A stretch of DNA of 64,000 nucleotides from assembly GCF_002197845.1 (NCBI RefSeq), contig NZ_NIDE01000002.1, forward strand, positions 310,001-374,000. The letters are read 5' to 3'. Of the stretch, positions 1 through 64,000 are shown one piece after another (position 1 is the first letter of the stretch; each line of letters begins with the position of its first letter). Origin of the DNA: Fimbriiglobus ruber. GTDB lineage: Bacteria; Planctomycetota; Planctomycetia; Gemmatales; Gemmataceae. A model generated the notes under the pieces. That model saw only the letters and a program-made list of their open reading frames with translations. It did no database searches and was not told the origin of the DNA. The translations under genes were made by a program, and so were the position numbers.

Positions 1-3000
1 CGCGTCCGGGCTCGCCGCGAACTGGCCGACCGCGTTCGCGTCGACCGGCACCGCCGCCGCCGTGGCGCTCGGGCCAGCCGCCGGGGCCAGGTTCCCGGCC
101 GTATCGACCGCCGTCCCGGCCGCCAGCGAAATCCCGACCGTGCCCGACCCGGTGATGTGAGTGAGCGTCACCGTCCGGGTCGTCCCGGTCCCGGTCACGG
201 CCACCGACGCGGTCGTCCCGTCGGTCGTGTTCAGCGTCACGTCGGCCGCCGTCAGCGTGCTGTCGGCGAAGTTCGCGTCCGCGTACGTCACTGTGTACGT
301 GACGACCGTGACCGCCCCGGCCCCGGTCACCACCGGGCTGCCGATCGCGACCGTCGGGGCCGTCGTGTCGACCGCGAACGTCCCGCTCGGGCCGGCCGCC
401 GGAGCCTCGTTGCCGCCCTGGTCAACCGCCGTCCCCGCGGCCAGGGAGATGCCGAGGGTACCGTCCCCCGTGATGTTGCTGAGGGTGACCGTCCGCGTCG
501 TCCCCGTCCCGCTGTCCACGCTCACCGTAGCACTCGCGGTCCCGGTCGCGTTCAGCGTCACGTCGGCCGCCGTCAGGGTGCTGTCGGCGAAGTTCGCGTC
601 CGAATACGTGATCGTGTACGTCACCGTACTCGACCCGTTGGCGATGGTGGCCGACGGGTTGCCGACGACCACCGTCGGGGCCGTCGTGTCGGACGTGAAG
701 GTGGCGCTCGGGCCGGCCGCCGGGGCCAGGTTGCCGGCCGTATCGACCGCCGTCCCGGCCGCCAGCGAGATGCCGAGCATGCCCGCCCCGGTGATGTTGC
801 TGAGGGTGACCGTCCGCGTCGACCCCGTCCCGCTGTCCACGCTCACCGTGGCGCTCGCCGTGCCCGTCGCGTTCAGGGTCACGTCGGCCGCCTTCAGGGT
901 GCTGTCGGCGAAATTCGCGTCCGTGTACGTGATCGTGTAGGTGGCCGTCGTACTCGATCCCGTGCCCGTGATCGTCGGGCTGCCGATCGCGACCGCGGGG
1001 GCCGTCGTGTCGACCGTGAACGTCCCGCTCGGGCCGGCGGCCGGCGCCTCGTTGGACGCCAGGTCGTGGGCCGTCCCGGCGGCCAGCGAGATGCCGAGCG
1101 TCCCGTCCCCGGTGATGTTCGTCAGGGTCACCGTCCGCGTCGACCCCGTCCCGCTGTCCACGCTCACGTCGGCCGACGCCGTCCCGGTCGTGTTCAGGGT
1201 GATGTCCGCCGCCGCCAGCGTGCTCTGGTCGAAGTTGGCGTCCGCGTAGGTGATCGTGTACGTGATCGTGTCGCTGGCGTTCGCGATCGTGGCGGACGGC
1301 GCACCAATGGCGACCGTCGGGGCGGTGGTGTCGGCCGTGAAAGTCGCGCTGGGTCCGGCGGCCGGGGCCTCGTTGGACGCCAGGTCGTGGGCCGTCCCGG
1401 CGGCCAGCGAGATGCCGAGCGTCCCGTCGCCCGTGATGTTCGTCAGGGTGACCGTCCGCGTCGACCCCGTCCCGCTGTCCACGCTCACCGTGGCGCTCGC
1501 CGTCCCCGTCGTGTTCAGCGTCACGTCCGCCGTTGACAGCGTACTCTGGTCGAAGTTCGCGTCCGCGTAGGTGATCGTGTACGTCACCGTACTCGCGGCC
1601 CCGGCGAAGGCGACCGACGGGCTGCCAATGGCGACCGTGGGGGCCGTCGTGTCGGCCGTGAAGGTCGCGCTGGGTCCGGCCGCCGGGGCTTCGTTCCCGG
1701 CCTCGTCGGACGCGGTGTTGGCGGCCAGGGAGATGCCGATCGTCCCGTCCCCGGTGACGTGCGTCAGGGTGACGGTACGGGTCGTCCCCGTCCCGCTGTC
1801 GACGCTTATCGTGGCGTTCGCGGTGCCCGTGGTGTTCAGGGTCACGTCGGCGACCGTCAACGAGCTGGAGGCGAAGTTCGCGTCGTTGTACGTGATCGTG
1901 TACGTCACCGTGCTGGTGCCGTTGGCGAAGGCCACCGACGGGTTGCCGATCGCGACCGTGGGGTCGGTGTTGTCGGCGACGAACGTCGCGCTGGGTCCGG
2001 CGGCCGGCGCCTCGTTCCCGACCGTGTCGTGGGCGGTGCCGGCGGCCAGGGAGATGCCGATCGTCCCGTCCCCCGTGACGTGCGTCAGGGTGACCGTCCG
2101 GGTCGTCCCGGTCCCGCTATCGACGGCCACGTCGGCCGTCGCCCCGCCCGTGGTGTTCAGCGTCACGTCGCCGGTCGACAGCGTACTCGCGGCGAAGTTC
2201 GCGTCGTTGTAGGTGATCGTGTACGTCACCGTACTCGCGTTGTTGGCGAAGCTGATCGACGGCGCGCTGATGTTGACGGTGGGAGCCATCGAGTCGACCG
2301 TGAACGTCCCGCTCGGCCCGGCCGCCGGAGCCTCGTTCCCGGCCTCGTCGGACGCCGTCCCGGCGGCCAGCGAGATACCGATCGTCCCGTCCCCCGTGAA
2401 GTTACTCAGGGTCACCGTCCGGGTGGCCCCGGTCCCGCTGTCCACGTTCACCGTCGCGCTCGCCCCGCCCGTGGTGTTCAGCGTCACATCGGCCGACGCC
2501 AGCGTACTCGCGGCGAAGTTCGCGTCGTTGTAGGTGATCGTGTACGTCACCGTGCCGGCGGCGTTGGTGATCGTGGCGGACGGCGCGCTGATGTTGACGG
2601 TGGGGTCGGTGTTGTCGGCGGTGAAGGTCCCGCTCGGCCCGGCCGCCGGGGCCTCGTTCCCGGCCTCGTCGGACGCGGTGTTGGCGGCCAGGGAGATGCC
2701 GATCGTCCCGTCGCCCGTGACGTTCGTCAGGGTGACCGTCCGGGTCGTCCCGGTCCCGCTGTCCACGTTCACCGTCGCGCTCGCCCCGCCCGTCGTGTTC
2801 AGCGTCACGTCGGCCGACGCCAGCGAGCTGGAGGCGAAGTTCGCGTCGTTGTACGTGATCGTGTACGTCACCGTACTCGCGTTGTTGGCGAAGCTGATCG
2901 ACGGCGCGCTGATCGAGACTGTGGGGTCGGTGTTGTCGGCCGTGAACGTCCCGCTCGGCCCGGCCGCCGGAGCCTCGTTCCCGGCCGCGTCGGACGCCGT

Positions 3001-3850
3001 CCCGGCGGCCAGGGAGATGCCGATCGTCCCGTCGCCCGTGACGTTCGTCAGGGTGACCGTCCGGGTCGTCCCGGTCCCGCTGTCCACATTCACCGTCGCG
3101 CTCGCCCCGCCCGTGGTGTTCAGCGTCACGTCGGCCGACGCCAGCGAGCTGGAGGCGAAGTTCGCGTCGTTGTAGGTGATCGTGTACGTCACCGTACTCG
3201 CGTTGTTGGCGAAGCTGATCGACGGCGCGCTGATGTTGACGGTGGGAGCCGTCGTGTCGACCGTGAACGTCCCGCTCGGACCGGCCGCCGGGGCCTCGTT
3301 CCCGGCCAGGTCGGACGCCGTCCCGGCGGCCAGCGAGATGCCGATCGTCCCGTCGCCCGTGAAGTTACTCAGGGTCACCGTCCGGGTGGCCCCGGTCCCG
3401 CTGTCCACGTTCACCGTCGCGCTCGCCCCGCCCGTGGTGTTCAGCGTCACATCGGCCGACGCCAGCGTACTCGCGGCGAAGTTCGCGTCGTTGTAGGTGA
3501 TCGTGTACGTCACCGTGCCGGCGGCGTTGGTGATCGTGGCGGACGGCGCGCTGATGTTGACGGTGGGGTCGGTGTTGTCGGCGGTGAAGGTCGCACTCGG
3601 GCCGGCGGCCGGGGCCTGATTGTTGGACGTGTCGTGGGCGGTGCCGGCGGCCAGGGAGATGCCGATCGTCCCGTCCCCCGTGATGTTCGTCAGGGTGACG
3701 GTCCGGGTCGTCCCGGTCCCGCTATCGACGGCCACGTCGGCCGTCGCCCCGCCCGTGGTGTTCAGCGTCACGTCGCCGGTCGACAGCGTACTCGCGGCGA
3801 AGTTCGCGTCCATGTACGTGATCGTGTACGTGACCGTACTCGCGTCGTTG
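1..3850 (-). repeat. Tandem 321-bp coding repeat array
   Basis: Landmark blocks encoding the YTVTY-DANF phrase recur at about 282, 606, 927, 1249, 1570, 1891, 2212, 2533, 2854, 3175, 3496 and 3817. The period is 321 bp (one unit is 324), so 107 codons per unit, and the reading frame is never broken. Units are most alike between about 2200 and 3640, where a block reappears 963 bp (three units) downstream with only scattered differences. That indicates recent in-frame amplification. The array continues past the left edge. Confidence 0.9.
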
Positions 3851-6030
3851 GCGTAACTGAGCGACGGCGCGCTGATGGCGACGGTCGGGGGGATGTTGTC
3901 CACCACCGTCAGGGTGACGTCGTTACCGTCTCCGCCCGTGTAACTGATCTGGAACTGGTACCCGCCCGCCGTGAAGATGGCGTTATTGGCCAGCCCGGCG
4001 AACGTCCCGTTTACCGCGCCGGGCGTGACGTTGTTCACGATGGTGAACGAGTCACCGATGGCCGGCGTGTACCCGAGGTTGACGTTCAACGTCGCCCCGC
4101 CGAGCGTCACCCCGCCGGTGACGCTCAACTGGTCGTAGTTCGTCCCGGCCGCGGCGTCGCCATCAAGGTCGACCGTGTACGCGGCCCCGCTCTGGAACGC
4201 GGCGGCTTGCGTGTTCAAAATCCCCGTTCCGGTGCCGCCGGGCGTCACCGACCCGCCGGGCACCACGGTCAGGGCGGGGGCGGTCCCGGCCCCGGTTAAC
4301 GTGCCGCCGATGTTCGCGCCGCTGGCGCTGATCAGCGTGCCGCCGGCCAGGGTCGTCGTCCCACCCAGAGTCGCGGCGGTGCTGTCGAGCAGGGTGACGG
4401 TCTGCGCGCCGACGTCCAGATTGCTCGACGTGTCGACGCCGGCCGCGGAGCCGTCGCCCAGGGTGACGGTCCCGAGGGCCGTGTACGTCCCGGTCGTGCC
4501 GGAGATCGTCCCGGTCACGGTGTCCGGGCCGGCGAACTCGACGTTGACGTTGTTGTTCAGATTCACGTCTTCCGTATACGTCCCGGCCAGGACGTCCACG
4601 ATGCCGCCCGTCGTGGCCAGGTTGATCCCTTCTTGAATCCGGCCGGTCGCACCGGTCTGGAGGCTCACCGTGGACGGGGCGACGGTCAGTGAGGACAGGT
4701 CGGGCTGGAACCCGGTGGTGGCGGGGGCTGTGTCGGTCCCGAGGTTCAGCCAGGGGGTGAAGTCGACCCGGGACGCGGCCGGGGTCGTGACGCCGCCGAC
4801 CGTAACCTTGACCTCGCTGCTGACCGTGGGCTCGTCCGCCGCGCCCCACCAGTTGGCGGACGCGTTCAGGGTCGCCGTGCCGCCCGTGATGTCGCGGAAG
4901 AACACGAAATTGTTGGTGTTGCTGCTGTCGAGGTCGTTTTGCGTCACGACGTCGTTGACCGGCGAGATCGACGTGTCGCCGAGCAAAATCGCCGCCACCC
5001 CGGGCGTATTGCTGTGGAGGTAATTGTTCTCGACGGTGACGCCGCCGTCGGAGTGTTCGACGTAGATGGCCGCGTTGGTGCTGGAACTACCCTCCACCTC
5101 GTTGTCCTGGACCAGGACGTTGCTGGAGTTGACGGTGATGCCGTCCTCGGCGGTGCCGTTGATCACGTTGCCGATGATCGACCCGCCGGTGACGGCGGCG
5201 TCCTGGCCGTTCTTCGCCCCGAGCTTGATGGCGTCGTCGCTGTCGATGTTGTAAAGGTTGTTGCCCTGGATGGTGACGTTGATCGGGCTCGTGAGCGGGA
5301 CGGCGAACGCGTAGATCGCGGAGTTGGTCGTCCCGCCGCTGCCGATGTCGTGGACCTCGTTATCGGAAACCGTGTCACCAGCCGAAACGGTGGCCGACCC
5401 GGACCCGATCTCGATGGCGTCGTCGCCGATCGAGTACATCTCGTTCTGCGAGATCGTGGAATTCGAGACGCTCTTGAACCGAATGCCCTTCGCGCCGGCG
5501 GCCGATCCGTTGTGGACGAAGTTGTCGAGGATTTGCACGCCGGTGAGGGCGGTCGTCCCGGGCGAGTCGATCTGGGCCGTGTTCGCCCCGGTGATGTCGA
5601 ACCCGTTGATCGTGACGTTACTCGCCTGAATGCTGAACGCGCTGGCCAGCGCGTTGGCGGTGACGACGGCCTCGGACGACGACCCGGCGACGCGGGTCGT
5701 GCCGGCGCTCGCGCGGGGGTCGACGTTCGCCTGCGGGCCGTCGATGACGACGGACTTGTTGACGGTGATGCCCGTGGACAGGGTGTACGTCCCGCGGGCG
5801 ACCATGACGGTGTCGCCGGTGGCCGCGGCGGCGTTGATCGCCGGCTGAATGGAGCTGAAGGCGTTGGTCCCGAACGTCAGGTTCGTGACCTGGTCGGGTT
5901 GGCCGTTGTCGAACGTGACGTTTTGACCGTTGGTGTCGCCGGTTAACGAAACGTCGACGTAGAAAGTCGAAGGGACGGTGCGGTCTTCCAACGACAGAAG
6001 ACGAAGGCGCAGCGGGCGAGACCGGGGCAT
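1..6030 (-). CDS. Giant secreted repeat protein, C-terminus beyond the left edge
   Basis: The minus strand is open from the ATG at 6030 to base 1, giving at least 2010 codons with no stop. The ATG is preceded by GGAG about six bases upstream. The N-terminus is a short basic stretch followed by LLSLEDRTVPS, the LEDR-type motif seen at the start of many large planctomycete secreted proteins. Residues roughly 35-430 read as a right-handed parallel beta-helix (alternating short strands with N-rich turns, such as VQDNEVEGSS and VTVENNYLHS). A region of about 230 residues with autotransporter-like strands follows. From about residue 700 onward come about twelve Ig-like units of about 107 residues, each containing a YTVTY-DANFA phrase and a G-GTTRTVTLTN-TGDGT phrase and closing with APAAGPSATF. 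A surface adhesin or matrix role is inferred. Overlapping plus-strand reading frames in this interval are antisense shadows of the repeats. Confidence 0.88.
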   Translation of the reverse strand, partial: MPRSRPLRLRLLSLEDRTVPSTFYVDVSLTGDTNGQNVTFDNGQPDQVTNLTFGTNAFSSIQPAINAAAATGDTVMVARGTYTLSTGITVNKSVVIDGPQANVDPRASAGTTRVAGSSSEAVVTANALASAFSIQASNVTINGFDITGANTAQIDSPGTTALTGVQILDNFVHNGSAAGAKGIRFKSVSNSTISQNEMYSIGDDAIEIGSGSATVSAGDTVSDNEVHDIGSGGTTNSAIYAFAVPLTSPINVTIQGNNLYNIDSDDAIKLGAKNGQDAAVTGGSIIGNVINGTAEDGITVNSSNVLVQDNEVEGSSSTNAAIYVEHSDGGVTVENNYLHSNTPGVAAILLGDTSISPVNDVVTQNDLDSSNTNNFVFFRDITGGTATLNASANWWGAADEPTVSSEVKVTVGGVTTPAASRVDFTPWLNLGTDTAPATTGFQPDLSSLTVAPSTVSLQTGATGRIQEGINLATTGGIVDVLAGTYTEDVNLNNNVNVEFAGPDTVTGTISGTTGTYTALGTVTLGDGSAAGVDTSSNLDVGAQTVTLLDSTAATLGGTTTLAGGTLISASGANIGGTLTGAGTAPALTVVPGGSVTPGGTGTGILNTQAAAFQSGAAYTVDLDGDAAAGTNYDQLSVTGGVTLGGATLNVNLGYTPAIGDSFTIVNNVTPGAVNGTFAGLANNAIFTAGGYQFQISYTGGDGNDVTLTVVDNIPPTVAISAPSLSYANDASTVTYTITYMDANFAASTLSTGDVTLNTTGGATADVAVDSGTGTTRTVTLTNITGDGTIGISLAAGTAHDTSNNQAPAAGPSATFTADNTDPTVNISAPSATITNAAGTVTYTITYNDANFAASTLASADVTLNTTGGASATVNVDSGTGATRTVTLSNFTGDGTIGISLAAGTASDLAGNEAPAAGPSGTFTVDTTAPTVNISAPSISFANNASTVTYTITYNDANFASSSLASADVTLNTTGGASATVNVDSGTGTTRTVTLTNVTGDGTIGISLAAGTASDAAGNEAPAAGPSGTFTADNTDPTVSISAPSISFANNASTVTYTITYNDANFASSSLASADVTLNTTGGASATVNVDSGTGTTRTVTLTNVTGDGTIGISLAANTASDEAGNEAPAAGPSGTFTADNTDPTVNISAPSATITNAAGTVTYTITYNDANFAASTLASADVTLNTTGGASATVNVDSGTGATRTVTLSNFTGDGTIGISLAAGTASDEAGNEAPAAGPSGTFTVDSMAPTVNISAPSISFANNASTVTYTITYNDANFAASTLSTGDVTLNTTGGATADVAVDSGTGTTRTVTLTHVTGDGTIGISLAAGTAHDTVGNEAPAAGPSATFVADNTDPTVAIGNPSVAFANGTSTVTYTITYNDANFASSSLTVADVTLNTTGTANATISVDSGTGTTRTVTLTHVTGDGTIGISLAANTASDEAGNEAPAAGPSATFTADTTAPTVAIGSPSVAFAGAASTVTYTITYADANFDQSTLSTADVTLNTTGTASATVSVDSGTGSTRTVTLTNITGDGTLGISLAAGTAHDLASNEAPAAGPSATFTADTTAPTVAIGAPSATIANASDTITYTITYADANFDQSTLAAADITLNTTGTASADVSVDSGTGSTRTVTLTNITGDGTLGISLAAGTAHDLASNEAPAAGPSGTFTVDTTAPAVAIGSPTITGTGSSTTATYTITYTDANFADSTLKAADVTLNATGTASATVSVDSGTGSTRTVTLSNITGAGMLGISLAAGTAVDTAGNLAPAAGPSATFTSDTTAPTVVVGNPSATIANGSSTVTYTITYSDANFADSTLTAADVTLNATGTASATVSVDSGTGTTRTVTLSNITGDGTLGISLAAGTAVDQGGNEAPAAGPSGTFAVDTTAPTVAIGSPVVTGAGAVTVVTYTVTYADANFADSTLTAADVTLNTTDGTTASVAVTGTGTTRTVTLTHITGSGTVGISLAAGTAVDTAGNLAPAAGPSATAAAVPVDANAVGQFAASPDA

Positions 6031-6184
6031 GACAACTCCAGGGAGTGGATCGGGGTGCGAATCATCAAACCGCTGTCAGTCATCCCGAAACCCGCGTCCT
6101 CGCGGGGCGACTGTGGGGCAAACGGCGGAGAAAAATCGATCGGGCGACCGAACGTCCACAACACAGAGGCAGGAAGGCACAAAA

Positions 6185-6201
6185 TTGCCCAGTTTGGGCA
6201 A
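6185..6201. promoter_or_regulatory. Perfect 7-bp inverted repeat upstream of the giant gene
   Basis: TTGCCCA and TGGGCAA arms are separated by GTT, within an AT-richer patch upstream of the 6030 start codon. Position and symmetry fit a dimeric regulator site. No regulator is identified and a role is only inferred. Confidence 0.3.
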
Positions 6202-6779
6202 ACTGCCAAAATACCAACAGTTTACCAGGGTACCAATTCACGACCCTGAGGGCGAGCGATTTTAACAATTTATGCCGTGAGGTCATGAGCATTCGGGCGG
6301 CACGACTTGCACAAACTAACCCGAAACCACTTCAAACATTTCGCCTTGGATGACAAAAGAGCGTGGTTTTACTCCCGCGCGAATCCGGCACCACTCTTTT
6401 TGGTCGGCAGCGAAAGGACTTACGGACGATCGCCTGTTGCGGCGAGTTGAGGCGTCGGAGAAAAGGAGGAGCCGGTCGCGAGAAACTGGGCGCGTCGGCC
6501 TGTAGCCATCGCGGGCGAAAAGTAGGCGCCGTGACGCGCAAATGATCGGTAAGAAAGTTCGCGACCCCGGGAGTACACGAAGTAAGGGTTACAAGCAGCC
6601 GGATCCACTTGATTCGCGGAAATACCTGGAGGAGCAGGGTTTGCGGCATACGCGGAAAAACGGCCCGATTGGCATTCGGCGTGCATTATCCCTTGCGTCG
6701 AACAACCTGGTCGGGCCGGACTTCCCCCCAGCCCACTACCCCTACCTTCCCGCAACTCCCCCTCGACTCATCAACGAAA

Positions 6780-6811
6780 GCCGGTGGCTTCGGCCGCCGG
6801 CTTCTTCTTTT
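6780..6811 (+). terminator. Rho-independent terminator-like hairpin with UUCG loop
   Basis: The stem GCCGGTGGC pairs with GCCGCCGGC across a TTCG loop (a C-UUCG-G tetraloop), with one G-U pair, and is followed by TTCTTCTTTT. The T tract favours plus-strand termination, yet no plus-strand gene is recognised upstream. In the minus direction the tract is the weaker TTTCGTT, and the hairpin would lie about 150 bp past the end of the tssF remnant. Confidence 0.65.
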
Positions 6812-6962
6812 GCTGGCGGTCGGCTCCCCGGTGGCAAAGAGCGTGCAAACAGAGACGCGACCGCGTCTCCGGTTACGACAAACCAGTCCTCGTCGACACG
6901 CAGACCCCGGTCGGGGCTCCGAACCGGGCACCCGCGCGTGGGGCTGAGAAAGATGACGCCGC

Positions 6963-7503
6963 TCACACCAGCGGCCGGTCGCCCGCGCGGGGCGGCCACT
7001 GGCAGACGGGGCCCCGCTGGCGGGTGCCGTGGGAGAGCCGGGTGAACGAGTTGAGCGTGACGGCGGCCGCGAAGAACCGGTCCATGACGGCGGCGAACAG
7101 GTAGCTGCCGATGCCGACGAACTTCTCCTCGTCCAGTTCGAGCAGCACCCCGATCCCCCGCGCGTACCCGCCGACCGGCTCGCCGGGGACGAACGCGACG
7201 TCCCGCCGCGAATCGATCGAGAGGACGCCGTCGCGGACCTGGCGGGCCACCTCGCGCAGCTCCGGGTGCTGGTCGTCCGAGAAGTCGTACAGCGACAGGT
7301 ATTCGGCCAGCGCGTCCCGGCCCTTCACGGGGTCGGTCAGCGACAGGTGGTTCAGGGACAGGTGGGAGACGACCCGCCAGTACGTCATCTTGCGGTCGGC
7401 TTCCTCCCGGACCTCCCGGTTGGTCGTCTCGGTCCGCTTCTGCATCGGCCGCAGGGTCGGGGTCGGTGAGCCGGTCCAGAAAGGACGGCGGGAACTCGTC
7501 CAT
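6963..7503 (-). pseudogene. T6SS baseplate remnant: tssE start joined to tssF C-terminus
   Basis: One frame from the ATG at 7503 begins MDEFPPSFLDRLTDPDP, which looks like the start of the gp25-like baseplate protein TssE. A second frame through the same DNA reads PTPTLRP, then WRVVSHLSLNHLSL, GYARGI, FVGIGSYLFAAVMDRFF, NSFTRLS and WPPRAGDRPLV before the stop at 6963. This is the C-terminal signature of TssF (VasA/ImpG). Only about the last 150 residues of a roughly 600-residue TssF remain, and they are out of frame with the TssE start. The junction falls in the shared GACCCCGACCCTGCGG stretch. The best reading is a deletion between tssE and tssF. Non-functional status is inferred. Confidence 0.75.
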
Positions 7504-7529
7504 GCGGCCTCGCGAAACATCGGAACAAA

Positions 7530-7627
7530 CCGGCGAGCGGGGGATGTGAGTCCCCTGATTCTGGGGGACGGCACACATCAATTCGCAGTTTCCCAGAATC
7601 AGGGGACTCACGTCCCCCGCTCGCCGG
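7530..7627. repeat. Long inverted repeat (36-bp arms) downstream of hcp
   Basis: Arm 7530-7565 and arm 7592-7627 are reverse complements with one mismatch, separated by 26 bp. Each arm contains the short near-palindrome GTCCCC-TGATTCT-GGGGGAC, so the structure is nested. It begins five bases after the hcp stop codon and sits just upstream of the tssE-like start at 7503. It could be a bidirectional terminator or a small non-autonomous element. Confidence 0.85.
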
Positions 7628-7632
7628 TTGTC

Positions 7633-8133
7633 TTACACCTTCGCGTTCTTCTTGAGGTCGTAGCCCCACTTGCCGGCGGACGACGTGACGCCCTTCTCGT
7701 CTTGCTTGAAGTATTCGCCCTCGACTTTGGCGAAGTTGAACGTGATCTGCTCGACGAGCAGGCCGGTCTTCGCGTCGACGCGGCCGGGGATCTGGAACGA
7801 CGAGATGAGCAGTTCGCTGAACTTGATGGTCAGGTACTTCTGCTGGCCACCCTTCTGCCCGGCCTTGCGGCAGGTCAGGAGGGCTTCGGAAATGTGCTGG
7901 CCGGTGGCGCAGTTGAGCTGCAGCTCGGGGGACGCCGTGCAGGTCACCATCTCGAAATGGAAGTCCTGCATGTCGACCTTACCGGCGCCGCCCCCGCCCC
8001 CGTGGGACATGGACCCGGTGTTGGTCATGCCCCAGTTCCAGTGCAACAGGTTGATCTGGTTCTCGAACCCCTTTTCCTGCGATTCGCCTTTGATGTTGCC
8101 TTTCGTCAGGTCCAGGTGGGCATCCACGCTCAT
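7633..8133 (-). CDS. hcp: Hcp, type VI secretion inner-tube protein
   Basis: The predicted product is 166 residues, a normal Hcp length, beginning MSVDAHLDLTKGNIKGES. Hcp rings stack into the tube that the TssB/TssC sheath propels. Family features visible are the N-terminal strand with KGxIxGES, the TASPELQLNC and GQHISEALLTCRKAG region, KYLTIKFSELLISSF, and a C-terminal strand KVEGEYFKQDEKG. An upstream in-frame ATG at 8193 would add about 20 Arg/Gly-rich residues unlike Hcp, so the start at 8133 is preferred. A Gly-rich loop (SHGGGGGAGK) near residue 45 is longer than usual. The gene follows tssC by about 140 bp. The coding frame is intact, but the locus around it is damaged. Confidence 0.93.
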   Translation of the reverse strand: MSVDAHLDLTKGNIKGESQEKGFENQINLLHWNWGMTNTGSMSHGGGGGAGKVDMQDFHFEMVTCTASPELQLNCATGQHISEALLTCRKAGQKGGQQKYLTIKFSELLISSFQIPGRVDAKTGLLVEQITFNFAKVEGEYFKQDEKGVTSSAGKWGYDLKKNAKV

Positions 8134-8275
8134 GAGACATCCCCCGCGGCCGGTCTCGGACCGGTGACTACCCGGGCGGCGGCCGGGGAACACCCCGCGG
8201 CCGGCCCGCCCGCGATACGAAACAACGATCGATCGTCCGCCCCACCGACCCGGGCACGGGCGGCGGGCGGGTGGG

Positions 8276-9793
8276 TTACGTCCGCTGCGGCAGCTCGGCC
8301 ACCAGCCGCATGGAGGTGGCCAGACCCTCCAACTGGAAGTGCGGGCGCAGGTGGGCGATCGCCTGGTACCACCCGGGCTTGCCCTTCACGCTCGGCACCT
8401 CCACCCGCGCCCCCTGGAGCGGGAACTTCGCCTTCGTCTCGTCGCCGACGCTCTCGGGGTTCGGGACCACGTAGTTCTGGATCCAGTTGTTCAGCCACAG
8501 TTCCATCTCGCCCCGCTCGGCGAACGACCCGACCTTGTCCCGGGCCATCGCCTTCAGGTAGTGGGCGAAGCGGGACACGCAAAGCATGTAGTTCAGCTTC
8601 GTGGACAGCTCGGCGTTCGCGTTCGCCCCGTGGTCGAAGTACGTCTTCGGCTTGTTCGCCGTCTGGGTGCCGATGAAGACGGCCTTGTCCGTGTCCTCGT
8701 AGTGCAACAGCGGGAGGAACCCGAGGCCGCTCAGCTCGGCCTCCCGGCGGTCCGGGATGAGGACCTCGGTCGGACACTTGGCGGTCTTCCCGCCGGCCTG
8801 GGTGAACGTGTGCAGCGGGAGCCCCTCGACCTGCCCGCCGCCCTGGACGCCGCGGGTCCGCATGAACCGCCCGTCCTTGGCGAACGCGGCCGTGAACCGG
8901 GCCGCCAGCGCCCACGCCGAACTCATCCACAGGTACTTACTGTGGTCCGTCCCGTCGACCTTCTCCTCGTACTTGAACTGGTCGATCTTGCGGTCGGCCA
9001 GGCCGGTCCCGTATGGCAGGCGGGCGAGTACCCGGGGCATGGTCAGGGCCACGTACCGCGAGTCGTCGGACTCGCGAAAACTGGACCACACCGTGTAGTC
9101 CACGTTAATGGTGTGGTCGAAGATCTTGGCCAGGTCGCGGGGGCTGTTGAGGTCGGTGAACGACTCCAGGCTGAACATCTCGGCCCCGGCGGCCGCCACG
9201 AACGGCGCGTGCGCCTGGGCCGCCACCTTGGCGACGTGCTGGAGCAGGCCCATGTCCTCCGAGTCCTTGCCGTCGAACTCGTAGTCCCCGACCAGCATGC
9301 CGTACGGCTTGCCGCCGAGCTGCCCGTACTCGGCCTCGTACACCTTCTTGAAAATCGCCCCCTGGTCGAACTCGATCGCCCGCTCGAAATCCTTGAACAG
9401 CGTCCGCTTGCTGACGTTGATGACCTTCAGCTTGAGCGTCGTGCTGGTCTCGGACTGCTTGACCAGGTAGTTGAGCCCGCGCCACGTCCCTTCCAGCTTC
9501 TGGAAAGCCTTGTGGTGCATGATCTCGTTGCGCTGGGCCGACAGCTTCTCGTCGATGTCGGCCTTCCACTTCTGGATCGTCCGCTCGATGTCGCCGGCGA
9601 CCACCGTTCCGGGCTTGGCTTCGAGCGCCTGCCGGACCAGGGCCTCGATGAACTCCTTGTTCCGCGACTTTTGCGCGTCGTCCTTCGGCTTGGTGGCCGT
9701 GAGCACTTGATCGAGGAGACCGCCGGCGGCCTCCGGGGCGGCGGCAGGCGCGACCTGGGGGGCGGGCGCCGGCGCGGCTTTCGGGTCGGCCAT
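8276..9793 (-). CDS. tssC: TssC (VipB), T6SS sheath large subunit
   Basis: This 505-residue protein has the standard TssC size. An Ala/Pro-rich N-terminal tail of about 25 residues precedes the conserved body: KFIEALV-like helix, AFQKLEGTWRGLNYLV near residue 100, PYGMLVGDYEF near 165, APFVAAAGAEMF near 200, RVLARLPYG near 260, the FVGTQ-like VFIGTQT near 380, and LCVSRFAHYLKAMARDKVGSF near 415. TssC pairs with TssB to build the contractile sheath. Its start lies three bases after the tssB stop, so the two are co-transcribed. No frameshift or internal stop is seen, even though its partner tssB carries a nonsense codon. Confidence 0.95.
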   Translation of the reverse strand: MADPKAAPAPAPQVAPAAAPEAAGGLLDQVLTATKPKDDAQKSRNKEFIEALVRQALEAKPGTVVAGDIERTIQKWKADIDEKLSAQRNEIMHHKAFQKLEGTWRGLNYLVKQSETSTTLKLKVINVSKRTLFKDFERAIEFDQGAIFKKVYEAEYGQLGGKPYGMLVGDYEFDGKDSEDMGLLQHVAKVAAQAHAPFVAAAGAEMFSLESFTDLNSPRDLAKIFDHTINVDYTVWSSFRESDDSRYVALTMPRVLARLPYGTGLADRKIDQFKYEEKVDGTDHSKYLWMSSAWALAARFTAAFAKDGRFMRTRGVQGGGQVEGLPLHTFTQAGGKTAKCPTEVLIPDRREAELSGLGFLPLLHYEDTDKAVFIGTQTANKPKTYFDHGANANAELSTKLNYMLCVSRFAHYLKAMARDKVGSFAERGEMELWLNNWIQNYVVPNPESVGDETKAKFPLQGARVEVPSVKGKPGWYQAIAHLRPHFQLEGLATSMRLVAELPQRT

Positions 9794-9796
9794 GAG

Positions 9797-10321
9797 TTAC
9801 TTCGCCTCCGGGGCGGCGGTCTTTTCGATGCCCATCTGCTTGGCGAGGGCCTGGACCTTCTCGGTATTCGCGAGGACGTCCTGAAGAACCTGTTCCAGCT
9901 GCATGTTCGTGCTGATGCGGGCGAGAACTTCGTCGAGCCGCCGCCGTATGTCGAGGAGTTCCTTGAGCGGGGCCACCTGCTCGGCGACTCGGGCGGGCTC
10001 GAAATCTTCCAGGGATTTGAACGTCAGGGCCACCCGCAGCTGGGTCTTGTCGTCTTTTAACTTGTTGTCAACGGTCAGGTTGAGGCTCGGGGCCGCGTCC
10101 TTCATGACCTCATCAATGTTGTCGCGGTCGATGTTTTTGAAGTCGCGGGTCTTGAGGTCGCCGAGTTCGGCTTCGGGCCGGTGCCCGGACAAGTCAGCCA
10201 TGATGCCGACCACGAACGGCAGTTCCTTCTTCTCCATCGCGCCGTTCGTCTCGACGTCGTAGGTGATCTAGACCCGCGGGCTGCGGACCCGGTCGAGGAT
10301 GTGTTGCGAGTTTTCCGGCAT
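9797..10321 (-). pseudogene. tssB: TssB (VipA), T6SS sheath small subunit, with in-frame amber codon
   Basis: The natural start is the ATG at 10321, preceded by AGGAG eight bases upstream. It reads MPENSQHILDRVRSPRV, then TAG (10270-10268), then ITYDVETNGAMEKKELPFVVGIMADLSG. In TssB proteins the position held by TAG is normally Gln in RVQITYDVE, so a single CAG to TAG change explains it. The rest of the frame is intact to the stop at 9797: LKTRDFKNIDRDN, LRVALTFKSLEDFEP and ELLDIRRRLDEVLARI are all family hallmarks. A product started at the internal ATG at 10237 would have 146 residues but would lack the N-terminal strand that takes part in sheath subunit interlocking. The gene is probably inactive unless the stop is read through. 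Confidence 0.85.
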
Positions 10322-10506
10322 CGGGCATCTCCTGGGGCCATGAGCCACGACCCCCGCCCGGCCCGCGTCCGGTGTCGGCGCCAGCCGGGCGAGCATCATG
10401 CACTCATAATATCAAAAAAGGAAGGGTGTGAGTGCAAGCGAAATTTCCTAAACCCCACGAGAATTTCACGCGGGCGGCGAGGGCGGCCGCGCCCCGTCCC
10501 GGGCGG
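10322..10506. other. Upstream region of tssB and downstream region of the 3875-residue gene
   Basis: This gap separates two genes read leftward. It holds the ribosome site of tssB near 10330 and an AT-rich patch at about 10400-10455. No gene or clear terminator hairpin is seen. Confidence 0.5.
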
Positions 10507-13500
10507 TCAGGACGACGCGCCGGACGAGTACCCGCCGACCGACCCGCCGCCGACGAGCAGGGTGAACGGGATGCCGGCCACCGAGGTCGCCCGCACGATC
10601 GTGCCGTTGACGATCGACCCGGCGAGTACCTGCTCGTAATCGGCGTCGGCCTCGACCGGCGGCTGGGTGATGTCCGCCTGGGGTAAGAACTCGGCGATCT
10701 GGAACGCGGCCCCGCGGGGCGACGAGACCAGGATCGACCGCCGGCCCCCGATCCCGTCCTGGCTCCCGCCGAACGCGACGCCGCCGACCCCGTCGTCGAA
10801 CGTCGACCCGGACGAGGCGGTCGCGATCAAGCCCGTCCCGGCGGCCGGTGGGTTGAACGCGAAGAACGAGGCGATCGGCTGGGCGAACAGCGCGGCCGGG
10901 TTCGTGCTCCCCGGGAAGATCTGGACGTCCGGCCCGCCGCCCGGCCCGGGGGCGGTGACGAGGTCGTCGACCGAGTCGCTGGAATACCCGCCGACGTCGA
11001 CGTACACCCCGCCGCGGAAGTTCGGGTCGTACGCGAAGAAGTCGCGAATGACGTCGCCGGTCTTGCCGTCCCGGACCTGGACCCGGGGGCCGCCGCCGGG
11101 GCCGGCCCCGAACACGAGGTCCGGCACCCCGTCCCCGTTCACGTCCCCGACCGCGACGTTGATCCCGCTCCGGAGGGTCGATTCAAAGGGGAAGAAGTTC
11201 TGGACGACCTCGGCCCGCTGGTACGGGGAAACGGTCGGGTCCGGGATGATCCGGAAGACCTCGACCCGCGGGGCCCCGCCGACCCCGGCCGAGACGACCA
11301 CGTCCGCCCGGCCGTCCTGCTCGATGTCCCCGGCGGTCACGTCAACGCCGCCGCGGAACGTCTCCTCGAACGGGAAGAACTGGGCCAGGATGTCGGTCGG
11401 CGCCAGGTTGCCCAGGTCGAGCGGGACCGGGTTCCCCTGGGCGTCGGTCTCGGTCAACCGGCGGCCGTCGATGATCGTGACGAGCGGGGCGTCGCCCGGG
11501 CCGCCGCCGAGGATCAGGTCCGGGATGCCGTCCCCGTTCACGTCCGCCATGGCGACCTTCGGCGGGCCGAACTGGGCGGTCGCGCTCTGCAAGGTCGGGC
11601 TGACGACGAACGGGTTGGTGATGATGCCGGACCCTACGAGATCCGTGTTGATCGTGGTGGTCGCCCCGCCGACGCTGAGCTGGGAGAACTGAACGCGGAC
11701 GGCGTACCCCGCGACCGGGTTCGTCGCGGTCGGCCCGGTCTCGACCGCGAACGCCTCGCCGCGGACGCCCCCGAGCGACTCGATCGAGGTGTAGACCAGG
11801 GAGTGGAAGACCGTGCCGGGGAAGGTGTACGTCCCGTTCCCGGTGCCCTGCGACGTGAGGTTGGCGGTCGCGATCCCGACCAGGATCGGGGCGAGGGCGT
11901 CGCCGGGGGTGGACAGGGTGCTGGAAGCCGGGGCGTTGCCGTTCACCACGAGGTTCGCCCCGACCATCGGGCGGACGTCGAACGTGTCCCGGGAAATATT
12001 GTCCAGCGGGTCGGCCGGTGTGTTCGGGCCGGGCCGGCCGAGGACGACCTGGGCCGCCCGCGCCTCGGCCTCGAACAGGTTGGTGGTCGTCTGGTCCGCG
12101 GTCAGGCCGACCCCCAGGTAGACCTGGACGGTACCCCCGCCGACGTCGAACAGCGGCTGCAACTGGGTCGGGTCGGTGGCGGCGTTGTGGGCCGCCGGGT
12201 CGTCCGCGGTGAAGCTGCCGCCGGTCGTCAGGGTCACGTTTCCGCCCGCCTGAATGCGGATCGCCGGCCGCGTCGGGTCTTCAAAGCGGACGAAGAAGTC
12301 GTTCTGCGAGCGGACCGCCACCGACCCGCTGGTCAGGTCCGCGAACAGGTCGGCGGTCGTGTCGGTCAGGGTGTTCCCCGACTGGTCGAGCTGGAAGGTG
12401 CCGGCCCCGGTCAGGTAGAGCCGGGGGGCGTCGATCGCGCCGCCCGGCTGGGCGGCACCGTTCGCGAGTTGCAAGACGACCGCGCCGGCGGCTGTCACGT
12501 TGGTGTTGAAGACGGCAGCACTGGTGGCCAGGTTCAGCGCGCCGCCGGTCGTGTAGTCGGCCACCGGGCCGCCGCCGGTCAGGGTGACCGGGGCGTCAAA
12601 GGCCGTCGCCCCGGCCCCGCCCGTCTGGGTCAGCGTCTGGGCCGAAAGCGGACCGCCGATGGTGACGTCACCGGGCACGAACAGGTTCACGTTGCCGGCC
12701 GCCACCGTGACCGGGCCGGTGGTCGCGAGGGCGCCGGAGTTGGTGAGGACGACGTCGCCGGTCCCCTGGGTGATCCCGGCGACCGTGAGCGTGGGGACGC
12801 CGTCGGTCAGGGTGACGATCCCGCCGGTGTTCGTGGCGGTGATGGTGGCGACCTCGTTGGTGGCGGTGCCCAGGTAAGTTCCGACCGCCGAGGTCGTGTA
12901 GAGCGGTCCGGCGGTGATGACCCCGGTCGCCGTCTGGCCGATGGCCCCCGACGCGGTCAGCCCCACCGCGTTGGCCCCGGCGTCGAGCGGGCCGGAGACG
13001 TTCACACTGCCGTTGGTATTCGTGAGCGACACCGCCCCGCCCGCTGTCGCGTCCGCGACGCCGTTCACGTACAGGACCGGGGTGGCGTCCTGGAAGTAGA
13101 CAACCCCGGCACCGGTGTTGATGGCGTCGAGGGCGACGACCGCGTTGGTGGCGTCGCTCAGGCCGGTCCCGCCGGCCGAGGTCGTGGTCAGCAGGCCGGC
13201 GGTGACCACCCCGGCCGCCGACTGGGTGATGGTGGACGACGCGGTCAGGGTGACCGGGTTGGACCCGGCGTCGACCGGCCCCGTCAGAACGAGACCGCCC
13301 CCGGTGTTCGCGAGTGCCACCGACGCACCGGCCCCCGCGTCCGCGATACCCGTGACGGACAGGGTCGGGACGGCGTCAGACAGATTGACCACCCCACCGA
13401 CGGTGTTCGTCGCGTTGAACGAGGCGACCGCGTTGGCGGCCGAACTCAGGGCGGTCCCGGTCGCCGAATTCGCCGTCAGCAGTCCGGCGGCGATGATGCC

Positions 13501-16500
13501 GGTCGCCGTCTGGGTGATGATCGTGCCGGCCGTCAGGGTGACGGCGTTGGCCCCGGCGTTAAGCGGACCGATCAGGGTGATGCCGCCCGAGTTGGTGATG
13601 GTGACCGGCCCGCCGGCCGTCGCGTCGGAGACGCCCGTGACGGACAAGGACGGAACGTCGTCGGCCAGGTTGACGACGCCGGCTCCGGTGTTCGTCGCAG
13701 TGAATGACGAGGCAAAATTATTCCCGCCGCTCAGGTCGGTCCCGGTCCCGGAATTCGTGGTTAACAGGCCGGTCGTGGCGATAGCCGCCGTCGCCGTCTC
13801 GTTGATAATCGTGGCGGCGGAGAGGGTGACTGCGTTCGGACCGGTCTGGATCGCCCCGGCGACCGTTATGCTTCCACTGGTATTGGTTACGACCAGCTGC
13901 CCACCTGCGGTCGTGTCCGTAACTCCCGTCACCGTCAACGCCGGCACCGCGTCCCTCAGGTTGATGGCACCCACGCCCGTGTTCGTGGCGTTGAATGACG
14001 TAACCACATTGGCCGCGGTGCTCAGGTCAGTCCCCGTCACCGAATTCGTCGTCAACAACCCGGCGGTAATCACCCCGGCCGCCGTCTGACCGATCGACAC
14101 CGCCGACAGCGTGACCGGGTACACCCCGGCAGCGACCGGCCCGGTTAATGACAGGCTTCCGGTATTCGATACGGACACGGGTCCGCCGAACGCCGCGTAA
14201 GTGATACCCGTGACCGTCAGGGCAGGCGCCGTGTCCGTCAGATTGACGTCCCCCCCCACGTTACTCGCGGTGAAACTGGCGACGATGTTGGCGGCAGGAC
14301 CCAGGTCGATCCCCGTTGCCGAATTGGTCGTGAGTACCCCGGCGGTGATGACCCCGGCGGCCGTCTGATCGATCGATCCGGCCGACAAGGTGACCGGGTT
14401 AGCCCCGGCCGTGACCGGCCCGGCGAACGACAACGTCCCGTTGTTAGTCACCCTCACCGACCCGCCCGCGGTCGCGTCCGTGACGCCCGTGACCGTCAAG
14501 GCCGTCACCGCGTCATTCAGGTTCACGACCCCGGCCCCGGTGTTGGTCGCGTTAAACGACGCGACCGTGTTGAAGCCCGAGAGGTCGGCCCCGGTCGTCG
14601 AAGTTGTCGTCAATGAGCCGGCAATGATCCCGTTGCCGAAGGCCGTCTGGCCGATCGATGTGGCCGACAAGGTGACCGAGTTTGTCCCCGCGTTGATCGA
14701 CCCGGTCTGAGACAGCGTCCCGGTGTTCGTGACCGCCACCGACCCACCGGCCGTCGCGTCCGCGATCTGCACCACCGTCAGTGCCGGCACCGCGTCATTC
14801 AGGTTGACGACACCGACCCCGGTGTTCGTCGCGTTAAACGACGCGACCGCGTTGGGATCGGCACTCAGGTCGGTCCCGGCGACCGAGGTGGTAGTGAGCG
14901 AACCGGCGGTGATCACCCCGCTCCCTGCCTGGTTAATGAGCCCGCCCGCGGCTAATGCCACCGCGTTGCCGCCGGCGCCGACCGGGCCGACCACTGTCAA
15001 ATTGCCGCCGGCGTTCGTCACCGACACCGACCCGCCCGACACCGCGTCCGCGATGCCCGTCACGGTCAGGGCTGGTACGGCGTCCGTCAGGTTGACGACC
15101 CCCGCCCCGGTGTTCGTCGCATTGAAGCTGGTGACCGCATTGATCGCGATGACCGAGTAGCCCAAGTCGGTCCCGGTTACCGAGGTCGTGGTCAGGAGGC
15201 CAGCCGTAATGCCACCAGTCACTACCTGGCTGATGTTCGCCCCGACGGTCAACGCGACCGGGTTGACCCCGGCGGCGACCGGATCGGCGATGAGCAGTGT
15301 GCCGGTATTGGTTACCGTCACCGACCCGCCGGTCGCCGCGTTCGCGATCCCGGTGACCGTCAGGTTCGGGACCGCGTCGTTCAAGTTAACGACCCCGACC
15401 CCGGTGTTCGTGGCAGTGAAGCCGAGAACCGCGTTGACAGCGGCGCTCAGATCGGTTCCCGTCGCCGATGTCGTCTCGAGCGCCCTGGCGGTAATCACGC
15501 CGGCCGCCGTCTGCCCGATATTTGTGGCCGCGGTCAGGATGGCCGGAGTCGCCCCGGCGGCGATCGGGCCGGTCACGGTCAGGCTGCCGCCGCCGTTCGT
15601 CACCGACACGAAACCTATAGCGCCCGTGATGCCTGTAATCGTGAGTGCCGGCACCGCGTCGCTCAGGAAGACGGGACCGAAGCCGGTGTCGATCGCGTTG
15701 AACGTAGCGATGGCGTTGACAGTGGTGTACAGGTTCGTCCCGGCCCCCGAATTCGTCGTGAGCGAGGCGGCGGTGATCACGCCGGTCGACGTCTGAGCGA
15801 TGTTGGCGGCCGCGTTCAAGGTGACCGGATTCGCACCGGCGTTGATCGGCCCGGACGCGGCCAAGCTGCCACCGCTGTTCGTCACCAACACGAAACCGCC
15901 GGCCGCGGCATCCGCGATGCCCGTGACTGCGAGCGCCGGGGTCGCGTCGTCGAGGTTGACGCCGCCGGTCTCTGTATTCGTGGCGTTGAAGCTGGAGACC
16001 GCGTTAGCCGCGGTACTCAGGTCAGCCCCCGTCACCGAATTCGTGGTCAGGAGTCCGGCCATAATGACCCCCGCCGCCGACTGAGTAATGTTCGCCGACG
16101 TGTTCAGAGTAATCGGGTTGGCCCCGACGTTGATCGGCCCGGACACGGTCAGACTGCCGCCGACGTTCGTCACCACCGCCGACCCGCCCGCCGCCGTGTT
16201 CGTTATGCCCGTGACGACGAGTGTCGACACCGAGTCGTTAAAGTTGACGACGCCGGCCCCGGAGTTCGTGGCATTGAAAATGGCGACCGCGTTGGTCGCG
16301 GCACTCAGGTCGGTCCCGGCTACCGAGTTCGTCGCGAGCAACCCGGCGGCGATCACCCCGGCCGTCGTCTGGCTGATGGTTGTGGACGCCGACAGGGCGA
16401 CCGGAAAGGGCGAGGCGGCGATATGGCCGGTGACGACCACGCTGCCGCCGGTGTTCGTCACCGTCACCGACCCGCCGGCCACCGCGTCCGCGACGCCCGT

Positions 16501-19500
16501 GATCGTGAGAGCGGGAACGGCGTCGTTCAGGGTGACGATTCCGGACCCGGTGACGTTCGCGTTGAACGCGGCGACCGCGTTGGCGGCCGTACTCAGGTCG
16601 ATCCCGGTCGCCGCCGTCGTGGTCAGGAGACCGGCGGTGATCACCCCGACGGCCGTCTGGGCGATGTTGGTGGCCGCGTTCAGCGTCACCGGGTTGGTCC
16701 CGGCAGTAATCGCCCCGGTTACGGTCAGGCTGCCGCCGGTGTTCGTCACCGTTACCGACCCGCCCGCCGTCGGGTCCGCGACCCCGGCGACGGACAGTGC
16801 CGCGACGGCGTCGTCGAAGTTGACGACCCCGACCCCGGTGTTCATTCCTTCGAAAGTGGGGACGACGTTGGCGGCCGCGGAGAGGTCGGTCCCGGTCGCC
16901 GAACTGGTGGCCAGTGCCCCGGCCGTAATGATCCCGGCCGCCGTCTGCCCGATCGTCGTGGACGCGGACAGGATCACCAGGTTCGGCCCCGCGTTGATCG
17001 GGCCGGTCACCGACAGACTGCCGTCGGTGTTCGTCACCGTCACCGACCCGCCCGCCAGTGTGTCCGTAATCCCGGTCGCGGACAGGACCGGGACAGAATC
17101 CTTGAGGCTGACGGGGCCGACTTCACTGTTGGTCGCGTTGAAGCTGGTGACGGCGTTAGTCGCCGCGGAAAGGGTCGTCCCGGTCCCCGAATTCGTGGTC
17201 AGGAGCCCAGCGGTAATCACGCCGGCCGACGTCTGGCTGATGGCCGCCGACGCCGTCAGGGAGACGCCGTTCGTGCCGACGCTCACCGGGCCGGTCACGC
17301 TGATCGCCCCGGTGTCGTTGATCGTCACGAGCCCGGTCCCGGTCTGGCTGACGCCGGCCACGGTCAGCGGGTTCGCGGTGTCCGTCAGGCTGACCGCCCC
17401 GGCCCCCGAGTTCGCGGCGGTGAACGTCCTGACGGCGTTGGCACCGTTCAACATCGTCCCGGTGACCGAGGTCGTGTTCAGCGTCACGGTCGTGATCGCG
17501 CCCCCGATCTCCGTGATCGCGCCGCCCGAGTTGAGCGTCACGGCCGTCGGGATGTTGACGGCTCCGGTGATGTTGATGGCGTCCGTACCGGTGCCGGTGA
17601 TGATCGAGAGGTTGCCCACGACCGCGCCGCCGATCGATCCGTCCGCGCCGGCAATCGTGACCGTATCGTCACCCGCCGGCGTCGTGGTGTCGAGGGTGAC
17701 GCTGGTGTCGTCGCGAACGAGGAGGGTTTCGAAGGTGTTCGCCGGGGCGTTGCTGTAGCCGGAAAGGGCGATGTACGGCCCGCCGGGCGTCGTGGTGTCG
17801 TTGGCGATCGTGACGTGCTGGTTGGCGGCGGTGAACGTGTTGAACGTCACATTCAGCATGCCGGTGATTTCGACCGGGGCCAGGCCGGTGAAGGCGATCG
17901 TGGTCGCGCCGACCGTGGCCGACCCGGCGTGCTGCGGGACGGTGGACGTGTCGACCCGGTAGACCGCGGTGCGGGTGTGGGTCGTGTCCTTGACGATCAG
18001 GGTGTCGCCGGTCTGCCCGCCGCCGTTGAACGCGACCGCGACGCCCGGGTCGCCGTTCACGTAGTCGACCGTCAGGGTGTCCGCCCCGGCCCCGCCGTTG
18101 AAGGTGATCGGCAGCGTGTTGGAGATCGGGTGGAAGGTCGTCCCGCCGTCCACGCTGTACTCGTTGAGGCCTGGGGTGGTCGACTTGCGGAAGACGAACT
18201 TATCGTTCCCGGCGGTCCCGTTGATGCTCGGCTGCGTGTTCAGGTCGACGTTGTTGGTCAGGCCGCCGTTGTACGTGATGGAGGGCGTCACGGCGCTCCC
18301 GGTCACGAGCACCGGCCCCCCCTCGGCGTACCCGGAGAACTGGCCGGAAATGACGGCCGCCCCGGTGTTCTTGATGATCCGGAAAGATTGTTGGGTGGCG
18401 CTCGTCAACCCGGCCCCGGTGCCGTCGACCGTCAGGAGGGCGCCGGCGCCCAATGTGATCGTGCCGCCGGACGCGAGCTGGCTGTAGTTCCCGCCGGCCG
18501 CACTGGTGATGACGATCGCGAGCGCCGAGCCGGCGCTCAAGGTGGTGCCGCCGGTCACGGTGAGGGGCGTGTTGACGCCGCTCGACGGGGCGACCGTCCC
18601 ACCGGTGTTGGCGGTCAGCGTCCCGGTAACGGTGCCGGTCCCGGCCAGGGTGGCGCTGGTCTGGACCGTGACGTTCGACGTGACCGTGCCGGTCAGATCG
18701 AGCGTCCCGCCCGAGATCGTCGTGGCGCCCGTGTAAGTGTTGGGGCCCGATAGGGTAAACGTGCCGGTCCCCGTTTTGACGAGGGACGCGGCGCCGGTTG
18801 TGTTCTGGATCGAGCCGCTAAACGAGCCCGAGCCGTTGTTAGCCCCGACGGTCAATGTCGAAGTCCCGCCGGCTGACACGTCGTCGACCGTGCCGTCCCC
18901 GGCGAGGGTCGAGATCGTTTCACTGAGCCCGTTCAGGTCAAAGACGCCGCCCGGATTAACCGTGACGCTGGCCGTGTCGGCGATCTGGTCGCCGCCCGTC
19001 CCCCCGAGCTGGACGGTGGCCCCCGCGCTAACGGTGTACCCGACGTTGACGGCGTGGACGGTGGCACCGCTGCTGGTCTTCGCCAACACGACGATCCCGG
19101 CGGTCGCGAGCAGGTCGAGGTTCGTGTTGTCGGTGGTGCCGCCGAGGGTGAGGGTGCCGGTCCCGACTTTCGTTAGCGTGCCCGTCACGGCGCCGGTGAG
19201 CGTGAGGTTGCCAGAACCGCCGATGGAGTATCCGCTACCGCCGTCGGTCACGTCGCCGGCCAGGCTCGCGGCCGTCGCGCTGGAGTTGATCAACGCCCCG
19301 GCCCCGCCGACCCCCGTCCCGTTCAAGGTCACCGGCTCGGCCCCGACGGCCTGGCCGTTCAGGTCGAGGGTGCCGCCGGCGAGGACCGTCGTGGCTCCGG
19401 TCGTGTCCCCGAGGGCGGTCGCGCTGCCGGCCTGGAGGGTGTCGCTGGCGTCGATGGTGGTCAGGCCGGAGTACGTGTTGTTCCCGGAGAGCGTGAGCGT

Positions 19501-22134
19501 CTGGGTGGTCCCGCCGACGGTCAGGGCGGTGTTGCTTCCGGTGACGTTACCGGAGAAGATGCCCCCGCCGGTCACCGTCAGGGTCGCCACCGCCTCGCTG
19601 TTCTGCACCACTCCGGTCGCGGGGCCGTTCAGGGCGCCGATGGAGACGTTAAACCCGTTCAGATCGAGCGTCCCGGCGGCGCTCACGCTGGTCGCGGCCG
19701 TGAGGCCCGTCGCGCTGCCGGTCGCGAGCGTGTCGCCGGCGTTGATGGTGGTCAACCCGGAGTACGTGTCATTCCCGGCCAGTGTCAGCGTTTTGGCCGT
19801 CCCGCCCACCGTCACGGCCGTGGTCGCCCCGGTGACGTTGCCGGAGAAGATGCCCCCGCCGGTCACGGTCAGCGTCCCGCCGTTCTGGACCACCCCAGTG
19901 GCGGCCCCGTTCAGGCTGCCGATGGTCGGACTGGTACCGCCCAGGTCGAGAGTACCGTTAGCCTGCACGTTGGTGCCGGACGGGAGCGCGGTCGCGCTGC
20001 CGACCTGGAGGGTGTCGGTGGCGTCGATGGTGGTGGCGCCGGAATAGGTGTTGTTTCCGGACAGGGTCAGCGTCTGGCTCTTCCCGCCGACCGTGAGGGC
20101 GGTCGTCTCCCCGGTGATACTCCCGGCGAACGAACCACCGCCGGTTACCGTGAGCGTGCCGGCCGCCCCGCTGTTTAAAATGGTGCCGGTCCCGTTGAGG
20201 GCGCCGATCGTCGGACTCAGGCCGTTCAGATCGAGGTCCGCGGTTGTCAGTGTCACCCCGGTCGCGGCGGGGACGGCTCCCGCGTTTGTGAACTGGTACG
20301 TGTCCGTGGCCAGACCGGTAAAGGTTTCGGTCGCCGGCGCGAACCCGGCGTCCATCGCGGCGAGTTGAACCGTGCTACCGCCGGCTGCGTTGATCGTTAG
20401 CGAGGTGGCCGGGTTGGCGAACGTCGTCGCTTCGAACGCCGCCCCGCCGGTGTTGCGGATGTCGTCGACGCCGGGCGTACCGCTCGCTTCCAGAACGGCT
20501 TGCGTACCGGCCGGCAGGTTGAACACCAGGTTGCCGGCGGTCGTCCCGGTCATGTCGACCGGGGCCAGGTCGGAGTAGCTGATCGTGTCCGTGTTCGTGC
20601 CGTCGAAGAGGGACAGCGTACCGGAGTGGCCGGGGCCGGTGGTCGTGACGGTTTCGGTCACGGTCTGGAAGGTACCCTTGATCGCGAGGGTGCCGGACCC
20701 CGACGTGCTGCCGACGAAGTTGACGGCCGGCAGCGGGCCGCCGGTGTAGTCGACTGTCAGCGTGTCGTTGCCGCCCGAGCCGGTGACCTGGATGTTTCCG
20801 ATGATCGAGGCGAGGGGGATAGCCACCGTGTTCGGGTTGACCTGGGTTGCGCCGCTGCCGGCGGTGATCGGATTGGTCGCGCTGGTGATCTGGACGTTGG
20901 AGCCACTCAGGGTAGCAGTCAAGGAGTCGTCGGGGGTTGAATCTGCTACGATCAGGTTTCCTGTCCCATCGACTGACACAACGGCGTGCTCCGGCAATAG
21001 TTCTCGCACGCGCTGGTTGTTTTGGTCGACGATGAACACGTCCCCGGTCGCATCGACCGCCACGCCTTCCGGATTATTCAGTTCCGCGGCGGCCGCCAAA
21101 CCACCATCCCCACTGAATCCGGCCGTTCCGTTCCCCGCGACGGTGGTGATAACCCCCGACGCGCTCACCTCACGCACGCGATTGTTGCTTGCGTCGGCAA
21201 TGAACACGTCTCCGGCCGCGTCGACCGCCACGCCGAACGGATCATGCAGTTCCGCGGCGGTCGCCGGACCACCGTCGTCGCTGAACCCGGGGGTCCCGTT
21301 CCCCGCGATGGTGGTGATGACCCCCGACGGGCTCACCTCGCGCACGCTATAGTTTCCTAAGTCGGCGATGAACACGTTTCCGGCCGCGTCGACCGCCACG
21401 CCGAACGGATCATGCAGTTCCGCGGCGGTCGCCGGACCGCCGTCGCCGCTGAACCCGGCGGTCCCGTTCCCCGCGATGGTGGTGATGATCCCCGACGCGC
21501 TCACCTCACGCACGCGGTTGCCGGTTTCTTCGACGAAGAACACGTCCCCGGCCGCGTCGACCGCCACGCCTTCCGCGCTATGCAGTTCCGCGGCGGTCGC
21601 CGGGCCGCCGTCACCGCTGGACCCGGCGGACCCGTTCCCCGCGATGGTGGTGATAGTCCCCGACGCGTTCACCTCGCGCACGCGATTGTTTGCGTTTTCG
21701 GTGATGAACACGTCTCCGGCCGCATCGACTGCCACGTAGGCAGGAATATCCAGTTCCGCGGCGGTCGCCGGGCCGCCGTCGCCGCTGAACCCGGGGGTTC
21801 CGTTCCCCGCGATGGTGGTGATGACCCCCGACGGACTCACCTCGCGCACGCGGGCGTTGGCTTGGTCGGCGATGAAAACGTCCCCGGCCGCGTCGACCGC
21901 CGTACCGAGAGGATTAGCCAGTTCCGCGGCGGTCGCCGGGCCCCCGTCGCCGTTGTACCCGTGGGTCCCGTTCCCGGCGATCGTGGTGATGGTGTAAGCA
22001 GTAGGTGTCATCCGGTCTTCGAGTTGCAAAACTTCCAAAGACCGTTCGCGGGCGCGTTTCCCACTCTGCCTACTTCGAACCACTTGCTGAACCATCCGGC
22101 GCCATTCGTTGCGAAGCATGAGGCGAGTCTCCAC
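10507..22134 (-). CDS. 3875-residue secreted multi-repeat protein (NHL, autotransporter-like, FG-GAP)
   Basis: Residues 1-45 are basic and contain LQLEDRMTP, the planctomycete LEDR-type N-terminal motif. Residues about 48-385 form six NHL-type propeller blades of 56 residues each, with a GDGGPATAAEL turn and a VAVDAAGDVFIAD strand. Residues about 450-1480 carry autotransporter-type strand repeats (LTLSGNNTYSGATTI and relatives) that normally extend beta-helices. Residues about 1570-3080 hold about sixteen roughly 93-residue filamentous-adhesin-like repeats built on LTVTGIADA, VTVTNTGGSL, GVITAGLLTTNS and FNATNTGAGVVNL. Residues about 3520-3810 are FG-GAP/VCBS-type repeats with calcium-loop-like motifs such as DVNGDGIPDLI. 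A cell-surface or matrix role is inferred. No anchoring domain is recognised at the C-terminus. Confidence 0.93.
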   Translation of the reverse strand: METRLMLRNEWRRMVQQVVRSRQSGKRARERSLEVLQLEDRMTPTAYTITTIAGNGTHGYNGDGGPATAAELANPLGTAVDAAGDVFIADQANARVREVSPSGVITTIAGNGTPGFSGDGGPATAAELDIPAYVAVDAAGDVFITENANNRVREVNASGTITTIAGNGSAGSSGDGGPATAAELHSAEGVAVDAAGDVFFVEETGNRVREVSASGIITTIAGNGTAGFSGDGGPATAAELHDPFGVAVDAAGNVFIADLGNYSVREVSPSGVITTIAGNGTPGFSDDGGPATAAELHDPFGVAVDAAGDVFIADASNNRVREVSASGVITTVAGNGTAGFSGDGGLAAAAELNNPEGVAVDATGDVFIVDQNNQRVRELLPEHAVVSVDGTGNLIVADSTPDDSLTATLSGSNVQITSATNPITAGSGATQVNPNTVAIPLASIIGNIQVTGSGGNDTLTVDYTGGPLPAVNFVGSTSGSGTLAIKGTFQTVTETVTTTGPGHSGTLSLFDGTNTDTISYSDLAPVDMTGTTAGNLVFNLPAGTQAVLEASGTPGVDDIRNTGGAAFEATTFANPATSLTINAAGGSTVQLAAMDAGFAPATETFTGLATDTYQFTNAGAVPAATGVTLTTADLDLNGLSPTIGALNGTGTILNSGAAGTLTVTGGGSFAGSITGETTALTVGGKSQTLTLSGNNTYSGATTIDATDTLQVGSATALPSGTNVQANGTLDLGGTSPTIGSLNGAATGVVQNGGTLTVTGGGIFSGNVTGATTAVTVGGTAKTLTLAGNDTYSGLTTINAGDTLATGSATGLTAATSVSAAGTLDLNGFNVSIGALNGPATGVVQNSEAVATLTVTGGGIFSGNVTGSNTALTVGGTTQTLTLSGNNTYSGLTTIDASDTLQAGSATALGDTTGATTVLAGGTLDLNGQAVGAEPVTLNGTGVGGAGALINSSATAASLAGDVTDGGSGYSIGGSGNLTLTGAVTGTLTKVGTGTLTLGGTTDNTNLDLLATAGIVVLAKTSSGATVHAVNVGYTVSAGATVQLGGTGGDQIADTASVTVNPGGVFDLNGLSETISTLAGDGTVDDVSAGGTSTLTVGANNGSGSFSGSIQNTTGAASLVKTGTGTFTLSGPNTYTGATTISGGTLDLTGTVTSNVTVQTSATLAGTGTVTGTLTANTGGTVAPSSGVNTPLTVTGGTTLSAGSALAIVITSAAGGNYSQLASGGTITLGAGALLTVDGTGAGLTSATQQSFRIIKNTGAAVISGQFSGYAEGGPVLVTGSAVTPSITYNGGLTNNVDLNTQPSINGTAGNDKFVFRKSTTPGLNEYSVDGGTTFHPISNTLPITFNGGAGADTLTVDYVNGDPGVAVAFNGGGQTGDTLIVKDTTHTRTAVYRVDTSTVPQHAGSATVGATTIAFTGLAPVEITGMLNVTFNTFTAANQHVTIANDTTTPGGPYIALSGYSNAPANTFETLLVRDDTSVTLDTTTPAGDDTVTIAGADGSIGGAVVGNLSIITGTGTDAINITGAVNIPTAVTLNSGGAITEIGGAITTVTLNTTSVTGTMLNGANAVRTFTAANSGAGAVSLTDTANPLTVAGVSQTGTGLVTINDTGAISVTGPVSVGTNGVSLTASAAISQTSAGVITAGLLTTNSGTGTTLSAATNAVTSFNATNSEVGPVSLKDSVPVLSATGITDTLAGGSVTVTNTDGSLSVTGPINAGPNLVILSASTTIGQTAAGIITAGALATSSATGTDLSAAANVVPTFEGMNTGVGVVNFDDAVAALSVAGVADPTAGGSVTVTNTGGSLTVTGAITAGTNPVTLNAATNIAQTAVGVITAGLLTTTAATGIDLSTAANAVAAFNANVTGSGIVTLNDAVPALTITGVADAVAGGSVTVTNTGGSVVVTGHIAASPFPVALSASTTISQTTAGVIAAGLLATNSVAGTDLSAATNAVAIFNATNSGAGVVNFNDSVSTLVVTGITNTAAGGSAVVTNVGGSLTVSGPINVGANPITLNTSANITQSAAGVIMAGLLTTNSVTGADLSTAANAVSSFNATNTETGGVNLDDATPALAVTGIADAAAGGFVLVTNSGGSLAASGPINAGANPVTLNAAANIAQTSTGVITAASLTTNSGAGTNLYTTVNAIATFNAIDTGFGPVFLSDAVPALTITGITGAIGFVSVTNGGGSLTVTGPIAAGATPAILTAATNIGQTAAGVITARALETTSATGTDLSAAVNAVLGFTATNTGVGVVNLNDAVPNLTVTGIANAATGGSVTVTNTGTLLIADPVAAGVNPVALTVGANISQVVTGGITAGLLTTTSVTGTDLGYSVIAINAVTSFNATNTGAGVVNLTDAVPALTVTGIADAVSGGSVSVTNAGGNLTVVGPVGAGGNAVALAAGGLINQAGSGVITAGSLTTTSVAGTDLSADPNAVASFNATNTGVGVVNLNDAVPALTVVQIADATAGGSVAVTNTGTLSQTGSINAGTNSVTLSATSIGQTAFGNGIIAGSLTTTSTTGADLSGFNTVASFNATNTGAGVVNLNDAVTALTVTGVTDATAGGSVRVTNNGTLSFAGPVTAGANPVTLSAGSIDQTAAGVITAGVLTTNSATGIDLGPAANIVASFTASNVGGDVNLTDTAPALTVTGITYAAFGGPVSVSNTGSLSLTGPVAAGVYPVTLSAVSIGQTAAGVITAGLLTTNSVTGTDLSTAANVVTSFNATNTGVGAINLRDAVPALTVTGVTDTTAGGQLVVTNTSGSITVAGAIQTGPNAVTLSAATIINETATAAIATTGLLTTNSGTGTDLSGGNNFASSFTATNTGAGVVNLADDVPSLSVTGVSDATAGGPVTITNSGGITLIGPLNAGANAVTLTAGTIITQTATGIIAAGLLTANSATGTALSSAANAVASFNATNTVGGVVNLSDAVPTLSVTGIADAGAGASVALANTGGGLVLTGPVDAGSNPVTLTASSTITQSAAGVVTAGLLTTTSAGGTGLSDATNAVVALDAINTGAGVVYFQDATPVLYVNGVADATAGGAVSLTNTNGSVNVSGPLDAGANAVGLTASGAIGQTATGVITAGPLYTTSAVGTYLGTATNEVATITATNTGGIVTLTDGVPTLTVAGITQGTGDVVLTNSGALATTGPVTVAAGNVNLFVPGDVTIGGPLSAQTLTQTGGAGATAFDAPVTLTGGGPVADYTTGGALNLATSAAVFNTNVTAAGAVVLQLANGAAQPGGAIDAPRLYLTGAGTFQLDQSGNTLTDTTADLFADLTSGSVAVRSQNDFFVRFEDPTRPAIRIQAGGNVTLTTGGSFTADDPAAHNAATDPTQLQPLFDVGGGTVQVYLGVGLTADQTTTNLFEAEARAAQVVLGRPGPNTPADPLDNISRDTFDVRPMVGANLVVNGNAPASSTLSTPGDALAPILVGIATANLTSQGTGNGTYTFPGTVFHSLVYTSIESLGGVRGEAFAVETGPTATNPVAGYAVRVQFSQLSVGGATTTINTDLVGSGIITNPFVVSPTLQSATAQFGPPKVAMADVNGDGIPDLILGGGPGDAPLVTIIDGRRLTETDAQGNPVPLDLGNLAPTDILAQFFPFEETFRGGVDVTAGDIEQDGRADVVVSAGVGGAPRVEVFRIIPDPTVSPYQRAEVVQNFFPFESTLRSGINVAVGDVNGDGVPDLVFGAGPGGGPRVQVRDGKTGDVIRDFFAYDPNFRGGVYVDVGGYSSDSVDDLVTAPGPGGGPDVQIFPGSTNPAALFAQPIASFFAFNPPAAGTGLIATASSGSTFDDGVGGVAFGGSQDGIGGRRSILVSSPRGAAFQIAEFLPQADITQPPVEADADYEQVLAGSIVNGTIVRATSVAGIPFTLLVGGGSVGGYSSGASS
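12880..17420 (-). repeat. Tandem ~279-bp repeats inside the 3875-residue gene
   Basis: The block encoding a TAAGVITAG-type phrase recurs about every 279 bp (93 codons), with occasional longer units, for about sixteen copies. For example, matching positions fall at about 14082 and 14361. The copies are clearly diverged from each other, unlike the 321-bp array at the left edge, which suggests an older expansion. Confidence 0.85.
21000..21990 (-). repeat. Tandem 168-bp repeats encoding NHL propeller blades
   Basis: Six units of 168 bp (56 codons) are visible. For instance the GTTCCGCGGCGG block starts at 21249 and again at 21417. Units are close to identical at DNA level over long stretches, which points to recent homogenisation. 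Six blades fit a complete propeller. Confidence 0.88.
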
Positions 22135-22714
22135 GGGAAAAAGGCCGCGGGCGGTCGACTGGACCCGGGCGTAGTACGCGATCGAACACGGACGTTCGTT
22201 AACCTATTTGTAAACCTAGACTTTCACGGCTCGTGGATACCGGCCGGTTGAAATACGGTGGCGGGCCGATGCGGCGTGAACGGAGATGTGACCGGCGGCC
22301 CGTGTAGACACGGCCAGTGGCGCGATACGAAGGCGGTGGACGCATGGGAGTCGACTCGGTTAGCCCGGGCCGCGTTTCCGTACAGGTGACGGCGAACGCA
22401 CCCGCGTAACCGGAGCAGGCGGCCGGGCGCGCAAAAACCACGCCACCGGTATAAATGAATTTATTTATCTAATCCGGCAAGTCGTATTTCCAGTCTGACC
22501 AGAACACTCTTCCCAATTTACTTGTTATAGGTCGTCCAAAAGGATTAAACCAACACGCCGGCCGGTGAACTGCCGGTGCGCACGCGATTGCGCAAGTTTG
22601 GAGTGAAATCCCGCCTCGCGGATCTGGCGACGGGTTGAAGGGAAGGGGAGTTGGCGCATCGCCCGAAACGATGCGCAGGTCGGACGATGCTCAGGTCGGC
22701 TTGCCGGCACCGGC
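22135..22714. other. Gene-free region upstream of the 3875-residue gene
   Basis: No plausible coding frame is seen. The stretch from about 22440 to 22530 is clearly AT-richer than its surroundings and may contain promoter elements for the minus-strand gene that starts at 22134. Nothing more specific is visible. Confidence 0.5.
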
Positions 22715-23113
22715 TCAAAATGGGTCGGACGGGCTAGCTAGCTGGATGCTGCCGGGCTCCGCGCCCGCGACCCGGGGCCGGGGGGCCGTTTCGGTGGTGG
22801 TCGGGTTGTCGACGACCAGCTCGGTGAAACCCGCCTGGGCCACGCCGTTCGCGGCCCAGGGCTTCGCAAGCGGCGGCTCGTCGAACGAGACGAACGGGAG
22901 CTGCGGCAGTTTCGCCGGCGGGTTGGCGAGTGTGGCGGCCACGTCCACCACCTCGACGACTTCGGATTCGGCCGGTACCGGGCAGGCCGCGGGCTTCGCC
23001 GCCGCCGACACGCACGGGCCGCAATGACTCGGCTGGCCCGCCCCGGCGGACACGAAATAGACGCCCCCGGTCGTCGCCGCGGCCAACACTCCGCCCCAAA
23101 TCCAGGTCCGCAT
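22715..23113 (-). CDS. Small secreted protein of unknown function
   Basis: The predicted product is 132 residues starting MRTWIWGGVLAAATTGG, a hydrophobic signal or anchor segment. The start at 23113 is supported by GGAGG eight bases upstream. Longer in-frame starts add an Arg-rich stretch and are less likely. The mature part has two Cys in SHCGPC, a Pro-rich middle and no recognised domain. The gene reads away from nothing obvious: it lies 65 bp downstream of the pxpC-like gene on the same strand and may share its transcript. The function is unknown. Confidence 0.6.
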   Translation of the reverse strand: MRTWIWGGVLAAATTGGVYFVSAGAGQPSHCGPCVSAAAKPAACPVPAESEVVEVVDVAATLANPPAKLPQLPFVSFDEPPLAKPWAANGVAQAGFTELVVDNPTTTETAPRPRVAGAEPGSIQLASPSDPF

Positions 23114-23178
23114 CGGTCGCCCTCCGTGGCGAGATATGAGAATGGCGGGGGAAGATAGCCGGAGTTCGCGCGCGGCGC

Positions 23179-24132
23179 CTAGTCGAATTCCCGGCGAACT
23201 CCGGGCAACGGAGGAGCGGCATGGCGGGATGGAGTCGCGACCGCCGCCCGCGCGAGCCACTCGCGGAGCCACTCGCGGCGGTCCCGGCCGGCTACCTCGG
23301 CTTCCTCCAGCGAGATGTGCCGGAACCGCACCGCCGTGCCCGGCCGGAGCTGGGCGACCCGGTCGAGGTCCGCGCGGATGACGTGGGCGACCTTCGGGTA
23401 CCCGCCGATCGTCTGGCCGTCCACGCCCAGGACGATCGGCAGCCCGTCGTTGGTCACCTGCACGGCGCCCGGAGCGACCGGCTCGGAAACGAGTTCGCCG
23501 GCGCGCTTACGCAGCGGCTCTCCGGTGAGACGCACGCCCATCCGGTTGCCCGCGGTGCCGACGGTGTAGGGTTGGGTGAAAAAGGCGTCGTCGGGAAACC
23601 AGTCGCGCTGGGGGCCGTCGACCACACGCAACTCGGTAGGGCCGTCCGGCACGTTGGGTGAGACGAACGGGAACGACCGGCCGGCCGTAGCTCCCGGCAG
23701 GCACGGCAACACCGCCCCCACGGCGATCGGAGTTAACGCGGACCGGCTGCCGAACAGAGTCGGCCCGTCGAACCCGCCGCCGACGCAGAGGTAGCCCCGA
23801 ACACCCGCAGGCGTGCCGCCGATCTTGAGAACGTCGCCGGCGCGGAGCTGGAACGTCGTCCCGGCTTCGACACTCTGCCGGCCCACGATGGTGACGGAAA
23901 ACGGCGCACCGTACACCACGCACGCGACGTCGCCATCGGCGCGGAGAGTTGGCCCGGCGAGCGTCAGTTCGAGGGCAAGAGTGGCTGGGGAGTTGCCTAA
24001 AAGGGCGTTACCGAGGGCGAGCGCGGCCCGGTCGGCGGCGCCGCCGACCGGCACCCCGCGGTCGCGGCCGCCGGTCCGCCCGAAATCGACGAGAAGGGAG
24101 AAGAGGCCGGGTTCGAGAACCGTCAACGACAC
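23179..24132 (-). CDS. Biotin-dependent carboxyltransferase / KipA-PxpC family protein
   Basis: The predicted product is 317 residues, the usual size for the AHS2/KipA/PxpC family. PxpC works with PxpA and PxpB as an ATP-dependent 5-oxoprolinase, and KipA-type relatives act on kinase inhibition. Visible hallmarks are DFGRTGGRDRGVPVGGAAD at the N-terminus, LALGNALLGN, LELTLAGPTL, GVRGYLCVGGGFD, LFGSRSAL, and TNDGLPIVLGVDGQTIGGYPK near the end. GTG at 24132 is chosen as the start because GGAGGT lies nine bases upstream. A much longer reading frame on this strand is antisense to the aldolase gene and was discarded. No pxpA or pxpB partner is visible nearby, so this copy is an orphan. The exact substrate is not determined. 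Confidence 0.85.
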   Translation of the reverse strand: MSLTVLEPGLFSLLVDFGRTGGRDRGVPVGGAADRAALALGNALLGNSPATLALELTLAGPTLRADGDVACVVYGAPFSVTIVGRQSVEAGTTFQLRAGDVLKIGGTPAGVRGYLCVGGGFDGPTLFGSRSALTPIAVGAVLPCLPGATAGRSFPFVSPNVPDGPTELRVVDGPQRDWFPDDAFFTQPYTVGTAGNRMGVRLTGEPLRKRAGELVSEPVAPGAVQVTNDGLPIVLGVDGQTIGGYPKVAHVIRADLDRVAQLRPGTAVRFRHISLEEAEVAGRDRREWLREWLARAAVATPSRHAAPPLPGVRREFD

Positions 24133-24303
24133 GAAGAGCAGACCTCCACGCGGGACGGCCGGGCGGGTGGCGACGCGCTCGCGGCCGAAGGCCCGACGAG
24201 TTGGTCCCGGCGTACTCAACAAGTTATTCAACGGTCGGCCCGTTTGCACCCGCCGCGGCGATTCCCGTTGCCGCGAGCCGCTTCGGGCAACACAATTCCC
24301 GGC

Positions 24304-24954
24304 ATGAGCCGAGAAACCGATTTGCAGCGCGTCCTCGACTGCGGCATCGTCGCCGTGGTCCGCGCCCCCGACCCCGCGGGGTTGGTCGAGGTCGTCCGCG
24401 CGCTGGCCGACGGCGGTGTGACCGTGGCCGAGGTCACGCTGACCGTGCCCGGTGCGATAGACGTGATCCGCGAGGCGAAGAAGCAGCTCGGCGACCGCGT
24501 GCTGCTCGGGGCCGGGACCGTCCTCGACCCGGAAACGGCCCGCACGGTCTTCCTGGCCGGGGCCGAGTTTATCGTCTCCCCGGCGGTCAACCTGGATGTG
24601 ATCCGCCTCTGCCGGCGGTACGACAAGCTCGTCATGCCCGGGGCGTTCACGCCGACCGAAATCCTGGCCGCGTGGGAAGCCGGGGCGGACGTGGTGAAGG
24701 TCTTCCCGGCGGAGATCGTGGGGCCGGCGTTCTTCAAGGCGCTCCGCGGCCCGCTGCCGCAAATCAAGCTCATGCCGACCGGCGGCGTCGACCTGACCAC
24801 GGCCGCCGAGTTCCTGAAGGCCGGCGCCGTCTGCCTCGGAATCGGCGGCCAGCTCGTCGACCCGAAGCTCGTCGCCGCCCGCGCGTTCGACGCGATCACG
24901 GCGACCGCCCGGCAGTACGTGGAGATCGTGAAGCGGTTCAAGGCGAAGGGGTAG
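24304..24954 (+). CDS. eda: KDPG/KHG aldolase
   Basis: This 216-residue class I aldolase should cleave 2-keto-3-deoxy-6-phosphogluconate (and possibly 4-hydroxy-2-oxoglutarate) in the Entner-Doudoroff or uronate route. The conserved Glu is in VAEVTLTVPGA (Glu43). The Schiff-base Lys is in VVKVFPAE (Lys132). Phosphate-binding loops are in LLGAGTVLD and MPTGGVDL. ATG at 24304 is preferred over an in-frame start 60 bp upstream because the alignable family sequence begins there. The gene is divergent from the pxpC-like gene with a 171-bp gap and ends 58 bp before a strong inverted repeat. No other Entner-Doudoroff gene is nearby. Confidence 0.93.
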   Translation: MSRETDLQRVLDCGIVAVVRAPDPAGLVEVVRALADGGVTVAEVTLTVPGAIDVIREAKKQLGDRVLLGAGTVLDPETARTVFLAGAEFIVSPAVNLDVIRLCRRYDKLVMPGAFTPTEILAAWEAGADVVKVFPAEIVGPAFFKALRGPLPQIKLMPTGGVDLTTAAEFLKAGAVCLGIGGQLVDPKLVAARAFDAITATARQYVEIVKRFKAKG

Positions 24955-25360
24955 CAGACTCGCGGTCGTTCGGCAGTTGATAGTTGACGCACTCAACCAT
25001 CTCGTGGAACTACTCGTGACACAGCCTTCCAGGCCGTGGTGGGAATTCACGGCCTTGGAAGGCTGTGTCACGAGGCAGTCGAGCCGTGGCGCCTGGGAGC
25101 ATTTTTGCATTTATTGCGCTGAAACCCCCATATTTAATTTAGGACCGGCGGGTCGCCACGGTTATCGAGGCAGTCGGGATGGGTCGAGTATTTGCTGCCG
25201 AACGCCTTACTCGTGTGACGGGGAGAAAGTCGCTTTCTTTCCTGTCGGAGATGTCATTATGGCCCCGTCGGTCTCGCACTCGACTTGTTAGCCTTCGACC
25301 AAGGCGTTGGCTACGAAGCACATCCCGGCACCGCGACCCGCGCGTCGACTGCGGCTTGAG
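24955..25360. other. Gap downstream of the aldolase
   Basis: The gap contains the inverted repeat at 25013-25074 and an AT-rich patch near 25100-25140. No convincing gene was found on either strand. Confidence 0.55.
25013..25074. repeat. Inverted repeat (25-bp arms) after the aldolase gene
   Basis: The arm at 25013-25037 and its reverse complement at 25049-25074 differ by a single base insertion and are separated by 11 bp. The arm carries the ACAGCCTTCC-AGGCCGT phrase. There is no clear T tract. It may terminate transcription of the aldolase gene or be a small palindromic element. Confidence 0.85.
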
Positions 25361-26554
25361 TTACTTCGGATTTCGCTTCGGCGCTCCCGTCGCTGCCTTC
25401 ATTTCGAGCATCCGTCGCGTCTTTTCAACCTCGGCAATTAACACGTTCGCGTCCGGCAGTGTCGTCCGGTACGTCGAGGTGAGCACCTTGTTCCCAAGAC
25501 CTTCGAGCGCGTACCGCGCCTCGTCGTGCCCCTTCTTTGCGCACAAAATGAGGCCGACCGGCGGGTTCTCCCCGTCCCGGGCCCAATGCGCCTTCGCGTA
25601 GTTCAGGTACATATTCATCTGACCTGCGTCCGCGTGGCCAAACTCGCCAATCTTCAAGTCGAGTAACACGAGGCAGCGGAGCACGCGGTGGAAGAACACC
25701 AGATCGACCTTGAACCACTTATCGTCCAGCCGGAGCCGCTTTTGCCGTCCCACGAACGTGAAATCCCCGCCGAGTTCGAGGAGGAATGTTTCGAGGTGGC
25801 GGACGAGCGCCGCCTCCAAGTCGCTCTCGGCGTATTCGTTCTGAAGATCCAGGAACTCCAACACGAACGGGTCGCGGATCTGCTCTTCGACCGTAACGGC
25901 GTCTTCGGGCTTCGGGACGGTCCCCTTCGTCAACATCGCCGCCTTGTTCTTCGAGAGTGCCGTCCGCTCGTAGAACTGCGAGTTCACTTGTCGGGCAAGT
26001 TGCCGCACTGACCACCCGCCACGCACCGCTTCTTGCTCGTAGAAGCAACGCGCGGCAACGCTTTCGATCGAGAGCAGACGAACGTAGTGTGACCAGGGGA
26101 GCGGAAACGTCCCGGATGTGATGGCCGCCGGGTCGAGCGGAACGGTCGCCGAAGAAGGTGTGGTGGGTGACACCCTCGAGGGCGCGTCTGCGGTCATCTT
26201 CACCCGCGCCTGAAAAAATCCAGACGGCGTCTGGACAATTTCCCAACCCAGGAAAAACGCCCGGATCTGGAACAGGTTCGAGCGGGAAAACCCTTTGCCG
26301 AAACGTCGCCCTAAATCCTCGGCGAGGCGGTCGATGACTGCCTCGCCGTATCCTGCCTTGTCTTTCCCGTCTTGCTCGAAAGCGACGATTCGCCGTCCGA
26401 CCTCCCAATAGGTCGCAGTCAACACGGCATTCACGGCTCGGGCCGCCGACCGGCGACCGGCATCCAACAGATCGGACACACCGGATAGCAGACCGGTGTA
26501 CTCCGTCCCGGCGGAAACAACGGCTTTTCCCGTCGTTTTCTTCGCGTTGGCCAT
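25361..26554 (-). CDS. PD-(D/E)XK nuclease of the DUF1016/YhcG family
   Basis: The product is about 397 residues. The N-terminal half is DUF1016_N-like (LLSGVSDLLDAGRRSAARAVNAVLTATYWEVGRRIV in segments, then FGKGFSRSNLFQIRAFF). The C-terminal half is the nuclease core: FKVDLVFFHR and LVLLDLKIGEF supply the Asp and Asp-x-Lys of a PD-(D/E)XK site. GQMNMYLNYAK and PVGLILCAKK follow as in YhcG. A region at about residues 140-175 (PSRVSPTTPSSATVP) is a low-complexity insertion. The start is uncertain: ATG at 26554 or 26566 both begin close to the conserved part. The family occurs alone and beside restriction or defence loci. Biological role here is unknown. Confidence 0.88.
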   Translation of the reverse strand: MANAKKTTGKAVVSAGTEYTGLLSGVSDLLDAGRRSAARAVNAVLTATYWEVGRRIVAFEQDGKDKAGYGEAVIDRLAEDLGRRFGKGFSRSNLFQIRAFFLGWEIVQTPSGFFQARVKMTADAPSRVSPTTPSSATVPLDPAAITSGTFPLPWSHYVRLLSIESVAARCFYEQEAVRGGWSVRQLARQVNSQFYERTALSKNKAAMLTKGTVPKPEDAVTVEEQIRDPFVLEFLDLQNEYAESDLEAALVRHLETFLLELGGDFTFVGRQKRLRLDDKWFKVDLVFFHRVLRCLVLLDLKIGEFGHADAGQMNMYLNYAKAHWARDGENPPVGLILCAKKGHDEARYALEGLGNKVLTSTYRTTLPDANVLIAEVEKTRRMLEMKAATGAPKRNPK

Positions 26555-26668
26555 ACCGGTTCTCATATCCGGCAGGACCACATTCCGCCGTTCCCCCGGA
26601 AGCCATCCTCCCGGCGGTCCCACCAAGCAAATCAAGACCAACCGACTCCTACTGGCGACCACTGGCTG

Positions 26669-27076
26669 TCACGGCGCGTCGGCCGGCGGGTCGGTTCGTT
26701 GGCGGGACCGGCTCGACGGGGCGCCGGCTTCGGGCGGGCGGACGCCGAGGCGGACGGTAAACACTTTCGTTTCGCCGGTCGACGACCGCCGCACCTCGAC
26801 GCGGAGGACGCTGCCGGGGCGGAACGTGCAAATGTGTTCGGACACTTCCTCGAACAGCTTCGGCTTCAGTTCCCCGACTTTGATGAACTCGTCGCCGGCC
26901 TGAATCCCGGCACGGGCCGCGGGCGTACTCGGGTCGACCGACGCGATGGTCAGCGACCCGGCGTCCACGCGGACGCCGAGGTAGCCCCACCCGAGCGGGT
27001 CGGGCGGCGGCTCGGCCGGCACCGGGGCGAGTCCGATAGATGTAGCCAGGAATAGCGCGGACAACACTTCGTTCAT
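26669..27076 (-). CDS. Secreted single-PDZ-domain protein
   Basis: The product is 135 residues. MNEVLSALFLATSIGLAPVPA is a cleavable signal peptide. Residues about 30-105 form one PDZ domain, with the carboxylate-binding loop in WGYLGVRVD and the conserved ARAGIQAGDEFIKVGE segment. The tail is Arg/Pro-rich. ATG at 27076 has GGAGGAG seven bases upstream, which fixes the start. No protease domain is attached, so it may bind C-terminal peptides in the periplasm or act as an adaptor. It lies upstream of the DUF1016 nuclease gene on the same strand, but relatedness in function is not suggested. Confidence 0.85.
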   Translation of the reverse strand: MNEVLSALFLATSIGLAPVPAEPPPDPLGWGYLGVRVDAGSLTIASVDPSTPAARAGIQAGDEFIKVGELKPKLFEEVSEHICTFRPGSVLRVEVRRSSTGETKVFTVRLGVRPPEAGAPSSRSRQRTDPPADAP

Positions 27077-27464
27077 GGTCGGCTCCTCCGTCCGTGTCCG
27101 TGCAGAAGACCGAGCCCCCGCGACCGGACGTGACGCCACCGCGTCTCTCATTCATTTACCACGAAACGGCACACGCACCAATCCCATCCCGCGAGAGCGC
27201 TTCCCGGCTTTCCCGGCCCGCACCGGGACCCAGTCCCGTGACGAGTAAGAGGGTGCCCGAGCCGTGCCTTGGGGCGAGCGGGGACTCTCGTCCATCCCTT
27301 CAGGGTCGCCGTGGCTGTTTAGCGATTCTACGCTGTGTTTGCGGGATACGATACATAGAGTGGCGAGGAACTTGGCGACCGGCCGTCCCCCCGATCACCG
27401 CCCGGACCGCGCCCGGAGCCATGACGCGAGTCCGCCGCTCGCCTGTTGATACGCGACAGCGGGT
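27077..27464. other. Gene-free interval upstream of the PDZ gene
   Basis: No protein-like frame is apparent. It should hold the promoter of the minus-strand PDZ gene and of the small plus-strand frame at 27465. Confidence 0.45.
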
Positions 27465-27629
27465 ATGATCTGGGTGGAGTCGCAAACGATCCGGGGAGAA
27501 AATCATGTCGCGAAGTGGAAGCAAGCCGGGGCACCGCTCAACCTGTTCGTGATCCCGTACGTCGAAGTCGGCGGCCAGCCCCACCCGGCGGATAAGATCA
27601 TGACGCGGGTCGCGCTCGTGGACGAGTGA
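27465..27629 (+). CDS. Small ORF or C-terminal gene fragment
   Basis: This frame has 54 codons, ATG at 27465, stop TGA at 27627. The predicted peptide contains NHVAKWKQAGAPLNL, FVIPYVEVGGQPHPADK and IMTRVALVDE, which reads like genuine protein rather than noise. It shows no signal peptide and no recognised family. Its stop codon is the very first part of the inverted repeat 27627-27829, exactly as the stop of the convergent DUF6807 gene is at the other end. It may be a short gene or the surviving C-terminus of a longer one. Confidence 0.4.
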   Translation: MIWVESQTIRGENHVAKWKQAGAPLNLFVIPYVEVGGQPHPADKIMTRVALVDE

Positions 27630-27829
27630 GGCTTGCCCGAGCGAATTCCGGGTACGCTACGCGAACCCCGGGCTGAGCTGTGTAACGCTTTCAGCGTACC
27701 AAACCCGGCGGAGCCGCACGTGCGAAGAAACTAGGGACGTGGCAATTCTGGTTTTTACGCTGAAAGCGTTGTAGAACAGAGCCCGGGGTTCGCGTAGCGT
27801 ACCCCGGGATTCGCGGGGCAAGCCTCACT
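27627..27829. repeat. Long imperfect inverted repeat between convergent stop codons
   Basis: About 75-80 bp at the left end (27627-27700) is the imperfect reverse complement of the right end (27750-27829). Shared phrases are GTGAGGCTTGCC, GGTACGCTACGCGAACCCCGG and AACGCTTTCAGCGTA. The arm contains its own palindrome CCCGGGGT-n-ACCCCGGG. Each outer end begins with a TGA that is the stop codon of the adjoining gene (27627-27629 plus, 27827-27825 minus). Confidence 0.85.
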
Positions 27830-29066
27830 TCGCCGCGACGGCCGGCGGCTCGGTGAACCCGCGGGCCAGGGCTTCGCACTGGTCCTTGGTCATCTCGCCT
27901 TCTTGCACCCACACCCGGTACTTCACCTTCAGCGGTTTCTCGGGCGTCAGGTCGTACTCGAAGTAGTCGCCGAACCGGCCGTAGTCCCGCTCGCTGCCGC
28001 GGGACTCCTTCGGGTTGTCCGGGTGGTCGACCCGCAGGACCGTGTACCGCTTGCCGGCGACCACGAAGCTCATCGCGTTCCACGGCAGGTTGACCGTCTT
28101 CGGGTCTTTGCCCTTCGCATCCCAGTTCCGCGTCTCGCCCGGCTTGCCCTTACCGTCCGGCCGCAGGTAATACGTCTGTTTGGCCGACTTGGCCGCCACT
28201 TCCTGCGGGGCGCGGAAGTGGAACCCGGAGTGCTGCGGGTCGCCGTCCAGCCGGACTTTCGGCAGTTCGGTCGTTAGCACCGAGGCGAAGTCGATCAGGG
28301 TGCCGCCCGGGACGTTGTACGCGGTCAGTTCCCGCTCCTCGGAGGCAAACGTCTTGCCGTCCTTGCCGTGCCACGAGATCGCCCCGCGCTCCCGGCCCAG
28401 GACCGGGCCGGCCTCGGTCGCGAGCGTTTTGTCGTACTGGGAGAAAACTTTGTCCGTCCCGTGCCACACGTCGGCCGTCTGCTTGTTCCCGTAGCTGACT
28501 TTGTTGAACCCGTAGAACAGCCCGCGGTGGTGGGGGTACAAGAACTCCTTCGTATTCGGGTGGACGCCGCTGGAGAGTAGCGTCTCGCCGGTCGCCGGGT
28601 CGAAGACCTGGTGGAACGGCTTGAACGTCATGTAGTGCGTGGTCGCGTCGGTCGCGTCGTGCGGGGCGTTGATCGACCGCAACACCTTGCGGCTGCCGAA
28701 CAACAGGTCCGTGTACTTGCCCGACTCGTTCTGGAAGTGGAAGCGTTTCGCGTCGCCCTTGTCGGACAGGCCGGGGCCTCCGTGAACGGTCAAGGTGACG
28801 GCTCGTTCGGCGGCCAGTTTGGGGAGCACGAACGTGAGGTACTGGTCGGCCCCGGCCGGGTCGAGGACGGCCCGCCCGACCATCTGGGCCGGGAGTTCGG
28901 TCCCGTCCGCCAGGCGGACCGAAGTGTTGTCCGGCGGGAGGCTGTATTTGACCTTACAGACCACGTCGGCCTCGTCGTGTTTGCCGCCGGTGACGGTGAT
29001 CGTCGGGTTGGCGGCGAGGGCGGGCGCGGCTGCCAGTAGCAGGGTCACGAGCGCGGAGCGGAACAT
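27825..29066 (-). CDS. Secreted DUF6807 (PmoA-like) family protein
   Basis: The product is 413 residues with signal peptide MFRSALVTLLLAAAPALA. The fold is the DUF6807 family common in planctomycetes and often called PmoA-like; no methane oxidation is implied. Conserved stretches include GKYTDLLFGSRKVLRS, HYMTFKPFHQVFDP, SSGVHPNTKEFLYPHHRGLFYGF, VWHGTD, FHFRAPQEV and ERDYGRFGDYFEYDL. The HHRG pattern and clustered His suggest a metal or carbohydrate site, but the reaction is unknown. ATG at 29066 follows GGGAG. The last codon lies inside the arm of the inverted repeat at 27627-27829. Confidence 0.85.
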   Translation of the reverse strand: MFRSALVTLLLAAAPALAANPTITVTGGKHDEADVVCKVKYSLPPDNTSVRLADGTELPAQMVGRAVLDPAGADQYLTFVLPKLAAERAVTLTVHGGPGLSDKGDAKRFHFQNESGKYTDLLFGSRKVLRSINAPHDATDATTHYMTFKPFHQVFDPATGETLLSSGVHPNTKEFLYPHHRGLFYGFNKVSYGNKQTADVWHGTDKVFSQYDKTLATEAGPVLGRERGAISWHGKDGKTFASEERELTAYNVPGGTLIDFASVLTTELPKVRLDGDPQHSGFHFRAPQEVAAKSAKQTYYLRPDGKGKPGETRNWDAKGKDPKTVNLPWNAMSFVVAGKRYTVLRVDHPDNPKESRGSERDYGRFGDYFEYDLTPEKPLKVKYRVWVQEGEMTKDQCEALARGFTEPPAVAAK

Positions 29067-29541
29067 CGGGTCTCCCGGGTCGGGCGCTGGGGTTTGGAGG
29101 GGCGGGACAGTCAGTATCGCTCCCGCGGCGGGTTTTGCCAACGGTCGGGCAGCCGCGGGTTCATCTCGGCGGCGGCGCGGTACGAACGGCGACAGGGTAT
29201 TAACCCCCGACACCGGCCCGAGTTCCGAGATCCGGAAGCGGGAGAGCGGATACCCAATCCCGGCGCGATCCCCGGCCGGCCGCCGGCGATCCACAGATCC
29301 TGGTCGAACGGACGGGACAGCCGGGTTGTGCCGAAAGGGTAACAAGCACACGAGGAGTGTGTTAAATTCCCGCCGTATGAAATGAGAAGTGTCGTTTAAA
29401 CCAATTGCAATTCCCGCGAGGCGGGCATAGGCTTGATCTGCCCCGTCGGCCGCGTCACTCCGGCTGAAACGGGAGCACCGACGGCCGTGCCCGAGGCGTG
29501 AACCAGTGCCCGATTCGTCCCGCTATTCGGAAGAGAAACCC
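29067..29541. other. Divergent intergenic region between DUF6807 and DUF1559 genes
   Basis: This should hold promoters for both divergent genes. An AT-richer patch lies at about 29330-29420. No gene or clear operator is seen. Confidence 0.5.
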
Positions 29542-30492
<951 letters not shown>

Positions 30493-30536
30493 TCCCGTTG
30501 CCCGCGGTCTCCCTCTCCCCCCGGTCGAGGATCGTC

Positions 30537-30962
30537 ATGCGCTCGCGCCTACTCTCGGTCGTCTGGTGGGCGGGTGCCGCGACTTTTCTTCTCACACAGA
30601 CGGGTTGCAGTCCCGGTCACGGCGACCTGCGCGGGCAGGTGACGTACAAGGGGAAGCCGCTCCGGATGGGCTCTCTTTCTGCCGTGGGTGCCGACGGCAT
30701 TCCGAAGTCGGCGGCGATCCAACCCGACGGTAGTTACGCGGTCCAAAATCTCCCCGCCGGCTTGGTCAAACTCACGGTGTGCTCGCCCGATCCAGCCAAG
30801 ATGCAGCCCCGCGCCAACAAAGCGAGGCCGGGCGAGCCGCCGCCCAAAATCGACGCCACGGGCTGGGTCGCCATCCCGGACAAATACTGCGATTTCAGCA
30901 CGTCCGAGTTGACGTTCACCCTCGGCAGCGGGGCGAACGAGTTCAACGTAGAATTGAAATAA
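30537..30962 (+). CDS. Lipoprotein with transthyretin/carboxypeptidase-regulatory-like fold
   Basis: The product is 141 residues. An N-terminal hydrophobic stretch ends in the lipobox LTQTGC. The mature part reads GQVTYKGKPLRMGSLSAVG, then PDGSYAVQNLPAGLVKLTV, the pattern of planctomycete lipoproteins found directly downstream of DUF1559 genes (beta-sandwich, carboxypeptidase-regulatory-like). The KYCDFSTSELTFTL tail matches that group. It is co-transcribed with the DUF1559 gene. It probably sits at a membrane and assists or accompanies the pilin-like protein. The stop is inside the end of the 30961-31274 inverted repeat. Confidence 0.85.
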   Translation: MRSRLLSVVWWAGAATFLLTQTGCSPGHGDLRGQVTYKGKPLRMGSLSAVGADGIPKSAAIQPDGSYAVQNLPAGLVKLTVCSPDPAKMQPRANKARPGEPPPKIDATGWVAIPDKYCDFSTSELTFTLGSGANEFNVELK

Positions 30963-31274
30963 GAATTTTAGCCACAGAGGTCACAGAGTACACAGAGGGA
31001 AGAGAGGAAGACACGAACTCAATTCGTGTCTTCCTCCGCTCGGCGTGGGTCTCCGACCCCGCCGTTCGGCCCGACCGTAGGTCTCCTGCCCCACGGTATG
31101 CGCCCATTCGGTCGGTGTCCCGAGCGACGAGCGTCGGGAAGGGAGACCTGCGGTCGCGCCGAACGGCGGGGTCGGAGACCCACGCCGAGCGGAGGGGAAG
31201 AGAGAAAGACGAACTCAATTCGTGTCTTCCTCTCTTCCCTCTGTGTGCTCTGTGACCTCTGTGGCTAAAATTCT
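30961..31274. repeat. Nested inverted repeat filling a convergent gene gap
   Basis: Outer arms at about 30961-31028 and 31207-31274 share AAGAATTTTAGCCACAGAGG and the CACAGAG-rich continuation, ending in the palindrome GAACTCAATTCG. Inner arms at about 31037-31086 and 31141-31191 share GCGTGGGTCTCCGACCCCGC and neighbouring bases. The 314-bp element occupies nearly the whole space between the stop codon of the lipoprotein gene (30962) and that of the DUF1501 gene (31280). The CCACAGAGGTCACAGAG phrase also forms the ends of the element at 32734-32851. Confidence 0.9.
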
Positions 31275-31279
31275 TGCTC

Positions 31280-32695
31280 TTAAACGAAGAGTTCCTTCAC
31301 CACCCGGCCGTGGACGTCGGTGAGGCGGAAGTCGCGGCCGGCGTAGCGGTAGGTGAGCTTTTCGTGGTCGAGGCCGAGCTGGTGCAGGATGGTCGCGTGC
31401 AGGTCGTGCATGTGGACCTTGTCCTGCACGGCGAGGTGGCCGAACTCGTCGGTGGCGCCGTGGGCGAACCCGCGCTGGAACCCGCCGCCGGCCAGCCAGA
31501 CGGTGAACCCGCCCGGGTTGTGGTCCCGGCCGGTGCCGTTCTTCTCGGCGTACGGCGTCCGGCCGAACTCCCCGCCCCACCAGACGATCGTGTCTTCGAG
31601 CAGACCCCGCCGCTTCAGGTCGGCGAGCAGGCCGGCGATCGGCTTGTCGACCGCCCGGGCGTGGTCGCCGTGCTTGGGCAGGTTCGAGTGCTGGTCCCAG
31701 GCCGGGTTCGCGGTGTTGTCCCCGTAGGTCACCTGCACGTACCGGACGCCGGCCTCGCACAGCCGGCGGGCCATCAGGCACTGGCGGCCGAAGTTGTCGG
31801 TGGCTTTCTCGCCGATGCCGTACAGCTTCTGCGTTTCGGCCGATTCTTTTGCGAGGTCGAGGACACCCGGCGCGTTGTGCTGCATCCGCCAGGCGAGTTC
31901 GTAGGAGTTCGCGACGGCTTCCAGCTCGGAGTTCCCGGGCGTGCGTTTCAGTTGTTCTGCGTGCAGGTCGCGGAGCAGGTCGAACCGGGCCGCCTGGGCC
32001 TCGGGCGACTGGGCGCCGGCCAGGTTGTGGATGGTGGCTTCGGACGCCGGTCCGCCGGCGTGACCGAGCCCGGTACCCTGGTAGACGGCCGGGAGGAACG
32101 CGGGGCCGTAGTTGCGGGCACCGCCGTTGCCGGCCGACGGGGCGATCGAGACGAACCCGGGCAGGTTCTCGTTCTCGGACCCGAGCCCGTACAGCACCCA
32201 CGACCCCATGCTCGGGCGAACGAACGTGGTCGACCCGCAGTGCAGGAACAGGGTGGCCGGCCCGTGGGCGACGCCCTCGGTATGCATCGAGTGGACGAAG
32301 CAGAGGTCGTCGACGTGCCGGTTGGTTTCGGGGAACAGGTCGGACGCCCACCGGCCGGACTGCCCGTGTTTGGCGAACTTCCAGAGCGGCTTCATCACCC
32401 GCTGCGACGACCCTCGCGCGCCGCTGTTCGCGATCACCCGGGCGTCGTCGAACGAAAGCTGCTTGCCGTCGTCCTTGTCCAGACGCGGCTTGTAGTCGAA
32501 CGAGTCGACGTGACTGACGCCGCCCTGCATGAACAGGAAGATGACCCGCTTGGCCCGCGCGGGGAAGAGAGGAGCCTTGGGCGCGAGCGGGTTCGCCCGT
32601 CCCGCGTCGGCCGCCGCCAGCCCGGCCAGCGCGAGCCCGCCGAACCCGCACCCCGTCCGGGTGAGCCATTCGCGACGAGAGATCGGCGTGAGCAT
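31280..32695 (-). CDS. DUF1501 family protein, Tat-exported
   Basis: The product is 471 residues. The N-terminus SRREWLTRTGCGFGG is a twin-arginine signal. Conserved DUF1501 features are RVIFLFMQGGVSHVDSFD, the SMHTEGVAHGPATLFLHCG region, LGSENENLPGFVSI, CLMARRLCEAGVRYVQVTYG, WWGGEFGRTPYAEKNGTGRDHNP, and a C-terminal DLHATILHQLGLDHEKLTYRYAGRDFRLT read in parts. The family is related to alkaline phosphatase/sulfatase folds, and the clustered Asp/His could bind metal, but no substrate is established. The gene follows the DUF1549/DUF1553 gene on the same strand, the standard planctomycete pairing. Confidence 0.95.
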   Translation of the reverse strand: MLTPISRREWLTRTGCGFGGLALAGLAAADAGRANPLAPKAPLFPARAKRVIFLFMQGGVSHVDSFDYKPRLDKDDGKQLSFDDARVIANSGARGSSQRVMKPLWKFAKHGQSGRWASDLFPETNRHVDDLCFVHSMHTEGVAHGPATLFLHCGSTTFVRPSMGSWVLYGLGSENENLPGFVSIAPSAGNGGARNYGPAFLPAVYQGTGLGHAGGPASEATIHNLAGAQSPEAQAARFDLLRDLHAEQLKRTPGNSELEAVANSYELAWRMQHNAPGVLDLAKESAETQKLYGIGEKATDNFGRQCLMARRLCEAGVRYVQVTYGDNTANPAWDQHSNLPKHGDHARAVDKPIAGLLADLKRRGLLEDTIVWWGGEFGRTPYAEKNGTGRDHNPGGFTVWLAGGGFQRGFAHGATDEFGHLAVQDKVHMHDLHATILHQLGLDHEKLTYRYAGRDFRLTDVHGRVVKELFV

Positions 32696-32733
32696 GGAGA
32701 GGAGTCCTCAATTAGCTGCCGAGAAGAATTTAT

Positions 32734-32851
32734 TAGCCACAGAGGTCACAGAGCACACAGAGGGAAGAGAGAAAGACAAATTCAATTTATGTCTTTCTCT
32801 CTTCTTACTCTCTCTCTTCCCTCTGTGTGCTCTGTGACCTCTGTGGCTAAT
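32734..32851. repeat. Inverted repeat between DUF1549/1553 and DUF1501 genes
   Basis: Arms of about 45 bp at 32734-32780 and 32806-32851 are reverse complements, with the phrase ATTAGCCACAGAGGTCACAG at the outer end. The arm is the same family as the outer arm of the 30961-31274 element. It starts six bases after the DUF1549/1553 stop codon at 32858 (reading leftward). Confidence 0.88.
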
Positions 32852-32857
32852 CCTCTT

Positions 32858-35710
32858 CTAATCCACGTACCGGAAGTCGGCTGAAGCGAATAGGGCGTGG
32901 AACAATTGCGCCCACGACTCATTTGTGGCGGTACTCTGGGCTGCAAGGAACTTCAGGGCGACCACTTCTTCGCCGGCCGTCGGGGTGCGGCCCAGTGTGA
33001 GCTGATAGGCCCGCGTTATTCGCGCTTCGTCGTCAGGCAGTTTCTCGGCCAGCAGTTTTGTGGCGGCCTGCTTCGCCTGTTCCGCCACGAACGGGTGGTT
33101 CATCATGAAGAGCGATTGCGGGGCGACGGTACTCACGTTGCGACGGCCAGTCACAGTGCTTGGGTCAGCAGCGTCGAACAGTTCGAGCAGTTCCGGCATC
33201 GCGTTGCGAAACATCGGCAGGTAGACGCTCCGCCGGTACGAGGCGGACTTGTACCCGTAGTCGGCCGCCAGTGTCGCGGGGAACGTCTGGCCACCCTGCT
33301 CGGGGGAGAGTTGGCCGCTGACCGCCAGGATCGTGTCGCGGACGCACTCGGCCTCCAGCCGTCGGCGGTTGGCCCGGCCGAAGAGGAAGTTGTCCGGGTC
33401 GGCGGCCGTCGTCGCCTTGTCGCCGACCGACGACTGGCGGTACGCCCGGCTGAGGACGATCTGGCGAACCAGTTTCTTGACCGACCAGCCGTCGGCCGCG
33501 AACGTGGTCGCGAGGTGGTCGAGCAGTTCCGGGTTCGACGGCAGTTCGCCGGTGATGCCGAAGTTGTCCGTCGTCCGCACGATGCCGGAGCCGAACAGCC
33601 AGTGCCAGGTCCGGTTCGCCATCACCCGGGCGGTGAGCGGGTTCTCCCGCGCCGCGACCCAGTCCGCCAGTTCCCGGCGACCACTCTGACCCTTCGGGAT
33701 GGTGGGCGCCTTGCCCGCGGCCGTCGCCACCTGGAGGAAGCCGCGGGGCACGAGGTCGCCCTGGTTCTGCACGCTGCCGCGGACGTGGACCCGGGCGTCT
33801 TCAATCCGCCCTTCCTCGACCACGGACATCACGTGCTGCCGCTTCGGGCCGGTCTCTTTGAGTCGCTTCAACTCCGCTTCCAGTGCCTTCAACTCGTCTC
33901 CGGGCTTCTTCGTCGTGGCGGCCGGGGGCGTCGGAGTGGTCTTGTCGGCAGCCTTGTCGAGCGAGACGAACACCACGGCGTCCGCGGTGACGTGACCCGT
34001 TGTCCCCTCGTTCGACACAATCACGTAAGCGAGGCCGTTCTTTTCAAAGCGATATTCGCCGAGCGACACGTACCGGCCGTCGATCGGGGGCAGCGTCCGC
34101 ATGTCGACCGTGACTTCCTTCTCGCCGTCGGCGCCGCAAACGGTGACGGGCACGGCGCTCGCCCGGCTGGGCCCGGACGAATACGCGAGGCGGACGTCGT
34201 ACTTGCCGGCCGGGATCACTTCGGGCTGGAACGTCAGCGTCTTCTCGCCCTTGCCGGCGTTCTGGTCGTGGACGTAGCCGTCGCCGATGTAGCTGCCCGA
34301 GAACGTCGAGTGCTGCCACTCGCCGACCTTCTTGGCCGCCGCGTCGTCGACCACGACCCCGCCTACGTCCCGCACGGCCAGCAGTCCGCCGCGGGCCGCG
34401 ACCGGGCCGCCACGGGCTTTCTCGGTTTTGATCTTCGCCTGGAGCGTGGCGATCGCGCCCTCGTGCTTCCGGATCGCGGCCTCTTCCTCAGGGTTGCCGG
34501 GCAATGGCACCTCGACCCACTTCGACACGTTCGCGTGTTCCATCGCCTTCGCGTTCCGCAGGATGCCGGCGAGGGCGTAGTAGTCGCGGGTCGGGATCGG
34601 GTCGAACTTGTGGTCGTGGCAGCGGGCGCAGGTCACGGTCTGGGCCAGGAAGCCCTTGGTGATCACGTCGAGTTGTTCGTCCACTACGTCCATGCGGAGT
34701 TGCTTCTTGTCCTGCTCCTCCAGGTTCGTATTCCCGAGGGCGAGGAACGTGGTCGCGGTGAGCAGCCGGCGGCGATCGGCCTGGGTGTCGGCCGGAAGCA
34801 GGTCGCCGGCGAGTTGTTCGCGGACGAAGCGCTCGAACGGCACGTCGCGGTTGAAGGCGTCGATGACGTAGTCGCGGTAGCGCCAGGCGTCCGGGAAGAC
34901 GAGGCCGCGGAGCGTGACCGACTCGGCGTACCGGGCCACGTCGAGCCAGTGCCGACCCCACCGCTCGCCGTACTGCGGCGACGCGAGCAGCTTGTCCACC
35001 AGTTTCTCGTAGGCGGCCGGGTCCGGATCGCGGACGAAGGCGGCTGTTTCTTCCGGTGTGGGGGGCAGGCCGATCAGATCGAAGTAAAGACGGCGGACGA
35101 GGACCGCTTTGTCGGCGTCCGCCGCCGGCTTGAGCCCCTTCGCTTCCAACTGGGCGAGGACGAAGCGATCGATGTCGCCCGCGGGCCAGTTCGCCTGCTT
35201 GACTGCCGGGGCGGTCGGCGCTTTCGGCGGCTGGTACGCCCAGAACTTCCGCCCCTCGGCCACGCTCGGGCCGACCTGCTTCCGCGGCGCCGCCTGGGCG
35301 GTGCGCGGGTCGGCGGCCCCGTCGCGGACCCACTTCTCGAAGTCGGCGATCACGGCGGCCGGGAGCTTGCCAGCCGGCGGCATCTTCACGTCGCCGTCGT
35401 ACTGGAGCGATTTGAGGAGCAGGCTCTCGGCGACCTTGCCGGGCGCGAGAGCCGGCCCGCTGTCGCCGCCGGTGAGCAGGCCGTCGCGCGAGTCGAGCAG
35501 GAGGCCGCCTTTGAGCTTCTTGTTCTTCGCAGCCTCGGCCGAATGGCACTTGTAACACTGCTCGACGAGGACCGGCCGGATCTTCTGCTCGAAGAACGCA
35601 ACCTTTTGCGCGTCCATCGGATCGGCAGCACAGACCGACACGTGTGACGCGAGAAGCGCGATCACGGCGGCGGCGAAAACGGGGCCGGTCGGGGAGGCAG
35701 CAAGACGCAT
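32858..35710 (-). CDS. PSCyt1-DUF1549-DUF1553 planctomycete cytochrome-type protein
   Basis: The product is 950 residues with a signal peptide ending near residue 29. A haem-binding CYKCH motif (residues 52-56) lies in the PSCyt1 domain. DUF1549 follows at about residues 170-375 (FVLAQLEAKGLKP, LIGLPPTPEE, YGERWGRHWLDVARYAES, DVPFERFVREQLAGDLLP). A lectin-like insert occupies about 450-600. DUF1553 is at about 680-930 (GRRELADWVAARENPLTARVM, NRTWHWLFGSGIVRTTDNFG in parts, SRAYRQSS, LFMMNHPFV). These proteins are paired with DUF1501 proteins and are exported. A role in redox-coupled polysaccharide processing has been suggested for the group but is not proven. Confidence 0.95.
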   Translation of the reverse strand: MRLAASPTGPVFAAAVIALLASHVSVCAADPMDAQKVAFFEQKIRPVLVEQCYKCHSAEAAKNKKLKGGLLLDSRDGLLTGGDSGPALAPGKVAESLLLKSLQYDGDVKMPPAGKLPAAVIADFEKWVRDGAADPRTAQAAPRKQVGPSVAEGRKFWAYQPPKAPTAPAVKQANWPAGDIDRFVLAQLEAKGLKPAADADKAVLVRRLYFDLIGLPPTPEETAAFVRDPDPAAYEKLVDKLLASPQYGERWGRHWLDVARYAESVTLRGLVFPDAWRYRDYVIDAFNRDVPFERFVREQLAGDLLPADTQADRRRLLTATTFLALGNTNLEEQDKKQLRMDVVDEQLDVITKGFLAQTVTCARCHDHKFDPIPTRDYYALAGILRNAKAMEHANVSKWVEVPLPGNPEEEAAIRKHEGAIATLQAKIKTEKARGGPVAARGGLLAVRDVGGVVVDDAAAKKVGEWQHSTFSGSYIGDGYVHDQNAGKGEKTLTFQPEVIPAGKYDVRLAYSSGPSRASAVPVTVCGADGEKEVTVDMRTLPPIDGRYVSLGEYRFEKNGLAYVIVSNEGTTGHVTADAVVFVSLDKAADKTTPTPPAATTKKPGDELKALEAELKRLKETGPKRQHVMSVVEEGRIEDARVHVRGSVQNQGDLVPRGFLQVATAAGKAPTIPKGQSGRRELADWVAARENPLTARVMANRTWHWLFGSGIVRTTDNFGITGELPSNPELLDHLATTFAADGWSVKKLVRQIVLSRAYRQSSVGDKATTAADPDNFLFGRANRRRLEAECVRDTILAVSGQLSPEQGGQTFPATLAADYGYKSASYRRSVYLPMFRNAMPELLELFDAADPSTVTGRRNVSTVAPQSLFMMNHPFVAEQAKQAATKLLAEKLPDDEARITRAYQLTLGRTPTAGEEVVALKFLAAQSTATNESWAQLFHALFASADFRYVD

Positions 35711-35852
35711 CGCGTAGTCCGAGAAGGCGAGCGAGGGAGGCCCGAGAGCAATTCGGCGGTAACTAGTTTAACACCATACTTGCTCCGTGAGGACCGGGAA
35801 AGCGCGGGAAGATTTGGTTGATCGATGTTCGGTGGCTCGACCGCGTGAATAA

Positions 35853-36304
35853 CTACATTCCATTCCCTTTGCCCGGGGGCTTCCTGTAAATGCCGTCGAA
35901 ATAATCGCTCCTATCCATGAAGAAGACGATGATAGGGCCGTCGATCGTCTGCCTTAATCTGATCTCCCGTGTGATTCGCTCGCCGGTCGAGATATTGGCC
36001 ACGTCTAACGCAATGACATCCCCGCTCACGTTCCACCCGCCGACGTACGTGCCGGTGCCAGTTTCCGTGGGCCAGACCATGACTTTTAACGGTATGCGTT
36101 CGATGTGTACTTGATGATTTTTGGAAAATACCAACGTCCAACCCGTATCACTGGACCATGTCCCGACCACGTCGGCGGGCCGCCATTCGGCGGGTTGGAT
36201 CGCTTCGTCAAAGCCCACAAGCACGACGTAAGCACCGGGGGTAGGGCGCAACACCCTACCAGCAAAACGAATAGTAAAACGAGCGGGCCGGAGTACCGTT
36301 TCAA
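35853..36304 (-). pseudogene. Probable lipoprotein gene split by a one-base frameshift
   Basis: From ATG at 36304 the frame reads MKRYSGPLVLLFVLLVGCCALPP, a clear lipoprotein signal with lipobox LVGC. Past the five-G run on the plus strand at 36237-36241, this frame degenerates. A second frame carries a convincing body down to the stop at 35853: GAYVVLVGFDEAIQP, ADVVGTWSSDTGWTLVF, SKNHQVHIERIPLKV, GTYVGGWNVSGDVIALDV and FFMDRSDYFDGIYRKPPGK. Adding one base to the homopolymer run would join the two. The body resembles small planctomycete lipoproteins that score 'WSSxxG' against substrate or lipid, but no family is named. Either a true frameshift, a phase-variable switch or a base-call error could explain it. 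Confidence 0.6.
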
Positions 36305-36334
36305 GACCCTGCTCCGAGTGATGAGGTCTCACCA

Positions 36335-36574
36335 TCATCCCTTGTCTTTTTCGGAGTAAGGCACGCCGTAGAGAAGAAGGCGGCCGCAGCCGTTGCACAT
36401 GTAAGCGTCAACGCGCCCAACAACCGGATACTGACTTCCCCAGAAACTTCGCTTGGCTTCCGGTACGGTGTACTCCAAGTCCCTGTGCCCGTCGGCGTGG
36501 CCCTTGTCGATCAAGCGAACGTGGTGCAGCTGCCCTTCGCAATCGGGGCATTTGGACCTGGGGGCTGTTGACAT
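36335..36574 (-). CDS. Small zinc-ribbon protein
   Basis: The product is about 79 residues from ATG at 36574, which has GGAG eight bases upstream. A CPDCEG knuckle near the N-terminus and a CNGCG knuckle near the C-terminus form a treble-clef or zinc-ribbon metal site. The sequence between (LEYTVPEAKRSFWGSQYPV) is like planctomycete hypothetical proteins with this zinc-ribbon layout. The function is unknown. It is followed after 30 bp by the frameshifted lipoprotein gene on the same strand. Confidence 0.65.
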   Translation of the reverse strand: MSTAPRSKCPDCEGQLHHVRLIDKGHADGHRDLEYTVPEAKRSFWGSQYPVVGRVDAYMCNGCGRLLLYGVPYSEKDKG

Positions 36575-36646
36575 GGCTGCCGCTCCTTTGGCCAAACAAC
36601 ACACATCAATATCACTTGGCGACACGCGGCCGGGCTCGGCCGGCTG

Positions 36647-36985
36647 TTACTCTGTGGACGATTGCGGAGGCAAGCGATCGATCGGTGCCCGCAACCCGAC
36701 GAGCCGCGCCATCGCCTGAAGCACTATCGCGATCACCCACAGTCCGATGCTCGGGTCAGTCAGTAGCGGAACCCATGCCCACCACCATGCTCCCGACCAC
36801 GGACAGACCAGACAAGCCACCGCACCAGCGATTCCACTCAGAAACGGCGGGGCGAACGAGTGCCCGCCCCTGTGGCCGCGCCACGCCGCAATGCCATACC
36901 CGATGACCGACAGCCAGTTGAACAAGATGAGCAGGGCGGACGGTAAGCCGAGGGCCAAGCAAACAGTCCACTGCAAGGCCTCCAC
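36647..36985 (-). CDS. Small integral membrane protein
   Basis: The product is 112 residues starting at GTG 36985, with GGAGG eight bases upstream. Three hydrophobic segments are visible at about residues 7-33, 45-63 and 66-95. No domain is recognised. It is in a leftward cluster of small genes (36985 to 35853) that may be one transcript. Confidence 0.6.
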   Translation of the reverse strand: MEALQWTVCLALGLPSALLILFNWLSVIGYGIAAWRGHRGGHSFAPPFLSGIAGAVACLVCPWSGAWWWAWVPLLTDPSIGLWVIAIVLQAMARLVGLRAPIDRLPPQSSTE

Positions 36986-37172
36986 GCGCCAACCTCCGAG
37001 GCCGATAATGCCGGCATCAGTCGGTCATGCTACCTGTCGTTGCCTGACTCGTCACTTCTGATCCCGAATCCGCCGAGCAAAGCCGTGCCCCGAACTCGTT
37101 GGCCACGGGAGTCGCAATCAACGAGAAGTGTCAACATCCACCTGTACCGGAGAGCGATGGTTCCGGAAAAAC

Positions 37173-37631
37173 CTACTCGCGGCTGATGTCGGGTTCCGTT
37201 TTTTTTGTGTCCGGAGCAAGCAAATCCCAGTGGCCGTCACGGGACTGCAACCACGCCAGCAATGCCTCGACCGGTCGATCGAATTCCTCCCAATCCCGGC
37301 CGGCAGCCCGATACCACTCCCCTACGAGATACTCGTCGACCCGGACTAACGGAATCGGCCCGAACTCCTCCCAGAACGCCACCTCGAACCGCCGGGTGAA
37401 GTCTATCGCTTCCGGAAGATTGTGGTACAAAGCGGAATACTTCATCGCCAGCGAGAAGTTACACGCCGTCGGGGCCATGTGTGCCCAGAATGCACCGCCC
37501 GACCGTAGGCCACCCTCCCAGCTGAACGGCACGTCGCCGGGGTCGGAGCAATAGAACCCGCCGAGTCGATCCAACCACCGGCGGACAGACGGTTCGGGCA
37601 CCGACGCGAAGTACTCGATCTGGTGCCCCAT
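37173..37631 (-). CDS. Hypothetical protein
   Basis: The product is 152 residues, acidic and Trp-rich, starting MGHQIEYFASVPEPSVRRW. It has no signal peptide or membrane segment and looks like a soluble globular protein. Phrases such as FEVAFWEEFGPIPLVRVDEYL and GRDWEEFDRPVEALLAWL suggest an intact fold. I do not recognise the family. Confidence 0.6.
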   Translation of the reverse strand: MGHQIEYFASVPEPSVRRWLDRLGGFYCSDPGDVPFSWEGGLRSGGAFWAHMAPTACNFSLAMKYSALYHNLPEAIDFTRRFEVAFWEEFGPIPLVRVDEYLVGEWYRAAGRDWEEFDRPVEALLAWLQSRDGHWDLLAPDTKKTEPDISRE

Positions 37632-37826
37632 GATTGAAGCCCCTCGGGCAACCGGTTGCTCGCCTCGGCAACGCCGAACCGACGGCCTTCAGCCCGTGAT
37701 TAACTCCCACTATGCTACTTGATCACCAACCAACCAACCCGGAGCCTATATCCGGTGTGGTCCCCCGGTTTCGCCCGAAAGAACCGGGGATCAGATGAGA
37801 CTGTTTCTGACCGCACCGACCGCGTC

Positions 37827-40800
37827 CTACTCCCGCTGGTCGGGCGCCTGCATGCGGCTCGGCGGCAACACGACCGCCGGCGCCTTGGGCGACTCGGGGT
37901 CCATGAGCAAGAGGTGGCGCTTGCCGGGCAGGGTGTCGGCGTCGATCAGGATCTTGTCCCGGCCGCGGAGCGCCAGGACCACCGCGTCGAGCGACAGGCG
38001 GAAGTCGGTCAGGAACCGCCTCGCGGCGAGCAGCGACTGGCGCCGGTCGGCGATCTCCTTCGTCACGGCCGCCCGGTCCTGGCCGCCCTTCACCCGCGAC
38101 TCCAGCTCGGCCGATAGCTTCGCCTCTTCGTCCGGCGGCAGGGTCGCGCGGGCGTCGGCCCAGGCGAGGAAGGCGTCGCGGGCGGCAGTCGCGTCGGCCA
38201 CCTTCTTCGCGACGTCCGCGTCGGCCTGGCGGACGGTGCGGAGCGATTCTTCCTCAGACCTGCGGGTCGTCCGCATCGCTTCCGCCAGGGCTTCGTTGAT
38301 CGTCTTGTCTCGCCGTTGGATCGCCTCGGCGACCGCGTGGTACGACGCGACCACCTCCTGCGGCGGATGCAAGTCGTGGACGGTCAGCTCGCGGAGTTCG
38401 ATGCCCAGGCCGTCCGGGGCGACCTCCCGCAACCGGCGGGCGAGCCGGTCGACGGCCCGCGCTTCGAAGGCGCCGCGGGTGGTCGTAAGCAGGTCGAGGA
38501 ACGGCTGGCCGGCCGCCAGCTCGCGGAACACGGACTCGGCCGTGGACCGGATCACCGCGTCGGCGTCCCGCGTGCCGAACAGGAACCGCGCGGGGTCCGT
38601 GACCGTGTAGCGGACGGTCGCCAGCAGCTCGACCAGGTTGCCGTCGCCGGTGATGAGCAGCGATTCGTCGGTCAACCGTTGGACGCCGTCGGCGTGGGCC
38701 GCCGCCCAGGTGAGCGTGGCGTCGGACGCGGACGTGCTGCCGGACCGTCGCAATCTCTGTTGGTCCGCGCGGGCTTGTTGGAGTTGCCGGTTACGATCGT
38801 CGGTGAGCGCCCGGAAGCCGACTTCGACGGTGCGGATTTCCCCGGGTCGGAGTTTCGTCACCGTCTCGATCGGCCACGGCCAGCGGACGTGCAGGCCGGG
38901 CTCCAGGGTTCCCCGTAAGGCTCCGAACCGCTGCGCGACGCCGACCTCGTCCGCGTTGACCTGGACCAAGGCGGTCGAGGCCCAAACCGCGAGCGCGACG
39001 CCGCCGGCGGTCGACGCGAGGGCTTTCCACCGGTGGGCGACCGCGTGGAGCAGGTCGTCCGCGTGGAGCGTGTTGAGCCATCGGTCGAACGCGCGGAAGC
39101 GGGAACCGACGCGGGAACCCCCGCGCTCGAACGCGAGCAGCCGCATCGAATTCACCAGCACCGCCAGCGACCCGACCTGGTGGAACAACGCGGCCGCGAG
39201 CGGCGCCTTCTCGAACCAGTCGGCCGAGGTCGCGAAGATCGGCCAGAGCCAGCCGGTGAGGACCACACCGAGACCATTGACGCCGAAGCCGAACCAGATG
39301 ATGTTTTGCCGGATGATTCGTACCGTCTCCCGCGACAGGCGGACCAGGAGTGGCAGCGGCCGCAGCGGGTCGCCCATCATCACCACATCGCCGGCCTCGG
39401 CCGCCACCTCGGTGCCCGACCCGATCGCGATCCCGACGGCAGCCCGTGCCAGGGCCGGCGCGTCGTTGATGCCGTCGCCCACGAACGCGGTGTGTGAATT
39501 TTCGCGCGCGGTTGGGGTCGGGCTTTCGGCGGTTGCATCTGCCGGTGCCGCCCGCCGCGCGACCCAATCGGCTTTCTGTGCGGGCAGCAACTCGGCGTAC
39601 ACGTCCGTGAGCGGCAACTGGGCAGCGACGGCGCGGGCGACCGAGATGCGGTCGCCCGTGAGCAGGGCAAGCGGGGTGATGCCCAGATCGCGCAGGTCGG
39701 CGAGGACGCCGGCGGCCTCGGGCCGGAGGCGGTCGCGGGCGCCGATCGCGCCCAGGACGACACCGTCCCGCGCGACGAGGAGGGCCGTTTGCCCCGACTC
39801 GTCCAGGCGATCGAGGAGCGCCGCCGCATCGCTCGACAGAATGACGCCCTGTTCTTCCAGCAGGCGCCGCGTGCCGACGAGCAAAGCTGCGCCGCCCTGC
39901 GTCCGGACGGCGACTCCCGCGCCGGGGTGCGCGAGGAACGTGTCGACCGCCTCCGGGTTGACCCCGCGGTCCAGCGCCGTGGCCAGAACCGCCCGCGCGA
40001 GCGGGTGTTCGCTCCGTTGCTCGGCGGTCGCGGCCGCGCGCAGTAGTTCCTCAACGGGGATGGCGCCGAGCGGCAGTACGTCACCGACTTCGAGCCGGCC
40101 TTCCGTTAACGTGCCCGTCTTGTCGAACGCGAACGCCGTGACGCCGGCGAGCCGTTCCAGTGCGGCCCCGCCTTTGATGAGGACGCCCGTCCCCGCCAAT
40201 CGGCCGAGGGCGGCGACCACCGCCGCGGGCGTCGCCAGCACCAGCGGACACGGGCAGGCGACCACCAGCACGGCAAGCGTCGGGTAAAGGGCGACCCGGG
40301 CGGCCGCCGCGGTGCCGGGCTTCACGCGGTCCGGCCCGACCGGGCCCATTTGAAAGACGACGTTGAACGCAAACGTGACGAGTGCGACGGCGAGGACGGC
40401 CGGCAGGAAGTACCGCGCGAGCCGGTCCGCGAGGCGTTCGCCCGAACCCTTGTCCCGCAGCGCCTGCGCGGTGTACTCGATCACTTGCCCGGCGACGGTC
40501 TGCTTCGCCACCTTCCGCGCTTCGATCGTGAGCGCGCCGAGTTGCACCACGCTCCCGGCCAGGACGGGGTCGCCCGGCCCCTTGTCCGCGGGCAGGCTCT
40601 CGCCCGTCAGCGCGGACGTGTCCACCGCCGAGCGGCCGTCCACGATCACGCCGTCCACGGGCACCTTCCCACCCGGCTTCACCACCACCTTGTCGCCGAC
40701 CTGTAACTCGGCCGTAAATACGCGGACTTCCTGGCCCTCTCTCAGGACCCAGGTGCGGTGCGGGAAGAGTTCGGTGAGCCGCCGGAGTGCGCGCTGCGTG

Positions 40801-41189
40801 CGGTCGAACGTGACGGCTTCCAGACATTCGCCGGCGAGCCCGATGAAGATGACCTCGGCCGCGACGATGGGCTCGCCGATCAGGATGGCCGCGACGGCGG
40901 CGATCGCCACCGCGAGGTCCGCCCCGACCCGGCCCTCGCCGAGCCGTTCGAGCGAGCCGTACAGCACCTTCGACCCGCCGATCACCGCAGCGATCAGCGC
41001 GAACCGGAACCCGAAGACGCCCCGGGCCTGCCACGTCGGGACGGCGAGCCCGATTTCCTTCAGCCACCCGGCCAACGGCGGCCACAGGTCGACGGCCAGG
41101 AGCGCGCCGACCACGGCGGCCAGCGTGTAAAGGACGAAGTTGGACCGCTGGGTGAACGGCTGGTCGGTGGGGTCGAATTCGCGGTGCAT
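37827..41189 (-). CDS. P1B-type metal ATPase fused to an HflK-like SPFH domain
   Basis: The product is 1120 residues. Residues 1-690 are a heavy-metal P-type ATPase without an N-terminal HMA domain: TGES at 195-198, CPC ion-site motif at 312-314, phosphorylation loop DKTGT at 356-360, SEHP at 393-396 and GDGIND at 571-576. A Ser/Thr/Pro-rich insert (about 547-565) precedes GDGIND. After FHQVGSLAVLVNSMRLL and a further membrane segment near 722-742, residues about 745-1080 are an SPFH/band-7 domain of the HflK type (VNADEVGVAQRFGALRGTL, LEPGLHVRWPWPIETVTKL in parts, then a long charged coiled helix region). The SPFH half would lie outside the cytoplasm. In Zn/Cd pumps the FHQVG position usually has Asp or Glu, here Gln, so the metal is uncertain. 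No stop or shift separates the halves. Confidence 0.92.
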   Translation of the reverse strand: MHREFDPTDQPFTQRSNFVLYTLAAVVGALLAVDLWPPLAGWLKEIGLAVPTWQARGVFGFRFALIAAVIGGSKVLYGSLERLGEGRVGADLAVAIAAVAAILIGEPIVAAEVIFIGLAGECLEAVTFDRTQRALRRLTELFPHRTWVLREGQEVRVFTAELQVGDKVVVKPGGKVPVDGVIVDGRSAVDTSALTGESLPADKGPGDPVLAGSVVQLGALTIEARKVAKQTVAGQVIEYTAQALRDKGSGERLADRLARYFLPAVLAVALVTFAFNVVFQMGPVGPDRVKPGTAAAARVALYPTLAVLVVACPCPLVLATPAAVVAALGRLAGTGVLIKGGAALERLAGVTAFAFDKTGTLTEGRLEVGDVLPLGAIPVEELLRAAATAEQRSEHPLARAVLATALDRGVNPEAVDTFLAHPGAGVAVRTQGGAALLVGTRRLLEEQGVILSSDAAALLDRLDESGQTALLVARDGVVLGAIGARDRLRPEAAGVLADLRDLGITPLALLTGDRISVARAVAAQLPLTDVYAELLPAQKADWVARRAAPADATAESPTPTARENSHTAFVGDGINDAPALARAAVGIAIGSGTEVAAEAGDVVMMGDPLRPLPLLVRLSRETVRIIRQNIIWFGFGVNGLGVVLTGWLWPIFATSADWFEKAPLAAALFHQVGSLAVLVNSMRLLAFERGGSRVGSRFRAFDRWLNTLHADDLLHAVAHRWKALASTAGGVALAVWASTALVQVNADEVGVAQRFGALRGTLEPGLHVRWPWPIETVTKLRPGEIRTVEVGFRALTDDRNRQLQQARADQQRLRRSGSTSASDATLTWAAAHADGVQRLTDESLLITGDGNLVELLATVRYTVTDPARFLFGTRDADAVIRSTAESVFRELAAGQPFLDLLTTTRGAFEARAVDRLARRLREVAPDGLGIELRELTVHDLHPPQEVVASYHAVAEAIQRRDKTINEALAEAMRTTRRSEEESLRTVRQADADVAKKVADATAARDAFLAWADARATLPPDEEAKLSAELESRVKGGQDRAAVTKEIADRRQSLLAARRFLTDFRLSLDAVVLALRGRDKILIDADTLPGKRHLLLMDPESPKAPAVVLPPSRMQAPDQRE

Positions 41190-41441
41190 GAGCGGACCGA
41201 GCCGGCGGGAGTGCGGTGAGCCGGGAACGCGGTCAGGTTAGGGTGGGGCCGAACGAGTGGCCGCAAAAAGGCAAAAATTCACAAAAGGGATTTACCCCAG
41301 ATTAGCGATTAGCTCGATCCGCGTCCTCGCGTTGACGTTTCTCATAACCAACGGTATTTCCGCCGCGCAACCTTGCGCAAATGTCCGACGGGCAAGCAAC
41401 AAAACCGTTTCACGGCAACCGTGAGGGGGAGAACGTCCGCG

Positions 41442-44203
<2,762 letters not shown>

Positions 44204-44419
44204 CGTGCACTCGGCGCGATCGGGAAGGAAACACTTTCCGAGAGACTTCTCGCGGAACGCGACAACGGACCTGACGTCCGCGATTGCGTCCCGCGAGCTG
44301 GGCGTGTTGTTAGCCGGTGGTGTTCAGGTATGGCAGAAGTACCGAGATCAAGTTATAGACTCTGAATAGGGCGACTGCCGCGATTTCTCATTCGACGTTC
44401 ACCGGAAAGACCACCCCGC

Positions 44420-44674
44420 ATGTCACAGTCTCACCCCCCGTCCGCCCGGCTCGCCGCGAAGTTGCACCGCCGCGTCTGCATCGTGCTGACCGAAGATGCC
44501 GTCCTGGCGGAGGAAGTCCTCGCCCGCAAGAAGCTTGCGGGCGAGATCGCGGGCCGTCTGTCCGAGCGAGCGCTGCTCATTCGCGCGGGCCGTGTCGAGG
44601 TGGTACTGGAAGAACTCCGCAAGATGGGCCACACGCCGCAGGTCGTCGGGAAGGCTGCCGAGACGCGGGCGTAA
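44420..44674 (+). CDS. Small helical protein of unknown function
   Basis: The product is 84 residues and strongly helical with many Leu/Ala/Glu/Arg (LTEDAVLAEEVLARKKLAGEIAG). It has no domain, signal peptide or membrane segment. It lies just upstream of the XPB-like gene, on the same strand, with a 58-bp gap, and may be co-transcribed. The function is unknown. Confidence 0.5.
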   Translation: MSQSHPPSARLAAKLHRRVCIVLTEDAVLAEEVLARKKLAGEIAGRLSERALLIRAGRVEVVLEELRKMGHTPQVVGKAAETRA

Positions 44675-44732
44675 TTGTGTCCCGGCGGGAAACACCGTCG
44701 CTCGCCGCCCCAGTCCGCTATACAACACCCGA

Positions 44733-46859
44733 ATGCCTCCACCCTCGGACACCGAAGTTTGGAACGACCGCGTGCGGGACGCCCTGTCCCGGTACGCCGA
44801 ACCTCTTTTGCGCGAGGTCGTGGGCCGGCTGGTGAAGCCGCGCACCGCGACGCCGCCGGACGAGCTGGTCGAGAAGTGCCTGTCCACCCTCGCCAACCCG
44901 CCCGTCATCGACCGGCGGGTCGCCGAACTCCCGCCCGCCGCGCGGAAGGCACTCGCCGTCATTGCCGTCAGTCGGCGACCGACCTGGAAAGTCGGGCACC
45001 TGATCACCATTCTGTCCGCTCTCGGGCACCCCGAAGGGTTCGCCCCAATCCACACGCTGCTGGAGACCGGCTTGCTCTGCCCGGACTTTTCGCTGCACGC
45101 CCCGGCTGTGGAACAGTTCGAGAGCTGGCTCGGCTCGGCCGGCACCGTCCACGCACAGGTCTTCGCCCACCCGGCCGTCGCCGCCCGCGCCCAGGGAGAA
45201 AATCTCGGCTTCCCGATCCCCCCCGGCGAGCGGCTCGGCTCGGCCTCGCCGCGGTTCACGGACGGCCTCGACTGGCTGTTGCGGCTCGCGCTCGTATGGC
45301 AGCAGGTGGACGAGGCCCCGGTCCGGTTGACCCAGGGGCGGACGCTGTTCAAGCGCGACCTGGGCCGACTCCAGACCGACGAGGTGCTGGCCGCCGCCCC
45401 GCCGGACCAACTCGTACCCGTTGCCGACCCCGGGGTGTTGTCGCTCCTGTGGGCCGAGGCGAGCGGGCTCATCAAGCTGAACGAGGGTGAACTGCGGTCC
45501 GCCCCGTTCCCGCCCACGTGGGGGGCGACGCTCACCCCCGCCGTGGCCGACCTGTGGGCCGCGCTCACGGCCGTCGAGGCATGGGATCCGCTTAGAGGTT
45601 ATTCCCCCGTCGAGTCCGGCCTGTCCGCACTGCCGACGGCCGGGCTGCTCGCGCTGCTGATCCTCGCCGGGGCCGCGCGGCCGGGTCAAGAAACGGGCTG
45701 GGTCGACCCCCAGGTTATTGCCGACTGGCTGTGGGAACACCATCCCTCGTGGCAGGGCGGCCTGCCCCGCGAAGAAGCGAAAACGCGGGGGCTGGCGTGG
45801 GTCGAGGCGTACCTGCTCGGGGTCGCGTACCCACTCAGGTTGGTTGAAGCGGCGCAGTACGACGGGTGGAAAGTGCGGCTGACCGACCTCGGCCGCCACT
45901 TGCTCGCGGGCGGACCGGAGCCGGCCGCCGCCCCGGCATTCCCGCAGACGCTGCTCGTACAGCCGAACGCCGAGGTGCTGGTTTACCGCCAGGGACTGAC
46001 GCCCAACCTGATCGGGCGGCTGTCGCGGTTCGCCCGGTGGAAGGGACTCGGCCCGGCCTGCACGCTGGAACTCAACGCGACGCGGACGTACCACGGGCTG
46101 GAGTCCGGGCTCACTCTCGCCAGCGTCCTGCAGACACTCAACCAGCACGGGATGAAGCCGGTCCCATCGGCCGTCGCCGACCTGCTGCGGCGGTGGGCCG
46201 ACAAGCGGGACCGGATCACCCTGTACTCGGCCGCCACGCTGGTCGAGTTCCAGACCGCGGCCGACCTCGACGCGGCCGTCTCGCGGGGGATCGTGAGCGT
46301 CCGCGTGACCGACCGGATCGGGCTGACCGACGACGGCCGCGACCCCGATTTCAAGAACCTGCGGCTGATCGGCAACCGGGACTACGAGGCCCGCCCGCAG
46401 CAGTGCGTGACGGTCGACGCGGACGGGGTGACGCTGACGATCGACGCGGCCCACTCGGACTTGATGCTGGAAGCGGAGATCGGCCGGCTGGCTGACCCCG
46501 TGACCGGCGACCCGCCGGGCCTGCGGCGGGTCCGCATCTCCCCGCAGTCGCTGGCCCGCGCGCAGGCCGCCGGACTGACGCTCGCCGACCTGGACGCGTG
46601 GTTCCAGGCCCGGGCCGGGCACCCGCTTCCCGCGCCCGGCCGGCTGTTCGTCCTCGCCCCGCACCTCGCGGCTCCGACCGCCGCCCGGCACCTCGTGGTC
46701 CACCTCCCGTCCGCCGAGGCAACCGACGGACTGGTGCAGTGGCCGACCACCGCCGCCCTGGTCGGCCCGCGGCTCGGGCCGACGGCCGTGGTTGTCGACG
46801 AGGCGAACCTGGAGCGGCTACGCGAAGTGCTGGCGGGCCTGGGAATGCAACTGGCGTGA
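44733..46859 (+). CDS. XPB/Ssl2-like helicase-associated domain protein (no ATPase core)
   Basis: The product is 708 residues. The C-terminal third has the XPB/Ssl2-type N-terminal helicase-associated fold: TLLVQPNAEVLVYRQGL, LNQHGMKPVPSAVADLLRRW and RITLYSAATLVEF. The N-terminal part is helical (RYAEPLLREVVGRLVKP, PAARKALAVIAVSRR). I see no Walker A or DEAD-box helicase core, so it is a helicase-accessory protein of the group common in planctomycetes and actinobacteria, perhaps working with a separate helicase. ATG at 44733 starts the alignable region. It is convergent with the PepSY-like gene across an inverted repeat. Confidence 0.8.
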   Translation: MPPPSDTEVWNDRVRDALSRYAEPLLREVVGRLVKPRTATPPDELVEKCLSTLANPPVIDRRVAELPPAARKALAVIAVSRRPTWKVGHLITILSALGHPEGFAPIHTLLETGLLCPDFSLHAPAVEQFESWLGSAGTVHAQVFAHPAVAARAQGENLGFPIPPGERLGSASPRFTDGLDWLLRLALVWQQVDEAPVRLTQGRTLFKRDLGRLQTDEVLAAAPPDQLVPVADPGVLSLLWAEASGLIKLNEGELRSAPFPPTWGATLTPAVADLWAALTAVEAWDPLRGYSPVESGLSALPTAGLLALLILAGAARPGQETGWVDPQVIADWLWEHHPSWQGGLPREEAKTRGLAWVEAYLLGVAYPLRLVEAAQYDGWKVRLTDLGRHLLAGGPEPAAAPAFPQTLLVQPNAEVLVYRQGLTPNLIGRLSRFARWKGLGPACTLELNATRTYHGLESGLTLASVLQTLNQHGMKPVPSAVADLLRRWADKRDRITLYSAATLVEFQTAADLDAAVSRGIVSVRVTDRIGLTDDGRDPDFKNLRLIGNRDYEARPQQCVTVDADGVTLTIDAAHSDLMLEAEIGRLADPVTGDPPGLRRVRISPQSLARAQAAGLTLADLDAWFQARAGHPLPAPGRLFVLAPHLAAPTAARHLVVHLPSAEATDGLVQWPTTAALVGPRLGPTAVVVDEANLERLREVLAGLGMQLA

Positions 46860-46873
46860 ACGGGGGAGCGATT

Positions 46874-46956
46874 CTGGTCGGTGTAGGGCACGCTATTGCG
46901 TGCCGTCTTTGCCGCAGGGAGCCACGGCACGCAATAGCGTGCCCTACACCGACCAG
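46874..46956. repeat. Perfect 33-bp inverted repeat between convergent genes
   Basis: Arms 46874-46906 and 46924-46956 are exact reverse complements separated by 17 bp. Each arm contains the self-complementary phrase GGCACGC-TATT-GCGTGCC, so four stem arms can form. It sits 14 bp after the XPB-like stop and 8 bp before the PepSY-like stop. Confidence 0.95.
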
Positions 46957-46964
46957 ACGATTTC

Positions 46965-47456
46965 TTACTTCCCTTCCTTCTCTTTGCTCTTGTCTTCCGT
47001 CTCGATCACCTTGCCGTCTTTGTCGAAGACGACTTCGAGCTTCTTCTTGTCGGCGGACACAAGTAGGACTTCGTAGGTGACTTTGTCGTCCTTGGTGATC
47101 TCCTCGACCTTTTTGATCTCAGCCTTGGGGTACGCTTTGTCCAGCGCCGCGGCGACCGGCTTCGGCAGGTCGGCGAGCTTGATTTCTTTCTCGGCCGCGA
47201 CGATCTTCCCCTCCGGCGTGACGGTCACTTCGATCTTCGCGTCGCCGTCCGCGATCGCCACCTCGTACACCGTCTTGCCCTTCTCCGTTTCCTTCTCGGC
47301 GGACTTCATCTCGGCCTTCGGGAACTTGGCCTTCACCGCGTCCACGACCGCCTTCGGGAGCTTATCGAGCGGGATCTTCTCCTCGTCCGCGCGGGCGGCC
47401 ACCGCCACTGCGAGACCGGCCACGACGGCCACGGCCAGGGCAAACATGCGAGACAT
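46965..47456 (-). CDS. Secreted PepSY-like protein with two repeats
   Basis: The product is about 163 residues: signal peptide (FALAVAVVAGLAVAVAARA) then two similar modules of about 60 residues. Each begins with a short LP-hydrophobic helix (LPKAVVDAVKAKFPKAEMK and LPKPVAAALDKAYPKAEIK) followed by charged strands ending VTPEGKIVAAEKEI and VFDKDGKVIETED. This is the PepSY-like / beta-lactamase-inhibitor-like fold. It is very rich in Lys and Glu. A role in binding or inhibiting a periplasmic enzyme is suggested by the family but not shown. Two or three adjacent ATG codons (47459, 47456, 47447) compete as the start. Confidence 0.82.
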   Translation of the reverse strand: MSRMFALAVAVVAGLAVAVAARADEEKIPLDKLPKAVVDAVKAKFPKAEMKSAEKETEKGKTVYEVAIADGDAKIEVTVTPEGKIVAAEKEIKLADLPKPVAAALDKAYPKAEIKKVEEITKDDKVTYEVLLVSADKKKLEVVFDKDGKVIETEDKSKEKEGK

Positions 47457-47567
47457 CATTTCTCTCCGTTCCTGTGGTGCGTACCGCGCGGCGCCGGCCG
47501 CCGCGTCCGCAGACACGATACCCGCCGGCCATGACCGTCGGGTGAAGCGAAGATAAATTCGGGCTTA

Positions 47568-49106
47568 TCAACGAAGCGGCTGCGCGCTCAGTTGGGTTTC
47601 GGCCACTTCCAGCGCGCGGAGCAGGCCCATCGCCTTGTTCACCGTCTCCTGGTACTCGGCCACCGGGTCGCTGTCGGCGACGACCCCGGCCCCGGACTGG
47701 ACGTCGGCCGTCCGCCCGCAGATAACCATCGTCCGCAGGGCGATGCAGGTGTCCGTGTTCCCGCTGAAGTCGACGTACCCGACGGCCCCGCCGTAGGGCC
47801 CGCGGCGGTGCGGCTCCAGTTCGTCGATGACCTCCATCGCCCGGACCTTCGGGGCCCCGCTCAGCGTCCCGGCCGGCAGCGCCGACCGCATCGCGTCGAA
47901 CGCCGTCTTGCCCGCGGCCAGCGTCCCGGTCACGGTGCTGGACAGGTGCATGACGTGGCTGTACCGCTCGACCGTGAGCAGGTCGCCGATGCGGACGCTG
48001 CCCAGCTCGGCCACGTGCCCCACGTCGTTTCGGGCGAGGTCGACGAGCATGATGTGCTCGGCCCGCTCCTTCGGGTCCGCCAGGAGGTCGTCGGCGAGCC
48101 GGCGGTCCTCTTCGGGCGTCTCGCCGCGCCGCCGGGTGCCGGCCAGCGGGCGGACGACCATCTCGCGGTTCTCGACCCGGCACATGATCTCCGGCGACGC
48201 CCCGACCAGGGTCACGTCCCCGGCCTCCACGAAGAACATGAACGGGCTGGGGTTAATGACCCGCAGCGCCCGATAGATCTCGAACGGGGCGGCCGTCGTC
48301 TCGGTCCGGAACCGCTGGCTCAGGACGACCTGGAAGATGTCGCCGGCGAAGATGTATTCCTTCGCCTTGCGGACCGCGGCCTCGAACGCCGCTTTGGTGA
48401 AGTTCGATTGGTAGCGGGCCGGCGGCGCAGCCTCCGGCGGTTTCCGCGCGCCGCCCAGGTCGATGTCCGCCGGGGCGAGGTCGGCGACTGGGCGGCCGAG
48501 GTCGGCGACCAGTTCGTCCGTCCGCCGGCAGGCGGTGGCGTACGCGGCCTTCAACTCGTCGGCGGTCGCCCCCGCTTTCACGTGCGCGTGGGCGACGACG
48601 CAGACCGTCTTGTTGATGTGGTCGAAGATCGCCATCCGGTCGTAGAAGGCGAAGCCGAGGTCCGGGATGTGGCGGTCGTCCGTCGGCGCGTTGGGCAACC
48701 GTTCGACGTACCGGACGGTGTCGTACCCGGCGTACCCGACCGCGCCGCCGCAGAACCGCGGCAGGCCCGGCAGGTGCGGCGCCCGGTACTCGTCGATAAG
48801 GTGTTCCAGCACCTTGAGCGGGTCGGCGTGCGTGGACTCGACCCAGTCGCCGCCCTCGTCCTTGACGCGGACGCGGTCCGCGTAGGCCTCGAACCACTTG
48901 AACGGGCCGGCGCCGAGGAAGCTGTACCGCCCGACCCGCTCGCCGCCGACGACGCTTTCGAAGAGGAACGCCCACCCGCCCCCGCGAACCCGGTTGTAGG
49001 CGGACACCGGGGTCAGCGCGTCGGCGACGAGCTGGCGGTAGACCGGAACGACGGTGTGGGAACGGGCCAGTTCGGCGAACTGGTCGAACGACGGACGGTA
49101 GCGCAT
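47568..49106 (-). CDS. trpE: Anthranilate synthase component I
   Basis: The product is about 512 residues and converts chorismate plus glutamine-derived ammonia to anthranilate, the first step of tryptophan synthesis, together with TrpG. The N-terminal domain has the Trp-binding LLES-like region ([19 protein letters not shown]) and [11 protein letters not shown]. The catalytic C-terminal domain has [83 protein letters not shown], and [23 protein letters not shown] in segments. All chorismate-site residues seem intact. No trpG is adjacent on this side. ATG at 49106 or the in-frame GTG at 49127 may start it. Confidence 0.95.
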
Positions 49107-49185
49107 GTCGGACTCGCGGCGGATCACTTCTTGAGGAAGGTCTTAGCCGCGCCGCCCGGTCGCGAACAGTGGCTGCGCGCCCGCG

Positions 49186-49575
49186 TCATCCGCGCTGCTT
49201 TGCGGGGCCGCCGCCCCCGTTGACCCACCGCAAAACTTGGGGGTGGGGGTCCGGGCCGCATAAACTGACCCACTCCGGGTGCCGGCGGTTGATGTCGATG
49301 ACTTCCGCGGCCGCCTGTACGACCTCCTCACGAATTTTTTCCGCGGCCGCCCGGAGCTGCTCGTCCTCGGGCCGCGCCTCGCTTTCGGCAATCAGCTGCC
49401 GGCGTTCGATCCCCAGCCGGTAGCATTTGAGGAGGAGTTCCGTCACACGGTCCTGGTCGGTTGTTTCGGGCGCCGGTGGGGTGACGTCGTTGAACAACCA
49501 GTGACCGACCGCCGCAAGGAAGCCGAAAACGACCACGATCACCAGTATCTTCGGAGAGCGCCAGAGAGTTTTCAT
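49186..49575 (-). CDS. Membrane-anchored protein, paralogue 1 of an unrecognised family
   Basis: The product is 129 residues. A short basic start (MKTLWRSPK) leads into one membrane segment (ILVIVVVFGFLAAVGHWLF), then a charged helix (TTDQDRVTELLLKCYRLGIERRQLIAES in parts, with EARPEDEQLR) and a C-terminal signature INRRHPEWVSLCGPDPHPQVLRWV. It shares this layout with the genes at 50438 and 51015. The gene ends just upstream of trpE on the same strand. No known domain is recognised. It is likely a cytoplasmic-facing or periplasmic helical hairpin on a membrane anchor. Confidence 0.7.
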   Translation of the reverse strand: MKTLWRSPKILVIVVVFGFLAAVGHWLFNDVTPPAPETTDQDRVTELLLKCYRLGIERRQLIAESEARPEDEQLRAAAEKIREEVVQAAAEVIDINRRHPEWVSLCGPDPHPQVLRWVNGGGGPAKQRG

Positions 49576-49901
49576 GACTTTCCCAAGCATGTTAAATGGA
49601 ATTTCTCAACTACCCGGCTTGTTCGTTGGCGCCCCCGTGCCGCCAACCGAGGCGGTCGCGAAGGACGGACTCGTGGCCGTTCGTCACACGAGACGGGCGA
49701 TCGCCGTTTCCCGCGCCTCGTCGCGAAATCCGCGGTGGTCAGGAATGGTCAGGGGAGGTGTTTGTCACCCACCAGGAGTATCACCCTTGCTTCGGTGGTC
49801 ATCGTCCCCTGGGGCTCGGATCACGGGTCTACCTGTCCGATTTCCGTCCGTCAGTCGACGTCCCATTAATAAGTGCCCGGAGAGTGGAAGATAAGTCACC
49901 A

Positions 49902-50274
49902 TTAATTTGAAAAATCGCACTCGATTCGGGCGACCTCCGTGCCGCGGGCGATTGCCACAACCGACCGATTCATGGGCTGCCGCATTACGCTTTCGACGAA
50001 TGTTATTGGCCCCGTACTGTCGCCGTGCCGCCGGAAAGCCACGTTCCATTCGGGTTTTGGGTTGATCAGGACGACGCGACGGTCGGGGTGGTATTCGCCG
50101 TCCCGAACTCCTGTCGGCCTTGCTACAAGACTATTCGCCACGGACGCGGCAACATTTGCCCCCCGCTCGACGTCGCTGGGAAGCAAAAGCGTCGACCCGG
50201 ACTCACTATTTTGTGACAGGCGTAATGGGCTCGCTTATAAAGATGAAGATGTCGTAAAAATCAACAGATATCAC
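49902..50274 (-). pseudogene. Probable frameshifted gene of unknown function
   Basis: One frame from GTG at 50274 reads ISVDFYDIFIFISEPITPVTK and then hits TAG at 50208-50206. The next frame, open through 50234, reads NSESGSTLLLPSDVERG, NVAASVANSLVARPTGVRDG, EYHPDRRVVLINPKPEWNV and ends RIECDFSN before the stop at 49902. Both look like one protein, and one extra base in the four-T run (plus strand 50209-50212) would join them. The second part has no ATG or GTG start of its own near its beginning. GTG at 50301 is an alternative start. The family is unknown. It lies among the three paralogues of the small anchored proteins. Confidence 0.45.
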
Positions 50275-50437
50275 TGGGTGACCGCACCAAAATCGGGACA
50301 CGTGACCATCGCTTGTCCTTCGCGAACGGCGGGCTGGTGGTCCCCACAAATAAAACGACGTAACCTGGCGTCCGTTTGCCGGTTCGGCGGCGGAACCAAC
50401 AACTCCTTCGGAAACGCTCCAGGGCAACGACTCCGCC

Positions 50438-50818
50438 TCAGCGGTTCGCGGCCGCGGGTTCGCAGAACCATTGCCGCACTTCGGGGTCGGGGTCCGGTCC
50501 GCAAATGTCTCTCCACGCCGGATTCCGCCGGTTGATCGCGATCACGTCTGCCTGCGTTCGGAGGATTTGCTGAAAGACCAGTGCCGCGGCTTCGCGGGAC
50601 CGGTCGTCTTCGGGGCGGGCGTCGCGCGCGGTCGTCAGCTGCTTACACTCGATCACCAGCCGCTTGTTCTCAAGCAGCAGCTCGTTCACCACTTCCTGGT
50701 CCGTTTTTTCCGGTGGAAGCTCGGCCCAATTGGCGACTGCCCAGCGGCCGCCCGCCAGAAGCAAAACCACCCCGACCAGGGCCCCGATCCACTTCCGGCT
50801 GGCTGTCAGTCGTTTCAT
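50438..50818 (-). CDS. Membrane-anchored protein, paralogue 2 of an unrecognised family
   Basis: The product is 126 residues. MKRLTASRKWIGALVGVVLLLAGG is the basic start plus membrane segment. The helical body is KTDQEVVNELLLENKRLVIE, and the C-terminal signature is INRRNPAWRDICGPDPDPEVRQWFCEPAA read in parts. Compared with paralogue 1 it shares the upstream bases before the start codon (a GGTAAAGTC-ATG type context), as well as the ELLL helix and the GPDPDP-VRQW end. ATG at 50818 is preferred over longer starts because it matches the other two copies. Confidence 0.75.
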   Translation of the reverse strand: MKRLTASRKWIGALVGVVLLLAGGRWAVANWAELPPEKTDQEVVNELLLENKRLVIECKQLTTARDARPEDDRSREAAALVFQQILRTQADVIAINRRNPAWRDICGPDPDPEVRQWFCEPAAANR

Positions 50819-51014
50819 GACTTTACCAATAACGACAGCATCAGATTGATGAAAATCCATGTAATATCCGGCAACACTCGGCCCCAAGCGTGCGCTGAAA
50901 AGAGTCATGTGGCCGGTGCCAGTGCCGTGAGAGAAGGATTCACGGTCGCCACCTGAATGACGCCGGGCCCGCCCACATTTTCCACAAAATCTTGCCACCC
51001 CACACGCCTTCGGC

Positions 51015-51389
51015 TCAGCGGCCCGCGGCCGCGGGTTCGCAGAACCATTGTCGCACTTCGGGGTCGGGGTCCGGTCCGTAAAGGCCGTTCCACGTCGGAT
51101 TCCGCCGGTTAATCGCGACCACGTCCGCGATCAGCCGATAGATCTCCTCTATGACCTGCTCCGCAGCCGCGCGGGGTTGGCCGTCACCCGAGCGGGCGTC
51201 GCATTCGGCTGCCAGCCGCTTGTATTCGATCATCAGGTGTTTGTTTTTGAGCAGCAGTTCGTTCACCAATTCCTGATCCGTTTTTTCGCGGGGGGGTTCG
51301 GCGCCGGTGAAAAGCCACGCGGTTCTTGCCCATAGCAAAAGGACCAGGCCGGTTCCGATCAAATAGCGCTTGCCGGTCGAAAGTTTCAT
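51015..51389 (-). CDS. Membrane-anchored protein, paralogue 3 of an unrecognised family
   Basis: The product is 124 residues. MKLSTGKRYLIGTGLVLLLWA begins the membrane anchor. The helix is KTDQELVNELLLKNKHLMIE, then INRRNPTWNGLYGPDPDPEVRQWF. It is closest to paralogue 2: KTDQE-VNELLL-NK-L-IE and the terminal FCEPAAAxR are shared, and the 3' ends of the two genes are nearly identical at DNA level around 50445-50510 and 51020-51110. The pair therefore looks like a recent tandem duplication. Confidence 0.75.
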   Translation of the reverse strand: MKLSTGKRYLIGTGLVLLLWARTAWLFTGAEPPREKTDQELVNELLLKNKHLMIEYKRLAAECDARSGDGQPRAAAEQVIEEIYRLIADVVAINRRNPTWNGLYGPDPDPEVRQWFCEPAAAGR

Positions 51390-51605
51390 GGCTCGCTCGT
51401 ACCCAATGAGGGGAGAATAAAGGTTGGCGGGAAGAACGTGGCCTTGCGGGCGCGCGGAGACCGCGACCAGCGAAAGCCGGTTCGTGGCGGCCCGCGGGAA
51501 ACGACGACACTCCCGCGGATTCGTGCCCCGGTACGGGAGACACGGACCCGCTTCACACCCCGTCACAATCAAGACGAAGCGGGTGGAAATCGTTGCGCGT
51601 AATTT

Positions 51606-51653
51606 AAGACAAAATGTCTGAACTGTAAACGGCAAATTCAGACATTTTGTCTT
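51606..51653. repeat. AT-rich 17-bp perfect inverted repeat
   Basis: AAGACAAAATGTCTGAA (51606-51622) and its exact reverse complement (51637-51653) flank a 14-bp spacer. Half-site AGACAAAATGTCT is itself palindromic at its core (GACA...TGTC). It could be an operator bound by a dimeric regulator, or a terminator for the sigma gene. Confidence 0.7.
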
Positions 51654-51768
51654 GTGGCTCCGTGTCTGCCACCGCGACAGAGATTTCGCAAGAAGTCGTT
51701 GGGGGAGTGAACCCGGTCGCGACGGTCACGGGTTCGTTAAGATTTGCTGCCGAGATTGGTGTGACCGC

Positions 51769-51794
51769 GCCGCCACCCCGGTCGGGGTGGCGGC
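51769..51794 (-). terminator. GC-rich hairpin just after the ECF sigma gene
   Basis: GCCGCCACCCCG pairs with CGGGGTGGCGGC across GT, a perfect 12-bp stem, beginning 10 bp past the stop at 51804 in the direction of transcription. There is no T tract, so intrinsic termination is uncertain. Confidence 0.5.
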
Positions 51795-51803
51795 TGGCGG
51801 CGA

Positions 51804-53675
51804 TTATTTCGTTCTGCCCGGCGGTAGCGTCGGTTTCCCACTCGGCACGTCGAGTTTCTTGATGAGTTCTTCCGCCTCTTTCAGCGTCTCGGCATCACCC
51901 CGCAGGATGAGGGCGCTCGTGTGCTTGTCCACGACGACCTGCAGCTTCGCCCCGCCGCCCCACGGGCCGCCGTACAGCTGAGTCAGGGTCTCGACCAAAT
52001 CCTGGGCCTCGGCGTGCTTCACGTTCACGATCTGGAGCCCGCCACCGACGTTTTGTCCGCCGCTGCTGGTTTCGCTCCAGCTCCAGCCCCCGCCCCGATT
52101 CCCTTGCGGCCGGTTAGTGGACGTGCCCGCCGCTCGTCCTCCACCTGCTCCACCTCCCCCACTTGCTCCACCTCCCCCACCTGTTCCCCCCGAACCGCCC
52201 GCTCCGCCGGCCCCCCCGACTCCTCCGGCCGCCATCCCACCCATCATCCCGGTCCCAGGCATCCCGGGTCCGCCGGGCCCGCCAGGCATCCCGGGGGGCG
52301 TCCCTATCCCGGATCCACCCATCATTCCGGGCATCCCGGGTTGCATCCCAGGTGGCATCCCGGGCATTGCCCCTCTGGGGGGTGCCATTCCCGCACCGGA
52401 GACCGTGAGCCAGCGGCCCTCTGGACCGGGCTGGACTGCCCGCTTGAAGATCAGCGTGGTCGATGATCCCGGACGGACGACGATCTTGTCCGGGTGGGCT
52501 TTGAGTGCGTCGGCGAGTTGGCTCACCGCCATCTCCCAGTACCCGCAGAACTCCCACCCGTCGTTCCCCAGGTCGGTAAACAGTTGAATGAAGTCCTTGG
52601 CCGGGAAGCCGCCGGCGACGAACTTGTACTCCCACTTGGCGTGGCCCACGTGCCCGAATGCGAACGCCGGGGGTCCCCCCATGCCCATGCCCATGCCCAT
52701 GCCGGGCGTCGGGGGCGTCGGGGGCGTCGGGGGCATCCCGGGTTGAGCGGGCGGGGCCGGGGTCGCGGGCGGTGCGGGCGGGGCGGTCGGGCGGGCGACC
52801 ACCGGTGCCTGGGCGTCGGCGGACGGCAGCAGGATCGCGCCGGTGCCGGTCGCCAGGCCGGCGACGACGAGTGCCGCCGCCGCGAGCAGTTTGATGCGGT
52901 TCAACGTCATCGGGACGATCTCCTTGGCGAGTTCGAGAATGGCCGGCGCGACCGCGCCCGGGAGAGCCCCGGCCGCACCGGCGAACGATACCACTTGTTC
53001 CGTCAGTCTGGTCGGGACCGCCGCGGTCGCGGTCGCGGTCATAAGTCCGAGTCCGCCGGCCGCGGCCGCGGGGGCCAACCCGCGCTGGGTCAGCCGGTCG
53101 AGGAGTTGCTGCCGCGCCCGGGCGAGCCGCCCGGACAGAGTGCCGGGCTTCCACCCGAGCCGGGCGGCTGCATCTGCCGGTCGCACGCCTTCCAGGTCGC
53201 ACAGCACGAACGCGGCACGGAGGGAAGTCGGCAGCCGCTCGACCTCTTCGTGGACGGCGGCGAGCAGCGTGTCCCAGGTGGAATCGGGCACGGGCCGGTC
53301 GGTTTCACTCCCGGCCGCCCGTTCTTCCCGCAACCGCCGCCGCGTGGCCGCCCGACGGACCTTGAGGGCGGCGCGGACGGCGACCCGGTGCAGCCACCCG
53401 CCGACGGCCGCCCCCTCGCGGACGGCCCACGGCGACCGAACTAAGGCCAAAAACGTCACCTGGAATGCGTCTTCGGCGTCGGCCCCGTTCGGCAGCTGGT
53501 GGCGGCAGGCGGCCCACACCATCGGCCCGTGCCGGCGGACGATCTCGGCGAACGCGTCCTCGTTCCGGTCGGCGACGAACCGGCGGAGCAGCTCCCCGTC
53601 CGGCACCCCGGCCGCGCGGTCGGCGGACGATTTGTCGGCGTGGCGAAATACGGTCGCCAGCAGTGATCGATTCAT
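51804..53675 (-). CDS. ECF sigma factor with membrane segment, DUF4177-like and secretin-N-like domains
   Basis: The product is 623 residues. Region 2 lies at about 28-105 (RRFVADRNEDAFAEIVRRHG, AEDAFQVTFLALVR) and region 4 at about 135-195 (LPTSLRAAFVLCDLEGV, AARLGWKPGTLSGRLARAR). One membrane segment is at about 262-283. A Pro/Ala/Met-rich stretch leads to a DUF4177-like domain at about 347-412 (KWEYKFV, LGNDGWEFCGYWEM). A long Gly/Pro/Met-rich linker follows. The last 75 residues resemble a secretin N-domain (LQIVNVKHAEAQDLVETL, LQVVVDKHTSALILRG, EAEELIKKLDVP). The C-terminal part would lie outside the cytoplasm and could sense envelope state, while the N-terminal sigma part stays inside. 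ATG at 53675 has GGGGAG upstream. No separate anti-sigma gene is adjacent. Confidence 0.88.
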   Translation of the reverse strand: MNRSLLATVFRHADKSSADRAAGVPDGELLRRFVADRNEDAFAEIVRRHGPMVWAACRHQLPNGADAEDAFQVTFLALVRSPWAVREGAAVGGWLHRVAVRAALKVRRAATRRRLREERAAGSETDRPVPDSTWDTLLAAVHEEVERLPTSLRAAFVLCDLEGVRPADAAARLGWKPGTLSGRLARARQQLLDRLTQRGLAPAAAAGGLGLMTATATAAVPTRLTEQVVSFAGAAGALPGAVAPAILELAKEIVPMTLNRIKLLAAAALVVAGLATGTGAILLPSADAQAPVVARPTAPPAPPATPAPPAQPGMPPTPPTPPTPGMGMGMGMGGPPAFAFGHVGHAKWEYKFVAGGFPAKDFIQLFTDLGNDGWEFCGYWEMAVSQLADALKAHPDKIVVRPGSSTTLIFKRAVQPGPEGRWLTVSGAGMAPPRGAMPGMPPGMQPGMPGMMGGSGIGTPPGMPGGPGGPGMPGTGMMGGMAAGGVGGAGGAGGSGGTGGGGGASGGGGAGGGRAAGTSTNRPQGNRGGGWSWSETSSGGQNVGGGLQIVNVKHAEAQDLVETLTQLYGGPWGGGAKLQVVVDKHTSALILRGDAETLKEAEELIKKLDVPSGKPTLPPGRTK

Positions 53676-54065
53676 GGTCCGGAAACTCCCCGTTACCGGT
53701 ATGTTCCCACCGGACCGCGGTTCGTACAAGTTTTCTGGGAAAATGGAAAAACAGATCCTTGGAGAGGCGAATCGGCGAAGTGAGTCGCGGGGTAGGGCTC
53801 CCGCCATCTCTGCTACACGAACCCGTTGAGGCAGCCCGGTTCTCGTGACGTTCCCCGGTTTTTCACCGGGGATGCGCCGATCGAAGTGGGTCCGTGTGCC
53901 GGGGTGGTGCCCACCGGGGTCACAGACCCCGGCTACAGGGTCGCGGCCCGGCACCGTCCCCCACGCGGATCGTCGTAGCCGGGCTTCCTCTCTCCCAGGC
54001 GGTGCCCGCATGACCGAACGCGACGCCCTTTTGCTCGCCGGCTAGATGAGACCGGTTGCATCCGC
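53676..54065. other. Gap upstream of the ECF sigma gene
   Basis: No gene is seen. It should hold the sigma gene promoter. A hairpin-forming palindrome CCGGGGT-CACAG-ACCCCGG lies at 53914-53932, followed by CCGGCTAC and, about 45 bp later, its complement GTAGCCGG. It is downstream of the hypothetical gene that ends at 54066. Confidence 0.5.
53914..53980. repeat. Short palindromic element after the gene at 54066
   Basis: A 7-bp-arm palindrome (53914-53932) overlaps an inverted pair CCGGCTAC (53929) and GTAGCCGG (53973). It resembles the other nested palindromes in this window in arrangement, not in sequence. Confidence 0.5.
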
Positions 54066-54944
54066 TCATTCCTTCGGCAGGGACTGTCGGGGCAACAAGA
54101 GGAACGTCTGCGTCGGGTCGTTATTGCGAAAGTCGTACCTGTCGACGGAGAAGATTTCCTTCTCGCCGTACCGAGCTGTCACCGCGCCCGAGGCCGTCCG
54201 GGCAAACGCATAGTGCCACTTCCAGCTCTCTCCAACCTGCCGCGCTTCGAGCATCAGAATCGCCATCGGGTTGGTCCCGCTGGCAAAGGCGAACATGGCC
54301 CCGTCCGGGCCGCGTTGGTCGTGTCCGGTTTCGAAGCGGAACACGGGCTGGATCAACAGCCGCAGATCGAGCGGCGTGGTGCCTGGTGGGCCGTCCACAT
54401 ACGTGGCGCTGAACTTCCCGGCCATCGCTTTCATCTGGCGCAAGCGCTCGGCCGCCGACTGTGCCACCCCGGGGGCATCGACCAGTTCGCGGAACGCGAC
54501 CCCGGGATTGGTCGGGTTCCAACTCGACTTCCCGTCGCGCTCGGCAACGATCGCCCCCTCAGCCAACGACTGCAACTCATGAGAAAAGTGTTCGTTGTCG
54601 TACGTATAGACCTTCAGGAGGGCTCGCGGTCGACCGCCGTCCACCCAGAGGTAGACGGCTCCGTCTTTGCAGCCGGTCACGGGATTGCTGAACCTCAAGA
54701 CGGCGTCCTCGCGGAACTTGAACGGCCGCTTGCGGTTGTCGGCCGGGAACATCACGTACTGCGCGGCCGAGCGCTTCAGGTTCTTGTGCTGTTCCTCTCG
54801 CCGCGCTTCGTCCTCTTTGTTTTTCCCCGGCTCGTCGGCGGCCCCGAGGGGACCGCAACACAGCACGCCGGCGAGGACTGCGGAAGCGAGAGCGGCTACC
54901 CTGGTGGGCCCCGAGGGAACACTGATTCGAATTCGACCGATCAT
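54066..54944 (-). CDS. Secreted protein of unknown function
   Basis: The product is 292 residues with a signal peptide ending near residue 35 (LASAVLAGVLCCGPLGAADE). Conserved-looking stretches are SAAQYVMFPADNRKRPFKF, VTGCKDGAVYLWVDGGRPRA in parts, SWNPTNPGVAFRELVDAPG and LLIQPVFRFET. The sequence matches a type of planctomycete hypothetical secreted protein but I cannot name the family. It ends just upstream of the palindromic element at 53914. Confidence 0.7.
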   Translation of the reverse strand: MIGRIRISVPSGPTRVAALASAVLAGVLCCGPLGAADEPGKNKEDEARREEQHKNLKRSAAQYVMFPADNRKRPFKFREDAVLRFSNPVTGCKDGAVYLWVDGGRPRALLKVYTYDNEHFSHELQSLAEGAIVAERDGKSSWNPTNPGVAFRELVDAPGVAQSAAERLRQMKAMAGKFSATYVDGPPGTTPLDLRLLIQPVFRFETGHDQRGPDGAMFAFASGTNPMAILMLEARQVGESWKWHYAFARTASGAVTARYGEKEIFSVDRYDFRNNDPTQTFLLLPRQSLPKE

Positions 54945-55736
54945 TCCGTTTCACCTCACTGGGAGAATGTGGCTTATACTTCCCGCGGCCCGGATTGAGG
55001 TCTTTTGCCGCCCGGATGTGGGCGGGGTCGACATCCCCGGCAGGTGCGACCTCACCCCCGGCCCCTCTCCTCCGAGAGGAGAGGGGAGCAAAGAGGCGAA
55101 CGTCACCGACATCGGGGCCGCCGTTTCCCGAACCGACACTCTCAATCCGCACGCCGTCCGCTCGTACTCCCCTCTCCATCTCGGAGGAGAGGGGTTTGGG
55201 GTGAGGTCGCCGCTCCACCCGTCTCCACTCGCCGGGACGGAGAAACATCTCATTCCGGACCGCGCGAAGTATATCCGGTCCGTAAGGATCGCCCACGCGG
55301 CGGGCGAAATCAAGACAGAAAGTCTTGACCGTTTTGGCAGAAGTTTCGAGGCCGCCGTGTGACCGGTTGCATCCGCGGACAATCAGCCGCTCCCTTCCAC
55401 GCCTCCGAAGGTTCCCCGGCCGTGACCGAGACCGAAAACCCGCGGCCGTCGCATTTTGCGCAAACTGCCCGTCTTGCTGTTCGGACGGGAAAATTCAACG
55501 AAGTTGGCAAGATTACCAATTCCGTCGTTCCGTCCGGTTGTACCGGCTTTACCCAACCGGGCTCATGTACCGACTCCGGGATGCCGATTTTAGGGGCAGC
55601 AGGATGCGTATCCCGTCCTGGCGGCGGGGGGAGTTTTGCATCGCCGTCGGAATGAACCGGACGCACCGCCGGGTCATGGGCGGCGGGGTCTCAACGACAC
55701 TCGCCCCGCGAGGGCTGGGCAGATCAGGAGCGTGCC
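54945..55736. other. Gene-free divergent region
   Basis: No gene is supported. It contains the inverted repeat at 55050-55206. AT-richer stretches at about 55450-55530 may hold promoters for the plus-strand BBP7 gene. The upstream region of the minus-strand gene at 54944 is also here. Confidence 0.55.
55050..55206. repeat. Imperfect inverted repeat in a divergent gap
   Basis: Arm 55050-55088 (begins CCTCACCCCCGGCCCCTCTC) and arm 55167-55206 are reverse complements with a few mismatches. The left arm itself contains CTCTCCTC-CGA-GAGGAGAG, so the structure is nested. The right arm closes with GGTTTGGGGTGAGG. Confidence 0.85.
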
Positions 55737-57254
55737 ATGCGGAACAGGTTACTCGGAACAATCGCGGCCGTAGCGACGGGGGCAGCCTGGGGGGCCACCC
55801 CGGTCCGCGCGGAACCGCCGCCGCCCGTCCCCATCGGCGTCGTCGGCGGGATGTCCGCCGGCGGCATCGATCCGGTCCCCGCCCAGGGGCCGGCAGGTCC
55901 GGCCTACGGGGGGGCGCCAGGCGTCGACCCGTCCGCCCTCTTCCCCGGCGGCGGGCCGATGGGGCCAATGGGCCCGGTCGGTCCGTATGGTCCGGGAATG
56001 GGCGGTCCGGGAATGGGCGGTCCGGGGATGGGTGGTCCAGGAATGGGGGGCATGCCCGGGTATCCCCCGGGGTACAACGGGGACCAGATGTGGGCTCCGC
56101 CGTTCACCAAGGGCTCGCTGGCCACGGACTCGACCACCACACGGACGGCCCCGCGGCTCTGGGTGGACACCGATTACCTGCTGTGGTTCGCCAAGGCCCA
56201 GCCGGTGGCGATCCCGTTCGTCACCTCCGGGGCCCCCGGCGGCGGCGGCATCCCGGGGTCGGTCGGGACGACCACCCTGTACTCGAACTCGGACCTGGGC
56301 TTTAACGTGTCCAGCGGGTTCCGGGTCACCGCCGGGTACTTCAAGGACGACGACCGCCGGTTCGGGTATTACGCGTCCGGGTTCGCGACCGAGTGGAAGT
56401 CGGACTCGTTCTACGCGACGTCCGACGGGACCGGGCAGCCGCTCCTGGCGCGGCCGTTCGCCGACGCCTCGAACGGGAACGCGACGAACGTCCTGCTCGT
56501 GTCGTTCCCGACGGTCGCCACCGGGAACGTCCACGTCTACGCCAGTAACCAGACGTGGGGCGTCGAAGGCGGTCCGATGCTCAACCTGTTCCGGAGTTGC
56601 CCGGACAGCTGCTGGCAGTGGAACGTGAACGGGATGCTCGGGTTCCGGTTCGCCCAACTGCACGAAACGCTCGAGACGGACCAGTCGACCACCCTGATCG
56701 GGAACGCCACCGCCCCGTTCGACGGGAAGCTGTACGGCGCGGGCACGAACATCGGGGTGACGGACTCGTTCGACACCCTGAACCGGTTCTACGGCGGCCA
56801 GGGCGCGTTGAACATCGAGACCCAGTACAAGCGGTTCATCTTCAGCTTCACCGGCAAGATCGCCCTCGGGGTGATGCACGAGACGGTGGACATCAACGGG
56901 TACAGCACCCTGCTCACGGCGAGCACGATGTCGACCGTCCCGGGCGGCCTCTTCGCCAACGGGACGAACATCGGCAAGTACAGTCACGACGAGTTCGCGG
57001 TCATCCCCGAAGTCAACGGGAAGATCGGGTACGCGTGGACCTCCTGGCTGTCGACGACCGTCGGGTACAGCTTCATGTACTTCAGCCGGGTGGTCCGGCC
57101 GACCGACCAGTACAGTTCGTCGGTCAACCCGGCCTTCGTCCCGACCAGCCCGTCATACGGGACCGGAGCCGCGGCCCCGGTTCCCAACCAACTGTTCACC
57201 CAGAGCAGCTACTGGCTCCAGGGGGTCACGTTCGGCGTCAACCTCCGATACTAA
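55737..57254 (+). CDS. BBP7-type outer-membrane beta-barrel protein
   Basis: The product is 505 residues with a signal peptide (MRNRLLGTIAAVATGAAWGA). A Gly/Pro/Met linker with four GPGMGG repeats lies at about 80-105. The barrel region starts at LWVDTDYLLWFAKAQP, the hallmark opening of the planctomycete BBP7 (PF07585) family, followed by GFRVTAGYFKDDDRRFGYYASGF, WGVEGGPMLNLFRSC, NGMLGFRFAQLHETLE, and ending GVTFGVNLRY with terminal aromatic. It is expected to sit in the outer membrane; cargo is unknown. ATG at 55737 has AGGAG six bases upstream. A strong terminator follows. Confidence 0.92.
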   Translation: MRNRLLGTIAAVATGAAWGATPVRAEPPPPVPIGVVGGMSAGGIDPVPAQGPAGPAYGGAPGVDPSALFPGGGPMGPMGPVGPYGPGMGGPGMGGPGMGGPGMGGMPGYPPGYNGDQMWAPPFTKGSLATDSTTTRTAPRLWVDTDYLLWFAKAQPVAIPFVTSGAPGGGGIPGSVGTTTLYSNSDLGFNVSSGFRVTAGYFKDDDRRFGYYASGFATEWKSDSFYATSDGTGQPLLARPFADASNGNATNVLLVSFPTVATGNVHVYASNQTWGVEGGPMLNLFRSCPDSCWQWNVNGMLGFRFAQLHETLETDQSTTLIGNATAPFDGKLYGAGTNIGVTDSFDTLNRFYGGQGALNIETQYKRFIFSFTGKIALGVMHETVDINGYSTLLTASTMSTVPGGLFANGTNIGKYSHDEFAVIPEVNGKIGYAWTSWLSTTVGYSFMYFSRVVRPTDQYSSSVNPAFVPTSPSYGTGAAAPVPNQLFTQSSYWLQGVTFGVNLRY

Positions 57255-57284
57255 CGCGGCTCCGGCACGATCCCGCGGTGCGAG

Positions 57285-57316
57285 CGCGGGGGGCGAACGC
57301 CCCCCGCGTTTTCGTT
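57285..57316 (+). terminator. Rho-independent terminator after the BBP7 gene
   Basis: CGCGGGGGGC pairs perfectly with GCCCCCCGCG across GAAC, followed by TTTTCGTTT. It begins 30 bp past the BBP7 stop. Confidence 0.9.
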
Positions 57317-57369
57317 TCCGCGGCCGCGTCGTACACCGAACCGTACCCGTCGCCCCCGAGAGCCCGCCG

Positions 57370-57990
57370 ATGGCCGACTTGCCTTTCCCCGAATCGCCCG
57401 CCTGGCCCGACGTGGAGCGTCTGCTGGCCGCGCTGCCCCGCCCGGCGGTGGTCGCGTTCGCCGCCCGGTCCGCCCGGCGGGTTGCCCCGGTCATCCTGCG
57501 GCTGGAGGCACAGTACGGGGACGTGGCACTGGAATGGCTGAACGCCGTCGCCGCCGCGATCCGGGTCGCCGACGCCTTCGCGCGGGGCGAGCCGGTCACC
57601 GACTTCACCCTGCAGCTCGCGGCCGACGTGGCACGTGGCACGGCGAGCGCGACGGCGAACGCCGCCCGAGCGCGGGGGCCGTCGCCGCTGATCGAGGAGG
57701 CCGAGATGGCCTACGCTGCTGCCGCGTTCGCCGCCGACGCGGCCCGCGCTCCGACGCCCGCTCGCGCGGCAACACTGGCGATGCAGGCCGCCCGCGCCGC
57801 GGGCAACGGCGGGGCCGTCCCTCCCGAACAGGTCAACGACCTTCGGGCGCTCGTGAGGGGGACGGAGCCGGGTGAGCTCTGGCTTGGAGGCGAGCCGGTG
57901 TGGTGGCGGGACGGATGGGAGCGGCTGGAAGCCGCGGCCCGCGGCGGCCGGGTGGCGACGGTACTTGAATGGGGCCAACGAGCGAGTTGA
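57370..57990 (+). CDS. Ala-rich hypothetical protein
   Basis: The product is 206 residues, predominantly helical and Ala-rich (FAADAARAPTPARAATLAMQ, AVAAAIRVADAFARGEP). It lacks a signal peptide, membrane segment or domain. The end has EPGELWLGGEPVWWRDGWERLE. Gemmataceae carry many such soluble Ala-rich proteins. The function is unknown. Confidence 0.6.
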   Translation: MADLPFPESPAWPDVERLLAALPRPAVVAFAARSARRVAPVILRLEAQYGDVALEWLNAVAAAIRVADAFARGEPVTDFTLQLAADVARGTASATANAARARGPSPLIEEAEMAYAAAAFAADAARAPTPARAATLAMQAARAAGNGGAVPPEQVNDLRALVRGTEPGELWLGGEPVWWRDGWERLEAAARGGRVATVLEWGQRAS

Positions 57991-58236
57991 GATGTTGGTC
58001 GTCAGTGGAAGGGTTTGCTCGCCGCGGACGACGGTTGCTGCGGGAACGACAGGCATGCGGATCGCGTGCCCGACAACAGACTCACCCCAACAGAGTGCTT
58101 TGAGCGAGTAACATGAACCTCGGCCTTCTGGTCCGCGCCTTCTGGTAGACGGTTGCCCCGCCTGAGTGAGAGGATCGTACAATAGCGTCGTTCTACAACG
58201 CGATTGGGGCGTTTGTTAGTCAGACGAGGTTCCGCT

Positions 58237-59352
58237 GTGAAATTGGCGAAAGTGCGGATCGAGAACTTCCGTCAGCTCGGAAGCGCAGCGGAGCCTTTCG
58301 AGCTTGACTTCACGGATGCGCTCGGACGGGTTCGCGATTTCACTCTTCTGGTCGGCCCGAATGGCTGTGGCAAGACCACGATCCTGGATGCGATCGCGGC
58401 GGCGATCGGCCCCACTCTCGAGATGCCGACGCTCCGCCCGGGTTTTAAACGCAGCCCTCGAACGATCGTGCCCCGCGGCGCGCCGCACGCCAAGGTCACG
58501 TGCTGGCTCCGCTTTGATCAGACTGAGATCGACACGACCCGAGAGGTCTACCGCCTCGCGGAACTGAACGATCCGGTCCCCGACGCCCAGGAAGTCACGT
58601 TGACCTGGACGTATCCCGACCCGCGCCAAAAGTCGGATTACGGGTTTACCCAGTGCGAGCCTCCGACGAGTTGGACGCTACTCAAGGCCCGGATTCGAAT
58701 CGCCCATCTCCTGGCGACCGGACGAGTTGAATGGGATTGGTTCAACCGGGCCGGTGGGGTGTTCACGTTCGATCAGGAGCGAACCGGTCTCGGCAAGACC
58801 ATCTCTCGGCAGATCTGGAACATCATTCACGGGACCGCCGAATCTGCCAAACAGAAGTCGAGTCGGCGCACGACGGACCCGCGCACGATTCTGATCGCAT
58901 TGGCGCTCCAAGCGCTGGTTCCCTTGGCCGGTGACGGGCCTCGGTTGCCCGGCCAGTTCGATCAGATTCGGAAACGGTACGCGCACGTGTGCTCCCCGCG
59001 TCGGATCGTGGGCGCCGTACGGGACGAACTCGGTGAATTCGACATCTTCTTCGACGACGGTCAACACGAGTACTCCTACGCGGGGCTGAGCAGCGGTGAG
59101 AAAATGGCGCTGCTACTCCTCATCCGATTCGTCTCGGAGCACATGCACCGCTCGCTGATCCTCATCGACGAGCTGGAACTCAACGAGCATCCGCTGTGGC
59201 AGCGGCGCCTCCTCCACATGATCCCTCAGATGGGAGACGGGAACCAGATTATCGCCACGACGCACTCTCCCTACCTGCGAGACGCGGTGCCGCCGGACTC
59301 GGTCTGCGACCTGGGAGACCTGGGTGATGGGGCCAAGGTGGGAGGCGAGTAG
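58237..59352 (+). CDS. ABC/SMC-type ATPase, first gene of a TOPRIM-paired module
   Basis: The product is 371 residues. Walker A is GPNGCGKT at residues 40-47, in VRDFTLLVGPNGCGKTTIL. The ABC signature is LSSGEK near 283. Walker B is LILIDELELNEHP near 306-318, with Glu and His-Pro as in AAA_15/AAA_21 and OLD-type ATPases. An H-loop THSPY is near 343. The body between is about 240 residues with no coiled coil. GTG at 58237 is preferred (GAGG eight bases upstream). It overlaps the next gene by one base (TAGTG), so the two are translationally coupled. The architecture matches AriA of PARIS or the AbiLi protein in outline. Role in phage defence is inferred. Confidence 0.82.
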   Translation: MKLAKVRIENFRQLGSAAEPFELDFTDALGRVRDFTLLVGPNGCGKTTILDAIAAAIGPTLEMPTLRPGFKRSPRTIVPRGAPHAKVTCWLRFDQTEIDTTREVYRLAELNDPVPDAQEVTLTWTYPDPRQKSDYGFTQCEPPTSWTLLKARIRIAHLLATGRVEWDWFNRAGGVFTFDQERTGLGKTISRQIWNIIHGTAESAKQKSSRRTTDPRTILIALALQALVPLAGDGPRLPGQFDQIRKRYAHVCSPRRIVGAVRDELGEFDIFFDDGQHEYSYAGLSSGEKMALLLLIRFVSEHMHRSLILIDELELNEHPLWQRRLLHMIPQMGDGNQIIATTHSPYLRDAVPPDSVCDLGDLGDGAKVGGE

Positions 59353-60245
59353 TGGGTGTCCACCTTGTGTGCGAAGGGTTCCGCCAGGGCCTCGACGAAC
59401 GCGTCCTGGATGCCGTCGTCATCCAGTACCACAATCTCCCCGTACTCACGTCGCCCAGCGGCGGGTCGAGCGGACTCGGCGCGGTACGCGCGTACCTCGA
59501 AAGTCGTTCGCACAATGACGTGGCGGTGGCGGTCGAGGACCGAAACCATCGTCCACTCGCCGGGGCAGCCGCGACGTGGACGAGCACGGCGGGGCGGTCG
59601 TTCATCTGGCGTCGCCACGAGATCGAAAACTACCTGCTCCATCCGCGGGTGGTCCTCGAGTTGTTCAATCTGCTGCGCACTACTCCGGGTTTACCTTGGG
59701 CGGCAGGACTTCCCGCGACCGAACCGGACGTTGATGCGCTACTTCAGTCGCTCGCGGTTCGGCTTCTGGACGACCACGCGGCCGAAGTCCTCCGGGACGA
59801 AATCGTCCGTCTGACCAATGCCGCCGGAAGCGTGAGGTTCGGCGGCCGCCGGCCCGCCCCTCTCGCGGGCACACACGGCCCGGGACAACCCCAGTGGCTG
59901 GCTGCCCTTCAAGCGGAGGCGGCCAGGTTATGTCAAACGTGTACGGCGGTTGCGAGCCTACAACCGCTCCAGAGCGTTCAGATCACGGCGCGGTACACCA
60001 CGCTCGTGGCACAGTACCATCAGCAGACATTTCTGACGACCGGTGATTACCTTCGCGATATGGGTGGACACGAACTCCTCGCAGCCTTGTCCCGGCATCT
60101 CCGCACTCTGGGGGCCGGCGCACGCTTCGACGAGCAATTCCTCGGCGACGAGTTGCTCCGTCAACTTGGCAAGATTTATGTGCCCAATACTCTGTTTCAG
60201 CCCGATGATTTTGACGAACTGGCGACCATTCTCGGCCAGTACTGA
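59352..60245 (+). CDS. TOPRIM/DUF4435-like effector paired with the ATPase
   Basis: The product is 297 residues. The start VHLVCEGFRQGLDERVLDAVV has a toprim-type Glu (Glu8) in an EG turn. VAVAVEDRNHRPL follows at about 57-69, where DUF4435/OLD toprims usually have an Asp-x-Asp; here it is Asp-x-Asn. WRRHEIENYLLHPRVV is a strong marker of DUF4435/OLD-family toprims. The C-terminal half is helical. It would be the nuclease or tRNA-cleaving effector that the ATPase controls. GTG at 59352 overlaps the ATPase stop, with GGAGG nine bases upstream inside the ATPase coding end. Exact system (PARIS, AbiL or a new one) is uncertain. Confidence 0.7.
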   Translation: MGVHLVCEGFRQGLDERVLDAVVIQYHNLPVLTSPSGGSSGLGAVRAYLESRSHNDVAVAVEDRNHRPLAGAAATWTSTAGRSFIWRRHEIENYLLHPRVVLELFNLLRTTPGLPWAAGLPATEPDVDALLQSLAVRLLDDHAAEVLRDEIVRLTNAAGSVRFGGRRPAPLAGTHGPGQPQWLAALQAEAARLCQTCTAVASLQPLQSVQITARYTTLVAQYHQQTFLTTGDYLRDMGGHELLAALSRHLRTLGAGARFDEQFLGDELLRQLGKIYVPNTLFQPDDFDELATILGQY

Positions 60246-60494
60246 GGTTAGTGCGATCTCGTCACCGCCGCAGCCGTCATGGCTTTTTGTGCAGACGCAT
60301 CCTGGTCGGTGTACGCTTTCCAAAACGGTCTAAGTCGCGCAAAAAGCGCAAAAAATACCCTTCTTGAAGGCGTCCAGACTGCTCTCCGTCCTGCGTTCAT
60401 TTCATCCGGACCCCGCTCTCGATAAAGTGTCTGTTCACCGGACGCGCCCGCACCGCGGCGCCGCCCGGCGACGCAACGCGAGTGGGGATGGCGG

Positions 60495-63020
60495 ATGACT
60501 CCGATGATGCAACAGTTCCGGGACGCCAAAGAGCAGCACCCCGGAATGCTGGTCCTGTTCCGCAACGGCGACTTCTACGAGCTGTTCGAGGACGACGCCG
60601 AACTCGGCCACCGCGTCCTCGGCCTGACCCTGACCAAGCGGGATAAGGAAATCCCGATGGCCGGGTTCCCGCAGCACAAACTCGAACACTACCTCGGTAT
60701 GCTCCTCCGGGCCGGACACCGGGTCGCCGTCTGCGAACAGATGGAAGAGGCCGGCGGCGGCAAGAAGATCATCCGCCGGGAAGTCAACCGCGTCGTCACG
60801 CCCGGGACCGTGACCGAAGACGAACTCCTCGACCCCCGCGCGCCGAACCATCTCGCCGCCCTCCTCCGGACCAAGGCCGGGGTGTACGGGCTGGCGTGGT
60901 GCGACCTGTCCACCGGAACCTTTTTCGCGGCCGACCTGCCCGAGCGGCACGTGCCCGACGAGGCGGCCCGGATCGCCCCGGCCGAGTGCCTGCTGCCGGA
61001 CGACCAGGCCGACGTGCTGCGGGCCACCCTCGGGGCCGCGCTGCCCGCGTCCGTCGTCCCGCGGCCCGGGTGGACGTTCGACCCGACCTCGGCCGTCGAC
61101 GCCCTCCGCAAGCACTTCCAGGTGGCCACGTTCTCCGGCTTCGGCTTCGACGACGGCCAGCCGTGCCTGGCGGCCGCCGGCGCGCTGCTCATTTACTTGC
61201 AGGAAACACTCAAAGCCAGTCTCGCCCACGTCCGCCGGCTCCGCGCGTACCGGCCGGAATCGGTCCTCGTTCTCGACGAAGTGACGCGCCGCAGCCTGGA
61301 ACTGACCCGCACCCACCGCGACAACCTCCGCGAGGGCTCGCTGCTCGCCCTCATCGACCGGACAGTCACACCGATGGGCGCCCGGTTCCTGCACGACACG
61401 CTGCTCGCCCCGCTCAAAGACCGGACTGCCATCGAAGCCCGGCACGACGCGGTCGAGGAACTGCTGAACGACCACCAGCTCCGCGGCACCCTCCGCGACC
61501 TGCTCGACGCGACCTCCGACCTCCAGCGGCTGACGACCCGCGTGTCGACCGCCCGGGCGACGCCCAAGGATCTGGCGGCGGTCGCCCGGACGCTCCGGCT
61601 GTTGCCCAAGTTCAAGGCCAAGCTCGCCGGCCGGAAGGCGCCGCTCCTGGGCGACATGGACGCCAAGCTGGAACTCTGCCCGGACCTCCGCGACCTGCTT
61701 GACCGCGCGCTGGCGGAAGACCCGCCGTACTCGGCGAAGGAAGGCGGCATCCTCCGCGAGGGCTACCACGCCGAACTCGACGACCTGCGGAAACTCGCCC
61801 GCGACGGCAAAGACTGGATCGCCCGCTACCAGGCCCAGGAAGTCACCCGCACCGGGATCACAAGCCTGAAGGTCGGATTCACGGACGTGATGGGCTACTA
61901 CATCGAGATCACGAACGCGAACGAGACCCGCGTCCCCCCGGACTACATCCACGAGCGGACGCTCAAGAACTGCAAGCGGTACAGTACGCCCCGGCTGAAG
62001 GAGTACGAAGAGAAGGTCGTCACCGCCCAGGAGCGGAGCCAGGCCCTGGAATTTGAGCTGTTCCTCCAGCTCCGCGACCAGATCGCGGCCCAGACGCTCC
62101 GCCTGCTCCAGACCGCCGACATCCTCGCCCTGTTGGACTTCTTGGCCGGGCTGGCGGACCTGGCCGCGAGCCGCAACTACGTCCGCCCGGTGATGACCGA
62201 CGACCCGGTCCTCAACATCCGCGACGGCCGACACCCTGTTCTCGATCAAGTCCTCCCGCCCGGCACGTTCGTCCCGAACGACGCCGCGTTCGGCCCGAAC
62301 GACGGGACGTTTTGGCTCATCACCGGCCCGAACATGGCAGGCAAGAGTACGTTCATCCGGCAGGTCGCGCTCGTCACGCTGCTCGCCCACATCGGCAGTT
62401 TCGTCCCGGCCAAGGCCGCCACGGTCGGCATCACCGACCGCATCTTCACCCGCGTCGGGGCGAGCGACGAGTTGAATCGCGGACAGAGTACATTCATGGT
62501 CGAAATGACCGAGGCCGCGAACATCCTGAACAACGCCACCCCGCGCAGCCTGGTGATTCTCGACGAGATCGGCCGGGGAACCAGTACCTACGACGGCGTG
62601 TCGCTCGCGTGGGCGATCACGGAGTACCTGCACGACACCGTCGGCTGCCGGGCGCTGTTCGCCACACACTACCACGAACTCGCGCAACTGGCCCCCGCGC
62701 TACCGCGGCTGCGGAACTATACGGTTCAAGTTCAGGAGCTGGAAAAAGAGGTGATCTTCCTACACAAGATCGCGCCGGGCAGCGCGGACAAGAGCTACGG
62801 CATCCACGTCGCCCGGCTGGCCGGCGTCCCCGAGCCGATCCTCGGCCGGGCCGAGCAAGTGTTGGCGTCGTTGGAGACCCGCCAGCCACTTCGTGCAGCG
62901 CCGCTCACCGTGCCCCCGCGCCGGCCCGAAAAACCCATCACCGTCGACCCGCCCGAGCGACCGCGCCGCCGCGTGAAGGAGCCGACGGGGCCGAGTTTGT
63001 TCGGGGACGGGCAGGAATAA
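60495..63020 (+). CDS. mutS: DNA mismatch repair protein MutS
   Basis: The product is 841 residues. The mismatch-reading FYE motif lies in RNGDFYELFEDDA (Phe27, Glu29). The connector and lever domains follow. The ATPase C-terminus has Walker A GPNMAGKST near residue 612, followed by FIRQVALVTLLAHIG, then DELNRGQSTFMVEM, Walker B LVILDEIGRGTSTYDG and a helix-turn-helix region. It recognises mismatches and recruits MutL. No key residue is missing. The start ATG at 60495 begins MTPMMQQF as in most MutS proteins. The right-edge ATPase gene begins 57 bp downstream on the same strand. Confidence 0.97.
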   Translation: MTPMMQQFRDAKEQHPGMLVLFRNGDFYELFEDDAELGHRVLGLTLTKRDKEIPMAGFPQHKLEHYLGMLLRAGHRVAVCEQMEEAGGGKKIIRREVNRVVTPGTVTEDELLDPRAPNHLAALLRTKAGVYGLAWCDLSTGTFFAADLPERHVPDEAARIAPAECLLPDDQADVLRATLGAALPASVVPRPGWTFDPTSAVDALRKHFQVATFSGFGFDDGQPCLAAAGALLIYLQETLKASLAHVRRLRAYRPESVLVLDEVTRRSLELTRTHRDNLREGSLLALIDRTVTPMGARFLHDTLLAPLKDRTAIEARHDAVEELLNDHQLRGTLRDLLDATSDLQRLTTRVSTARATPKDLAAVARTLRLLPKFKAKLAGRKAPLLGDMDAKLELCPDLRDLLDRALAEDPPYSAKEGGILREGYHAELDDLRKLARDGKDWIARYQAQEVTRTGITSLKVGFTDVMGYYIEITNANETRVPPDYIHERTLKNCKRYSTPRLKEYEEKVVTAQERSQALEFELFLQLRDQIAAQTLRLLQTADILALLDFLAGLADLAASRNYVRPVMTDDPVLNIRDGRHPVLDQVLPPGTFVPNDAAFGPNDGTFWLITGPNMAGKSTFIRQVALVTLLAHIGSFVPAKAATVGITDRIFTRVGASDELNRGQSTFMVEMTEAANILNNATPRSLVILDEIGRGTSTYDGVSLAWAITEYLHDTVGCRALFATHYHELAQLAPALPRLRNYTVQVQELEKEVIFLHKIAPGSADKSYGIHVARLAGVPEPILGRAEQVLASLETRQPLRAAPLTVPPRRPEKPITVDPPERPRRRVKEPTGPSLFGDGQE

Positions 63021-63077
63021 TGGCAGCGATGAAAATGACAATATTGCAAATATTTTCGTATTTGTGAAAGGTTCTTT

Positions 63078-64000
63078 ATGAAAATCTTGTCTGTCACACC
63101 AGTTCACAAACCATCATACTTCGACGGACTTCAACCACTCAATATAAATGGGCTTGGAAGAGTTGTCATTCTTGTCGGACCGAACGGTTCTGGAAAGACC
63201 AGAGTAATCCGCCGAATTATTCAATTAAATGGCCAGTCACGCGAGCAAGCTGAAATCTTAGGTTTCCATATTGATGGACTGCAATATGGTGCAAATGTAT
63301 CTGTTGCTTATTACTCTTTTCACGCAAATGCACTCACTGATCCGGCACAGTTAAATAACAAACAACTGGAAGCCACGGTAACACAAGCCCAATCTCTTGG
63401 GCTACAAAACGTCGGTAATGGAGCGGCGGCCTACATCCAAGCATTCCAGGATCGCTGGTTTGAAGTCACGCACCCTTATTTCAGCGGAGATTCTACTACT
63501 CGCGATAGGGTGACAAAAAGCTATCTAGAATTATGCAGCCAGTTAGAATTGTTACTCAATGAAAAGTTGAGTCGTAACACAGATGGTTTGGCAACACTTT
63601 TTGGCCGCCCTATTGCAGATGCTGTACTTTCGGACGGACAACGATCTCTGTTGACTTGGGCTATTGCCTTGCACGCCCAAGGCGTAAAATTGGGCAACGT
63701 CTTATTGGTCATGGATGAACCGGAGAATCATCTTCATCCAGACGCTGCGCTTCAAGTAATATGCCGAGCAATCGAAACGAATCCGAGTGGCCAAGTTTGG
63801 ATTGGGACACATTCGCTGCCACTACTGGCAGGGTTGGAGTCGAAGTACCGCGAAGAAGTTTCCATTTTCTTCATGAACGCGGGTAGTGCCAAGTATGCTG
63901 GCCGAGAACCAGAGAAAATCGTTCTTTCTCTTATGGGCGGTGAAGAGAACGTCCAGGCAGTGCGAGATTTTTTGGACTTGCCGGAAGTCCTGGCCGCAAA
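63078..64000 (+). CDS. AT-rich ABC/SMC-type ATPase, C-terminus beyond the right edge
   Basis: The frame is open from ATG at 63078 (AAAGG seven bases upstream) to the end, at least 307 codons. Walker A is GPNGSGKT (about 34-41). The signature is VLSDGQRSLLTWA near 184. Walker B is LLVMDEPENHLHPDA near 209, with a His-Pro as in AAA_21/overcoming-lysogenisation-type ATPases. An H-loop THSLPLLAG follows. Codons are AT-rich at third positions (TTA, AAT, CAA, ATT common), unlike the GC-rich genes before it, suggesting horizontal transfer. Proteins of this outline often lead two-gene defence modules. A partner would lie past 64000. The function is inferred. Confidence 0.8.
   Translation, partial: MKILSVTPVHKPSYFDGLQPLNINGLGRVVILVGPNGSGKTRVIRRIIQLNGQSREQAEILGFHIDGLQYGANVSVAYYSFHANALTDPAQLNNKQLEATVTQAQSLGLQNVGNGAAAYIQAFQDRWFEVTHPYFSGDSTTRDRVTKSYLELCSQLELLLNEKLSRNTDGLATLFGRPIADAVLSDGQRSLLTWAIALHAQGVKLGNVLLVMDEPENHLHPDAALQVICRAIETNPSGQVWIGTHSLPLLAGLESKYREEVSIFFMNAGSAKYAGREPEKIVLSLMGGEENVQAVRDFLDLPEVLAA

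What the first reader, a model, noticed from the sequence alone, without database searches (positions are those of the whole stretch)
46874..46956. Family-diverse nested palindromes placed at gene ends
At least five intergenic elements (7530-7627, 25013-25074, 27627-27829, 30961-31274, 46874-46956), plus 32734-32851, share one architecture: two long reverse-complement arms, often each containing its own short palindrome, starting within a few to about 60 bp of a stop codon. Three lie between convergent genes. Most have unrelated sequences. This repeated layout suggests selection or an insertion preference for 3' ends, as bidirectional terminators, RNA-stability elements or non-autonomous transposons.
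Basis: partly seen in the sequence, partly recalled or inferred. Interest (0 to 1): 0.75.

Follow-up and report, generated by a model that had tools for sequence, protein, structure and literature searches.

The report
Mobile palindromes parked after stop codons
The palindromes are real, belong to many families of small repeated DNA elements, and sit strikingly often just behind gene stop codons; most of this is a known kind of bacterial repeat, but one type recurs across very distant microbes and I found no description of it.

Summary
In 1.264 Mb of this 12.36-Mb genome 76 inverted repeats have arms of 25 nt or more (1, 0 and 0 in three shuffles). Of 95 intergenic elements 65 lie within 60 bp of a stop codon (12.3 expected; 0 of 1000 random placements as many), 30 between convergent genes (15.9 expected) and 6 between divergent ones (25.2 expected). 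A further 300 kb repeats the stop-codon result. The named element is an inverted pair of GTAG-footed REPs with 34/34 matching arms, at 22 places here and in none of 58 relatives. The other listed elements also belong to dispersed families. Two other families flank HUH Y1 transposase genes on both sides. No sided U-tract and no G-U excess among mismatches: terminators or RNA pairing are not supported as the general cause. REP placement at gene ends was published in 2013 (PMC3733652). Newer: palindromes with arms of 8-10-nt tandem units. In one family the arms co-vary (37 of 43 identical, 17 variants); CACAGAG palindromes occur in about 13 phyla. My text searches found no description of them.

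The parts
46873..46957 (.). Named element: inverted pair of GTAG-footed REPs, arms 46873-46906 and 46924-46957 (34/34 complementary), REP cores 46887-46904 and 46926-46943
   Evidence: 42 blast matches merged by hand to 22 places in the genome
7528..7629 (.). Nested palindrome of another family, 3 bp from the stop of the gene at 7633-8133 (-)
   Evidence: 111 blast matches in the genome, both strands
25013..25074 (.). Palindrome with an indel between its arms, between convergent genes, 58 bp after the stop at 24954
   Evidence: 6 blast matches in the genome
27627..27829 (.). Nested palindrome; main arms 27650-27698 and 27756-27804
   Evidence: 37 blast matches in the genome
30961..31275 (.). 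CACAGAG tandem-unit palindrome that fills the gap between two convergent stop codons
   Evidence: CACAGAG unit pairs 72 pattern matches in the genome, reversed control 0
31033..31195 (.). Second palindrome (GGGTCTCCGACCCCGCC family) nested inside 30961-31275, with 35-nt imperfect direct repeats (32 identical) on either side
   Evidence: 223 pattern matches in the genome, reversed control 0
32732..32851 (.). CACAGAG tandem-unit palindrome, 6 bp from the stop of the gene at 32858-35617 (-)
44733..46859 (+). Gene ending 13 bp before the named element; Helicase_C_3 domain
46965..47447 (-). Convergent gene ending 7 bp from the named element; PepSY-like

Best explanation
The element at 46873-46957 is a REPIN-like inverted pair of GTAG-footed REPs, one of 22 places of its family in this genome. 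The six listed elements are members of several dispersed families of small, non-autonomous palindromic DNA. Copies spread as a unit (inferred), for some families probably through HUH Y1 transposases that cut and join single-stranded hairpins (shown: two other families flank such genes on both sides; inferred: the activity, and any extension to the listed families). Copies accumulate directly after stop codons because insertion there is tolerated or targeted (placement shown, cause inferred). In at least one family the two arms stay identical while copies diverge; I infer that this happens at DNA level, by propagation of intact hairpins or by template-switch correction, and not through RNA pairing.
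For: GTAG foot plus a 7-bp stem in each arm, arms inverted and identical; 22 places in the genome, 9 of 18 viewed still palindromic and the rest half or decayed copies; no match in 58 relatives. 13 multi-member clusters among 104 elements. Placement. Families flanking Y1 genes on both sides: L024 (its family also at 10 other loci) and L025. One family nested in another. Arms identical in 37 of 43 CRCRGAT elements with 17 variants, all six variable positions above 2000 of 2000 shuffles. No G-U excess, 26 against 29.
Against: No empty site or movement was seen; the same-genus relatives found are distant (62% protein identity in the one with the helicase-like gene). None of the three Y1 genes is flanked by a family of the window's listed elements. 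The Y1 proteins score as IS200-type, not as RAYT. Arm identity does not exceed copy identity in every family: lower in clusters 5 and 8, equal in 4, nearly equal in 3. In the cross-phylum CACAGAG set 2-nt spacers match between arms no better than shuffled, 19 of 46 against 17.8.
Confidence: 0.7

Rival explanations
1. The elements are bidirectional transcription terminators or 3'-end RNA stabilisers, selected at gene ends; sequence diversity only reflects that any strong hairpin will do.
For: Strong excess next to stops and between convergent genes. 21 short-loop singletons with a median 24-nt stem, 13 of them convergent. T-rich tails are commoner than background: 20 of 70 family and 4 of 22 short-loop single tails with at least 4 T in 8 nt, background 7.1%. 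In genome G035 the orthologous helicase-like gene is followed by a different GTAG-type palindrome.
Against: T enrichment is not sided (13 of 47 on the other side for families, 3 of 7 for short-loop singles). No G-U over A-C bias (26 against 29). Only 3 of 28 readable orthologs (L087, L090, L101) have an inverted repeat with arms of 20 nt or more within 400 nt of the stop.
Confidence: 0.2
2. Insertion is targeted: the elements insert at stop codons or at a sequence common there, beyond mere tolerance.
For: In convergent gaps family elements lie a median of 3.5 bp from the nearest stop and 12 of 16 are within 10 bp; gap minus element is a median of 25 bp, against 128 bp for convergent gaps without an element. 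TAA is the adjacent stop in 33 of 57 readable cases against 284 of 775 genes, p = 0.0014.
Against: Purifying selection against insertion in genes (9 of 104) and divergent gaps (6 against 25.2 expected) predicts much of the pattern. AT-rich element ends may explain some of the TAA excess. Families differ: clusters 2 and 4 lie further from stops.
Confidence: 0.35
3. Palindromes arise in place by template switching and are not mobile; families are chance resemblances.
For: 38 of 104 elements have no relative in the sample, and arms match closely even there. Template-switch upkeep of hairpins is described elsewhere (PMC8794818, PMC7202029; search listing with start of abstract only).
Against: Families of tens to hundreds of pattern or blast matches at scattered places, with reversed-pattern controls of 0 in the three pattern searches, are not chance. 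A singleton in a 10% sample may have relatives outside it: 25013 and 27627 did.
Confidence: 0.08

Closest known systems
GTAG-tagged REPs and REP dimers (Di Nocera et al. 2013, PMC3733652; abstract, sections 15 and 16 and passages read)
   Same: GTAG foot, palindromic unit, inverted dimers, many copies, mostly extragenic, placed after genes and between convergent genes, convergent ones mostly under 20 bp from both stops; Planctomycetes named in the abstract.
   Different: The unit sequence was not compared with the families of that paper. Several families here lack a GTAG foot, and the tandem-unit palindromes have no REP hairpin in each arm.
REPINs (Bertels and Rainey 2011, PMC3116915; listing and passages read)
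   Same: Two inverted REPs forming one hairpin; compensatory changes across the hairpin are reported there too.
   Different: Those REPINs go with RAYT genes; here no transposase gene is linked to the 46873 family.
TnpA-Y1/REP systems and their classes (PMC6006769; passages and section 17 read)
   Same: HUH Y1 genes flanked by multi-copy palindromes (L024, L025); Y motif YIANQ..HH resembles the Y---Q--HH signature given for subclass 1.2.
   Different: Subclass 1.2 is described there as mostly in Cyanobacteria and Bacteroidetes and without REPs; no phylogeny was made here.
REPs as targets of insertion sequences (Tobes and Pareja 2006, PMC1525189; search listing only)
   Same: A 1.8-kb insert sits in the loop of a CACAGAG palindrome at C14:921343-923175.
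   Different: The target is a tandem-unit palindrome, and the insert's 570-codon frame has no Pfam match, so its nature as an IS is not shown.

Membership tests
GTAG-REP dimer / REPIN (46873-46957) | GTAG (or GGAG) foot next to an imperfect palindromic stem | tested here: met
   GTAG at 46883 followed by GGCACGC-4 nt-GCGTGCC; mirror image on the right
GTAG-REP dimer / REPIN (46873-46957) | Two units in inverted orientation a short distance apart | tested here: met
   34-nt arms, 100% complementary, 17 nt between
GTAG-REP dimer / REPIN (46873-46957) | Many dispersed, mostly extragenic copies in the genome | tested here: met
   42 blast matches merged by hand to 22 places; flanks viewed for 18 of 22. 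The number is low for a REP family
GTAG-REP dimer / REPIN (46873-46957) | Linked RAYT gene flanked by the same family | tested here: inconclusive
   Three Y1 genes found, none flanked by this family; the assembly is 97.08% complete in 20 contigs, and such genes can be lost (PMC3733652, section 16)
GTAG-REP dimer / REPIN (46873-46957) | Movement as a unit (empty sites or new copies) | not testable with these tools
   No near strain among the relatives searched
RAYT (the three Y1 genes) | Score above the curated cut-off of the REP-associated tyrosine transposase model | tested here: not met
   20.9, no match and 19.5 bits against a cut-off of 80; IS200/IS605 model 70.9, 62 and 51.7 bits against 55
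RAYT (the three Y1 genes) | HUH Y1 domain | tested here: met
   PF01797, 87.2, 77.9 and 74 bits against a cut-off of 23
Intrinsic terminator | T-rich tail on the downstream side of the stem | tested here: not met
   20 of 70 downstream against 13 of 47 on the other side for family elements; 4 of 22 against 3 of 7 for short-loop singletons
Rfam families | Match at the gathering score | tested here: not met
   The only match in the window is a guanidine-II riboswitch at 175-224

The most novel reading that the evidence does not exclude
The CACAGAG and CRCRGAT elements (30961-31275 and 32732-32851 are CACAGAG members in the window) belong to an unnamed, cross-domain class of mobile palindromes. 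Their arms are tandem 8-10-nt units, not REP hairpins; the two arms are renewed together in at least one family; and they insert at, or are kept beside, stop codons in bacteria of about a dozen phyla, at least one archaeon and viral contigs, by an enzyme not yet identified.
Probability: 0.4. Interest if true: 0.75.

Novelty: new variant of a known kind. Interest (0 to 1): 0.5.

Why it matters
REPs at gene ends are known, so the headline is not new. The genome is a clean case in which many palindrome families share one position rule, which allows insertion targeting, tolerance and RNA function to be separated. The tandem-unit palindromes are the interesting part: they cross phyla, one family keeps its two arms matched through many variants in this genome, the sense-strand mismatches show no RNA-pairing signature, and no transposase is linked to them here. 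If they are one class, they are a widespread and overlooked kind of mobile DNA, and a natural test of how palindromes stay perfect.

Tried and rejected
Intrinsic terminators as a general explanation: tail composition shows no sided U-tract. RNA pairing as the force keeping arms: G-U against A-C on the sense strand, 26 against 29. One common sequence for all elements: 13 multi-member clusters and 38 singletons. Conserved position in orthologs: mostly absent (an earlier pass, read minus-strand loci in the wrong direction and was replaced). An autonomous element bounded by CACAGAG arms at C14:921343-923175: it looks like an insert in the loop, with 16-nt inverted ends and a 9-nt flanking duplication read by eye; I first took its frame for a transposase, but Pfam has no match. 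Plasmids: blastn of 32725-32860 at E 1e-3 found none. Viral contigs: the long CRCRGAT pattern found none. One search used a loosely composed pattern and is no proper control; the exact reversed CACAGAG pattern was run (18 stretches, 0 of 18 palindromic). Rfam at gathering scores gave nothing for the elements. A first gene caller was replaced by that. Limits: the caller is conservative (75.5% coding), so some 'intergenic' stretches hold uncalled genes; the gapless repeat finder misses arms with indels or runs of mismatches, such as 25013 and 55046.

Full report
What was checked. The window lies at G000:C2:310001-374000 of a 12.36-Mb genome in 20 contigs. The named element has two 34-nt arms, 46873-46906 and 46924-46957, that are exact reverse complements, 13 and 7 bp from the stop codons of two convergent genes.

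Chance and placement. I took 1.2 Mb of further sequence from seven contigs, some adjoining the window and some around places that earlier searches had hit, so the 1.264-Mb sample is not strictly random. Genes were called with a hexamer model (775 genes, 75.5% coding; on 200 kb of reversed sequence 20 calls covering 2.6%). Arms of 25 nt or more at 88% identity: 76, against 1, 0 and 0 in shuffles; 40 nt or more: 30 against 0 in each. 104 elements with arms from 20 nt resulted: 9 in genes, 95 intergenic. Of the 95, 30 were convergent (15.9 expected), 59 codirectional (53.9) and 6 divergent (25.2); 65 were within 60 bp of a stop (12.3 expected, 0 of 1000 random placements as many); in codirectional gaps 50 were nearer the stop and 9 nearer the start. 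A second set of 300 kb, part of it around known family places, gave 17 elements, 15 intergenic, 8 within 60 bp of a stop (1.1 expected, 0 of 1000); convergent 7 (3.7 expected) and divergent 1 (3.1 expected; 153 of 1000 simulations as low), so the divergent depletion is not significant there.

Families. Clustering of the 104 gave 13 multi-member clusters (66 elements) and 38 singletons. The named family has 42 blast matches, merged by hand to 22 places, and none in the 58 other genomes of a relatives search. Of 18 places viewed with flanks, 9 still show an inverted repeat; the rest are half or decayed copies. Matches for the others: 7528 family 111, 27627 family 37, 25013 family 6, CACAGAG unit pairs 72, GGGTCTCCGACCCCGCC 223, CRCRGAT unit pairs 164 (both strands, so elements are fewer; the three pattern searches had reversed-pattern controls of 0).

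What it looks like. Each arm of the named element is GTAG plus a 7-bp stem with a 4-nt loop, and the two arms are inverted: the build of a GTAG-tagged REP dimer or REPIN (recalled first, then compared with PMC3733652 and PMC3116915). PMC3733652 already reports REPs between convergent and unidirectional genes, convergent ones mostly under 20 bp from both stops in the species it diagrams, and names Planctomycetes in its abstract. The core of the finding is therefore known in kind.

Enzymes. The genome has three Y1_Tnp genes. L024 lies between inverted copies of a family that also occurs at 10 other loci, counted by hand. L025 lies inside 230-nt inverted repeats (222 matching) with the cluster-4 unit on both sides. 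L023 has a cluster-2-type palindrome on one side. They score as IS200-type (2 of 3 above cut-off) and not as RAYT. Motifs of the listed window elements were not found beside any of them (20 kb viewed for L023 and L025, 3.3 kb for L024). Mobilisation of the listed families by Y1 proteins is inference.

Function tests. Tails with at least 4 T in the first 8 nt: 20 of 70 downstream and 13 of 47 on the opposite side for family elements; 4 of 22 and 3 of 7 for short-loop singletons; background 7.1%. T enrichment exists but is not sided. Sense-strand pairs in codirectional elements (59 inverted repeats, both sets): 2091 Watson-Crick, 26 G-U, 29 A-C, 10 other. RNA-level selection should favour G-U; none is seen, though the number is modest.

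Arm matching. In 43 CRCRGAT elements with the 18-mer on both arms (found in loci chosen from the first 100 of 164 listed matches, and in the sample, so elements with one ruined arm are under-represented), 37 have identical arms, with 17 distinct left 18-mers; mismatches average 0.26 within and 2.92 between elements, and all six variable positions exceed 2000 of 2000 shuffles. This is not general: arm identity is below mean copy identity in clusters 5 and 8, equal in 4 and nearly equal in 3.

Across phyla. Of 81 matches, 50 lie in palindromes with arms of 15 nt or more at 80%. By record titles these come from Planctomycetota, Pseudomonadota, the old Deltaproteobacteria including Sorangium, Acidobacteriota, Chloroflexota, Bacteroidota, Verrucomicrobiota, Chlamydiota, Gemmatimonadota, Spirochaetota, Calditrichota, Bacillota and an archaeon (Candidatus Ethanoperedens). 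Several phyla rest on a single record, and Gemmatimonadota, Spirochaetota and the archaeon on arms of only 16-17 nt. Many records are metagenome bins, where contamination is possible; isolates include Bacteroides finegoldii (32/32), Verrucomicrobium sp. (29/30), Magnetospirillum sulfuroxidans (29/29) and Sorangium cellulosum (21/21). With long ORFs as a proxy, of 50 palindromes 7 lie in an ORF, 9 at a locus edge, 14 convergent, 17 codirectional and 3 divergent; 25 of these 34 are nearest to a stop. Spacer lengths agree between arms in 37 of 37; whole first spacers are identical in 14 of 37 (4.8 shuffled) and second ones in 9 of 26 (2.0), yet the bases of 2-nt spacers agree no better than shuffled, 19 of 46 against 17.8: many of these copies look old. 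The CACGAAG unit was recalled, not taken from the window. Sequence-string searches of papers gave seven incidental papers; in the one I opened the string was a primer. Term searches listed no description of such elements. Most subscription journals are not in that library.

Relatives. Inverted repeats of 25 nt or more: 9 in 160 kb of G034, 0 in 80 kb of G010, 0 in 80 kb of G003, 2 in 80 kb of G046. G034 and G046 also hold CACAGAG-type palindromes of their own. At the stop of the helicase-like gene, 3 of 28 readable orthologs have an inverted repeat with arms of 20 nt or more within 400 nt; in G035 it is an unrelated GTAG...CTAC palindrome.

Nested insertion. At 31033-31195 a second palindrome sits inside the CACAGAG palindrome, between imperfect direct repeats of 35 aligned nt (32 identical); at L292 and C4:248820-249360 the same inner family sits beside a tandem-unit palindrome between direct repeats of 82 (69 identical) and 66 (62 identical) aligned nt. 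In the sample 2 of 7 places of the inner family lie within 300 bp of a tandem-unit palindrome. Such long duplications would be unusual for a transposon (from general knowledge) and are unexplained.

Verdict. The named element is a REP dimer of a known kind, and the mobile reading is favoured over terminators. The tandem-unit palindromes are the part worth pursuing.

Noticed in passing
window 30961-31275; L292 630-1100; C4:248820-249360 of G000: An inner palindrome family (GGGTCTCCGACCCC) inserted in or beside tandem-unit palindromes, each time between imperfect direct repeats of 35, 82 and 66 aligned nt.
   Followed up: partly
L291 1840-3680 (C14:921343-923175 of G000): A 1.8-kb insert with 16-nt inverted ends and an apparent 9-nt duplication in the loop of a CACAGAG palindrome; its 570-codon frame has no Pfam match.
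   Followed up: partly
L275 1490-2010 (C5:228.9-229.4 kb of G000): Three palindrome families nested in one another: CRCRGAT outside, CACAGAG within, GGGTCTCCGACCCC innermost.
   Followed up: partly
stop codons next to elements in the 1.264-Mb sample: TAA is the adjacent stop in 33 of 57 readable cases (2 of 59 unreadable) against 284 of 775 genes, p = 0.0014.
   Followed up: partly
window 55046-55210: Inverted repeat of the CTCACCCC family in a divergent gap, a counter-example to the gene-end rule.
   Followed up: no
window 175-224 (-): Guanidine-II riboswitch, 33.3 bits against a gathering score of 32.
   Followed up: no
window 941-3496 (+): Successive ORFs whose ends are spaced by multiples of 321 bp, which suggests a long tandem repeat in a protein.
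   Followed up: no
L090, 25-83 nt after the stop (genome G035): The orthologous helicase-like gene is followed by an unrelated GTAG...CTAC palindrome.
   Followed up: partly
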